DNA of 64,000 nt, taken from the NCBI RefSeq assembly GCF_045679555.1, contig NC_092091.1, forward strand, positions 11,247,918 to 11,311,917, given 5' to 3'. Positions 1 to 64,000 of this stretch are shown here, one piece after another. Below the pieces are notes generated by a model, which was not told the DNA's origin, made no database searches, and saw only the letters and a program-made list of their open reading frames with translations. How positions within the stretch are numbered: position 1 is the stretch's first letter; each line of letters opens with the position of its first letter. This DNA comes from Salvelinus alpinus. Its lineage: Eukaryota > Chordata > Actinopteri > Salmoniformes > Salmonidae. The translations under genes and the position numbers were made by a program.

Positions 1-29
1 TTGGTTAGGAGTTATGGAAAAGGAAAGGG

Positions 30-300
30 GGATACCTAGTCAGTTGTACAACTGAATGCATTCAACTGAAATGTGTCTTCCACATTTAACCCAACCCCTC
101 AATCAGAGAGGTGGTGGGGGGGGGGGGGGGGGGGGCTGCCTTAAATCAACATCCACGGCATCGGCACCCGGGGAACAAGGCAACTGCCTTGCTCAGGGGC
201 AGAACGACAGATTTTTACCTTGTCAGCTCGGGGATTCAATCCAGCAACCTTTCGGTTTCTGGCCCAACGCTCCTACCCACCAGGCTACCTGCTGCCCCCT
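30..300 (-). repeat. Salmonid tRNA-derived SINE, minus orientation
   Basis: Read on the minus strand, this begins with a tRNA-like head: a box-A-like segment in the reverse of the ggctacctgctgcc end, and a box-B-like segment in the reverse of gggattcaatccagcaac. It then runs through the body typical of salmonid SINEs (aacgacagatttttacc reversed). The same body recurs at 34349-34540 and, as a fragment, near 38430. A run of about 22 G interrupts it at 114-135. Family naming (HpaI/SmaI-like) is tentative. It lies in an intron of the creatine kinase gene or beyond it. Confidence 0.75.
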
Positions 301-788
301 TGTAGACTACATTAAGAGAATCACTGTCACTTTACAAACTATTAGACAGGCTTACAGTATAGTATTGTACTCTAGTATGATTTATACTATACTATTATAG
401 CAATGTCTCTGAGTAGGTGTAGTCTCATAGCAAGCAATGAAACTGATGACCAAAAGATGTGATCCCAAATGAAGGTCTCCTCTATCCTAAAACCAACACC
501 CCTCTGGTACAGTGGTAGTTGTTCTCAGTCTGAAATGGGACAGGGGGATTGGGTGGGCCTGTTCTCCATTGTCAGGTTAAGTGGCTGGGATTGTAATATC
601 AAATGTGGTCAATAGACCACTGCTCTTGCTCCTCCTCATGTCAGAAAGTATCAAAAGATCGAGAGTACTCATTAATTCTTAATGTAGCTGACATAAATGT
701 AGCCTATAGACTAAATGGGCTTTTTATGGCTTTAAGAAACATCACAGAAAGAAGGGCACCTATTAAAAAAGCAGACATTGAATATATA
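301..788. other. Presumed intron of creatine kinase gene, no coding signal
   Basis: I see only short open frames without recognisable domains and no further creatine kinase exon. The next exon downstream of 1122 on the minus strand should begin with the residues after ...DEESYE, and none is visible here, so it probably lies off the left edge. Confidence 0.5.
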
Positions 789-936
789 CACTGCATTCGG
801 AAAGTATTCAGACCCCTCGACTTTTTCCATATTTTGTTACATTACTACCTTCTTCTAAAATGAATTAAATTGTTATTTCCCCCTCATCAATCTACACACA
901 ATACCCCATAATGACAAAGCAAAAACAGTTTTAATT
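789..936 (+). mobile_element. Terminal fragment of a Tc1-like transposon
   Basis: The start gcattcggaaagtattcaga followed by a sequence ending in cacacaataccccataatga matches the terminal inverted repeat region of a Tc1-like family. The same end occurs at about 13530-13669 (reverse) and 36891-37020. Only about 150 bp remain; no transposase is present. Confidence 0.8.
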
Positions 937-1121
937 ATATATATTTTAAATGTAAAGCTCATTTGAGGTTGAGGTCCAGAGGGGACATTGGATCCTCTCC
1001 TCCAATGTGCTTTGTAAGAGCGGTGAGGAACTGAGAAAATAGACAGCCTATGGCTTCACCCTGATGAAGACTATACATCTGTCATCTGCATTCAAGACTT
1101 CTAACTGCTGCCTGCTCTGAC

Positions 1122-2661
1122 CTCATAGGACTCCTCGTCCCCTGCCACCATGCCCACGGTCTTGATGAAGGGGTGCCCGGGGTTGTCCACACCAGTCTGG
1201 ATGGCCTGGTCAAGAGTGTAGCCGTTGGGCGTGGCCTTGTCCACCAGCTTGGCATAAATAGCAGGTGTCAGGTGGCTGGCCATGCAGTTGTTGTGCTTGC
1301 GCAAGTCTGGGTAGTCCGCACTGTCGGGATACATTGTCATACGGACACAAATGGCTAAATCATTGTCTTTGAGAACCACAAGGATAATAAAAAAATAAAA
1401 TAAAAATAAAATATATAATAAAAAAATATATATATAATAACATATATATAATTAAATATATAATAAAATATATATAATAAAATATATATAATAAAATATA
1501 TATAATAAAATATATATAATAAAATATATATAATATAAAAAAAAAATATATATATGTATATATATATATAAGCTATATAGGAAACACGTGATTGATGACA
1601 CCATTATGATAATTACAGCCTAAGACTCGCTGCAATGTAGCTTAGGCTACTCAATAGCCAACAGCTACAGTGATTTCCATCTATCACTCTGTTCTAGCCT
1701 ACCTGTGCTTTTCTTTTGACATACCAGTGCATGCGCGCTATGTTAAGCCTATACCTGTCGCAGTGCGCGGTCATCACTGACACAACAGTGCAACCATACA
1801 TGCTACAATCTGATCAAGCATTCTTCGACAAGCATTCTTTGACTATGCTTTGGAAACGGAATATCCTATATTTCTTAATAGGCCTTTCCGTTATGCAATC
1901 GGTTTGTTCAGTTTTGCATTTAACCTCCAACATCTTCTCTAATCGATTTTGCGGTAGATTCTGCCTATCATTATAAAACCATAAAGCTGAGTTTTAGCCC
2001 AGCCCCCATGCAAGTCATTTAAGGAGATTCTAGATTCATTCTAGACCATTCCAATATGGTTCTGAAAAAAAAAAACACCTGTCTATCTCACCAAATAATT
2101 AATTAGAGCGTATCAATGTAGTCTACATATTGTTGGCAAAACATTCCATCAGTAGACGATGCATTCAGAGACTTGTTATACATTTTAATTGTTTTATATT
2201 TATCTTTCATCATTAGACATAAAAAACATGAGGTTTAACATTTCATGAATAAAACAGGCCTAGGTCATTTATCATTTCCACAAAAAGTAAGAAAGAACCG
2301 ACTCGAAATAGCACATTCATACAACGCTGCTGCTAAAATAATGTCATCTAGTCTCCAGTTTTGACAGTCAGAGAATTCAATGTAGGTCAGCGTAGACTAT
2401 TACTCATGTATTATTGTATCTAAAACAGCAGGTCTATAGAATGACAATATGTCGCCCTTGAAATGGCTGGACTGAATGTCCATATAGCGCAATAAAGGGC
2501 GTCGTGGGTTACCTGGCAGGGTACACTCTCCGTACTTGCGCTCCGGCGGTGACATGTTCACGGTTGAGCAGAAAGGCCGCTGTCAAAGACCCGGCTCCAA
2601 CTAATGACATAATGCCCACATTTCGTTTGCCGGACAATATTCTGGCGAAGTTGTTTGCCAT
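1122..2661 (-). CDS. ckmt1: Mitochondrial creatine kinase, first two coding exons (partial gene)
   Basis: Two minus-strand coding exons join cleanly: 2513-2661 (start ATG at 2661, 49 codons plus 2 nt) and 1122-1320. The donor CCAG|gtaacc and acceptor gacag|TGCGG restore the codon for S in YPASADYPDL. Exon one encodes a mitochondrial transit peptide, [16 protein letters not shown] followed by a hydrophobic stretch with few acidic residues. Exon two encodes the start of the mature kinase with [14 protein letters not shown] and the guanidino-kinase signature [20 protein letters not shown], and ends at a donor GAG|gtcaga. The enzyme transfers phosphate between ATP and creatine in the intermembrane space as an octamer. 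CMASHLTP resembles the ubiquitous (CKMT1) more than the sarcomeric type; this is from memory. A likely 5' UTR acceptor lies at 2733. The catalytic region is off the left edge. Confidence 0.93.
1381..1572. repeat. AT-rich microsatellite in creatine kinase intron
   Basis: Some 190 bp made almost only of A and T, dominated by repeats of ataaaatatat. It begins about 60 bp upstream (on the minus strand) of the acceptor of the second coding exon, so it occupies the place where a branch point and polypyrimidine tract are expected. Confidence 0.9.
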
Positions 2662-2732
2662 TGCTTTATTTCCACAGTTTTTGAGAGGTAGGGATGGATG
2701 AATGGAATGTGAGCCTTGGTGATGCTACGAGT

Positions 2733-3473
2733 CTAAAAGGAAAGGAGGAAAATCAGAGAGGATATGATGAGTGAGGTTGGAAGAGGAGCCCGACGCGTGG
2801 TGTGAATGCTGAGGGATCCAAGTGAATGCAGCAACAGACGAAGCGGCTAGACTAGGCTATAGCAGCATTTGCTGAAGTCCGTGTGTATTTCACCCCTCCT
2901 TTCAAAACGCTCTCAATTCCCATACACGCCAGCCTACTTAATTCAATGCTGGACAGTAGTTAGTCCTACTGGAAATATTTATAATATATATATATTTTTT
3001 TCCATTAAATTATTACAGATCGACATAATTTAATTGTGTTCATGAAACACTATTGAATTGAGAAATATTAAATTAGAAATGTCAAATTAAACATAACACA
3101 TTTTGTCAAACTCAATTAGAACAAGTAGGCTACCACACTATGTTCCCTCTAAACTGCGCAGTAGCCCCGAGACTGCCGCGCACTAGCCCGGAGCAGCTAC
3201 CCCAGGACTGTTATACAGAGCGCAGAAGAAATATCAGCCCACTGAGAGAAGCACAATGTTTCCCTCTACTGTGGCAATTGTGATCAAATCAATTCAATAT
3301 TGGCCACTTTCAATGCAACATACTGAAACAAAACTAACTATGCAAGACGTTGTGTTGTACTGTAGGCAGAAGCATAGGACTAGGTTTCTATTGCTGCCCG
3401 TACTCTACAAAGACCGTGCGGCATAGCCAATCATAGCTGAAGTAGGCCTATTTAAGCAATAAGGTAGAAAGAG
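2733..3473. other. Region upstream of the creatine kinase 5' exon, no gene recognised
   Basis: This is presumed first intron or promoter of the creatine kinase gene. A minus-strand acceptor (ttttag before position 2732) suggests a separate 5' UTR exon further right, but I cannot place it. No open frame with known domains is present. Confidence 0.4.
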
Positions 3474-3575
3474 GTGTGGTATATGGCCAATATACCACGG
3501 CTAAGGGCTGTTCTTATGCAAGACACAACGCAGAGTGCCTGGATACAGCCCTCAGCCTTAGTATATTGGCCATAT
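3474..3575. mobile_element. Palindromic MITE, copy 1
   Basis: The ends are nearly self-complementary: ggtatatggccaatatacca near the left and gtatattggccatat near the right. A core gggctgttcttatgcaagac lies between them. Related copies lie at 18975-19235 and 26305-26413. No coding sequence; presumably a non-autonomous DNA element. Confidence 0.75.
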
Positions 3576-5608
3576 TATATCCATCTAATGAGTTATTAGC
3601 CCAGTTATAGATAATTTGTAGTCAGCAATAGGGGAGTGATTGCTTCCTACAAGAGCACAAAACGTATACATTTCTAGACATCTTCGAAAAGTGAGTCAGG
3701 TAAAGAGATAAAAAGAAAATAGTCTTGAAGGGGCAGTGTTGTATTTTAAGACAAGGGTTGAATAAGCTAAGCAACCAATAGGCAGAGGGTAGCATAATTT
3801 GTCTGATTCTCTGTAATAATGGTATGGGAATAATAATGCATTTTATTTTGTAAAGTGGTTTCTTGCATCAAACACAACAACATTTTTTTGTCACCTGGTC
3901 TGAAGGACCAGTGGATAAACAGGTTAATGTCCAGTCCTGCACGTTTTTCCCCCCCAAAAGTCTCATGGAATGTAGTCTCATTGAACACCACACATTGACT
4001 TCTAGTGTTGGCTGAATGATAGAACAGCTATTTCCATAAAAAAATGTTATGGGATGCATTTTCTCCATTGTTTTTGATGGTAGGCCACTCTGTTAGGCCT
4101 ACATTATGATCAAATAGGCACAGTATCCTACTTGGCCACTGGTAGAACTAATTTAAAGCGAGTACAGCCACAGTGTTCACTTCGTAAACGCGCGCTGGAA
4201 ATTTGCGCATTAACGTTTTAGAGGTAACATTGCTCACGGACAAACATCCAATAACTAGACACCCAAGTAACAATGCAACGCGTTATGGGTGGGTGTAGTA
4301 ACGCTAACGATTTAATCCTTAAAAGTCAAAGTAGAACAACTCGATGATACTCTTGGCATTTTCATAATTGGTTTATCAAATTATTTTATCAATAAATTGG
4401 AATATGACAAACATTATGCTTTATTAACCCAAACCAACAAAACCTACAGTATGCTATTGGCGTTTGCGCAATTACACAATAGTCTAATTTGGACCCGTCA
4501 GCATACATCGCAGGAACGAAGAGTTTAGAAAGGCGCTCTGACTTTTTGCAGGCACCAAGGACAACTATAGTGGCTAAATATATTTCTTTTGAGATACAAA
4601 ACGTTTAAAGATGCACACGTCCCTATTCAGCCATATGCCTAATTCAACTGAAAGGTCAAGGCAAGATTATTGCAATACTGTATTCTGAGGGCGACTTTTA
4701 GGTAGGACTATTTAGCAGGGGATAATTCAGTGATCAAGACATGAAATGAGGAAATATCTGATCAAAGTTCACAGGAGGAAATTATGCAAGAGAAGTTTCT
4801 TTATACAGGCATTTCCATCGCAGGAGGAATGATTCCATAACATATGCATTTGCATTACAATTTAGCAATCTCTTATCATGTGGAATAATTCTGTAAAACA
4901 GCAGTCTCCTACTGAATGACAAAACTGCAATAAATAATACATTGTTAAAAATATCCTAATATGGTATGGTAATTGAGTTAACATTCATGGCAAACCAATT
5001 CTTAAAATGTGTAAAGCATTTATACATTGTAAGTTTTATGTGACACACTACAGATGTGAAATATTTGTAGGATAGTCTCACCTTGTTGGAGTACTCACCT
5101 TGTTTCAGTTACTGGATGGTACTGCCCATTGATGCCTTTGGCAGCCCCGTGAGGCGTGGTGGCTCCTTATCTCCCTTAGAGTTGATTTTGCCTACACACA
5201 TGACTAACGCCTACCAGTTCACCTGAGACACACACATATACACATGACTAATGGGGTCTATACAGTCTACGAAAACAGAGCCGACCAAGGTCCGTTTGCG
5301 TCACTCACTAGAGTTGGAAGATAAAGGGAGATGTACTTTACAGCTCTGACCTTTGAACAGGAAAGGGTGATTTCAGAGTTAGACTATCAGGTGCCTTTTA
5401 TCAAATATACCTGCTGATAAGGTAAGAACAAAAAAAAATACACAAAAGAAAACACCCTGACAGGTTTACTGCCCATCCACTGGGTCCAGTGATGGAGACT
5501 CTGAACTAAAATTGTTATAAATAATAGGCCTAACTTGTATCTTGTTTGAAAAATTGTTACAGGTACAGAAATTAAAACTGGGAATGACAAAAAGTGGTTC
5601 AGAACATA
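3576..5608. other. Intergenic, no gene recognised
   Basis: Two kilobases without an open frame carrying any known domain. The sequence is AT-rich with scattered short salmonid repeat fragments. The short minus-strand frames near 3770-4070 show no conserved motif and I treat them as chance. Confidence 0.5.
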
Positions 5609-7203
5609 CAGTTGAAGTCGGAAGTTTACATACAATTAGGTTGGAGTCATTAAAACTTGTTTCTCAACCACTCCACAAATTTCTTGTTAACAAACTATAG
5701 TTTTGGTTAGGACATTTACTCTGTGCATGACACAAGTCATTTTTCCAACAATTGTTTACAGACAGATTATTTCACTGTATCACAATTCCAGTGGGTCAGA
5801 AGTTTACATAAAGGGAGATGTTGACTCAGTTGACTGTGCCATTAACCAGCTTGGAAAATTCCAGAAAATGATGTCATGGCTTTAGTACCTTCTGATAGGC
5901 TAATTAATATAATTTGAGTCAATTGTAGGTGTACCTGTGGATGTATTTCAAGGCCTACCTTCAAACTCAGTGCCTCTTTTCTTGACATCATGGGAAAATC
6001 AAAAGAAATCAGCCAAGACCTCAGAAAATAAAATTGTAGACCCTCACATGTCGGGTTCATCATTGGAAGCAATTTCCAAACACTTGACAGTACCACGTTA
6101 ATCTGTACAAACAATAGTACACAAGTATAAACACCATGGGACCACGCAGCCGTCATACCTCTCAGGACGGAGACGCATTCTGTCTCCTAGAGATGAACGT
6201 ACTTTGGTGTGAAAAGTGCAAATCAATCCCAGAACAACAGCAAAGGACCTTGTGAAGATGCTGGAGGAAACAGGTACAAAAGTATCTATATACACAGTAA
6301 AACGAGTCCTATATCGACATAACCTGAAAGGCCGCTCAGCAAGGAAGAAGCCACTGCTCCAAAACAACCATAAAAAAGCCAGAATATGGTTTGCAACTGC
6401 ACATGGGGACAAAGATCAAACTTTTTTGAGAAATGTCCTCTGGTCTGATGAAACAAAAATAGAACTGTTTGGCCAAAAGGATGAGGATTGCAAGCCGAAG
6501 AACACCATCCCAACCGTGAAGCACGGGGGTGGCAGCATCATGTTGTGAGGGTGCCTTGCTGCAGGAGGGACTGGTGCACTTCACAAAATAGATGGCATCA
6601 TGAGGAAGAAAAATTATGTGGATATATTGAAGCAACATCTCAAGACATCAGTCAGGAAGTTAAAGCTTGGTCACAAATGGGTCTTCCAATTGGACAACGA
6701 CCCCAAGCGTACTTCCAAAGTTGTGGCAAAATGGCTGCAGGACAACAGTCAAGGTATTGGAGTGGCCATCACAAAGCCCTGACCTCAATCCTGTGGAATT
6801 TTTTGGGGGCAGAACTGAAAAAGTGTGTGCGATCAAGGAGGCCTACAAACCTGACTCAGTTACACCAGCTCTGTCAGGAGGAATGGGCCAAAATTCACCC
6901 AATTTATTGTGGGAAGCTTGAGGAAGGCTACCCGAAACGTTTGACCCAAGTTAAACAATTTAAAGGCAATGCTACCAAATACTAATTGAGTGTATGTAAA
7001 CTTCTGACCCACTGGGAATGTGAATTAAGAAATAAAAGCTGAAATCATTCTCTACTATTATTCTGACATTTCATTCTTAAAATAAAATGGTGATCCTAAC
7101 TGACCTAAAACAGGGAATTTCTACTAGGATTAAATGTCAGGAACTGTGAAAAACGGAGTTTAAATGTATTTGACTAAGGTGTGTTAACTTCCGACTTCAA
7201 CTA
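5609..7203 (+). mobile_element. Tc1-like DNA transposon, near full length
   Basis: The terminal inverted repeats begin cagttgaagtcggaagttta and end in the complementary cttccgacttcaacta, with a TA duplication at 5607-5608 and 7204-7205. The length is about 1595 bp, as expected for salmonid Tc1-like elements. A second internal copy of the terminal motif (gtgggtcagaagtttacata reaching into the flank of the transposase) gives the usual indirect/direct repeat ends. The only large coding content is the decayed transposase described separately. Confidence 0.95.
5990..6985 (+). pseudogene. Tc1-like transposase pseudogene
   Basis: Translation starts [13 protein letters not shown] and ends QFKGNATKY, the usual ends of this family. 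The middle holds INPRTTAKDLVKMLEETGTK, the first catalytic aspartate region VLWSDETKIELFG, and QLDNDPKRTSKVVAKWLQ with the second. The frame is broken: there is a stop soon after the start, a TGA where SIMLWGC is expected (near 6546), a frame change before VLEWPSQSPDLNPVEFF, and a short internal deletion after LFGQKDED that removes the region normally reading WRKKGE. It cannot encode active transposase. It lies inside the element at 5609-7203 and is unrelated to host genes. Confidence 0.92.
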
Positions 7204-7852
7204 TAACCATTTAAGTTTGCACGATGACTTGCATGAGTACTTTTGACTAATTTTAGTTCCCAGAGCTAACGCCTAGGTTTTTGATTATGGCCACATTGAG
7301 ATTTTGTGTCTGTAAAAATCTGTATTGAGACAAGTTTTTTTCCTCAATGGAAGTTATCGGTTGCTGGATGAATAACAACTAACATGATTGTTTATGCAAA
7401 AACACACAATATGTCCACCTTTGTTATGTATGCAAATAATCTGGGGGGAAAAAAGGAGATAATGATGCAGGTCTATCCCCATGTAATTTTCGATTTCATC
7501 CACGTTCATGCGTCTCAGTGTGGCCTTACCTTTAGCCAAGTAGGCTAGCACAATCTTGAATAGTGTAAACAACCCAGACTTGATACCTGGTCAGTCACAT
7601 ACTGAACATTCAGTGATCAATGAACATTGGGGGGGGGGGGGATTCTAACGATAAAGAAGGTTACTTATATATATGTTTAATAAACACTAATAATTGTGGT
7701 TTTAGTTTTTCACATTTTATTTAATTCAAATAACTTAAATATCTTATTATATATGGTAAACAATTTTATATTGTTTTGTGAAAAGGTATTTAAAATACTT
7801 TAAAATATAAAATCGACCACAAACAATCGTGAAATTTAAAGATAAAACGATT
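7204..7852. other. Intergenic spacer between two Tc1-like elements
   Basis: AT-rich spacer with a short poly-G tract at 7630. It has no domain-bearing frame and no recognisable RNA gene. Confidence 0.4.
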
Positions 7853-8990
7853 ACACTATGGCCAAAAGTATGTGGACACCACTTAAAAAGAGTGGATTTG
7901 GCTATTTCAGCCATACCCGTTGCTGACAGGTGTATAAAAATCGAGCACACCGCCATGCAATCTCCATAGACAAACATTGGCAGTAGAATGGCCTTACTGA
8001 AGAGCTCTGTGATTTTCAACGTGGCACCATCATAGGATGCCACCTTTCCAACAGTGCCGTTCGTCAAATTTCTGTCCTGCTCGAGCTTCTCCGGTCAACT
8101 GTAAGTGCTGTTATTGTGAAGTGGAAACATTTAGGAGCAACAATGGCTTAGCCGAGAAGTGGTAGGCCACACAAGCTCACAGAACTGGATCACCGAGTGC
8201 TGAAGGGCTTAGTGGGTAAAAATTGTCTGTCCTGGGTTGCAACACTCACTACCGAGATCCAAACTGCCTCTGGAAGCAACGTCAGCACAAGGACTGTTCG
8301 TCGGGAGCTTCATGAAATTGCTTTCCATGGCCGAGCAGCCGCACACAAGCCTAAGATCACCATGTGCAATGCTGGAGTGGTGTAAAGCTCGCCGCCATTG
8401 GACTCTGGAGTAGTGGACTGCTGGGTTCTCTGAAGTGATATCACGCTTCACCATCTGGCAGTACGATGGACAAATCTAGGTTTGACGGATGCCAGAAGAA
8501 TGCTACCTGTCCCAATGCATAGTGTCAACTGTAAAGTCCGGTGGAGGAGGCATAATGGTCTGTGTCTGTTTTTCATGGTTCGGGCTAGACCCTTAGTTCC
8601 AGGGAAGGGAAATCTTAAAGCTACAGCATACAATGACATTCAAGACAATTCTGTGCTTCCAACTTTGTGGAAGGCCCTTTCCTATTTCAGCATGACAATG
8701 TCCCCATTCACAAAGCGAGGTCCATACAGAAATGGTTTTTCGAGATCGGTGTGGAAGAACTTGACTGGCCTGGAACACCGACTGCAAGCCAGGCCTGATT
8801 GCCCAATATCAGTGCCCGACCTCACTAATGCGCGTGGCTGAATTGGAAGCAAGTCCCCGCAGCAATGTTACAACATCTAGTAGAAAGCCTTCCCAGAAGA
8901 GTGGAGGCTGTTATAGCAGCAAAGGGGGGACCAACTCCATATTAATGCCCTTGATTTTGGAATGAGATGTTGGACGAGCAGGTGTCCATT
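7853..8990 (+). mobile_element. Second Tc1-like transposon family, 3' end missing, with transposase relic
   Basis: The 5' end cactatggccaaaagtatgt starts a Tc1-like element of a different family from the one at 5609. Its transposase relic reads on the plus strand with SNVSTRTVRRELHEIAFHGR AAAHKPKI and, later, FQHDNV-like sequence in the second catalytic region, broken by several stops and frame changes. The 3' terminal repeat is missing: after caggtgtcca the sequence departs at about 8990. It ends about 100 bp beyond the candidate poly(A) signals of TICRR. Confidence 0.88.
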
Positions 8991-9087
8991 TCAGCCCAGT
9001 TATGGGTAACTTTCCTAATCTAAGTATACAAATAATACAGTACAAATCATTTGTTTTAAAAACAGTCAAATTAGCAATGTTAATTGC

Positions 9088-9114
9088 TTTATTTAAAAGA
9101 GTTAAGCTTTTATT
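9088..9114 (-). promoter_or_regulatory. Candidate poly(A) signals of TICRR
   Basis: Two AATAAA hexamers on the minus strand (tttatt at 9088-9093 and 9109-9114) lie about 500 nt past the TICRR stop codon at 9614. They are followed by AT-rich sequence and then a decayed transposon. The resulting 3' UTR would be roughly 500-550 nt. This is inference from position and hexamer only. Confidence 0.5.
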
Positions 9115-9613
9115 TACAAAATAATTTCAATATATAAACATACGTACATATTTTCCCTTTTACGGAAAAGTAGTATTGGTGACAAAAAAAATCTACCAAC
9201 AAACTAGCCAATAAATAAACATTAAGAACCATAAATCGCTGAAACGTTCATGATGTGACTTGATTGTAATATGGTTCAACTAACGCTTTTGATCCAAAGA
9301 GGGGAGAAAAAAAAGTCACAAATATCCCATGCAAGTACTTCAGTCGTACACATCCCAAACCAAAGGAACCAGCCATCAACCCAGGGTTGGAGAAAAATCC
9401 AAGTGTTCAAAGATGTTCTCTTGGGATAGGTTGTGGGCAGAGCTTTTTATCTGAGGCTTCATATGAAATAATCAACATTTGGGCCCCCTGTTTAAAGAAT
9501 ACCTTACAAAACTGCTGCTGGGTTGAAAGAAGTCTGACAGGGTGACTGCTATGTTAGTCCAGGCGACTCCAGGCCAGGCCAGGCTAGTCCAGTTCAATCC
9601 AGTCCAGGCCAGG

Positions 9614-12600
9614 TCAGTCCAGCAGTCTCTTCCTACTGTAGGTGTTTCTTGTAGTTGACCGCCTGGGGGGCTGGCTGAAGGGAGAGCGTTCCAACTCAAA
9701 CTCCTTCTGAGAATGGGCTTCATCTAAAAAGACAATCAGATGTACATTTCTTTACACATAATTTTGCCTTTTCTGAACTAAAATGTCATATTTTAAAATT
9801 ACTAGCTGAGATATTACGAACTAAACAGTGGTTGTAGAATAATAAACATACATACAATACAGCAAAATAATCCTGATAATAATCTCACCTATAAAATGAT
9901 GAGTTCTCTTGGTGGCAGAACCTGCCTTCCCCTTGAATAACATGGGCGACTGAGTGAGGGCTAGAATCCCACTGGCAGACACTGGCTTCCTCACCTTAGA
10001 GCTCGGGGGTGTTACCACTGCTGAAGATAATCAATCAAACCAACAAACAAAAATCAACTATTGCTAATCAATAAACAGATGAAAAGTTCACCATTAGAGG
10101 AATCATATGAATAAATTCAATTAATAAAAACTCACAGTGAACAGTTCCAGTGGCCATGACAGAATCTTCATCTTTCAGAGGTTCGGCACCTTCAGCCTGC
10201 TGAACCTGGCTCTCCATCCAGTCCATGTCCTCCAGCTGGTCCAGAGGAGAGCCTGCTCTCTTACCAGGGGAGGACCTGGTAACCTGGCTGGACGTGGGAG
10301 CCAGTAGTAGTGCGTCAGACTCCTCCGTCTCCTTCAGTCTGTAGATTCCCTCCAGCTCTGCCTCGTCCAACATCTCCAGCCCCTCTAGCAGGTGCTCCTC
10401 CTTCAGTCTCCGCTCCTTGCCCCCCATCATCCCAGGCCGCGCCCTCTTCTTGCGGGGCCAGCTGTTGAGGCTCTCTGGGGTGGACCTCCCCATGCTCTGG
10501 GGGGACGGGGTCAGGGGGATGAGCGCAGCTGTGCCCAGGGGGGATATGGTCCCAGCGGGGTGGCGCGTGGGGGTGTAGGACTGGCAGATGTACGTCTGGA
10601 AGCCCCCTTTCCCCGGAGTGCCCTTGGCGGGAGTGCCGTGGGTGCATAGCGATGGCGAGACGTGACTGGCGTCTCTGTGTTTGGAGCAGAGCGCAAGAGG
10701 GCTGTCCGTGTGGGGGAGGTTCATACTGCCAGTGGGAGTCGGAGACCCTGCAGCCCCATCCCCGGCATTGAAAGAGTTCATGCGCTTTAACTTAAGCTTG
10801 GGCAGCCCCGACGCTTGCATCTCCAGCTCCACTTTGTACGTTAGGAGGTCCGGGGTGACGAGCTCCTTCTTGCAACTTGTGGTGGTTCCTGAAGTCCTGG
10901 GGGTGGAGAACCGAGACGGTTCAGTGGAGTACCCCCAACGGACTGCCGCTTCCCTCTGCTGGCGGTCAGGGGTCTGGCGGAAACCATAGCTTCTCCCAGG
11001 TTTAGTGGTTTCTGCGGGTATTGGCTGTTTGGTAGAGGCTCCGGTGAACTGGAAGACTTGGTTGTTGGTCTTTGAGGGTTTCCTGGAGAAGGATATGTTC
11101 ATCTTGAGGCCGTCAGTGATTTGAGTCATGACCACTTTGGCCTCGGAGATGTCGATGCTCTCGTCCTCGGAGGTGGTGCTGAACTGGGAAGAGTCAAGCT
11201 GCTGGGAGTTGGCCCCCATCTCTCCCCCCAAGGCCTGGGAAGACGGCTCCCTCTCGTGGAAGTCCGACGGTACATTTCCGCTGGACACGGTGTCACTGTT
11301 TTCCTTACTCGTAAGATCCGTGCTGGCTGCTACTACAGTTAAACTCTCATTGGACAGGGATATCAGGTTCTGCCTGGTTTTAGCTTGCACACCCTGGCCA
11401 GAGCTAGTCCTGGTCAAACATTTAGCTGAAGAGGTGGTGACAACAGTCGTTTTATTCAGTTGGGTTTTGACAGAAGTCTTTGGTGACGTTACGGACCTTG
11501 ACAATCCTAAAGTCCTTTTCGTCGGTGTGAGCATGCCTTGGTGCGGAGGCATGGAGAGAGTTTCTTCAACAGGGGTTCCTCCAGAGGGTGTGAGCATGCC
11601 GTGGGCAGGTCTCAGAGATTTCCTGGGGGTTGTGGTGGTGGGGTGGTCAGAAGAGTGGTGTTTCTGAGTACCACCAGGGAGGTCCTGTTCATTCTTAACA
11701 GGTGTGTTGAACTTTCCCATAAGCCGTTTGGAAGACCTCGGACGTCCACTTTTCTCTGGCGTCACCTCAACGCCACCTGCAGCAGAATTTTCCGGAATCC
11801 TGGACAGAGACGCTTGGGGGGAAATTCTGTGCGATCTCTGTACTACTTTTTCTGGAGTTCTAGATATCGCCTGTTTGCTGCTGGGACTCTTGAGCGGACT
11901 GCAGAACTTGTCGGGTGTGTTCATCAACAGCCTTGGAGAACGTCGGGTGGAAAGGTGAGGCGACTCAGGCACCTTGAAGGGTGTGTTAGTCTCCGCGACT
12001 CTAAGTTTCTGAGGAGACGGGGACCAGGTGACGTGCTTCCTGGGCGTTCTGGAGCAGGGTGGGCTCTGGAGCAGGCTAGGGCCGATGGGAGACAGACGCT
12101 CCAGTAATGTCTTGACCGGAGTCCTCAGGATGCCCTTCAGAGGGCTCTCCTTTTGGGGAGTCTCCAGCACCAGGCTCCTCCTGGCTGGGGATCTGAAAGG
12201 GCTGCCCCTCAGGGCCATGCCACCCTGCCCGTGAGAGGGCCCTGCCATCTGGCTATCTGTGACCGAGTAACTCTGGACCCTGGAGGACCTGAAGTTCTTA
12301 GGTGTTCTGGGGGTCAGAGGTGTCTTGCTCCCTCTAGCAGACCTATGGTGTCTACCAGGTGAGTTTGTGGGGGTATTATTTGGACTCTGAAAAGGAAAAC
12401 CAAGCAAGTATTTCCAATAAGTATCACAAGTTAAAATCAGCATAGCTATTCTTTGCTTGTGAGAATTTTCAAAATCGGGTTCAAGTCCAGGATGAGGTTG
12501 GGCCACGCAAGGACATTGAGACTTGTCCCAAAGCCACTCCTTCGTTGTCTTGGCTGTGTGCTTAGGGTCGTTGTCCTGTTGGAAGGTGAACCTTCGCCCC

Positions 12601-15600
12601 AGTCTGAAGTCCTGAGCGCTCTGGAGCAGGTTATCACCAAGGATCTCTCTGTACATTGCTCTGTTCATCTTTCCACTCCATACCGACTAGTCTCCCAGTC
12701 CCTGCAGCTGAAAAACATCCCCACAGTATGATGCTGCCACCACCATGCTTCACCGTAGGTATGGTATTGGCCAGGTGATAAGCGGTGCCAGGCATGGGCA
12801 TTCAGGCCAAATAGTTTGGTTTCAGACCAGAGAATCTTGAGTCCAGAGTCCTTAAGGTGCCTATCGCCAAACTCCAAGCAGGCTGTCATGTGCCTTTTAC
12901 TGAGGAGTGGCTTCCGTCTGGCTACTCTACCATAAAGGCCTGATTGGTAGAGTGCTGCAGAGATGGTTGTCCTTCTGGAAGGTTTTCCCATCTCCACAGA
13001 GGAACTCTGGAGCTCTGTCAGAGCTCTCTGACAAAGGCCCTTCTCCTACGATTGCTCAGTTCGGCTGCACGGCCAGCTCTAGGAAGAGTTCTGGTGGTTC
13101 CAAACTTATTCCATTTGATGGAGGCCACTGTGTTCTTGGGGGCCTTTAATGTTTAGGTACCCTTCTACCAGATCTGTGCCTCAACACAATCCTGTCTCAG
13201 AGCTCTACGGACAACTCCTTCGACCTCATGGCTTGGTTTTTTGCTCTGACATGCACTGTCAACTGTGGGACCTTATATAGACAGGTGTGTGCCTTTCCAA
13301 ATCATAGAAGCATCTCAAGGATGACCAATGGAAACAGGATACACCTGAGCTCAATTTTGAGTCTCCTTATGGTTTTTAAAATTGTATAAACTGCCTTAAT
13401 TTTGCCGGACCTCAGGAAGAGTAGTTGCAGCTAATGGGGATCCATAATAAATACAAAATACATAGCAAAGGGTCTGAATACTTATGTAAATAAGGTATTT
13501 CTGTTATTTTTAATAAAATGTGCAAAAATTACTAATTTATGGGGGGGGGGGGGGTATTGTGTGTAGATTGATGAGGATTAAAAATATGTTTTTATCCATT
13601 TTAGAATACGGCTGTAACGTAACAAAATATGGAAAAAGTGAAGGGGTCTGAATACTTCCAGAATGCACTGCATGACATCTGAAGAGGTTCAACGAGATGG
13701 AGTTACCTGGAAGGCATCAGAGTTAGACAACTGCCTCCAGCTGGACGTGGACTGTGTGGCTTCAAACAGAAGACGTACTGGAGACCGTACTGACCGCAGG
13801 TTTACCACACCTACAGAAATTGAATGATCAATGATGTCAATATGTGTCAGCTGAAAGACTCCACAGAATATTGAACGGTGGTAACTATACGGATACGCAT
13901 GAAATAATGGTGTTTAGTCAACCTACCTATTTTGCTGTCACTGAGCGGGAGCTGAGAGGAGAGAGCTTTGTCCAGGTTGCGGGAACGAGGCTGGGAGCTA
14001 GAGTAGAAACTGGAATGTCTCCTGGCAAACTTCTCCAATCTTGGACTCCTCCTCAAGTCTGTTATAAATATAATTTTTCATGTCTTTTATATTGTCATTT
14101 TAAAACTATTAAAACCCCTGACTATTTATCAACTTATACAATTGCATTGTTGATGTGGTTGATATTAAAAACGTTTATGAGCATCTCAGAAATGTGCACA
14201 GGACATTGACCGTTTCATGTAGACTCTTAGCACCAGTCACTGACCTTCTAGAGGCTTCACTGGCGACTCCTCAACGATGCACTCGTCTGTCGGGACAGAC
14301 CTCCTGACAAATCAAACAGACAGGACATTTCGCTTATCCACTATCGTCCCCACAATGTACTGCTACCAATTCAGTTACAGTAATAACTTCTCCTAAACAA
14401 ATCAAAATGTTAAACTAATACAACAAGGCAAATGAGCCATTTGCACTGCCAACGATGCAAAACTCCCTTTTTTCATATATGAATCAAAGTAAATGAATAA
14501 CTCGTATTAACTAGTATTAATTTGTCAATCAATACTAGTTAAATCAACACTAGTATACTAGTTAATTCATACTAGTTAATATTAAAAGCAGTTTTTTCCC
14601 TCTTGTAATCTCAATATCAAATAATTTCTGGGTAACAAATAGTTAGTTTACTGTGATTGTTTTAAATTAAAATGGTCAACAAGAAAAAAAAATAGCTTCT
14701 TAGCAATTTGTCAAAACATAATTTTACTAGAAGTGGTCTGAGTGGAGAGGGGAAAACTAGCTGTTATTGGCAGAGAGGTTTGAAACTCTTTCTTATTGGT
14801 CTATTAACTAATTTACCGCCTGGTCTATGGACCCAGGCAGGCCAAAACTCCATCCCAACAAAACAGGCAGTCATTTCAGGCAGTCTTTTCAAACAGCTCT
14901 TACACTAAACCTCATTGTGTGGAAATATACACAAAAATATAAAACACAACCTGCAACAATTTCAAAAAGTTTACTGAGTTAAAGTTCATATAAGGAAATC
15001 AGTCAATTAGAATAAATTCATTAGGCCCTAATCTACAGATTTCACATGACAGGGGTCATACAGAATTACATCCATTGGTTTCAGATACCTTTAAAAAAAA
15101 AAAAAAGGATAAGAAAACCAAGTCAGTATCTGGTGTGACTCATTTGCCTCATGCAGCATGAGATCTTTCACATAGAGTTGATCAGGCTGTTGATTGTGGC
15201 TTATGGAACGTTGTCCCACTCCTTTTCAAATGGCTGTAAGAAGTTGCTGGATATTGGCGGGAACCAAAATACGCTGCCGTACACTTCGATCCAGAGCATC
15301 CCAAACATGCTCAATGGGTGACATGTCTGGTAAGGATGCAGGCCATGGAACTGGGACATTTTCAGCTTCCAGGAATTGTGTACAGATCCTTGCGACGTGG
15401 GGCTGTGCATTATCATGCTGAAACATGAGGTGATGGCGGTGGATGAATGGCAAGACCATGGGCCTCAGAATCTCGTCACGGTATCTCTGTGCATTCAAAT
15501 TGGCATTGGTAAAATGCAATTGTGTTTGTTGTCCGTAGCTTATGCCTGCCCATACCATAACCCCACCGCGGGGAACGCTGTTCACAACATTGACATCAGC

Positions 15601-18600
15601 AAACCGCTCGCCCACTCGACGCCAAACACGCTGTCTGCCATCTGCCTGTTACAGTTGAACCCGGGATTCAGAAATTGCTTGTGCAAACCCACAGTTTCAT
15701 CAGCTGTGCAGGTGGCTGGTGTCAGACAATGCCGCAGGTGAAGAAGCTGGATGTGGAAGTCCTGGGCTGGCGTGGTTACACGTGGTCTGTGGTTGGACGT
15801 ACGGCTTATGGTAGAGAAATTACCATTTAAGTCTCTGGCATCAGCTCTGGTGGACATTCCTGCAGTCAACATGCCAATTGCACACGCCCTCAACTTTAGA
15901 CATCTGTGGCATTGTGTTGTGTGACAAAACTGCACATTTTAGAGTGGCCTCTTATTGTCCCCAGCACAAGGTGCACCTGTGTAATGACCATGCTGTTTAA
16001 TCAGCTTCTTGATATGCCACACCTGTCAGGTGGATGGATTATCTTGGCAAAGGAGAAACACTCCCTAACAGGGACGTAAATAAATTTGGCCACAAAATTT
16101 AAGATAAATAAGCTTTTTGTGCATATGGAACATTTGTGGGCTCTTTCAGCTCATGAAACATGGGACCAACACTTTACATGTTGTCTTCATATTTTAGTTC
16201 TATATATACATCTTTTAGAATCAGGATTTTTCTAAAAAACATGGACTCACCTGCCCATCTGTTGCCTGTGCAGCAGACGGTTGGACACCTGCTTATGAAG
16301 GGGCGTTTCCGTCACCTTTTTGGTCAGGAGGGAATGTCGATCTGAAAGGGCAGATTTCCTCTGTAAGTCTCAAGTGCTAACAAAACCTTTTAAGTTGTGT
16401 TACTGAGCTCTTGGAACATTGCACTATCATGGAACACAGTGTCGTTACCACCACCTTCTGTTGCCTGGGAGCCTTTATGCTTGAGTCCCTCCACGGCCGA
16501 GACAGACCGACTCCTGGGCATCTTGGCCTTCTTGGAAGGGGACATAGCCTCCTGGTTGAACAAGTTCCTCCGGACCTTTGTGACCTCTGTAGACCAAATT
16601 AAGTGGTATTCAAATTTGACAATTACAGCACAAGATGGCTGCCTGCCCTACAGGACACCTAGGGCAGGCCCAAGAAGATCATTAGCATCATGACAAGAAC
16701 TGTCAGACTGGCCAATAGCTTCTATCCTCAGACCATCAGGCTGCTGAATAGCCACCACTAGTCAGCTACCAGTTGCAGGAGGGAGGGCGGAACTTCCCCC
16801 TACGGACCCCCCCCCCCCCACCCACCTTCTCAACGGTCACTTACCTTACCTGCTGATTCCCCTATGGACATTCTAAGATTTTCACTGTACCCTGCAATCA
16901 CACCTGCAACCCTGTACATGCAACTATTAGACACTCTGAATCTGAGCGTATGAGACAAAGAGTTTGTTGATCTAACAGAGTTGGAGGAAATGACCTTGTG
17001 CAGCCTGCTTTGAGGGCAGTTCAGCGGCTGGTTTCTCCACAGCAACACAGATCTTACGCTTGGCCTGTTCATACGACACAGAGATAAATCAAGATTTGGG
17101 TGATTAGTAAGTTCATACTGTACATCCATTCAGACAAGACGAACAAAAGATCAATATTACAAAGACCCAGTGATCGAGACCCTATTTTATCGGACTTTAC
17201 AGCTGCGGTAGAATCAAATAAATGTATCCCGTCTTAGCTCACCCCTCTGGTGGACTTCCTGGGCACCTCTATTTGTAGACTCTGGGATGCTTCAGTCATG
17301 CTGCGATGGCGAGTCAGCCTCCCACTCCTCAAACACAAGAGAGGTGAGTTAAAGAGGGATATATGAAAGTGTACTAAAGGGTTAGTTCACTTCTTAGTGA
17401 TCCCTTCGCACGCCAATCCCGTTGACACACACAATAACCTGCCCAGGGACTGCGGTTGAAAATTAGCCGGCTGGCTAAAACCGGCACTTTTACTGAAACG
17501 CTGCTTAATGTGCACTGTCCCTGTAAAAATAAAATAAACTCAACTCAAACCAGTGAAATAGCAGCACGCCAAATTCAAAAACAGAAATACTCATAATAAT
17601 AATTCATGAATCATACAAGTGTTATACATTGGTTTAAAGATGAACTTCTTGTTAATCCAGCCACAGTGTCAGATTTTGCTTTCGCTTTACGGCGAAAGCA
17701 AACCATGCTATTATCTGAGGACAGCACCCCATCAAACAAACACATGAAAATCACATTTCAACCCGCCAGGCTCGACACAAAAGTCAGAAATAACAATATA
17801 ATTCATGCCTTACTTTTGAAGATGATCTTCTTCTGTTGGCACTCCAATATGTCCATTAAACATCACAAATGGTCCTTTTGTTCGATAAATTATGTCGTTA
17901 TATCTCCAAAATGTCCATTTATTTGGCGCGTTTGATCCAGAAAAACACCGGTTCCAACTCGCTCAACATGACTAAAAAGTATCTAATATAGTTACCTGTA
18001 AAACTGATCCAAACATTTCAAACAACTTTCCTCATGCAATTTTAGGTATTTTTAAACGTAAATAATCGATACAATTTATGACGGGATAAACTGCGTTCAA
18101 TACCGAACGAAAACAAAGTGGAGCGAGCTTTCAGGTCACGCGCCCCAACCACAACAGTACACTAGACTCGACCCTCGTTCTGAACAGCCCTACTTCTTAA
18201 TTTCTCAAAGGAAAAACATCAACCAATTTCTAAAGACTGTTGACATCTAGTGGAAGCGATAGGAACTGCAAGCAAGTGCCTTAGAAATCTAGATCCACAT
18301 AGAAAACCCATTGAAAAGAGAATGACCTCAAAAAAAAAAAATCCTGGATGGTTTGTCCTCTGGGTTTCGCCTGCCAAATAAGTTCTGTTATACTCAGACA
18401 TCATTTTTACAGTTTTAGAAACTTTAGAGTGTTTTCTATCCAAATCTACCTATTATATGCAAATCCTAGCTTCTGGGCCTGAGTAGCAGGCAGTTTACTT
18501 TGGGCACACTTTTCACCCGGAAGTGAAAATAGTGCCCCCTAGCCGAAAGTGTACTAACAACAGGGGTTAGTTAAAGAGGGTTATATGAGAGTGTACTAAC

Positions 18601-21600
18601 AGGGGTTCATTAAAGAGGGCTATATGAAAGTGTACTAACAACAGACAACTTAGAACGGTCATTGTATCACATCCACACAGCTGCACCACAGCAGATAAAG
18701 CCTCCGGCCCCAGGTAACTTACTTCCTCTTGCTGGCGGAGCGGTCGCGGAGCTCCTGTAGCTCCCCGCAGTCGGAGGCCATGCTGAGGGCCGTGGAGAGG
18801 TGAGGAGAGGAGACGCTGTCCTTGGTCACGGACTCGTCGCTGAAGAAGTCAGAGGGCAGCACGGCTGACAGGGCGGCGGGCAGCTGGGTTCCCAGGCTGT
18901 AGTATACGTCTGCTAGGACCCTAGGGATGGCCGTCAGGAACCTGATAGCCCACAACACCATTTATTCAAACTTTTTATACACTGGGTGGTTCGAGCCCCG
19001 AATGTTGATAGCCAGGGTATATGAGACCGCATACCACGGGTATGACAAAACATGTATTTTTACTGCTCTAATTACATTGGTAACCAGTTTATAATAGCAA
19101 TAAGGCACCACAGGGGTTTGTGATATATGGCCAATATACCACGGCTAAGGGCTGTATCCAGGCACTCCGCGTTGTGTCGTGCTTAAGAACAGCCCTTAGC
19201 CATGATATATTGGCCATATACCACACCCCCTCGGGCCATATTGCATAATTATAGCGCTATTTTTATTATAACTTAATATAGCGCTATTTTTATTGTAACT
19301 ATATATAGAGCTATTTTCCTCATCTCCTTAATCTGGATTCAACCCCTAAAGTTGAGTCCGATTTCAGAGAAGAGACTCACACAGGGAGGACTTCATCTTG
19401 CAGGAACTTGGCCAGGTACACTGGGTCTTTGGTTAGAGAGATGATCCTTAACATGTCAGTCACCTGGGTAGAGCGAAGGAGAAATCAAAGCCTGTAAAAC
19501 GACTCTGTTTTGTTTGGAGGAAGTAATATGATGGGTTGTGGAGTCGTTTCCTACCTCCTCCACTGTCTCCTCCACATCCGGTGTGTCGGCCTGCTGCTCA
19601 GAGGGGAGGAGTCGGCACATCTCCAACCTGAGAATCGCCTGCAGCTGGCACCTGAGAGAGACATGTCAGTGTTAGTAATTGGTCGTGTTCAGTAGGGCAA
19701 ACCGTAGTAAAACATTATGAAACCAAAAACAAAAATCAGCGTTTCTTATTGGACAAGCCCAGGTAATCTGTTTCAGTTGGTTCGGCGCTTGATGAAAACA
19801 ATCCTCTATTTAAAATCGCATTTATCGGTGACGACCATAAGCTGCTGTTCAATATAATAATAATAATTTGAAACCAGAGACTACTATGTTTAACAGTCAC
19901 TACTTACTCTCTGAGTTTGCTGTCGGCGTCAGGAGTGTTGCTGTAAAGCTGGCGGATGGACTTGCTGGACTTGAGCAGGTTCTGTTGGACGAAGAGCCAG
20001 ACCTGCTGGGCAGAGAGAAAGAGTGAAGTCAGACGTATTCCGACGGAATACGTGAACGTAAGGAAGTGGAACCCTTGCATTAGGGTTGGCCGATATCCGC
20101 ATTTACATATCATCTAACTTGTTAAATATCGCGATAAATCAGTTTTAGTGTATGCGTAACCTTTATTTAACTAGGCAATTAAGTTAAGAACAAATTCGTA
20201 TTTGTATTACATCACATTAGCCGTTTATCCCGTCACGTCAAGTCAGGTATTACATCACATTAGCCATTTATCCTGTCAAGTCAGGTATTACATCACATTA
20301 GCCGTTTATCCTGTCAAGTCAGGTATTACATCACATTAGCTTTTTTTTTTTAGATAGTGACCTTCAGGATTTTCAAATAGAACCTGTCCACTAGGTATTT
20401 TCTTCTCTACGTCTTTCTTACCCCGAGGTCTGGGTTGGGCCCCTGGAACGTATTACCCCCAGGTCTGTCTTATCCCCAGGTCTATCTTACCCCCAGGTCT
20501 GGGTTGGGCCCCAGGAACGTCTTATCCCCAGGTCTATCTTACCCCCAGGTCTGGGTTGGGCCTCAGGAACGTCTTATCCCCAGGTCTATCTTACCCCCAG
20601 GTCTGGGTTGGGCCTCAGGAACATCTTGATAGCAGAGAGAAGGTGCTGGGCCTCAGTGAGGAGGGAGGAGCCTCTCTCAGCCACCGTCTTCTCATAGCCG
20701 GCCTTCAGGTGGGACAGCAGCTCGGCCTCGCTCTTGAAGTCTGACAGGAGAGCAGGCATGGAAGTTTGTGAGTTATTAACTGGTGTGATGTTCAGAACAT
20801 TCATTGAAGATAAACAGAAAGTACAGAGCTGGCATGATTCCCTATGCTACATAGAACACCAAGAACCAACTCTGTTCTATAAAAGTAAAATGTTTTATTT
20901 GAATGCTCTGTAATACACCCATTTTCATTTCGCTGTCTAAAAATTATGAGACTAGGCCTCTTATCAAACATTTGACCATTAAAAGCTGAATCTGAACCAT
21001 GCTGAGACTATGGTTTAGCCTTTTGGGAGCAGAACAATTAACAACCCTGTTGACAGACCAGACACTTGCGTTGGGCCCGACGGACCAGACACTTGCGTTG
21101 GGCCAGACGGACCAGACACTTGCGTTGGGCCAGACGGACCAGACACTTGCGTTGGGCCAGACGGACCAGACACTTACGTTGGGCGTGGGGTCCAGTCTTG
21201 GCCCCGTTTCCTGATCGTCTTTTCCCCAGCCTCTCCTGTGCCCTGCAGCCCTCAGCCCCCGGCGCCCCCACCTCAGTCTCTCCAGCCTGGCTTTTCTGGG
21301 CCTTGACATTCAGACGGGCCACGTTCAGCATCTGCAGTGAGCGGCTCATAGTCTTCATCTTCTGCCTCACCGGCGTGCGCTGGGCGCCCCCTGCAGGCGA
21401 CAGCAGAATAGACAGACACTCAGCAGGGGAAGAACAACATAAGTGTCTCGTCATTGTAGGTTATGAGCTGCTACACCGATGGCGTATCACAGAAGAATCG
21501 AAAGCCATCTGTTCACACATGAGACGCTCACTGATTAGTACAAAAATATATTGAGACATTTCTAAAATACAAACAGAAGTCACTGACAATTGAGGGAGGG

Positions 21601-24600
21601 GGGGGGGTCTTGAGAGATATGAGGGAGGGGGGATATGCAGCCAGTAGGGTCTGAGGTGTTTCCTTACGTTTCTTCCCCGTCTTGTCACTGTGGGACTGGG
21701 AGGTCATTCTCTGGTAGAGTTCTGCCAGGCTGATGACCAAGTCCTGCTGAGGGCCCGACAGCTCCTCTTCCTGACCCTCGGTTTCACCCTCTGGCACCGC
21801 ATGGAGCAGCCTGGACACACACACATAGACATTGACATAGTCAATAATAGTTTAAAGGTCATGATTAAGCAGTTCAGCTGCAACTTTTATATATGTGTAG
21901 GAAAGACACTAACCACCGGGAAATTGTTATTTGGCCCTAGATATCTATGTATTTAAAAACTAGGCGACAGTGTTCTAATGACATTATATTTAATATTAAG
22001 AAATTGTGATGTTTCAAATACACATAATTACAGACATAACGTTAAAAAGGGCAAATCATACCTCATTGACTCCATTAAGTGGGAGCTGACTCCTGATTGG
22101 TCAGCGTGCGGGAACCAGCCCTCCACCAGCCCAGCGGTCAGTGGGCTGGACCAATGGCTGAGCTCCTGCTGTGCCCAGTCAGGAACCTGGGGCTCAACTA
22201 GAGGAGCTGTGGAGGAAGGACAGTACTCAGTCTGTTACGATAACACTGCACCAATAAACTAATTGAGTGAATCATTTTCTGGAGATCTGTAATTGAATTG
22301 AAAACTCAATTTGATATAAAAGGTAAGAAAAGTTCAGACAATTAAGGTGACAGCAATGCCACAGAAGCAAGGTGGAGCTATCGCTCAGACCCTACCGTCA
22401 CCGCGAGTCGTCTCAGACCCTATCGTCACCACGAGTCGTCTCAAACCCTACTGTAACTACGAGTCGCTAGTCATCTCAGACCCTAAAGTAACTACGAGTC
22501 GCTAGTCACCTCAGACCCTACTGTAACTACTAGTCACCTCAGACCCTACTGTAACTACTAGTCGCCTCAGACCCTACCGTCACCGCGAGTCGTCTCAAAC
22601 CCTAATGTAACTACGAGTCGCTAGTCATCTCAGACCCTACTGTAACTACTAGTCACAAGTAATCTCAGACCCTAAAGTAACTACGAGTCGCTAGTCATCT
22701 CAGACCCTACTGTAACTACGAGTCGCTAGTCATCTCAGACCCTACTGTAACTGCGAGTCGCTAGTCATCTCAGACACTACTGTAACTACAAGTCGCGAGT
22801 CATCTCAGACCCTACCGTCACCGCGAGTCGTCTCAGACCCTACTGTAACTACGAGTCGCTAGTCATCTCAGACCCTACTGTAACTACAAGTCGCGAGTCG
22901 TCTCAGACCCTAATGTAACTACGAGTCGCTAGTCATCTCAGACCCTACTGTAACTACTAGTCATCTCAGACCCTACTGTAACTACAAGTCGCAAGTCATC
23001 TCAGACCCGACTAACTACAAGTCGCAAGTCATTTCAGACCCTACTGTAACTACTAGTCACAAGTCATCTCAGACCCTACTGTAACTACGAGTCGCTAGTC
23101 ATCTCAGACCCTACTGTAACTACGAGTCGTCTCAGACCCTACCGTCACCGCGAGTCGTCTCAGACCCTACTGTAACCACGAGTCGCAAGTCATCTCAGAT
23201 ATGTTAAGGCGGATAATATAGACAGAGGAAACAGAGCCAATCATAACCTCCATCTCCCTCCATGATGTCATAGAACCCTCCCAGGACACTGCTGACCACC
23301 TCAGGCAGGTCTGAGGAGATGTCCGCCGCTGCTGGAGCAATGACATCCAAGGTCAGGGTGTGGTAGCCGGAAGCGACGCTGGGCCGAAGGACGGTGAGCA
23401 AAGCCGTGAGGGCTGAGAGGGGAGACAGGAAGGCCGAGCACGGCAAGTCTCCTCCGTCACTCACCTCTGCAAACTGTGGAGACAACAAACTAGTTATTAG
23501 CCCCAAAAACATTGATCATTTTGACATTACAGTGAAATAATAATTTTGATACTTATTAGCCTGATCGGTTGGGAGCATCATGACCATTGTGGAGCGGAGT
23601 GGACAACACAGCGGAGTGGACAACAGTCAGATGTTTGTTTCAGTTTAGATGAAACCCTCTCGTTTCAAATTGAACACAACACACTGACAACTAAACAGGA
23701 AGACAACAGTACTTCTATGTCCTACACATTGTTGCCATATTGGGTGGTTTTATTCCCATTTGGAAAGTGTCAACAGAATCTGGCAACATTGGCGCTACGG
23801 TGTAGCTTTACCATGTGAAGAGCCTGGGCAGAGAGCTCCCTTAGTAGCTGTTGGAAGACAGCTTGGCCCTGGTCTGTGTGGTTGTTGATGGAACACTGCA
23901 GCACCCAGGACTCTGAGGAGGACGCCTCTGTGAGGGAGTGGGCGTCCCAGCCCCGAAGGACCCCTTTCAGACACACCTCCACGGGGGCTGGGAGGAGCCT
24001 CTGTCTGAGGGCAACCGGCTCCAACGTCACACTGCAGCTCTGTGGAGCATCACCTGAGTACATGACAGACAGCACACAGGGGAAAAACAGCATGTTGATG
24101 TGAAACCAGATGGTTGTACTTTTATATCAATGATGAATACTATTCACTACTACAAGATTTACAAGTGTGGCCTTTTATTGTGATTTGGTTAACATGTGTA
24201 GGCATAATAGCTTTGTTATGTCATGAGAGTAATCCAGTGAGAGAGGGAGATTTTCCAAATGACAGTTCACTTCCATGCATCACAAACCTTGCCCCCATCT
24301 CAGGACTCCCCCCAGGACAGGAAACGCTAGGCGGTACAGTCGTTCTGAGGACAACAGGTATCCCATGCTAGAGTCGAGTGGAAAGGTCTCTCTCCTCAAA
24401 ATGGCATCTGAAGGGGAGTCTACGGGGGACTGAACACTGGAGAGCTTGTGAGGACAGCACAGGTTTAGCAGGGCGTCCATGGGGACCACTCTACCACCCA
24501 TCTCCCTCAACACCTCAGAAAGCCTATCTGAGCCCCAGTGCTCCTCACTTCTCATAACCTGGAATGAGAAAGACAGGTCAGCAAGTCTTTGAACAGATTC

Positions 24601-25327
24601 CCAATGACATTTGTCCAGTTATTTGAAAGCAACTGTCACTATTTACCTGGACGTATGAAGTGCTGTCCACCCAGTGAAGGACAACTTGCCGTTGGACCAA
24701 CATTTCATGGAGTCCCTTGGGTAGGATACGGTCGGACACATCTGTGTGACTCGCACCTGCAGGGATTCCAGCGAGGGACACATATTCTCCTAAATCTGCC
24801 CTGGAGTGAGGACACCTTGACAAGAGGAATAACACATTTCTCCCCAGGCTTGACAATTCATCCTCAGGTTGAGGCGGGCCTCCTTTACCCGCTCGACCTC
24901 TCCTGGGTCTCAATGTCAATTTGGTGGGAGAGGTGATATCTGGTCTGTCCCATTGGAAGTCCAACAAAGCTTCTTTCAATGCATTCTGTATGGAAGCAGC
25001 AGGGCTGGTAGGTTGATTCCTTGGCTGAGCCGAGATTGTTTTCTCACTTGCATCGAACTTTAATTGAAACTCCACCTCGAAGTCTTCAAAAGTTTTGTCT
25101 CGTAGTTCTTTAAAATCAGAGCCCCTGGATATCAGGTTACCATTGCGTCGTCCAGTTCTTGATTGACAGAATTTGTAACCCCATCGCACCTTCTCGAATC
25201 CATACTTATATCCGAAATGAAGCAGAATTCGGAGAATGCCCTGCTTCAGTGGATGGTTTATGACATTGACGTGTCCTGACGGCCGATAATCCACATCAAT
25301 GACAAAAACTAAGTTATGCAAAGCCAT
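9614..25327 (-). CDS. ticrr: TICRR (treslin), complete 22-exon coding gene
   Basis: Treslin is a metazoan Sld3 relative that, with MTBP and TopBP1, loads CDC45 at licensed origins when phosphorylated by CDK. Coding exons, 5' to 3' on the minus strand: 25327-24647, 24558-24288, 24053-23812, 23473-23248, 22206-22062, 21810-21668, 21390-21178, 20740-20595, 20005-19908, 19651-19555, 19463-19381, 18941-18723, 17327-17243, 17064-16995, 16586-16455, 16341-16251, 14303-14245, 14058-13927, 13810-13707, 12386-10136, 10020-9889, 9723-9614. All have GT donors and AG acceptors and join in phase: 5730 nt, 1909 residues (human about 1910). Markers are [76 protein letters not shown] and the C-terminus TYSRKRLLD. 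The CDK sites that bind TopBP1 are kept: T963 in TETPLHK and S994 in VEESPVKP (human T969 and S1001). The exon-15 donor may shift by 3 or 6 nt. Confidence 0.96.
10136..12386 (-). CDS. ticrr: TICRR large exon 20 (serine/proline/threonine-rich C-terminal region)
   Basis: This 2251-nt exon encodes about 750 residues of low-complexity, basic sequence with dozens of SP and TP motifs. Examples are [32 protein letters not shown] and [12 protein letters not shown]. That fits the CDK-target-rich C-terminal half of treslin. It starts at cag|AGTCC (12386) and ends CACT|gtgagt (10136). The upstream frame stays open into intron 19 through a transposase relic, which makes an artificial 866-codon frame. The real protein enters this exon from exon 19 at ...[13 protein letters not shown]. 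Confidence 0.93.
12443..13669 (-). mobile_element. Truncated Tc1-like element in TICRR intron 19
   Basis: The right terminal repeat gtctgaatacttccagaatg ends near 13669. The transposase relic reads leftwards on the minus strand with [20 protein letters not shown] (second catalytic aspartate region) and, before it, [18 protein letters not shown] with the first, in other frames. The left terminal repeat is absent, so the element is truncated about 60 bp before the acceptor of exon 20. It is the same family as the fragments at 789 and 36891. It lies in the same orientation as the host gene. Confidence 0.9.
14928..16200 (-). mobile_element. Tc1-like element in TICRR intron 16
   Basis: The family is shared with 29165-30430. 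Transposase relic on the minus strand: [27 protein letters not shown], then [60 protein letters not shown]-terminal parts ([15 protein letters not shown], then the helix-turn-helix region with [16 protein letters not shown]) lie in other frames, so it is broken by frame changes. The ends (acacaaaaatataaaacac left, gggaccaacactttacatg right) are degraded. It makes up about two thirds of intron 16. Confidence 0.9.
16630..16935 (+). mobile_element. LINE 3' fragment in TICRR intron 14
   Basis: The plus strand encodes the end of a LINE reverse-transcriptase frame (roughly [21 protein letters not shown]) followed by a C-rich tract at 16809-16818 and a tail. Similar C-terminal LINE sequence is common in salmonid repeats. 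It is 5'-truncated as usual for LINEs. It fills most of the 400-bp intron between exons 14 and 15. Confidence 0.6.
17405..18555. repeat. High-copy salmonid dispersed repeat in TICRR intron 12
   Basis: This non-coding block contains tctaaagactgttgacatct and, near the end, cttctgggcctgagtagcag. A divergent relative of its end (ttcaggtcctgaactacagg) lies near 55145. I recognise the sequence as a common salmonid interspersed repeat but cannot assign the family. It accounts for most of intron 12. Confidence 0.55.
18975..19235. mobile_element. Palindromic MITE, copy 2, in TICRR intron 11
   Basis: This is the fullest copy of the MITE. It holds the flank atatgagaccgcataccacg, then tatatggccaatataccacg, the core ggctaagggctgtatccagg and the mirrored end agcccttagccatgatatat. 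The core orientation is opposite to the copies at 3474 and 26305. The element can fold on itself over most of its length. Confidence 0.78.
20210..20340. repeat. Minisatellite of about 40 bp in TICRR intron 8
   Basis: Three to four copies of a unit containing attacatcacattagccgtt and tatcctgtcaagtcaggt stand in tandem. They are followed by a poly-T run at 20341. This array is separate from the donor-site array at 20418-20630. Confidence 0.75.
20418..20630 (-). repeat. 52-bp minisatellite spanning the TICRR exon 8 donor
   Basis: On the minus strand each unit consists of the last 27 nt of exon 8 (ttcctgaggcccaacccaga plus cctgggg) and the first 25 nt of the intron (gtaagatagacctggggata plus agacg). 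The true donor is at 20594-20593. Identical GT donors recur exactly 52 nt downstream (20542-20541) and 104 nt downstream (20490-20489). A rearranged fourth unit carries another gtaag near 20421. Reading past the first donor meets an in-frame TAG at once (GGG GTA AGA TAG). Confidence 0.92.
21055..21190 (-). repeat. 27-bp minisatellite at the TICRR exon 7 donor
   Basis: On the minus strand the exon-7 donor CCCAAC|gtaagtgtctgg (GT at 21177-21176) is followed by four more copies of the unit at exactly 27-nt spacing (21150, 21123, 21096, 21069). Each of these reads CAAC|gcaagtgtctgg. So one GT donor is followed by four GC donor-like copies. Twenty-seven is a multiple of three and the frame stays open, so each downstream site would add nine residues (RKCLVRLAQ-like) in frame. 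Confidence 0.93.
22370..23205. repeat. Minisatellite of about 35 bp in TICRR intron 4
   Basis: About 25 copies, by counting tctcagaccc-type starts, of a unit reading agaccctactgtaactacga gtcgctagtcatctc, with shorter variants (taccgtcaccgcgagtcgtc). It fills most of intron 4, ending about 40 bp from the exon-4 donor, and does not include a splice site. Confidence 0.93.
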
Positions 25328-25340
25328 GGCTGGAACGGGA

Positions 25341-25755
25341 CACTTGCTCCATGTACACCAAGTAGATAGTTGTCACGAAGTTAGCAAATTTCTCATCTGG
25401 TTGAACATGAACTGGCTAATGCTACCTTCAGATACAACAGTTGCTAACGTTAGCTAGCTACTTGGCTCAAGCGAGCGAAACAAGCTGTTTAAGATTTTTT
25501 GTTTGTTTACCATAAACCGGTTTTGGAATGAGCAGACGCCTGCACTTGCTCCATGTACACCAAGTAGATAGTTGTCACGAAGTTAGCAAATTTCTCATCT
25601 GGTTGAACATGAACTGGCTAATGCTACCTTCAGATACAACAGTTGCTAACGTTAGCTAGCTTGCTAGCTACTTGGCCCAAGCGAGCGAAACAAGCTTTGT
25701 TTACGATTTTTTGTTTGTTTACCATAAACCGGTTTTGGAATGAGCAGACGCCCGC
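25341..25755. repeat. 202-bp tandem duplication upstream of TICRR start
   Basis: The block starting cacttgctccatgtacacca at 25341 begins again at 25543 with near identity through ggttttggaatgagcagacg. The second copy has a few extra bases (an added ttgctagc block and a changed poly-T flank). The first copy begins about 14 bp upstream of the TICRR ATG, so 5' UTR and probably core promoter sequence are present twice. Confidence 0.93.
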
Positions 25756-26040
25756 GCCAATATAGTTGCGACGTGTTGAATAGCTAATTATTTAGACGCA
25801 AAATTGTCACACGTTTGTTTTTTTTTTTTATCATACTAAAACGTATCTACCATTATAGTTTTAAAGATTCGCCATTTTACTGCTCCTTCTCCTCTCAAAC
25901 TCTTCGCGCCCCCGTCTTGAAGCCCCTCCCTCCTTGCTGTGATTGGTAACATTGCACTCGATCGGTTCTCATTCGCCCAATGTGAGTAGAATACTTGTCG
26001 ATGATTTGCCACCACTGTCACAGTAATCTCCGATTGGATT
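25756..26040 (-). promoter_or_regulatory. Probable TICRR promoter region
   Basis: The region contains CCAAT on both strands (gcgccaatat near 25755, gtgattggtaac near 25941) and an E2F-like cttcgcgccc near 25905 in a locally GC-rich stretch. E2F and CCAAT sites fit an S-phase replication gene, but no transcription start can be proved from sequence. Confidence 0.4.
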
Positions 26041-26304
26041 AAATCAATCATCTCTGTAAAATCTAAATACCCTATCAAAGTTCTTTTGTTCTTTTTTGAA
26101 TGGGCTTCACGCTAATATCAAGTTCATGAAAATAAATTCATGAAAATGTCATGTGAGATATATTTTAAATGATATTCGTATTCGTGGATTAATTTACCTT
26201 CACCCAATGCCTTTAATGGTTTTCGATTTGACAGACTCACAGAGAGAATAAATAATTTAGTTGTGGTGTCTGCCGTAAAATATTCTCTAATAAGGCTGCC
26301 AAGT

Positions 26305-26413
26305 GGGTGTGGTATATGGCCAATATACCATGGCTAAGGGCTGTTCTTAAACACGACACAACGCGGAGTTCCTGGATACAGCTCTTTGCCGTGGTATATT
26401 GGCCATTTACCAC
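26305..26413. mobile_element. Palindromic MITE, copy 3
   Basis: Starts gtgtggtatatggccaatat and ends with the mirrored gtggtatattggccattta. The core gggctgttcttaaacacgac has the same orientation as copy 1. It interrupts or abuts the left part of the older hAT-like element that continues to 29151. Confidence 0.78.
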
Positions 26414-27948
26414 CACTGTATGCTGCTGCATAAATGATGCAATATGCCAGGGAGATATGTACATACTGTAGCTAAGAAATTAATACTAAGTGTATGTTGT
26501 GTAGTCAGCTATTAGTAGCCCATGTGCCTCACCCTAATAAGTTTGTCCCTTTCCCCCTCATAACTTAGCCTACTGTTCTGACTTGGTGGTGCAGATGTAG
26601 TCTATAGCCTGTTTTAGAGAAACGTCATCATCGAATATCGCAAGAGCCTTCTTCGTCTGCTTATATGCCCCCTTTATTTATCCTGTGGTTCTGACTTGGT
26701 GTACAGGGAGAATACTGTAAGAACGTCCCATCTTCTGAATTCTGTCACTGTACATTTCAAAAGTGCTGACAATTTTTTTTTTATATTGACGACGTCAGTC
26801 TTAGCTCGCTCATGAATGTATTAATCTAAATTACGCATTGCCTCTTATCCACTCATCATTCCCTTATGCCATAGTTTGTACATCTCAATTGTTATAAGCC
26901 TATTACTCATATACGTCTATTTCATTCATCTTATTCATCATTTTAGGAAATGTTGGAATTATTTAATTATTTTGCTTACTTTGTGTATTATATTAAGCTC
27001 CAGTGCTTTTCTTGACGAGGAAGGGGTACTATATAATGTTGTCATGTATGCCAGAGAAAGGTCTCTTCCCATTCAAATATTTGTAATAGACATGTGATTC
27101 CAGTTGATATTGCGAGGGTTGTTTTGTTTACGCAATGCAATGTGCGTCGGTATATTGTCTATAAAAGTGGATCTTCATGATTGTATTTTCCTTCCTTTTG
27201 AGACCACATGGGCCTTATAAAATACTTCAAATAGTAAGCTAACCACTGACTCTGGGTCTCTCTTCCCCTCTCTCTCTCTCTCTCTCTCCCTCTGTGTGGT
27301 GACTTAAAGAAGAGTAAAGTTAAGGCCACAACATCTTGCTGAATGTATCTGAATTTCTGTCGGTGTCCGTTATGTAAGTGCTGAACAAATAGGCCTACCT
27401 CATCGCAGCTCGTTTGCATTTGCTTATACTTAAGAGCTAAGTGTTAATTATATTAGAACAAACATTATGAATTTACTGAACATAAATCTAATAATGTTTG
27501 TGTATGGTTCAAAGGCAGTGGCGTGCCGTGGGCCTGGGGCCTGGGCCTTCAGTGAGGTACTACACAGTCCCACCCGAATTAATCCACCTCTTATTACCAT
27601 CATTATGATGCCATGGCTCTAGACACTATACATTTAGACAGAAACGCAGTATAACCAGGCGTTGCGTCACCTTGAAATTGACAAATTGACATTTTTGGGT
27701 AAACAGTGTTTACCCAAAAACATGACACAATCAATGAGTCTTTTCAATATTTCCCTTCACCTTTTCATTGTGCAGCTCCGTTGCCCTGCGCGCTTGTTAG
27801 TTGAGCTGTAGATCCACTCCGGTGTCCCCAAAAGTTTTCAAAAGCACAATTGCTTGTAAGTGCCCAGCCGTACTTTGGTGTCTCGTTGCTGCCTTGGTTA
27901 GACAACTCAAGTGTGCAAAGCCAGTGTGGCTCCAAACACCAAATCGAT

Positions 27949-28184
27949 CACTTGCAAATAATAGGCATTCCCAGCAGTACAGTTTGCAGTGCTTCTCGGA
28001 GCCTGTGAGCCATTGACAGCGCTCGTAGTTGAAACTTTGAAAGTGGCTTTCCCGCCTGTGACAGGCTTTGTGGCGTCGGGCGACCTCTCCTTACAATGTC
28101 TAACTTTTCTTGAAAAGTTCGTCTTGAGAATGGCGTTAAAATTATATCCTCGACCAAATCGATATCTTCTCCTCCTTCCGCCAT
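27949..28184 (-). pseudogene. hAT transposase N-terminal remnant (ZMYM1-like)
   Basis: The frame starts MAEGGEDIDLVEDIILTPFS and includes FQEKLDIVRRGRPTP, which resembles the N-terminus of the ZMYM1-like hAT transposases of vertebrates. Parts that look like the following TTF-type zinc finger (HCKLYCWECLLFA-like) are in another frame. The catalytic region is absent. Assignment is from memory of the family. Confidence 0.6.
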
Positions 28185-28326
28185 TGTGGGTTGAAAAAAC
28201 AGCTTAGTAGTACGTGAATTAATTCGTTTATCAAATTCAGTTTCCTAGATCTGCATAGACCTGCCCATAGGACCTGCCTCTCAATATTGGTAATCCAATC
28301 AAAAGACGTGCACGCACTACGCCTGC

Positions 28327-28368
28327 TAGCTGGCTCCTGTGTAACACTGGAGCCAGCTAGCAGGCGTA
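28327..28368. repeat. Short inverted repeat inside the hAT element
   Basis: The arms gcctgctagctggctcc and ggagccagctagcaggc are perfect 17-nt complements separated by about 9 nt. This is a strong stem-loop in the 5' non-coding part of the element. Confidence 0.9.
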
Positions 28369-29164
28369 CAATAGCCAACTCTAAAGCTGAATGGTTGACA
28401 CTAAATTTATTTCCATTCACTATAAGCTACAAGCGCCCGCACTGTTGATTCTGAAGGCCTGAGGGCAGATTTTAGACCCCTGGCAACACATGATGGCTGA
28501 ATATGATTGGATAAAAGATCTAACATAAAGACCAGCCCTCCAAATCTCAACCTGGGGCTGGAAGCAGTGGAACCAAGAGGAAAGCTATGAAATGAAGAGT
28601 ATAACTCTTACTCTGGGGAATAATTTAATACATATTTGTGGGAAAATATATTTAATTTTTTTTAAATATTCTGATGATGTTTAGGCCAGCAGAGAAGGCC
28701 TTGCAGGCCCTGACGGCCCACCACTGTTCAAAGGTCAAAACTCATGTCGACATTCATTATTATCGAAGGAGAATGCGGTTCTTCTCGACTCGCACAAATC
28801 CACAAGGAGTCAGTAGAAACCACATTTGTTTAAGCAAGTCAGCCATAATCAGCTATGTTTTTTTATAAAAGACAGTAAATGAGGCTGAAGGAAATGTTTC
28901 GCTGCCAGACAAGGCTCCGCTGATGTGTGGCATGTGTAGCGGTGGTACGGATCTACTCCACGGTGCTGAAAGGAAAGCTCTGCAGTTGTGACAGCTTTAT
29001 GTCGGCCATAACAGTTTGTGGGCACCGTTTGTCACCGTTATAGGGCAATTCATGTATTGTTTAGTGTTGTGCTGTGGCTTTGCAGGCATGCATAAAAAAA
29101 TGAAAAAGTTGAGTTTGCCAAAACAAGATTTACATGCTAAAATCGCCACTGAAGGGAAGGACGT

Positions 29165-30430
29165 GGATCAGAAACCCAGTAAGTATATGGTGTGACCACC
29201 ATTTGCCTCATGCAAAGCGACATCTCCTCCGCTTCGGGGAGCTGTTGATTGTGGCCTATGGAATGTTGTCCTATTTCTCTTCAATGGCTGTGTGAAGTTG
29301 CTGGATATTGGCGGGAACTGGAACACGCTGTCGTACACATCGATCCAGAGCATCCCAAACATGTTCAATGGGTGGCATGTCTGGTAAGGATGCAGACCAT
29401 GGAAGAACTTGGACATTTTTAGCTTCCAGGAATTGTGTACAGATCCTTGCGACATGGGGCTGTGTATTATCATGCTGAAACATGAGGTGGTGGCGGATGA
29501 ATGGCACGACAATGGGCCTCAAGATCTCGTCATGGTATCTCTGTGCATTGAATTGCCATCAATAAAATGCAATTGTTTTCGTTGTACAAAGCTTATGCCT
29601 GCCCGTACCATAAACCCACCTCCACCATGGGGCACTCTGTTCACAATGTTGACATCAGCAAACTGTTCGCACACATGACGCCATACGCCCGGTACAGTTG
29701 AATCCGGGATTCATCCGTGAAACACACACTTCTCCAGCATGCCAGTGGTCATCGAAGGAGAGCATTTGCCCACTAAAGTCAGTTACGACGCTGAACTGCA
29801 GTCAGGCAAGACCCTGGTGAGGACGACGAGCACACAGATGAGTTTCCCGAAGACGGTTTCTGACAGTTTGTGCAGAAATTCTTCGGCTCTGCAAACCCAC
29901 ATTTTCATCAGCTGTCTGAGTGGCTGGTCTCAGACGATCCCGCAGGTGAAGAAGCCAGATGTGAAGGTCCTGAGCTGGCGTGGTTGCACATGGTCTGCGG
30001 TTGTGAAGCCTGTTGGACATAATTTAATGATAATTTCTCTACCATAGAAAAGTATCTGGCAACAGCTCTGGTGGACATTCCTGCAGTCAGCATGCCAATT
30101 GCACAGTCCCTCAAACTTGAGACATCTGTGGCATTGTGTTGTGTGACAAAACTGCACATTTTAGAGTTGCCTTTTATTGTCCCCAGCACAAGGTGCACCT
30201 GTGTAATGATCATGCTGATTAGTCAGCTTCTTGATATGCCACACCTGTCAGGTGGATGGATTATCTTGGCAAAGAAGAAATGCTCACTAACAAGGATGTA
30301 AACAAATTTGTGCACAAAATTGAGAGAAATAAGCTTTTTGTGCATATGGAACATTTCTGGGATCTTTTATTTCAGCTCATGAAACATGAGACCAACACTT
30401 TACATGTTGCGTTTATATTTTTGTTCAGTG
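29165..30430 (-). mobile_element. Tc1-like element, left end truncated
   Basis: Same family and orientation as 14928-16200. The right end reads gcgtttatatttttgttcag. The relic on the minus strand has [36 protein letters not shown] and [21 protein letters not shown]-terminal parts start [36 protein letters not shown]. Frame changes break it into at least three pieces. The left terminal repeat is missing; it starts immediately beside the hAT end at 29151. Confidence 0.9.
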
Positions 30431-31204
30431 TAATTTTACATTTACTATGTTATGTCTTGTCTGAGACCAGGCTGCGGTCACAGGTCTACTGTTAATGTCT
30501 GTGGAAGTCTTCACAAAGTTGACTTTATTAGAAACAATAATTTCTGGTAATCTGTTTTGATATACATCTCAGGGTGATGAGCTAGTGGCCAGACTGATGT
30601 TATTGACACATTGAATCAAATGTATACTTTCCAGAAAATATATTTTTCTATTACTTAACAGTTTTACTCATACATTTTCTCCTAAAGCCGCTCATTCATG
30701 ATCTTGCTTTAATTTTGTATGGAGTAATTTTCTCCTGATGAATAATTGATTGTCCCAGATCATCCTATACTTAAAGCCTATACTTTCAGCCTTAAAGCTT
30801 ATAACTAAAAGACGCTTTTCAATCAGAATTCTTTGCATCTCTTAGTTGTACACATACTACAAAAATCTCAACAGGCAATTTAAGAAGTCCACTATCACGC
30901 AATACTTAAAAAAAAAAGGTCCACTGTTACACTCTTACCTCGTTGTCTGTTCTGTGCAGTTGAGGCATTAGAAGGCGTGGGCGCGTTCCAGTGGAACAGT
31001 TTTTATGCAGTCGATGCGAATTGGTTCTCTCTTCAACCAGTTAATTGTACACGTTTATTTCGAAATTATAAAGAACAACTTTTATCAACAATGGCAGCTC
31101 AAGATTCACAATTGTGTTGTTAAAATAGAGACCTTGAAAATGTTTTCTGTTGAAAAATAAAAAAAGTTAAATAAACTATAATTATTGATTATGTAGGCCT
31201 AGAT
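30431..31204. other. Intergenic, nothing recognised
   Basis: AT-rich sequence without domain-bearing frames. No repeat of the kinds seen elsewhere in the window is evident. Confidence 0.4.
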
Positions 31205-31318
31205 CGGCGGTGCACAATTGGCACAGTGTCGTCCGGGTTAGGGTTTGGCCAGGGTAGACCGTTATTGTAAATAAGAATGTGTTCTTAACCGACTTGCCTT
31301 GGTAAATAAAAGGTTAAA
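31205..31318 (+). repeat. SINE 3' half
   Basis: Contains gcggtgcacaattggcacag, tagggtttggccagggtaga and the tail aaataagaatgtgttcttaa, the 3' part of the salmonid SINE seen complete at 41814-41994. The tRNA-like head is missing. Confidence 0.85.
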
Positions 31319-31454
31319 TATAAAAATTAAAAATAAATAAAAAGATCTCTCCCTGGTACAAATATATTTGGAAAAAACGTCCTTTGTCTGGGCTGTCCAT
31401 TTTATTCCCATAAAGTATCCATGCACAACAAACTACAACGTGTTTCAAACCTGA

Positions 31455-33900
31455 TATAAAGTTTGAGATGCCGCACCCAACGGGATAAGAAGAAACGACT
31501 ATCAGAGGCAGAGGAGACCGTTCACACGGTCCCAGAACCCACGGGTCTGAGTGTCTTTAATTTATCAAGCAAGATATTGAGCCCTGCCCATGTCTCTTTG
31601 CTTAATAAAGGGTTATCTTTTGTGCCTACAACCCAGTGCAACGACTTTGATGTGAAGGTAGACATGTTCAAGTTTTTTAGAAACATCTGTTTAAGGGAAT
31701 ACTTTAGCTCCCCTAATCCTGCCTATTGACCCAGTAGGTTGCTCACCTGCACATACTCCGACTCCTTTTAGAAGCAACAGTTATTTTATACCTCCAGCCA
31801 ATCGCAATCACTCTATCGAGACATATTGCAGACTTGTTGAAAAAGATGTTGCTCATCTCCTTAAGAACAAACAGGAGTCCAAATCTTTCCATAATTTACA
31901 TAAGGATAAAAAACAAGCTTTGCTTGATTTACATTCCGATACCTCAGTCCTTATTCATACTGCTGATAAGGGTGAGTCGGTTGTACTCATGGATAGGACA
32001 GCTTATGTAAATGAGTGTCATAGACAGCTGCTTGACAACACCTTTAACAAGAAATTCAGAAGTGACCCCCCCTTTCCCAATTTCAGAACACTATCTTTAT
32101 TGTAAAGGACACCAGCAGTATGATCTCTATCATTGAATCTCTTGATCCTCTCCCTGAGAATACCTTGTTAGTTACTTTTGATGTTGAGTAGTTATACACA
32201 AATATTCCACACGAGGGCGGTATTGAAGCTATGGAACATTTTCTTCTGCAACGTGACCCTAATGAACTACCTTCCAGTGCATGCATTGGCTGAAATAGTA
32301 CTCACACACAACTATTTCATGTTTATAAATTATTTCTTTATTCAGACGAAGGGTACTGCTATGGGATCCCCCATGGCTCCTAACTATGCTAATTTGTATG
32401 TGGGTTACATGGAGAAACAGACTATTTTCAACCCTCTCAAAAATGTTTTCTTGCCTAACATCATTATTTGGAAACGGTATATTGATGATATTTTTGTTCT
32501 ATGGAGGGGTGATGCAAAACGGCTCCAGGCATTCCATGCTTTTCTTAACTCCTGTTCTGAACATTTGAGATTTACTATGCAATCTGATACACGTCAAATC
32601 AGTTTTCTTGATCTCCTGATCTTGTGTGAAAATAATGTTCTATACACTGATCTTTACAGGAAACCTACTGATCGTAACAGTTTGTTGAGGGCTGACAGTT
32701 GTCACCCACTTCCCTTGAAAAATAGTTTGCCCTACAGCCAATTCTGTCAAATCAAAAGAATTTGCAAAAAACAATCAGATTTCGACAGAAATATGGCTGA
32801 CACGCAAAGAAAATTCAAGGAGAGGGGGTACAAAAATGATCTGTTTAATATTGCCATTGAGAAAATTCAAAACATGACCTTTTTCAAGGGCAGTCTCGCA
32901 GAAAGACGCATTCTTGCATTCTAACTACCCGCTATTCAAAGCGCTCTGAACAAATTAAGGGAATCGTTCACAAACATTGGCACATTCTAAAATCCGATGA
33001 TAGTCTCGGTAATGTGTTTTCGGACCTTCCCTTGGTCGTATTCTCGCCGGGCAGAAATCTCAGAGACCAGTTGGTACACTCTGATTTACCACTCCAAGAT
33101 ATTCCTGAACAACGTCTATTTGCGCCCCTACTGGATGGAAATTACAAGTGTAATGGCTGTGCTCAATGCAATGGCACTTATAAATGCAGATCCTTCAAAC
33201 ACCCACGAACAGGGAAATCGAGCCCAATCAAAGGTGTTATTACGTGCTCCACTAAGGCAGTTATTTATCTTATAACTTGTCCTTGTGGTAAAAATGATGT
33301 GGGTAAAACAAAGCGCGAATTAAAAGTACGTATCTCAGAGCATCGTAGCACCATTAGGTGCAAAAACTTGACTTACCCAGTTGCGGCCCACTTTTTGGAG
33401 GCAGGCCACTTGATTTCGTCTCTGCGTTATATTGGCATCGAACATGTCACCCTCCCTAGGAGAGGGGGTGACCTTGATCATTTATTGTTAAAACGAGAGG
33501 CTGCCTGGATCTTTAACTGAAAGACCCTTGCTCCCTTCGGTCTCAACGTAGACTTTGATCTGAAGCCATTCTTGTGACTTTGCCATTGTAATTGTTTGTA
33601 AGCTTGTGTAGTATCAAATGAATCTATGATCGTATGCTATCCATTTGTTTTTTGTATGCTGTTCTTTGTATGCCATTTTAATATTTGAGAATTAACCAAT
33701 GATATTAGGCCACTCTTGGCCATGATTACAGACACCTGTGTGTCTTTTGACACTATATAAACGAGTCATCCCGCAGTGTTTGTGATTATACCGATGAAGA
33801 CAGCTTGGCTGTCGAAACGTTGGATATTACATTTTTGCATCTGAGCTCCTAGAGTGTGCCTCTCTCTTTTATTTTCAAGTTTTCTACTCCGCTAGCCAGC
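31455..33900 (+). mobile_element. Penelope-like retroelement, degraded
   Basis: A reverse transcriptase region (about 31460-32924) shows QTKGTAMGSPMAPNYANLYV and the catalytic box YIDDIFVLW, followed by QISFLDLLI and LYRKPTDRN, typical of Penelope-like elements. A C-terminal GIY-YIG endonuclease region follows (about 33014-33520), with CNGCAQCNGTYKC, IYLITCPCGKNDVGKTKREL and RISEHRSTIR, and the end KREAAWIFN. A 3' tail runs to about 33900. The copy is broken by a handful of changes and looks moderately old. This order fits the Neptune-type elements of fishes rather than a host gene. Confidence 0.9.
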
Positions 33901-34348
33901 ACCTCGGCTAAATAGGTGTGCGTTTCTTTTTCTTCTAGACTATAACGTTTTACCACATCACACACCATTAGAGCTTTGTTAACATACATATGACAGTAGT
34001 TATGTGTCAGAAAAAATCATAACAAATTCAATTTCTTAGAAATTAAAGAGGAGATTTTACTGAAAATTAAAGTTTGTCATACGTTTTAAGTCTTTAACAA
34101 GAAGAATGATGTTGCGCTATGACAACATCTCAGACAATCTGTTGTGAAAATCCAACCCCTGCACATTGACTCGGTACTGGTAACCCGTGTTATCGTTTGT
34201 GTATTGTGTATTATTATTATTTCTCTATATTGTTCGGTGAAGGTCCTGTAAGTCAGAATTTCACTGTTAGTCTACACCTGTTGTTTACGAAGCATGTTAC
34301 AAATGAAATTAGATTTTAATCCCAAATTAATGGACATTTTTACATATA

Positions 34349-34540
34349 ACCTTTATTTAACTAGGCAAGTAAGTTTTAAGAACAAATTCTTACTTACAAT
34401 GACGGCTTACCGGGGAACAGTGGGTTAACTGTCTTGTTCAGTGGCAGAATGACAGATTTTTACCTTGTCAGCTCTGGGATTTGATCCAGCAACCTTTCGG
34501 TTACTGGCACACCGCTCTAACCACTAGGCTACCTGCTGAT
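34349..34540 (-). repeat. SINE, minus orientation
   Basis: On the minus strand the tRNA-like head (from the reverse of aaccactaggctacctgctg) leads into the body and the tail ending in the reverse of cctttatttaactaggcaag. It is nearly complete. It sits 340 bp downstream of the zinc-finger gene stop. Confidence 0.88.
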
Positions 34541-34884
34541 AACCATCTAATTTCCTGGTTTGATTTGGTTTCTTATCTTTTCCATTCATTTGGGGGTGAA
34601 GGCATTTAACTAAATCTACACAACAGATGTTGTGGGATGTGATTTATCTTCACAGACTTCAGTTCTGAAAATGTCTAACTAACTTGGACTTGAGAGTGTA
34701 ACGTTTGTAAAAAGTGCGTAATAAATACAGTTGATTTGAATTTGATAATGTTCCGTAAAAATGGCCATTGAACAGATTCCCAGATTTCAGACTGTACCAA
34801 GAGCCGTGACCTGAGGGGTGTCCTCTTGATATAGTCTCTACCTTCCAACAACACATTTTACACAACGTGCATTTTTATGTGTTC

Positions 34885-37722
34885 TCAGTCATTGGGAATA
34901 TTTATTCTGTGAGTTCGCAGATGTCTCTTCAGACTTGCTGCTAACTTCAAGTAAGTTCCACACAGATGACATTGAACTCCCTCCCCTGTATGAGTCCTCA
35001 TATGCACTGTCAGGTTTCCCTTCAGATTGAAGCGTCTGCCACATTCGTTGCAGCAATGTGGTTTCTCCTGTGTGTGAGTCATCATATGCTTTGTCAGGCT
35101 TCCCTTCTCGCCGAAGCACTTGCCACATTCTTTGCACCGAAACGGTTTCTCCCCAGTGTGAGTCCTGGTATGCTTTATCAAGTCTGACTCGCAGTAGAAA
35201 GCCTTGTCACATTCCTTGCACGGATGCGATTTTTCCCCAGTGTGATTTTGCCTATGCAGTTTCAGACGACCTTTTGTCGACAAGCATTTCCCACACAAAT
35301 CACATTTAAAAATCAGCCCTGTATGAAGATTAACCATATGATTTTTCAGGCTTTCCTTGTGAAAGAAACGTTTGCCACATACCATGCAGCGATGTGGTCT
35401 CTCCACTGTGTGAATCTTCATGTGTCGGGTCAGGTATCGGTTTAAGGCGAAACACTGGCCACATGTATCGCACATGTATGGTCTGTCTTCACTGTGCCGT
35501 AACTGTTGGTGCCTTTTCAGACCACTTGCTGTCGCAAAGTATTTTACGCACACATCACACTTCAGATCCGTCAACTCACTGGTTTCTTTTCTTGGCCGTC
35601 CTCTTCGTCTCTTTGACCCCGACAGAGGTATTCTCTTCTCCACTCCATCCGCTTTTCCGCCATTACTTTCATCATTGTCACTTTCTGGATTTACTTCAGA
35701 GGGGGGCTGATAGTCACTGGTTGATTCTGATTCTCTGTTGCCGTCGCCATCAGATTCTCTGTTGCCATCAGAGTCTTTTTGGCTCTCTACCGTTATGATG
35801 TTGAAAGAGTTCCATGTAGACTCTTCGGTATCAGACTCCACTGGCCCCAGATAGGAGCTCCACTCCTGCTGCCCCGAGTTAACCTTCTCTTCAGAGACAG
35901 TGAGCCGCTGGAGGTCTGGAGGAAAGGAGAAAGGATGAAATTTGATGAAAACTTAAAACGCTGAAAAGAGACAAGAAACAGGGCTCTACCTCCATTTCCT
36001 GTCTTGTTGTGTCAGATGTAAGTGAAGTTACATAAAACATTTATTTGAAAAGCAGCTATAGGTTAAGGCTAACAAAGGCTGAGTACTGAGGCTAACCGTG
36101 TACGGTGGCAATCCAACAGTTGGCTTTTGCTTGTGAATTTTTTATTCATTATTGGACTGAACACGCATGATGCGTCCCAGTATATAGCCCAGGTATTATC
36201 AACTTCACATCGCCTACCTTACCTAATAAATCAGACTTTTAAACAAATTCTTGATATCCAGTCTGAAAATAATGACTGGTTAAATCCATATGAATTCAAT
36301 CGCTTTTTGACAGTGTACCTTATGATTTAAACAACAAAAACTTTCCATACATGTTTGTCCACGGAAGAAGTGGCAAAACATCGTCAAAACATTCAGGAGA
36401 TCAAGGTGCTCAAAGTTGACCCATTTTGCATACCCCACCATACCATGAGACATCCATGTCTTCTTCACTGGAAAATATACAAAGATACAGGCGTCCTTCC
36501 TAACTCAGTTGCCGGAGAGGAAGGAAACCGCTGAGGGATTTCACCATGAGACCAATTGTGACTTTAAAACAGTTAGAGTTTAATGGCTGTGATAAGAGAA
36601 AACAGAGGATGGATCACCAACATTGTAGTTACTTCACAATACTAACCAAATTGACCAACCTGGTCTCAAAACATTTCATATTATTCTGTATGTAAATTCG
36701 AGACACGCCATTTTGCGTTTGGTATGGTTACAGATGGTTACTTATTAAAACAAAAAGATCCACCCCGTTTGGTCGGGGTGGATCTGTGGGCGTACAACGC
36801 GAACGTCTAGCAACTCAAAGATTGTGAGTTCGAATCTCATCACAGACAACTTAGCATTTTTGCTACTTTTCAACTACTTACAGTGGATTCGTAAAGTATT
36901 CAGACCCCTTCCCTTTTTTCCACATTTTGTTAAATTACAGCTTTGTTCTAAAATGGATTAAACAAAAAAATAATCCCCAATCAATCTAGACACAATACCC
37001 CATAAAGACAAAGCGAAAACTCTAAGAAAAACAAAGAAATATATTTAAAAAAAAAAGTAAAACAATTATAGAGACTGTGGTGATTGTATGAGTGTAATCA
37101 GATTGAAAACATTAGGATATGTTATTGACATTGAACTGATTATATAGCCTACTATGCAGATGTGTTAAAAATCGTGTTTAATTTGTAGCATAGGCCTATG
37201 AATTGGGCTGATATGGTCTGTTGTGTCGACTATTAGCTGAGAAAAACAAACAGGAGTTCCCATACCGGGAATAAATCAAACTTACTTTCACCCCTGAAAA
37301 TACAGTTGAATCACGTTTTTGATTGCACTGGGTCTTTAACCATTTTAAACGTCAACCCAATAGGGTGATGTCAGTTGGACGTCCCAAGGATCTCGGATTA
37401 CTTTTAGTCAGTAGCTAGATAACTATGTGACTAAATGATGTATTACTCAAAGCCTCTCAAATCAAATGACACAAATTAGGCTACAATGTAAAAATGAATG
37501 TCAAATAGAGAGACGTAGTCACAAACCTGCTAATCTATGCAACTTTATCTCTGGTTTGAAAACCAAATCCAGCAGTCTTCGTAGACGTGCATTCGCCCAT
37601 TCCAAACGGGAGATTTCTTCCTGGTACTCTGCGATCGTTTTTTTAACTACAACAGATATCTCCAAAGGAACTGCTGTTAATTTTTCGTTGAGGAACACAT
37701 TGAGCTGCTGAAGTTTAGACAT
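34885..37722 (-). CDS. C2H2 zinc-finger protein, two coding exons, 408 residues
   Basis: Exon one (37722-37527) encodes MSKLQQLNVFLNEKLTAVPL, a helical N-terminal module common in teleost zinc-finger families, and ends GCAG|gtttgt. Exon two (35915-34885) starts cctccag|ACCTC and restores GAC (D), continuing LQRLTVSEEKVNSGQQEWSS. The total is 1227 nt. An acidic, serine-rich linker and a basic AT-hook-like patch (SKRRRGRPRKE) precede eight C2H2 fingers, from CDVCVKYF to CHLCGTYL. Several are joined by the TGEKPF-type linker. This implies sequence-specific DNA binding in the nucleus, so a probable transcription factor. No KRAB domain is visible. The target is unknown, and orthology cannot be named by eye in so large a family. 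The 1.6-kb intron carries dispersed repeats and a Tc1-like end. Confidence 0.9.
36330..36480 (+). repeat. Dispersed repeat shared with 39690-39860
   Basis: Shares aactttccatacat, tcattttgcataccccacc-like sequence and gagacatccatgtcttc with 39690-39860 in the same orientation. It lies in the zinc-finger gene intron. The family is not assigned. Confidence 0.8.
36655..36890 (+). repeat. Dispersed repeat with tRNA-like segment
   Basis: Begins near ctggtctcaaaacatttcat. It contains a short hairpin (gatccaccccg / cggggtggatc) and a box-B-like gagttcgaatctcatcac. I recognise the arrangement as a salmonid repeat. It is not a functional tRNA because no cloverleaf closes. Confidence 0.6.
36891..37020 (+). 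mobile_element. Terminal fragment of Tc1-like transposon
   Basis: Begins cagtggattcgtaaagtatt and continues through acacaataccccataaagac, the same end as at 789 and 13669. No transposase remains. Confidence 0.82.
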
Positions 37723-37742
37723 TTTAGGGAGTAAAGGGATAA

Positions 37743-38425
37743 GTGGGAGAATGTATTGTTATTTGCTATTCAAGTGTCACTATAACTACGGGTTTGAGAA
37801 ACAGGAAATTACGTTATTCTTCTTTGCATTTGTTTGGCGGATCGCAACAAACTGGAAAGTTGCACATACCGCCGCTTACTGTACTGGAGTGTGGGGCCGG
37901 TCACGGTCTACCTACACAACTATATTCTGTTACCTAAACCTGTATAAATCCCTACAAACCTCATCCCCCCTACCCCAAATACCACCCAGACCGCATCTAA
38001 CCTGTCTGACCTTATCAAACAAACCCTCCCTACCTAAATCATACAGTTCACAATATAATAAACAGATTCAACAGTTTCCTCTGCCATACACCCATCACCA
38101 GTGCTTCATTTGAGCCGGATCCTGTACACATCTCCGTATTGGAATGTTTCGTTCCGGAACCTATTTACCCGGATCCGGTACCTCTCGTGGCATGAAAAAT
38201 AATTGGCACTTTTTGTAACGTAAAGATTAGAATTGAAGCGATTAAAGTTAATTATAGTGGCCTCTTTGTTATTTGTCCCCCTGGGCTCATATATCCTAAA
38301 AGTTGATTCGGGTTGAGTCGCGCCTGCTCTCACAGAGAACTAGAATGAGATTCACTTTCAATGATCTCTCGCCCTCTCTCTGCTCTGATAGACATGAGCC
38401 TGCAACTCTAATCTCTCCAGCGTTG
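37743..38425. other. Upstream flank of zinc-finger gene, repeats
   Basis: The first 300 bp upstream of the ATG are the presumed promoter and 5' UTR, with no clear TATA box. From about 38100 a salmonid dispersed repeat is seen (ttggaatgtttcgttccgga, gatccggtacctctcgtggc). No coding frame with domains was found. Confidence 0.4.
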
Positions 38426-38592
38426 CACCTTTCGGTTACTGGCTCAACGCTCTTATCCACTAGGCTACCTGTCGTCGATTGCATGGCTGTGTGCTTGATT
38501 TTATACACCTGTCAGCAACGCGTGTGGCTGAAATAACCGAAACAACACAAATTTGAAGGGCTGTCCACATACTTGTCTATATATAGTGTATA
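38426..38592 (-). mobile_element. SINE remnant joined to a Tc1-like end
   Basis: Positions 38426-38470 hold the tRNA-like head of a SINE in reverse (cctttcggttactggctcaa). Immediately after comes the reversed 5' end of the Tc1-like family seen at 7853 (ttttatacacctgtcagcaa ... gtccacatacttgtctatat). Both are fragments. Confidence 0.75.
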
Positions 38593-38784
38593 ATATTTTG
38601 TTCTCTATCCATTGAATTAGTCCACTGTGCCACCAGGATGGAGTTAGCGTTTCATGTGTTTTTTACGCATATAAAGCTATTTATTTTGGTCTATTCAAAC
38701 AGACCCCATTTCAGAGGAAACAAACACTCCTTAAGATCAGATATGGCCAATTAGTGGGCGTGGCCAACACACCTGAAAACACGT

Positions 38785-38880
38785 AACATGATCAAATCAA
38801 ATCAAATTGTATTTGTCACATACACATGGTTAGCAGATGTTAATGCGAGTGTAGCGAAATGATGCCTGATAGAGGATAGA
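38785..38880 (+). repeat. Fragment of dispersed repeat, family shared with 44378
   Basis: Shares cacatacacatggttagcag atgttaatgcgagtgtagcg with 44378-44760, preceded by the aatcaaatcaaat-type end. Only about 95 bp remain here. Confidence 0.8.
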
Positions 38881-38929
38881 GAAAGTTTTGTTGATACTGA
38901 GAACGTAATTGATGTGTGTTTTTAAAATA

Positions 38930-39430
38930 ATATTCTTAAAACTAAAGTTTTCTTAACGTTATCTGTAAAAATGAAAACGTAACTTTAAATAGAACCACGA
39001 GGAAATGTTATGCTGAATTATGGAAATTCCCTCAGAACAATGTTGTTTCTTAACATTCTTGGAACAATTTGAGAACATGACTTTAAATAGAACCCTGAGG
39101 AAACTTGTACGAAACGTTCTGCTGAAGCACTAAAATTACACAGAACGTTGTTTCTTAATGTTCCCTGAACTACTTGAGAACATTCCCAATGTCAAACCAG
39201 ATGGACAATGTTCCTAGAAAAAAAAAAATAATAATAATTAAACGTAACCATGTTTGAACTTTTAGGAAACGTTCTGTTAAAGTTATTTAAGTTCCTTAAA
39301 TGTGCTGAGAATGTTCCATAGCCAAGTAACTATCCTGCACCATTCCCAGAAAGTTGTGGAAAGGTTGTATGCAAAATAACTATATGACAACCACGCTCTC
39401 ACCAAGCTCCAAGAAACATATATTCTCAGA
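38930..39430. repeat. Degenerate repeat rich in gaacattc / gaacgttc words
   Basis: The phrases ctttaaatagaaccacgagg and ctttaaatagaaccctgagg recur 90 bp apart with intervening gttgtttcttaa(c/t)(a/g)tt blocks. This gives an old tandem or interspersed structure. No coding signal was seen. Confidence 0.55.
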
Positions 39431-39689
39431 ACATTATGTGCTAGCTGGGGAATTTCTTATTTTCAAATATTTGAATGCAAACTGATGTTCCAAGGTCAGT
39501 TTAGGTTTGTGTGACGCCGATAAATTTATGGTACATAAATGTTTGGGAGTCTTCGAAGGATTTCCATTGGGAATTGTTTATGCCTGTTGCCGCCAGCAGG
39601 GGGCGCAGAAGGAACACCAAGTGTGATACGTTACAAAGTTATATTTTTACAGTAAAAGGCAATTGCTCCAAAGGGTGTTATTGAACAAA

Positions 39690-39860
39690 ACTTTCCATAC
39701 AAATTTGCACATGTTAGAAGTGGTCAGAAAGTAACTTTTTGGACCTGAATGTCAAAACATTTAGGAGATAGAGGTGCTCAAAGTTTACTCATTTTGCATA
39801 CCCCACCCTAACATGAGACATCCATGTCTTCATCACTGGAAAATAAAAACGGTTGAGTTT
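39690..39860 (+). repeat. Dispersed repeat shared with 36330-36480
   Basis: Second copy of the repeat, 20 bp longer in the middle (ctttttggacctgaatg). Direct orientation relative to the first. Confidence 0.8.
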
Positions 39861-40639
39861 GATATAATTTAAAAAAGTTTACAAAAAGGGTTGTCAAACT
39901 ATTTGATAATTTCTTGAAAAATTTGTCATTTTTTTACCTTTAACGTATAATATCTAAAAACGTGTGGAATCAGATTTATTTTCTCCATTTTTGCATATGT
40001 TGTAGCTTTGGCCCTATTTTACATAATCTGAGGTGTTACTGTTGTGCCCTCCATCGGTTGAGACACAGCGTGCTCTTGAATACAAGGTGGGTGTCATGTT
40101 TTGGCTGATAAATGTATTAAAATGGGAATAAAATGGACATTTCACATTTCAAATGGTAGCATAAAGATGGTTGGTCCACACATCAGAGAATGTTGACTTG
40201 AATGGAAACATCAGTTGTTTTAAATTATACTATCAATCTTCAATAGGAAACCTAATGTAATTGCTGAAATATACTTAAGTATTAAAAGTAAAAGTATAAA
40301 TCATTTAAAAGACAGCACCATTTTATTGTTTTTAAAATGTAAGGATAGCCAGGGGTACACTCCAACACTCAGACATTATTTACAAAGATGCATTTGTGTT
40401 TAGTGAATCTGCCAGGGCAGAGTTCTCTTGATAAGTGTGTGAATTTGATCATTTTCCTGTCCTGCTAAACATTCAAAATGTAACAAGTACTTTTGGTTGG
40501 CAAGGAAAATGTTTGGAGTAAAAAGTGCAATTATTTTTTTTAGGAGTGCAGTAAAGTAAAAGTTGTCAAAAATATAAATAGTAAATTGAAGAACAGATAC
40601 CCCAAAAAACTACTTAAGTACTTTACACCACTGATTAAA

Positions 40640-41060
40640 CCCGATCAAACGGGATTTCTAAAAAAACAGGTACTCATCGGATAATGTCAGACGACCGTTT
40701 GAGGTTATCAACCATTTAAAGGAGCACAAGACTGCTTCTATACTGTTGATGCTGATGCTGAGAAGGCGTTCGACAGAGTGGAATGGAATATCCTATTCTC
40801 TGTTTTGCAAAAATGTAATATGGGGTGCTAATTTCAACAAATGGGTCAAAGCGATTTATTACCAGTCCCAGAGTTATGGTCTCCAACCAATGGTTTAAGT
40901 TCCCAAGAATTTCCCCTGAGTAGAGGAACCCGTCAAGGCTGTCCTCTGTCTCCTCTTCTCTTCTCGATGGCGGAGTCCATAAGTTCTAATGAGACTATCA
41001 GAGGTCCTATTATTGCAGATCAGGAACATAAACAGATGATATTATATTGTATGCTGTCAA
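40640..41060 (+). mobile_element. L1-like LINE reverse transcriptase fragment
   Basis: Translations in more than one frame give PDQTGFLKKQ, DADAEKAFDRVEWNILFSVL and QEFPLSRGTRQGCPLSPLLF, then IRGPIIADQEHK. These are conserved blocks of L1-type ORF2 reverse transcriptase in order. It is broken by several stops and frame changes and truncated at both ends; the YADD box is just lost at the right end. Confidence 0.88.
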
Positions 41061-41109
41061 TCCAGTGAACTCCATTCCACATATCGTTGATAGTATTGTA
41101 TGTTGTCAG

Positions 41110-41487
41110 AAGTTGTAGAATTATACTGCTAACTGTACATTATGATGCTAACTGTACATTATGATGCTAACTGTACATTATAATGCTAACTGTACATTAT
41201 AATGCTAACTGTACATTATGATGCTAACTGTACATTATACTGCTAACTGTACATTATGATGCTAACTGTATATTATGATGCTAACTGTACATTATAATGC
41301 TAACTGTACAGTGTGATGCTAACTGTACATTATGATGCTAACTGTACATTATAATGATAACTGTACATTATAATGATAACTGTACATTATGATGCTAACG
41401 GTACATTATAATGCTAACGGTACATTATGATGCTAACTGTACATTATAATGCTAACGGTACATTATAATGCTAACTGTACATTAAGT
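41110..41487 (+). repeat. 19-bp minisatellite
   Basis: About 20 copies of gctaactgtacattatgat with scattered variants (taatgataac, tgctaacggt). It follows the LINE fragment directly. Confidence 0.95.
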
Positions 41488-41813
41488 GCATTTGCTGCTG
41501 ATAATTGTACCTGCTGCTATTTGGTATTTTAATTTGTTTAAAATTATATATAATTTACGTAAATGTTATATTATTTAATTTGTTTAAAAAAATTGTCTTT
41601 ATAATTGTTATGGGAAAAAAATATATAAAAAATAAAATAAAATGGAACGACCCCAAAGCAAATAATGAGATGGAAAATATCCATCAATGTAATGACCTAG
41701 ACTACATGAGGGTCTCATCAAAACATCTGATTGGCATCAGTGCTAGTTGTAAAATATGTCCCAAATGGTACCCTGTTCCTTATAGACAACTGAGATCTCA
41801 GCTTTCCTTTGGG

Positions 41814-41994
41814 TTCCCAAGTGGTGCAGCAGTCGAAGACATGACGGCTCAGTTGCAATAGGTGTGACTGTAGTACCTGGTTCAAATCCAGGCTCCATCA
41901 CATCTGGCTGTGATTGGGAGTCCTGTAAGGGGTAGGCTGTCATTGTAAATAAGAATTTGTTCTTAATTTACTTTCCTAGTTAAATAAACAAATG
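41814..41994 (+). repeat. Complete tRNA-derived SINE
   Basis: A tRNA-like head (gtggtgcagcagtcgaagac, box B ggttcaaatccaggctc) is followed by the body tgtgattgggagtcctgtaa and the tail aataagaatttgttcttaat. A taaataaaca terminus closes it. It is about 180 bp. Confidence 0.9.
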
Positions 41995-44126
41995 AGGTGA
42001 CAGTACAGAATGTCACCTTTTATTTGAGTGTATTTTCATACATATCTGTTTTACTGTTTAGAAATGAAAGCCCTTCATTTATCTAGTCCCCCCATTTGAA
42101 GATCAAGCTTGTGACTTTACAAACCTTGTGGGATATATTTACAGCTTGTTTTGGTAGTGTTTTAGATTACTTTGAATGAATTCAGAGGTCGTTTTAACGT
42201 TTTTCACACAGAAAAAAAGATAAAACGCATATGAAATATCTTGCTGCATGTTGTAAACGCAGATCTGAAATGCTTCTTATTGTAATTTTTTCAGCATCAG
42301 ACTCATTTTGCGCTACTGGAATTCGTAAAAATGTATGTCAATTGACAGTTGATAGTAGGATCGAATGATAGGCTTCAGACTGCTCATGATCGGGAAAAAC
42401 GGAAGTGTTTTAATATAGATGTTGGCAAAATACCTCCCTGCACTTTCTCATTGCAAAAAAATCTGCCGATTTGGACCAGTGCGCGGAGGGTTGTGCGTGT
42501 GCCATCTCTGTGCCCGTGCGTCCTCAATTTGCAGCGGGCTGCCACGAGCCACATTACTGTCACTCAGGCAGAATGCCCATCCGTTTTATATTTTTCTACT
42601 ACCCTTGCCCCGCTTGTTAGATACTATGTACGTTGACAGCAAACGTCCTCGCCATGTGATTTATCATATGAACAGGCAGCTGTGATCTAAATGATCAGAC
42701 CTAAAACATGCAAGGAAAAGTTATCGGGTGAAATTATGAAGCGAGCGGACAGAAATACTGTTTCTCTCTATCCAATCAGAGCAGCAGGATCTACGTACAG
42801 CCCGGCCTTCTCTTTACAGACAGGCGAACGAGCCAGTTGAGTTATTTAGACCACGTAGAACCTTGCACATGACTGACTGACATGAGAAAGACACTTGATG
42901 GCTCCTGTAAATTACATTTTTCTTCCGATCACAGATAATTACAAAAATATACTTGGATTATAATCGTATCCCGAAAATAGCACATATCCGTTTGATACTC
43001 GTTTTGTCCGACTACTCGGCAAGCCTCTAAGGATTTACAAACCGACATGCTGACAGCTCTGACTGACGCGTATGTACTTTTCTCGGTGTAGCCAGTAAAA
43101 TGCAAGGTTAACTTCCAGCAAAACATTAGGAAATGTAGATGGCTCCATTCTTTCTATGATAAATATTAGAAATATGGCCACCATGCATCGTTTTTGAAAA
43201 AATAAAACGTTTTCATTGTAGGGTAAACTCGTTTACTTGTGTGGAGGCGTTGTACCTCAGTTGTCTGATGATTTTCTCCCGAATACGTTGCGCTAGTGTA
43301 TTTTCTGTGAAGAAAAACTTTATTTGAACGCCCCTGATCACACTTGACTTCCAATATAAAACACAGGTGAATTGGTTTAAAACGCAGATTTTTTTTAAAT
43401 TCCATTTTGGAGTCACTTTTATTGTAAGTATGAACAGAAGCAACCATATCATGGATACTCATGAATTAATTGTGAATGATAAAAAGGGAGAAAGTTAGAC
43501 GGATAAAGATCATATCTCCCCCTCCCCCAAAACATGCTATTCGCCCCTGTTATTGGTCATGTTTAGCATGTTTTGGTTGTAGCCTCTGTGATCATTATTC
43601 ATGATTCGATTTTCCTTAATCATGGCATCATCAGGTTTAATTTAGAAGTCTTCAGAAACATTTTATCTACTCACTTAGAAATAAAACATGACTCCAGTTA
43701 TTATTTACCGTTCTCTTCCTATTAGGCAAAATATAATCCCAAACACAACCAAACAAGCTGCAAATACATCCAACGAGTGTATAGAGTAGCAAGTTGGATG
43801 TTGTCATTGCGTGCAAGGAATGTGGGACCAAACACTACATTTTTGACTGCTTTAATGCGCTATAAGTTAATTTTGTCCAAATACTTATGACATCTTGAAA
43901 TGGAGGGAGGGGGGGGGGGGGGGACTAGACATATAAAGTACTTTAATTTCTAAATGGTAAAAGAGAAATGTATGAAAATACCCTAAAAGAAAAAGGTGAA
44001 ATTCATATGAAACATTTGATCTCAAATCCAAAATGGTGGAGCATTGAGCCAAATTTAAAATGTTAGCTTTACTGTCCGTGTACAAACAGAGGGGATTGTA
44101 GTCAAAAGCACTAAATAGGTAATAGG
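41995..44126. other. Gene-poor stretch with salmonid repeat pieces
   Basis: Positions 41995-42110 (gaatgtcaccttttatttga ...) and 43790-43880 (acactacatttttgactgct ... ttgtccaaatacttatgac) look like two parts of one non-autonomous element separated by 1.7 kb. The middle, 42300-43480, is moderately GC-rich with short frames but no recognisable domain or splice pattern. A poly-G run sits at 43909-43923. Confidence 0.4.
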
Positions 44127-44244
44127 TTGCCATTTGGGACGCAGACAGAGTTTGTTCAGGTAATTGGCTCAGATATGCGTCATGTGCCATCATCAAACAT
44201 CTCACTGACCCAAATGTGTGATGCCCGAGACAGAGCCTTGCATA

Positions 44245-44325
44245 CGACTGGGTACAAATTGTTCCCTGGATGTCCTTTGGCTGGTGGACCATTCTTGATA
44301 CGCACAGGGAAACTGTTGAGCGTGA
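44245..44325 (-). mobile_element. Fragment of Tc1-derived element (family at 49781)
   Basis: Contains ctggatgtcctttggctggt ggaccattcttgatacgcac and actgttgagcgtgaaa, matching 49930-49992. About 80 bp only. Confidence 0.8.
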
Positions 44326-44377
44326 AAAAAGACACCATACCTTCAGAGGTACACAAATGATCTCACGTGGTACTGTT

Positions 44378-44760
44378 CAAATCAAATGTTATTGGTCACA
44401 TACACATGGTTAGCAGATGTTAATGCGAGTGTAGCGAAATGCTTGTGCTTCTAGTTCCGACCGTGCAGTAATATCTAACAAGTAATCTAACAATTTCACA
44501 ACAACAACCTTATACACACAAGTGTAAAGGAGTAAATAAGAATATGTACATATAAATTTAAAGATGAGCGATGGCCGAACGGCATAGGCAAGATGCAGTA
44601 GATGGTATAGAGTACAGTATATACATATGAGATGAGTAATGTAGGGTATGTAAACATTATATAAAGTGGCATTGTTTAAAGTGACTAGTGAAACATTTAT
44701 TACATCCAATTTTTTAATTATTAAAGTGGCTAGAGATTTGAGTCAGTATGTTCGGTACCT
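44378..44760 (+). repeat. Dispersed repeat
   Basis: Starts tcaaatcaaatgttattggt and holds atcagatgttaatgcgag-like sequence, then tataagatgagtaatgtaggg-like blocks (gatgagtaatgtagggtatg). It is a high-copy salmonid repeat, probably a retroelement 3' region, but the class is not proved here. Confidence 0.6.
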
Positions 44761-45043
44761 TTTTAGGGGTACATGTGCGGATAATCTTCTATAATGGTAG
44801 ATTTTTATGCCCAATATTTTTCAATATGAAAGGTGCAGTCATCACACTACGGTGAAGGTACATTTCTGTTTTCCACCGTACAAATGTATTTTCTGTAACT
44901 TTGTCACCCTAAGTTACAATTATATATTTTTTGCCACTTAAAATGAACTAACGGCTTTGTCACTGTGGTGATACACTATACAGGCAGATTTATACCATTA
45001 TCATTATCATATTTACCAGCATGCTCTACTGCAGGTTGATTTT

Positions 45044-46783
45044 CAGTGGTGATTTTAGCATGTAAATCTTGGTGGGGCAAGTCATATTTATATATTTATA
45101 TATATATTTTATGCATGCCAGCAAAGCCACTACACAACACTAAACAATACATTAATTGCACTATATTGGTGACAATCGATGCCCACAAATTGTTAGGGCC
45201 TACATAAAGCTGTCCCGACAGCACCATGGCATAAATCCTTACCACTGCTACACCTGGCTATCAACGGAGCCTTGTCTGGTAGCGAAGTTCATTCAGCCTC
45301 ATTTACTACCTTTTAAAAAAACATCGCTGATATGTCTTACTTGCTTAAACAAATGTGGTTTCTAATTACAATTGAGATGTACAAACTATGGCATAATGGG
45401 ACGACGGACAGATAAGAGGCAATCTGTACTTTCGATGAAGACATTAATGAGCGAGCTAAGACGGACGTAGTTAATATAACTCTTTGTTCAGCCCATTTGA
45501 AATGTACAGCAACAGAATTCAGAACATGGGCTGTTCTTACAGTATTCTCCCTGTACACCAAGTCAGAACCGTAGGATAAATAAAGGGGGCATATAAGCAG
45601 ACAATGAAAGCTTTTACAATATTAGATGATTACATTTCTCTAAAACAGGCTATAGGCTACATGTGCACCACCAAGTCAGAACAGTAGGCTAAGTTATGAG
45701 GGGGAAAGGGACCGACTTAGGGTGAGGCACATGGGCTACTAATAGCTTACTACACAACATACACTTAGTATTACTTTCTTAGCTACAGTATACATATCTC
45801 CCTGGCATATTACATTTTATGCAGCAGCATACAATACATGTTTGGACTCACCTTGTTGTGATGTGCTTACTTGAACAGGAAGGTGGCGCGGTGGTCCTTG
45901 TGGGCAAATTTTGTCATCAAATTTGTCATCAAAGTCTGGCATTCTCTGGATTTATGGTTCTTTCAAGACTACTGGGAACTCTGAAAAAAACAAAGTTGAA
46001 TCAGGACGTCAGTGATCTTCAGGTCAGAGCTCTAGAAAGATGCCTGAGTTTCCTCTTAGAAAAGAGACCATTAAACCCAGACTTGGACCACACACCCACT
46101 CCACTGAATATCAGACTAGTGATTTCTTTGCAACGCTTGCAGTTAGCCACTGATTCCTTCCAAACCACTCATTGATGAATTTGCGATTTCAACTTGTTGT
46201 GTAATGTTTATGTCCAATGGCCGATACGATTTATCTACATTGTCTTTTCATATGACAAGGATTGAAAAGTAGATTGTTGACTTGATTCATGATGGTGACT
46301 GTTTGTCTAGCTTGCTAGCTACGATTTTGAAAGTATGACGTGGACATTATCAGTCCAATCAAAGCTACTGTAGATATAACGTTATTTGACGTCATTTTAT
46401 CTGTGGCCAATGACATTGAGCCTTCTTGGATGGGCACTTCTAATGCAACTCTATGGCAGCACCCAAGGGACCTGAACTTTCGAGCTCTCCTCGTAGATTA
46501 GAGAACATTACCAACCCCTACGCTCCATATTTTCTGCTGGCTGCCCCACCACCACAGAAAGCACTGAGCTAGGCTGAAACACCTGCATTTTGGAGCTCCT
46601 TACTTAAGAAAGCAAAAAAGAGACCATGTGTGTATGCGGCTTTATTAACTCAATGATTTTTTTAAACATTGTTTGCAAACAATACATTATGCGATACGTA
46701 TTAATGCCCAAATAACATGCAAAACAGACACCAGCTAAACATGTGGGGCTCCCCATCTACCCTGAATGACGGGTCGCCATTTA
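45044..46783 (+). mobile_element. hAT-like non-autonomous element, about 1.7 kb
   Basis: Left end cagtggtgattttagcatgt. Right end, on the minus strand, starts atggcgacccgtcattcagg. The left block matches 28817-29151 and 26414-26900 reversed. The cagtgg(c/t)g-type terminus suits hAT, but I could not confirm an 8-bp duplication at this copy. No transposase frame is seen. Confidence 0.6.
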
Positions 46784-48185
46784 ACGTCTGTGTTTTTGCA
46801 TGTACATTGATATTTTAGTATTTAGGCTACAAACTGTTTTTCTAACAGCAGTGTCCAGGTTAATTCCATTTTAATTCAGTCAATTCAGAGAAAGAAAAAT
46901 CAATTCAAGAATTGAAAATCTGAACAGGATCATCAGATCACAATCAGTTCACAATGTGTATTTCGATCGTCTACACACCTACAAACATGAGCACAATCAG
47001 GATGTGGGCATCAGGACAATGGACACATGCTAGCACAAGGTATAAACGGGGCTAGAGATTCCTATCTCAATGAGACTCACCTTCGGACCATCCAAAATAA
47101 GCATGACACAAGCAGGAGTTCTGCGAGAGCCTTGTCGTTTACTGCCTTCTTGGCACGACTCCTGTCCCCACCACCCTCTCTCCCTGAGACTCCATCTGAT
47201 CTCGATCTGAAACTGACCTCTTTATGTAAGAGAACAGACTGTTACATAAGCAAATATCAGAACAACCGATGATTCCACAATGCTGCAGGGAACAATTTTT
47301 TTATTTATTTTTATTAATCAGAACACAAACACATCAAATAAACAGTAGACCTAACTGTTCATGGAGACGAACTGGGGTGAGAGAAAATGTTAATTATACT
47401 CGTGTATATCAATATCCGAGCGGCCAAAATGCATCAGCACAGTGAGGGCCACCATCTGTGAAACATTAACAAAGAGGGAACTGAACATGTTGTTGTGCCG
47501 GAATGGTTCCTCCTGGCCAAAATGTCAGAGGGAGTTAGCATCAGGGTCATTGAAGCTGTGTTGTGTATCCGACTGGGAGGGAGGTGTTGCCAATAGCCAA
47601 GCGTGAGGGAATGAAAATGAAAGATGCAGTTCATTTTGCTGACGTTTTTTCGTACATCACATTTTCATCACTCTCTCTCCCATCTCCACGGCAACAGTAT
47701 AAAAAATAGGTTGTCGGAGACGGAGGGCGAGAAATGGAGAGATGAACTAGAGTGGCCAATCTGTCACCACGACACGAGAAATGAGAAAGACATCTCTCTT
47801 TCCTTTTCTCCTCTCTCTCCCCTGCTCCCTTCCTCCAGTCCTGTCCTCTGATCCGTGACACAAATGTTTGTAGACTTGAATCAGCTGGTAAAATAAGAAA
47901 AACCCATTTGAGATATTACAACTGGTGAAGTGCATGGTAAACACAGTGACTAGTGTGTGTGTTTTTTTGTTGTTGTTGAGTGAAGGACATTGGCCATTTT
48001 ATGTGCATGCAGCTGCCATCACTCAGAGATGGCTGGAGAACAGGAAGTGGTTTGTGTTTGGACTTCGGGATCTGTTGACGTCGTGACACTAGCAGGGTCA
48101 CCAAGCAGGGTCATAACCAATTCACCCAACGTTGGTATGGATTGGAAAATAACATGCATGTGTATAGACATGTCTGCACACATAA
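46784..48185. other. Intergenic, no gene recognised
   Basis: Short frames at 47027-47272 and 47624-47851 show no domain. The stretch near 47640-47720 (tctctctcccatctccacgg) could be regulatory or UTR sequence but lacks a supporting gene model. Confidence 0.4.
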
Positions 48186-48199
48186 TCACACATAATCAC

Positions 48200-48635
<436 letters not shown>

Positions 48636-49140
48636 TGTTATCCCAAGATTTTGCTCTACTGTGATTTCCTTTCGTCGCTGCACCTGCACCACACACATCA
48701 ACAAAGTCATCTGACTCCTTCTCTTTCTGTAGTTACACTTGAAACAGGAGGCCTACTTTTTGTATATGTGCGCCAGCCATCAAGCAGGTGCATGCCTAAT
48801 ACAGTCTAGCATTGTGTGCTCAGTAATGTACTGGTGAAATGGCCACTGATGAACCTGCTATCATTTGTCACTTGTCATTCAGCAGCTGAGAGTCTTCCAG
48901 AGGTCTCCAAGGAACAGCTGGGCAGTTGCCCCCTCCCCTAAAAAAAAAAGAAAAGAGGGATGTTCCCCAATGCTGGAAGGGAGGCCTAAGTGACAGAAAT
49001 ATTGTTCCAGAACTCATTGCATATCCTATCCTATAATGATATAATAGATTGATTCATATCATATCATTCAGCTAACGTTCAAGCCAAGGATTAGCAACTA
49101 AAGTTCTATAGTGTTTGCACGTGAGCAAAAGAGAAAACAA
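48636..49140. other. Spacer before the C11orf96-like gene
   Basis: No domain-bearing frame. An A-rich run sits near 48940. It ends at the presumed cleavage region downstream of the poly(A) signal at 49160. Confidence 0.4.
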
Positions 49141-49159
49141 CTGGATATATTTGCAAATA

Positions 49160-49165
49160 TTTATT
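49160..49165 (-). promoter_or_regulatory. Candidate poly(A) signal of the C11orf96-like gene
   Basis: AATAAA on the minus strand (tttatt on plus), about 1.35 kb past the stop codon, in AU-rich sequence. It would give a long 3' UTR that includes a transposon-derived segment. Confidence 0.5.
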
Positions 49166-49780
49166 GAAGTACAACATAACAAATATATATGTAAAACAAA
49201 TGTATAAATGATATTTATCTTAGAAATCAAGAGTGACTTAAGAAGTCAAAAGAGGCAACGACAAAATAAAATGTATAGTTTTGACGTGTTACAAACAAAA
49301 TAAGAGAGTACATATTTTCATGTCTGGAAAATATTTTTTTTGTTCCTATCTTCAAGATGAAGGATGAGAGGCGTTTGCTATCTGTGGAGCTTCACACAGA
49401 AGTAAGAGCTGTGCCAAAGCGTTGCAAAGTGTCTCCTAACTTTAGTTACCATTGAATCACTTTCAGTGGTCGGTCGATGCTTTCAGAGTTTAGTCAGTCA
49501 AATCTTGAATGAGCATTTTTGTTGTTGTTGTTGTCATGAATAGACTTCAATCTCCTTGAAGTAGAATATAATAGGTACAAAAAAAACAAAACAAGGCCTC
49601 CTGTCCTGAAGTCCTCGGCAGTAGAAAAGGAATCTATCCGAAAAGGTGTATTCAACACTGCGTCAAAGCTAATGTGCTAACCCTAGCTTCTCTGAGAAGC
49701 GTTAGCAATATAATCCAGCCAGTGATATATATTACTAGGTAGAGTTCTTTACAAAAAATGCTTCAAATTCATACCATACT

Positions 49781-50303
49781 GAGTGTACAAAACATGAAGA
49801 ATCCCCCCCCCCCCCTTCCTTGCTCTCAGAACAGCCTCAATTAGTCAGGGCATGGTTTCTACTGACTTGCCTAGTAAATAAAGGATGGCCCATGTCGACT
49901 CCAATGCTTCCCACAGTTGTGTCAAGTTGGCTGGATGTCCTTTGGGTGGTGGACCATTCTTGATACACATGGGAAACTGTTGAGCGTGAAAACCCAGCAG
50001 TGTTTCAGTTCTTGACACAAGCAGGTGCACCTGGCACCTACTACCTTACCCCGTTCAATGGCCCTTCAATGTTTTGTCTTGCCCGTTCACCCTCTGAATG
50101 GCACACATACACAATCCATGTCTCAATTGTCTCAATGCTTAAAAATCCTTCTTTAACCTGTCTCCTCCCCTTCATCTACACTGATTGAAGTGGATATAAC
50201 AAGGTTCATAAATAAGGGATCATAGTTTTCACCTGGATTCACCTGGTCAGTCTATGTCATGGAAAGAGCAAGTGTTCTTAATGTTTTGTATACTCAGTTT
50301 ATA
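49781..50303 (-). mobile_element. Tc1-derived element in presumed 3' UTR
   Basis: Starts actgagtgtacaaaacatga and ends in the mirrored atgttttgtatactcagttt. Inside it are a poly-C run and reversed blocks also present at 53390-53862 (accattcttgatacacatgg, ctgttgagcgtgaaaaccca). Reading on the minus strand gives helix-turn-helix-like sequence ([14 protein letters not shown]-like) with the catalytic part missing. It lies between the stop codon and the poly(A) signal of the C11orf96-like gene. Confidence 0.82.
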
Positions 50304-50509
50304 TCAATATGCTAATATACAGTATATTTGTATGTAGAAACATATATTTTCAAGGAGAATGGCCTCTATATACACAGGAGCAGCTTGGAGATCAGTCGAG
50401 TTCAGTTCATTGGGCCCCCGTGTGAAGCAAAAAATTGGAGGGAAAAGGGTGCGTGCGTCAGTGCCAGGAAGGCGGCGTACACGTTCTATTTCTCCTCAGG
50501 CTCCGCCCC

Positions 50510-51067
<558 letters not shown>

Positions 51068-51239
51068 TCACAAACACACCAAACTCTCATAGAATCTTCC
51101 AAAGTCGTGGAGGATGAAACTCAGTGTCTGTACCAAAGAGCTGCTGTGTCAAGCCTTGGCTTCTGTTTTCCAATTCTCCAGTATTTGAATCCTAGTAGAA
51201 CCCGTGTGAGTAGAGATCCAATATATCTGTCCACTCTGT

Positions 51240-51300
51240 TCTTCCTTCTTGGTTCTCTACAGCTCTGCTACTTCCTTCTTGGTTCTCTACAGCTCTGCTA
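51240..51300. repeat. 30-bp tandem duplication near the transcription start
   Basis: The unit cttccttcttggttctctac agctctgcta occurs twice in direct succession, just downstream of the TATA box on the minus strand, so probably within the 5' UTR. Confidence 0.92.
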
Positions 51301-51325
51301 CTGACACAGACAGCTCCGGCAATGG

Positions 51326-51333
51326 CTTTTATA
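51326..51333 (-). promoter_or_regulatory. TATA box of the C11orf96-like gene
   Basis: The minus strand reads gagcTATAAAAGccattg, a consensus TATA box, and no other gene is nearby. Transcription would be expected to begin about 30 bp away, near 51296-51300, giving a 5' UTR of about 360 nt. Confidence 0.65.
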
Positions 51334-51394
51334 GCTCTGTCTCGCTACCCAGTCAACTTCACTGCCCCTCCCTCGTTCTCTCTCTGTGCCATCA

Positions 51395-51425
51395 AACCCC
51401 CCCCCCCCCCTCCCTCCCTCCCTCT
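51395..51425. repeat. C-rich tract with tandem ccctc
   Basis: Thirteen or so C residues followed by ctccctccctccct, about 60-90 bp upstream of the TATA box. The minus strand is a purine tract. A short, likely length-variable element. Confidence 0.85.
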
Positions 51426-51840
51426 TAGTCACGGTTCCGGCTTCCATATCAGTCGCCCAGAGTCAGTCTCCCTAAATAAACAGAAACGGAGTGAGAGAGG
51501 AGCAAGGGAGAGAAGAGCGTGTGGTAGAGATGGGGAAGGGTGGAGAGACGGAACGAATATAAAGGGACGGACTGAAACAAACAAAAAGATTTAGAGGGAT
51601 CCTAGATGTGTTTGTGTTAGATAATCCAAATGGTTGGGGGGGAAACCATATAGCTAGTCAGCTGTGCTTGCAGTGTACATATGCATGGTTACACGCAAAG
51701 ATAAATATTAAGGCATTAAGGTATGCAATCCCCACATAAATACATACATGTAGGTACATACACATTGGGACGCACACGCAGAGAAACAATGAAGCACATG
51801 CAGGAGAATACCAAGAGGTTCAGAGCATTATGTGTAGGAC

Positions 51841-52270
51841 CAGAGTGGCGCAGCCGTCTAAGGCACTGCATCCCAGTGCTAGGGGAGTAACTATAGACCC
51901 TGGTTCGATTCCAGGCTGTATCACAGCAGTCTAAAGCACTGCATCTCAGTGCTAGAGGAGTCACTGCAGATCCTGGTTCCATTCCAGGCTGTATCACAGC
52001 GGTCTAAGGCACTGCATCTCAGTGCTAGGGGAGTCACTACAGACCCTGGTTTGGTTCCAGGCTGTATCACAGCGGTCTAAGGCACTGCATCTCAGTGCTA
52101 GAGGCGTCACTATAGACCCTGGCTGTATCACAACCGGCTGTGATTGGGAGTCTTATAGGGGCGGTGCACAATTGGCCCAGCATCGTCCGGGTTAGGGTTT
52201 GGCCGGGGTAGGCCGTCATTGTAAATAAGAATTTGTTCTTAACTGACTTACCTCGTTAATAAAATACATG
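51841..52270 (+). repeat. SINE with four tandem tRNA-like heads
   Basis: The head unit (gtctaaggcactgcatctca ... gttcgattccaggctgtatcac) occurs four times at about 73-bp spacing, starting near 51850, 51926, 51999 and 52072. Box B is ggttcgattcc, ggttccattcc and ggtttggttcc in the first three and is deleted in the fourth. One normal body and tail follow (tgtgattgggagtcttatag ... aataagaatttgttcttaac). Ordinary copies in this window carry a single head. Confidence 0.92.
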
Positions 52271-52289
52271 TAATTATCCATTTAGATCC

Positions 52290-52530
52290 TACACTCTTAG
52301 AAGGAAAATATTCTTTGGCTGTCCTCGTAGGAGAACCATTTGAAGAACCCCTTTTGCTTCAAGGTACAAAAAAGGGTTCCAAAAGGGTTCTGCGGTTTCC
52401 CCCAAACGATAGAACCCCTTTGGGTTCCAGGTAGAACCCCTTTGGGTTCCATGTAGAACCCTTTCCACTGAGGGTTCTACATGAAACCCGAAAGAGTTCT
52501 ACCTGGAACCACAAAGGTGTGCATCAAATT
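52290..52530. repeat. Foldback repeat rich in gggttcc / agaaccc
   Basis: Alternating tagaacccctttgggttcca motifs on the left and reversed agggttctacatgaaacccg and gttctacctggaaccac on the right make an imperfect palindrome with internal tandem units. I recognise it as a common teleost dispersed element. No coding content. Confidence 0.7.
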
Positions 52531-52614
52531 ACTTTTCTACAATTCTCTATGCTTTTACTTCGTTAATGAAGACAATTCATAGAAAACCTGTATAAACAAA
52601 GATTGTAATGACTC

Positions 52615-52646
<32 letters not shown>

Positions 52647-53389
52647 GACACAGACCGGGGGTGTAAGAAGATGTAAAGTTGTAAATACACCCTACAGCCA
52701 TCAGCTCTATTTTAACTCAGTATGAAGGTCATCCCCTCCAGTCACTAGTTGCCATTTAGGTGACCTCACGTTCATAAGACATTCTTGTCTGGTGGTAAGA
52801 CTGTGTGTGTGTGTTTGCATTTGTGCATGTGTCTGTGTGTGTGTGTGTGCGCAAATGCATATTATTTACTGGTTCTGTATCCACCCATGCTTCTTGACGA
52901 ATGAGCAGTGTTGCACCGTGTTGGCCCAGAGACCTTTGTGGGGCAAAGAGTTGTTTTTCCTATTATGATCAGGCACATAATGCTTCTACTGTACATGGGG
53001 TTTGGACCGGCGCTGGAAAGGCCAGGAGAAGAACCAAGAGGACTTCTTTCTGCTCCATTCTGTCTTAAACCCAGGTCTGGTTGAGTAGTTACGCCACTTC
53101 ATTATTATCAACGAGGCGGACGGGCGGAAAACGAATGTCCGAGGTTTTAATTAATGGGTAGGCTTGCCTTTCACTTTCCACTGAATGTGTAAAGTGATGC
53201 CGGAGGGGTCGGAGGACAGGGGTCTACGGGGGGAGTAGTGTTACACAGCTCAATAGAAGAGATCCTCTGAGTCGAAGGGGCTGCAGGGAAGGAAAGGATT
53301 GTTTTTCAGTCGTTATATATCACGTGAAGGCCAGAGGACAGAGGAGGCTCGTCAATCTGTGCATGTGTGTCATAGTAACAAGGGCATGT
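52531..53389. other. Intergenic with AC and GT microsatellites
   Basis: (AC)n occurs at 52616-52642 and a GT-rich tract at 52801-52850. The remaining sequence has no domain-bearing frame. Confidence 0.5.
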
Positions 53390-53862
53390 ACACTGAGAAG
53401 ACAAAACATTAAGAACACCTGCTCTTTCAATGACTGACCAGGTGAAAGCTATGATCCCTTATTGATGTCACTTGTTATATCCACTTCAATCAGTGTAGAT
53501 GAAGGGGAGGAGACAGGTTAAAGAAGGATTTTTAAGCCTTGAGACAACTGAGACATGGATTGTGTATGTATGCCATTCAGAGGATGAATGGGTTAGACAA
53601 AACATTGAGTTGCCTTTGAACGGGGTATGGTAGTAGGTGCCATGCGCACCGGTTTGTGGTGTCAAGAACTGCAACGCTGCTGGGATTTTCACGCTCAACA
53701 GTTTCCCGTGTGTATCAAAAATGGTTCACCACCCAAAGGACAACCAGCCAACTTTTAACACCTTGTAGAATCCACGCTCCGACGAATTGAGGCTGTTCTG
53801 AGGGCAAAAGGTGATACAACTCAATATTAAGAAGGTGTTCCTAATGTTTTGTACACTGGGTG
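53390..53862 (+). mobile_element. Tc1-derived element, inverted relative to 49781
   Basis: Starts agacaaaacattaagaacac and ends gtgttcctaatgttttgtac. Inside are cgtgtgtatcaaaaatggtt caccacccaaaggaca and tttgaacggggtatggtagt. Residual coding on the plus strand reads like GMVVGAMRTGL and FSRSTVSRVYQKW. There is a deletion between the end of this motif and the tail cgacgaattgaggctgttct. Non-autonomous. Confidence 0.85.
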
Positions 53863-54600
53863 TACGTACTGTGTTCATGCGCGCACGCCCACGCGAGCAC
53901 ACACTTTTCCCTTTCACACAACACAGGTTCAGACGGAGACTTCGATCCAGGCTACCTTCTGTGTGTGTTTGTGTGAGAGGGAAAAGTCATTACCAGCCAA
54001 GTCTGGTCCGTAAAGGTCAGAGGTGAGGGGAACACAGGCCACATTCCTGACCCAGCCGCTTTCCTCCCTTTACCCGCCATATTGACACCACCCGTCACCG
54101 TGGTAACCGTGCAAATGTCAGGGCACTAAGAAGGGGAGGGGAAGGTACCAGTGTGGGGCGGGGGCGTGGAGGGGGGAGTGTATAACACCACAGTTGAGTA
54201 CGGAAAAAGAGTCAGAATACCCGTACTAGCGTACTACATATTTAACCACGTACTCAGTTCAGCGTTTGATCTAGTAGAATTCACTCACCTTTTCCGACTC
54301 TGATAACCAGCTAAATTTAAGCGCTGTATCAAAATTAAGTCAATGCAATCGGAGTATTTCACATACTATAAAATTTTCTTCTTTTTTTAATACTATTTCG
54401 TACGCTAGTCTGAGTATTTGGACACGGCCAGTGAGTGTGTGTGTATACAAGATATTTGTGTGTACATACAGTGTGTTGTGTGTCCTCTATCTGGAGTGAA
54501 TGAATATAAAGGATGTGTGTATAATGTGCATGAAGCCTCACATCTTAATGTTTTCACATCTCCATATAGAAGGCCTGTAAAGAGGTAGGATGATTTTCTT
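53863..54600. other. Intergenic, no gene recognised
   Basis: A GT/AC-rich flank, a G-rich stretch near 54130-54180, and no frame with recognisable domains. Confidence 0.4.
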
Positions 54601-54820
54601 ACCTTTATTCAACTATGCAAGTTAGTTAAGAACAAATTCTTATTTACAATGACGGCCTACACCGGCCAAATCCTAACAACGCTGGGCCAATTGTGCGCCG
54701 CCCTATGGGACTCCCAATCATGGCCGGTTGTGATACAGCCTGGTTTCAAATCAGGGTGTCTGTGGTGATGCCTCTAGCACTGAGATGCACTGCCTTAGAC
54801 CGCTGCGCCACTCGGGAGCC
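54601..54820 (-). repeat. Complete SINE, minus orientation
   Basis: On the minus strand the head (from ggctcccgagtggcgcagcg) with box B in the reverse of gtttcaaatcagg runs through the reverse of ctgggccaattgtgcgccgc to the tail (reverse of acctttattcaactatgcaa). It has a single head, useful for comparison with 51841. Confidence 0.92.
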
Positions 54821-54954
54821 TCGAGCAGGAAGTGAGGGGGTGAATAAATATAGCCCCTCTTGGGAGTTAGATATCCCTCAGAGATCAGACTCACACTGGA
54901 AAATACCACACAACAAAATCAATGGTGGACATTTAACTCTGAAAGGGTCATATG

Positions 54955-55440
54955 TACACTATTTTCAGTGAACATATGAGTCCAAATGTACTGGTGTTTA
55001 AAATAACACTTTTGAAAGTGTTAAAGATTTAACTATTTTTTTGCATTGTCTTTTACCAGATATAATGTGTTAACATTAATTTCACATTTGCACAAACTTC
55101 AAAGTGTTTCCTTTCAAATAGTATCAATAATATGCATATCCTTGCTTCAGGTCCTGAACTACAGGCAGTTAGATTTGGGTATGTCATTTTAGGCGAAAAT
55201 TTAAAAAAAGTGGCGGATCCTTAAGTGTTCAAATGAACTTGACTGTGGTGTTTTCATAACTCTGCTGTAGAGTAAGAGTCAACACCTACAGTGTAAATCA
55301 TAACACTTTATTTAGAGTTAACTGGACTCACTCTGCTTAGTGCTGATGCTGTTACTCTTTCTCATTGTACGAAATTAACACCTGGAGTGTTACAGTAAAT
55401 CATTTTGGGGTGTTGTTTTAACACTGTATGTTGTAAAGCC
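54955..55440. repeat. Teleost dispersed repeat with aacac(t) motifs
   Basis: Contains recurring tgtt(a)a(c)ac and agtgtta words and ctgaactacaggcagttaga tttgggtatgtcatttt near 55155. A related end block lies at 56780-56910 (gagtgttaatttcactgtta). The two may be the ends of one older element split by the repeat at 55655-56330. Confidence 0.5.
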
Positions 55441-55483
55441 TCATTTGCATATTTCCCAAGGTGCCTTTTCTTTTCGAGTGAAG

Positions 55484-55622
55484 TGTAGAGTTACCACCCA
55501 TGACTGTATTTGTAGAGTTACCACCCATGATGGTATTTGGAGAGTTACCACCCATGAATGTATTTGGAGAGTTACCACCCATGAATGTATTTGGAGAGTT
55601 ACCACCCAGGACTGTGTTTGTA
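55484..55622 (+). repeat. 27-bp minisatellite, five copies
   Basis: Five tandem copies of agagttaccacccatgaatg tatttgg with few changes, each 27 bp. Translation frames across it are artefacts. Confidence 0.95.
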
Positions 55623-55639
55623 GATAGTGAGTACCTAGG

Positions 55640-56335
55640 CAAATGCCTAGGTCGCAAAATAAATTTAGAAATCCATGTTATTCAATTATTGCACCCACAC
55701 TGCTCGTGCGCACCAACGAGCGTCTGCGACGCCAAGGGCTAAAATAGAAGTCATTCCTATTTCTGACGCAGATCGCGCTGCAAGTCCTGCCTCTCCCATC
55801 TCCTCATTGGTTTATAGAAGCAGGTACCCACGTGCCATCTCCTCATTGGTTATACCCACGTGGGTGATTGAAAGACGAACTGTTTTGCCGGTTGTCGTGG
55901 TAATACAATGAAAGTTTAGATGCGATCACCATATAAGTTCAACGATGAAAAAGCCTGGAAGGAGGAGAGATGACTAAAAACGATTCGGTTGGCCGTTTTA
56001 TGTGGATTAATTGTCGGTGTAGAGGTCCTTGTGCATTTCAGGTAAAATAACTACTCAATGTTTATATCCCAGGACAAATTAGCTAGCAACAGCAAGCTAG
56101 CAAAATAGGACAAATTAACGTTAGCTAGCAAGTGCAAGCTAACTAGCTAAATTGCCATACATGTTTAATGCTTTTCGACATGTCCCCAAATTAATGTCAT
56201 TGGTTCAGAGTTTGTTTTGATATTTTAACCTGCGTGTCGTGATCGCATTTGGTGTGGGGGGACAAAATAAATGTATGCACGATAGCGCACGATGGCGCAC
56301 GCACGCAGCCGGTTTGGGTTCCGTGTAAGGCATGA
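55640..56335 (+). repeat. Dispersed salmonid repeat of about 700 bp
   Basis: Contains cgtgcgcaccaacgagcgtc, two direct copies of catctcctcattggtt, two cacgtg/acccacgtg palindromes and runs of ctagcaagtgcaagctaac. I recognise the block as a high-copy salmonid sequence; the class is not known to me. No coding frame. Confidence 0.5.
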
Positions 56336-56924
56336 CTTTGATGGCCTAGGTTTACCCTAACACAGTGGTGTTAGGAAACTCCTGGTTTACAGGCCACATC
56401 AGGCCTGCAAGTCACATTATACTGGCTTGCAAAATTATGTGTAACTCCTATTGGAATCCAGTTAGGAGTTAGGATATCCAACAGTTGGAATTTTCATTAA
56501 TCTGCAACCTGCATTCAGAATGACTGTCAGGGTTAGGTAAATTGATAAGTAGACTACCTAAAAACCATTTAAACTGGAACAGCAACTAACTGACTGATTG
56601 GATTACTTTAGAAAAAAATTATGTTATTTATCTTTGTGTAGCATAAGATTAATCAGTCAATCAAAGTACATGCAAAAACACAGATATTAAAAACAATCCC
56701 AAACAAATCAACCTGCAGTATAGCATGCTGGGAAATATGATAATAATGGGTATGGTTTTGATGGGACTGTTTTGCTCTCCAAAGTGTAAAACAAAAACTC
56801 TGGTTATTAACACCAAAACTGGGGGTTATTTTACACCACTGAGTGTTAATTTCACTGTTACGGAGTGAATCTAATTCCTGAATCAACAGTAGAAATGTTA
56901 CACTGGAAAATCAACGCTGACCAA

Positions 56925-57165
56925 TTTACTGCGCATGATCAACAATATTATTTATAGATAAAGGCTTCTGGCCGGGAAGACATTCCCACGCTGGGTCAAC
57001 AACCTTCAGATAACGTTCTAATAACATACTCAGATGCCAATTTATTCTTGATCTGTCATCTGCGGCTATAAATTCGCTTTTAGCCTCTGATCCTCTTAAA
57101 AGACTGTGACTCATTGGTAAAATAGGAATACATAAATCTAACATAAATCTGTTCATCATATATGC
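56925..57165 (-). other. Unassigned open frame, possible LINE relic
   Basis: A 77-codon minus-strand frame (starting MMNRFMLDLCIPILPMSHSL) is more protein-like than its neighbours but shows no named domain. It directly precedes a LINE-type tail on the other strand. I make no functional call. Confidence 0.25.
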
Positions 57166-57169
57166 ATAG

Positions 57170-57420
57170 TCACTTTAGCCATATCTACATGTACATACTA
57201 CCTCAATCAGCCCGACTAACCGGTGTCTGTATGTAGCCTCACTACTTTTATAGCCCCGCTACTGTTTTTCACTGTCTTTTTACTGTTGTTTTTATTTCTT
57301 TACCTACCTATTGTTCACCTAATACCTTTTTTGCACTATTGGTTAGAGCCTGTAAGTAAGCATTTCACTGTAATACCTGTTGTATTCGGCGCACGTGACA
57401 AATAAACTTTGATCTGAACA
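57170..57420 (+). repeat. Retroelement 3' tail
   Basis: Holds tacctcaatcagcccgacta, ttgcactattggttagagcc and the tail tgttgtattcggcgcacgtg acaaataaactttgat. This is the usual 3' end of a salmonid LINE-type repeat. A diverged relative is visible at 34245-34315. Confidence 0.65.
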
Positions 57421-57734
57421 TGATTTCTCTGTGGGTTGGCAAAATTCAGGTAAAAAAAAAAGAAGAGGATTACCTGCTTATTCCGAGAATCTTTTTCTCC
57501 TGGGTATTTTTGGAACTTTACCGGTATTTTGCAACACTATTTCACTGACATGAAATGTAAATGATATATTTATTTTTAAGTGACACCACATGATAATTAC
57601 ATTGCAATTTCTTACAGTCATGAACACACAGACAGAGACTGTGAGGTTGCCAAAATCTCACACAGGAAAGAGAATCATTTGCATACCGAGAAGAGGACAT
57701 TGCTAAATGGTGTGTGACCTGAACAGGCAATTGG

Positions 57735-58430
57735 GTCATTCCACAAAATGAGTGCCCTTTGCGTTCCTTTGATATTTTCAGTAGAAGTTGTGCACCAATG
57801 TTGAATTTTAAAAGCATGTTATATAAAATGAAGTGTGCTTTAATATATACCACATGGAGAATTCAATAAAATCTGAATAAAGGCTTGTTAAAGTTCCAAA
57901 ATTCAGCATTTTGACACGTTCCTCCGTCAACCCTGCGTCATTTTAACCCACTTAATCCCAACATTTCTCCAAGTTTCACCATCATTGTGAAGCCATTGTT
58001 ATTTTTGTTGCTTTGACAAAGTTATTTCTGAAGACTATTATTATGTGATTAGTGATTAATTTACTGTCTGTCCCTCATTTTAAGGTTTATCCTGTTAAGT
58101 GACCTAAACTCTCGTTTTAATATGTTGAAACTATTCAAATCAAAATATTTATTTGAAAAGAAACATTGAACATCTAACAGTCAATTGATAGAATTAAAAG
58201 CAGCTGAGCTGGTTCCACTCTTCTTGGCCATTTTCTGGTGTTTTTTGGTGGGAAACTGAGTGGGTCGAACATGGTTTCCGTGAATTTTAACATGTGCTCT
58301 TTATGACAGAATGTTAAAATTAGTTTGAAATCAATTTTAGTTTGAAATCAAGTTACACTTCTCAAAAAGGCACCGAATTGGTGGAACGACCCAATTAGTT
58401 CCCCCAATTGACACCCAATGTCCAATCGAC
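57735..58430. repeat. Dispersed repeat interrupted on the right by a SINE tail
   Basis: Begins gggtcattccacaaaatgag and ends near ggcaccgaattggtggaacg ac, a near mirror of its start, so the element has inverted ends. No coding frame. Confidence 0.5.
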
Positions 58431-58433
58431 CTA

Positions 58434-58540
58434 TCCCAATTGGCCCACCGTCGTCCAGTTTAGGGGTTGGCCGGGGTAGGCCGTCATTGTAAATAAGAAT
58501 TTGTTCTTAACTGACTTGCTTGGTTAAATAAAGGTTATAG
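58434..58540 (+). repeat. SINE 3' half
   Basis: Contains ttggcccaccgtcgtccagt, gttggccggggtaggccgtc and aataagaatttgttcttaac; the head is missing. Confidence 0.88.
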
Positions 58541-59061
58541 GTTCAAATATTTAAAATAAACACCTTGTCAACCCTGTTACTTTATTTGGCACTTACTAGT
58601 ATTATATTGTATCAACCAGTGAGTGCCCAGTGGTTTGTTCCCTAACCATCAACATGTTATTTTATAAATTAGAAAAGGAAATCGGTAGAAAACGCTCTGC
58701 CTGGCCAAGTGGTAGACTAGGTGGGAATTTCCACCATACTGCTGCTTACACCTTCCACCCAATTTATGTGGCACTAAGAAAAGAGCCCTGGGGATTGGGA
58801 TTGGTCCAGAGAGTGGGTCATACATTCTACTGGAAGTGTTAGGAAATGGTGGAGAGGAGGAGGAGGAGTGGTGGAGGAGAGGAGCAGTCCCATAAAGGTT
58901 GTAAAGGATTGTGGAGCCATACGGCCCATGAGTAGGGAAGCCGTCTGTCTGAGAAACTGAGCATATCGGTCACCTCGTTCCCAGACAGCAGGCCTCTCAA
59001 TAAAACACAGTGGCAGCCAAGTGTTGCAGCCAAGAAGACAAGAGCATGTACACAGCACAGC

Positions 59062-59240
<179 letters not shown>

Positions 59241-59295
59241 GACACACACATGACCAAGTTTCCATCGGCCCATGAGTGCATGTTGTAACGTTTTG

Positions 59296-59345
59296 TTTAG
59301 TGTGACGTAGAGGGGTCGGGTTAAATGCGGAAGACACATTTCCTT
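59296..59345 (+). repeat. SINE fragment
   Basis: Contains aggggtcgggttaaatgcgg aagacacatttcc, the reverse complement of part of the SINE body at 60-110 in this window. Confidence 0.6.
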
Positions 59346-60995
59346 ATTTTCTGTGTGCAGATAATACCCTGTCTCTTTTGTCATACACCAGAGATCATGC
59401 TTAATCCCTTAGGCGTGGATTACACTTAACTATGGATTAAAAATATTTTTCAATGGAGTTCACTTTTTAGTCCAGGCCTAGCTAGGCTTCATCTGTGTCC
59501 GGGAAACTGCCCCTTCAGCTTTAAACTATAATCTCCTAAATCAACCGAACCCCAGATCTCACTCTTTTACTAGCCTAGCACTTTTGTCCATTGATTTTTG
59601 CTGATCTTAAAAAACCTATAAACAATGTGGCGGGAGCTCCAAGCCTATTGGTAACCTAAATTGAGCCATCGTCATATTGATCAGGGTAGGAAGGGACACG
59701 TGTCATGGTCAGTTGGCACAAAACAGGAAACAAAGTGGAATTAGGAGTTACAGGCTACTATCAGTAGATCTACTAGTCTAATTAGGCAACGCTTGTTTTT
59801 TTTATTTTTATTCCTTTTGCGAAATGTTTTTCTACAGAGTGCCATAATGAACACGACCCCGGAATACCTCTCATCGGTGCTCTAAACAGCGTTTGCTCAA
59901 GCACAAACAGAACCACCAAGAGCGAGTTACATAACAAATACTTCTGTTACTTCATTTACCATACTGAGATAGCCAATGAGTCGCTCATTTGACAATACCA
60001 CTTTAGCTTCATCCCATTTTGACGCAAAGTTTCGAGGACCCTATTTTAGTAGGAAACATGAGCCTAATCAAGTGAGCTGTTTCTAATGAAAAGGTAGGCC
60101 TTGGTTCTGGGTTCTGAGATTACCTTGTGAGGGACATTTCTGTCAGCTACTGACTGCACAATACACTCCACACTGCTGTAATAGCGTTAACAGTAAAGTC
60201 ACTGGGTTGAGTCCAGAGGCTCCAGTGGCTATTGGCTAACCAAGGCTAAAGGGCTTCAGCAGAAACCGAGGAGGGGCAACACTGGTCTGATGTAACAAAA
60301 ACATGACCACAAGGACCCCGTTTCCAGCTCGTAAAAGCCGGTGTCGGGATCAGGGGCTAGAGCCTTGCGCACCGCGGCTAATGTGAGAATTCTCAGCATG
60401 AAGCTACTGAACACATGCCAAATACCTTTCCTGACCAAGAGGAAATGTCAACAATAATAAGATGGGGATCAAAAAGACTGGGAGATGAGTGTTCATATTT
60501 AAGTGTTCATATTTAAGTTTTCAGAGATGAGAAATGAGACATGTCTTGTTAGTCTTTGGTCTTGTTTTCAGGTCTTGGCCATTCAGGTCAGTTTCATGAC
60601 CATTCGGAAGCATGACAGACTGGTCCCACTCCCATATGTGTTTGTGTTGTACAGGCAACTCCTATGATGACTATCGTTGTGACAACGACCATAGAAGGTG
60701 AGCTACACAGCACAAACAGATGTGGGTCCAGGCTAAGAACATGAGGACTTTCAGTGTAAATGTTGCATCTGTATTCGTGTTTTTACAGTAAGAATACGTA
60801 TTGTACACGAGCGCTTCACTTTCAAACTCAGTGCAGAGGCATTTCTCAGTCCGTTTGGACACAGAGTTCTACCTTCAACCAAATAGTCCCACCACAGTGT
60901 GGGATGGCCAGAGTTACCTTCACAAATGCACGCACACACAGCCCTGGTCAACAGAGGGGCTAAAACCTGTTACACAATATCACTGTGCTCGCTAA
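59346..60995. other. Intergenic, no gene recognised
   Basis: No domain-bearing frame or clear repeat of the families listed above. The short frames at 60256-60438 and 60671-60951 show no conserved motif. Confidence 0.4.
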
Positions 60996-61153
<158 letters not shown>

Positions 61154-61479
61154 CAATTATTCTTCATGGGATGTTAATTGCAAAGTGAAGTTGCCAAGGT
61201 GGCCCCCACTGAGCCCATCACACAGCGTGAGTCTCCATGCTTCCTGGGCATTTGTCCGACTGAAACGCACACAGAGCCTCTCCAACTCTCCTTCTCTCCT
61301 CTCCCCTTCCTCTCCCCTTAAAGTCAGTCCCACAGAGGAATGCAGGGGAGAGGCACGGGGTAGTGGTTAGGGGTGCCACTGCCAATTAAGTGTTTGGGAA
61401 CAGGTTATTACTTTCATTAAACACATCAACAAATCACCGTGTGAGAATAACTCACAGGCCTGGGTCAGAGGTCAGAAGC

Positions 61480-64000
61480 CAGCAGTCTACAATGATACTG
61501 AAGGGTATTGAAAAGGTAACTGTTAGACTACTGGTACTGAATGGTACTGAAAAGGTAACTGTTAGACTACTGGTACTGAATGGTATTGAAAAGGTAACTG
61601 TTAGACTACTGGTACTGAATGGTATTGAAAAGGTAACTGTTAGGCTACTGGTACTGAATGGTATTGAAAAGGTAACTGTTAGGCTACTGGTACTGAATGG
61701 TATTGAAAAGGTAACTGTTAGGCTACTGGTACTGAATGGTATTGAAAAGGTAACTGTTAGACTACTGGTACTGAATGGTACTGAAAAGGTAACTGTTAGA
61801 CTACTGGTACTGAATGGTACTGAATGGTATTGAAAAGGTGACTGTTAGACTACTGGTACTGAATGGTATTGAAAAGGTAACTGTTAGGCTACTGGTACTG
61901 AATGGTACTGAAAAGGTAACTGTTAGACTACTGGTACTGAATGGTACTGAAAAGGTAACTGTTAGACTACTGGTACTGAATGGTACTGAAAAGGTAACTG
62001 TTAGACTACTGGTACTGAATGGTATTGAATGGTATTGAAAATGTAACTGTTAGACTACTGGTACTGAATGGTACTGAAGGGTATTGAAAAGGTAACTGTT
62101 AGACTACTGGTACTGAATGGTACTGAAAAGGTAACTGTTAGACTACTGGTACTGAATGGTACTGAATGGTACTGAAAAGGTAACTGTTAGACTACTGGTA
62201 CTGAATGTTATTGAAAAGGTAACTGTTAGACTACTGGTACTGAATGGTACTGAATGGTATTGAAAAGGTAACTGTTAGACTACTGGTACTGAATGGTACT
62301 GAAGGGTATTGAAAAGGTAACTGTTAGACTACTGGTACTGAATGGTACTGAAAAGGTAACTGTTAGACTACTGGTACTGAATGGTACTGAAAAGGTAACT
62401 GTTAGACTACTGGTACTGAATTGTACTGAATGGTACTGAAAAGGTAACTGTTAGACTAATGGTACTGAATGGTACTGAATGGTATTGAAAAGGTAACTGT
62501 TAGACTACTGGTACTGAATGGTACTGAATGGTATTGAAAAGGTAACTGTTAGACTACTGGTACTGAATGGTACTGAAGGGTATTGAAAAGGTAACTGTTA
62601 GACTACTGGTACTGAATGGTACTAAAAAGGTAACTGTTAGACTACTGGTACTGAATGGTACTGAAAAGGTAACTGTTAGACTACTGGTACTGAATGGTAC
62701 TGAAGGGTATTGAAAATGTAACTGTTAGACTACTGGTACTGAATGGTACTGAAGGGTATTGAAAAGGTAACTGTTAGACTACTGGTACTGAATGGTACTG
62801 AAAAGGTAACTGTTAGACTACTGGTACTGAATGGTACTGAATGGTACTGAAAGGGTAACTGTTAGACTACTGGTACTGAATGGTATTGAAAAGGTAACTG
62901 TTAGACTACTGGTACTGAATGGTACTGAATGGTATTGAAAAGGTAACTGTTAGACTACTGGTACTGAATGGTATTGAAAAGGTAACTGTTAGACTACTGG
63001 TACTGAATGGTACTGAAAAGGTAACTGTTAGACTACTGGTACTGAATGGTATTGAAAAGGTAACTGTTAGACTACTGGTACTGAATGGTACTGAAGGGTA
63101 TTGAAAATGTAACTGTTAGACTACTGGTACTGAATGGTACTGAAGGGTATTGAAAAGGTAACTGTTAGACTACTGGTACTGAATGGTACTGAAAAGGTAA
63201 CTGTTAGACTACTGGTACTGAATGGTACTGAATGGTACTGAATGGTACTGAATGGTACTGAAAAGGTAACTGTTAGACTAATGGTACTGAATGGTACTGA
63301 AAAGGTAACTGTTAGACTACTGGTACTGAATGGTACTGAAAAGGTAACTGTTAGACTAATGGTACTGAATGGTACTGAAAAGGTAACTGTTAGACTACTG
63401 GTACTGAATGTTATTGAAAAGGTAACTGTTAGACTACTGGTACTGAATGGTACTGAATGGTATTGAAAAGGTAACTGTTAGACTACTGGTACTGAATGGT
63501 ACTGAAAAGGTAACTGTTAGACTAATGGTACTGAATGGTACTGAAAAGGTAACTGTTAGACTACTGGTACTGAATGTTATTGAAAAGGTAACTGTTAGAC
63601 TACTGGTACTGAATGGTACTGAATGGTATTGAAAAGGTAACTGTTAGACTACTGGTACTGAATGGTACTGAAAAGGTAACTGTTAGACTACTGGTACTGA
63701 ATGGTACTGAAAAGGTAACTGTTAGACTACTGGTACTGAATGGTACTGAATGGTACTGAATGGTACTGAAAAGGTAACTGTTAGACTACTGGTACTGAAT
63801 GGTACTGAAAAGGTAACTGTTAGACTACTGGTACTGAATGGTACTGAATGGTACTGAATGGTACTGAAAAGGTAACTGTTAGACTAATGGTACTGAATGG
63901 TACTGAAAAGGTAACTGTTAGACTACTGGTACTGAATGGTACTGAAAAGGTAACTGTTAGACTACTGGTACTGAATGGTATTGAAAAGGTAACTGTTAGA
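61480..64000 (+). repeat. 39-bp minisatellite, more than 2.5 kb, runs off the window
   Basis: The unit is aaaaggtaactgttagacta ctggtactgaatggtactg with t/c and a/g variants. It repeats from near 61490 to the end of the window, about 60 times by length. Units differ by insertion of extra 10-bp blocks (ggtactgaat), so lengths of 39, 49, 59 and 69 bp occur. Because 39 is a multiple of three, tandem EKVTVRLLVLNGT frames appear until a 10-bp block breaks them. They are not genes. Confidence 0.98.

Follow-up and report, generated by a model that had tools for sequence, protein, structure and literature searches.

A probable mirage-type minisatellite over the exon 7 donor of TICRR, with downstream GC copies most likely left unused in the intron

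The TICRR locus and its boundary arrays

The window, a 64,000-nucleotide stretch of the Salvelinus alpinus genome, carries on its minus strand a gene that we identify from its encoded domains as TICRR (treslin). In a Pfam search its successive exons match Treslin_N, Treslin_M and Treslin_STD, so that the N, M and STD domains by which TICRR/Treslin can be recognised are all present (best matches of separate exons: PF21854, 4.1e-42; PF15292, 6.3e-29; PF21855, 2.1e-08). With exons 8 and 9 joined, the Treslin_STD match reaches 70.9 bits (1.5e-19), compared with 34.7 and 30.1 bits when they are searched apart, and the exon 8-9 peptide found no match among solved structures at E up to 1. A second TICRR copy (ohnolog) was sought with Treslin_N throughout the genome (2.37 Gb, 928 contigs); two candidates were scored, and the single match was the window's own gene. 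The following features, all on the minus strand, are those on which this article turns.

21178..21390, minus: TICRR exon 7, placed by its open frame, its acceptor CTGCAG and neighbour exons that match Treslin domains
21052..21184, minus: 27-bp minisatellite over the exon 7 / intron 7 boundary (TRF: 4.9 copies, 97% matches)
21172..21177, minus: exon 7 donor GTAAGT, copy 1, presumed functional (AAC|GTAAGT; U1 duplex -7.6 kcal/mol)
21145..21150, minus: first downstream copy, GCAAGT (U1 duplex -3.3 kcal/mol)
21118..21123, minus: second downstream copy, GCAAGT (U1 duplex -3.3 kcal/mol)
21091..21096, minus: third downstream copy, GCAAGT (U1 duplex -3.3 kcal/mol)
21064..21069, minus: fourth downstream copy, GCAAGT (U1 duplex -3.3 kcal/mol)
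20595..20740, minus: TICRR exon 8, start of the STD domain (Pfam Treslin_STD; acceptor placed)
20411..20627, minus: second boundary array, mainly of 52-bp period, over the exon 8 donor (TRF)

The original prediction held that a 27-bp array copies the exon 7 donor, first as gtaagt and then four times as gcaagt at exact 27-nt steps. Both the minus-strand sequence and TRF bear this out: the donor positions are 21177 (GT), then 21150, 21123, 21096 and 21069 (GC). The unit is made of 7 exonic and 20 intronic bases, the 7 exonic bases ahead of the first donor recurring in it. Copies 1-3 differ from one another only at position +2, copy 4 carries an extra change, and copy 5 follows the unit for 18 bases, likewise with an extra change, before the unique intron begins. 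As the copies are otherwise nearly identical, the GC found in all four downstream copies probably reflects a single T>C mutation that was then amplified. All four read AAC|GCAAGT, and the base before every donor copy, the first included, is C and not G. With C at -1 of the exon 7 donor, the codon at the exon 7/8 junction becomes C|AC, or histidine; human treslin has aspartate there. We read exon 7, from its sequence, as phase 1 at both ends.

In a DNA search of this one assembly, the array stretch has a single full-length match. Three weaker matches were considered as possible relatives; they correspond to a 28-bp array (contig C29) and a 9-bp array (C3), and were judged to be alike in composition only. 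An exact search with a 24-base unit found nothing in genome_contigs or viral_contigs, as expected for fish DNA.

The second array, whose copies fall outside the coordinates of the original prediction, takes in the exon 8 donor. This donor, GGGG|GTAAGATA at 20594 (predicted U1 pairing -9.2 kcal/mol), has identical copies at 20542 and 20490, 52 and 104 nt further on, and weaker variants at 20456 and 20421. Use of 20542 or 20490 would read VR and then an in-frame stop. Since GT and the rest of the site are unchanged in these copies, they are by sequence better competitors than the exon 7 GC copies, and the exon 8 array is the better candidate of the two for an effect on splicing.

Elsewhere in the window, a long open frame in the 3′ part of TICRR (10068-12686, minus) begins with about 50 residues that by eye resemble a Tc1-type transposase fragment, and a Pfam search of the whole frame gave no family, with E allowed up to 1. 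Two other open frames, also judged by eye, resemble a Penelope-type reverse transcriptase (32172-33520, plus) and a C2H2 zinc-finger gene (34885-35952, minus).

Reading frame and quality of the duplicated donors

The minus-strand frame stays open through the 27-bp array, each step adding RKCLVRLAQ, or RKCLVRRAQ in the last. The prediction of nine in-frame residues per step with no stop is thus correct, its QRKCLVRLA being the same peptide in another rotation. It had also placed the insertion just before a conserved region, and the site does precede the STD domain: counted from the exon 7/8 junction codon, the Pfam match starts at residue 7 of the peptide. The open frame is not remarkable in itself: among mono-shuffled 27-mers, 74.6% have no stop in the given frame, and a period divisible by three is expected one time in three.

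Among the possible exon 7 donors, scoring by position weights leaves 21177 as the sole in-frame GT site with a score of 3 or more from 21400 to 20760; 21370 and 21271 also pass the cut-off and were set aside as out of frame. The presumed donors of exons 6 (21667) and 7 (21177), both on the minus strand, share the sequence AAC|GTAAG with C at -1, so TICRR appears to tolerate that base when it is followed by GT. Could the GC copies then serve as donors as well? They match the consensus from +3 to +6, but their predicted U1 pairing is only -3.3 kcal/mol; that of the GT copy is -7.6, and the values for nine presumed TICRR donors run from -5.1 to -9.2 kcal/mol. The first GC copy also has an intact GT copy in the same context 27 nt upstream.

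Published work offers a yardstick for such sites. GC donors are described as compensating by a match to the consensus at other positions (PMC2490688; PMC6350295), and are on average weaker than GT donors, their strength in the first introns of lncRNAs being very low (PMC7242645). In one minigene study of +2T>C variants, some full-length transcript came from 4 of the 18 tested; the motif AG|gcaa was common to all five active sites, one of them from earlier work, while the sequences of the 14 inactive sites, in that and previous studies, vary more (PMC12805630). Table 1 of that report includes +2T>C sites without G at -1 (tctGTAAGT and tttGTGAGT), and both gave no full-length transcript. The AG|gcaa core of these active sites is absent from all four TICRR copies, each of which is AAC|GCAAGT. 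The TICRR copies resemble known GC-AG introns in having GC for GT and a good +3 to +6 stretch (PMC2490688; PMC7242645), but unlike the GC-AG introns described as closer to consensus elsewhere (PMC2490688) they have C at -1, and they are only putative donors.

Taken together, the C at -1, the weak predicted U1 pairing and the intact GT copy upstream make it unlikely that more than a few percent of transcripts are spliced at the GC copies. Trace use may nevertheless occur. The AG|gcaa rule rests on few sites, and it is not absolute, as results for +2T>C sites are reported to differ significantly between minigene and full-length assays and the determinants of their outcome to reach beyond the 9-base motif (PMC8375439). 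The same source estimates that ~15-18% of +2T>C variants yield some wild-type transcript, and in one case the usage of a weak intronic GC donor reached 1.3% (PMC12805630).

Boundary minisatellites and the competing readings

Repeats of this kind have been described in amphioxus, where "mirages" in Adh3 and in the globin genes BflGb6 and BflGb9 are minisatellite-like tandem duplications of exon-intron boundaries (PMC3087553). According to that account they are unstable in length, leave regular splicing apparently undisturbed, and contain copies that could be cryptic sites; many of the copies, though not all, carry splice signals, and mirages have been proposed as a source of new introns. The TICRR array agrees with them in that its units span the boundary (7 exonic plus 20 intronic bases) and its copies carry the splice signal, G[T/C]AAGT in 5/5, four of them with GC. 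It differs in belonging to a fish gene, in its 27-bp unit at a donor and in downstream copies with GC rather than GT. Closer in phylogeny is rainbow trout irak3, where intron 4 contains four repeats of the opening 15-17 nt of exon 5 (PMC6763605): this too is a salmonid gene with an exon edge repeated in the adjacent intron, but on the acceptor side, whereas the TICRR array is at a donor. Two other candidate parallels were put aside: the DDX3Y MSY2 repeat is instead an upstream promoter repeat, and in Sparus MSTN-2 the repeats are intronic and not boundary arrays. Literature searches listed no work that we recognised as dealing with this array or with the choice of TICRR donors in fish.

We therefore consider with good confidence that the array is a mirage-type minisatellite in which a T>C copy was amplified, the first GT donor working and the GC copies being spliced out. 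A 27-bp segment across the TICRR exon 7 / intron 7 boundary would have been duplicated in tandem into the intron, one downstream copy would have acquired C in place of T at +2, and slippage or unequal exchange would then have amplified this GC copy; the GT copy next to the exon would remain the working donor, while the GC copies would leave with the intron. Most likely, then, the array is a known kind of repeat and not a new splicing switch, its extra copies lying unused in the intron. Counted against this are the tolerance of C at -1 with GT, the consensus bases at +3 to +6 of the GC copies, and the statements quoted here from PMC8375439, PMC7242645, PMC6763605 and PMC3087553.

Two adjacent TICRR introns begin inside boundary arrays, and copy number might accordingly act as a heritable dial on full-length treslin, with the exon 8 copies leading to a stop and probably to decay, and the exon 7 GC copies adding nine residues per step in some transcripts. 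Such a dial is conceivable, but we hold it to be unlikely. A role for the downstream copies as weak U1-binding decoys or recruiters, which would tune the first donor while themselves remaining unspliced, is quite improbable: four near-consensus +3 to +6 cores do lie within 108 nt of the donor, but their predicted pairing is weak and they look like the product of plain recent amplification.

The original prediction went further and saw the GC copies as alternative donors inserting 9, 18, 27 or 36 residues in frame ahead of the STD domain, a polymorphic copy number determining the isoform ratios. The period is a multiple of three, the frame is open and +3 to +6 are intact; GC donors have been linked to alternative splicing in general (PMC2490688), the authors of the trout irak3 study suggest that salmonids may quite commonly have non-canonical splice sites (PMC6763605), and an insertion outside the Pfam STD match could be tolerated. 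Against this stand the C at -1 in 4/4 copies with its weak U1 pairing, the AG|gcaa shared by the active minigene donors (PMC12805630), the stronger copy of the same site upstream, and a frame that about three in four shuffled units would keep open anyway. Graded isoforms thus find little backing here and are very unlikely, although polymorphism in the copy number of the 27-bp array is in itself plausible. Lastly, tandem arrays can be mis-assembled, but an assembly artefact, in the array itself or in its copy number, is the most improbable of these readings, considering the array's short 133 bp, the private differences in copies 4 and 5, the unique right edge and a different boundary array ~425 bp away, even if the copy number could still be off.

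Boundary-spanning minisatellites offer raw material for new donors and, in a published model, for new introns too (PMC3087553). With two arrays in adjacent introns of one replication gene, in a genome rich in minisatellites, TICRR provides a convenient test of whether duplicated donors are ignored by the splicing machinery and whether copy number has any effect; should all junctions use 21177 and 20594, it would be an ordinary example of tolerance.

Minisatellites and tandem donor motifs across the genome

The genome is rich in minisatellites. Across 20 fixed 10-kb stretches, those with a period of 10-100 and a score of at least 80 make up 18.9% of the called bases (35,165 of 186,522), a figure to be read with their very uneven cover (0 to 100% per stretch) and with the 10,000 bases given by one all-satellite stretch. 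The corresponding values are 8.5% for the window and 9.5% for the TICRR span. Within TICRR, arrays enclose 2 of the 11 placed donors and 0 of the 9 placed acceptors, a count in which the exon 4 donor is a guess that is one base off and which takes in, from exon 11 onwards, only the exon 12 donor. An excess of boundary arrays in the gene was considered and rejected: when six arrays are placed randomly against 10 donors (the exon 10 donor being left out of this run), P(>=2)=0.32, which is not exceptional.

A preference for GT first and GC after was likewise set aside. If downstream donors were commonly silenced by selection, GT-first arrays should outnumber GT-last ones, but by this coarse test GT,GC,GC and GC,GC,GT each gave 15 matches genome-wide. 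Read backwards, these patterns matched 19 and 23 times, so that the donor motif is not in excess over these controls. By eye, the matches represent roughly eight arrays for each order, five being in both lists, and few of them need be at exons; the patterns also demand an AG ahead of the junction, which leaves out the TICRR array. A search for three tandem strong donor motifs (gaps 11-41) gave 8365 matches compared with 5052 for the motif backwards, both figures being counts of matches and not of arrays; the matches listed are all on C1, most of them from one satellite at two places.

Five stretches (L028-L032) were opened, two from the GT/GC order patterns and three from the tandem donor-motif matches. 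L028 and L029 have no long open frame within the 300 nt read upstream, and in L030 and L032 those 300 nt are mostly array. In L031 (C1:2178500-2180800), a 40-bp CAG|GTGAGT unit is tripled right after an open frame, the sequence further upstream reading N; this open frame may be an exon, in which case L031 would be another boundary case in the same genome.
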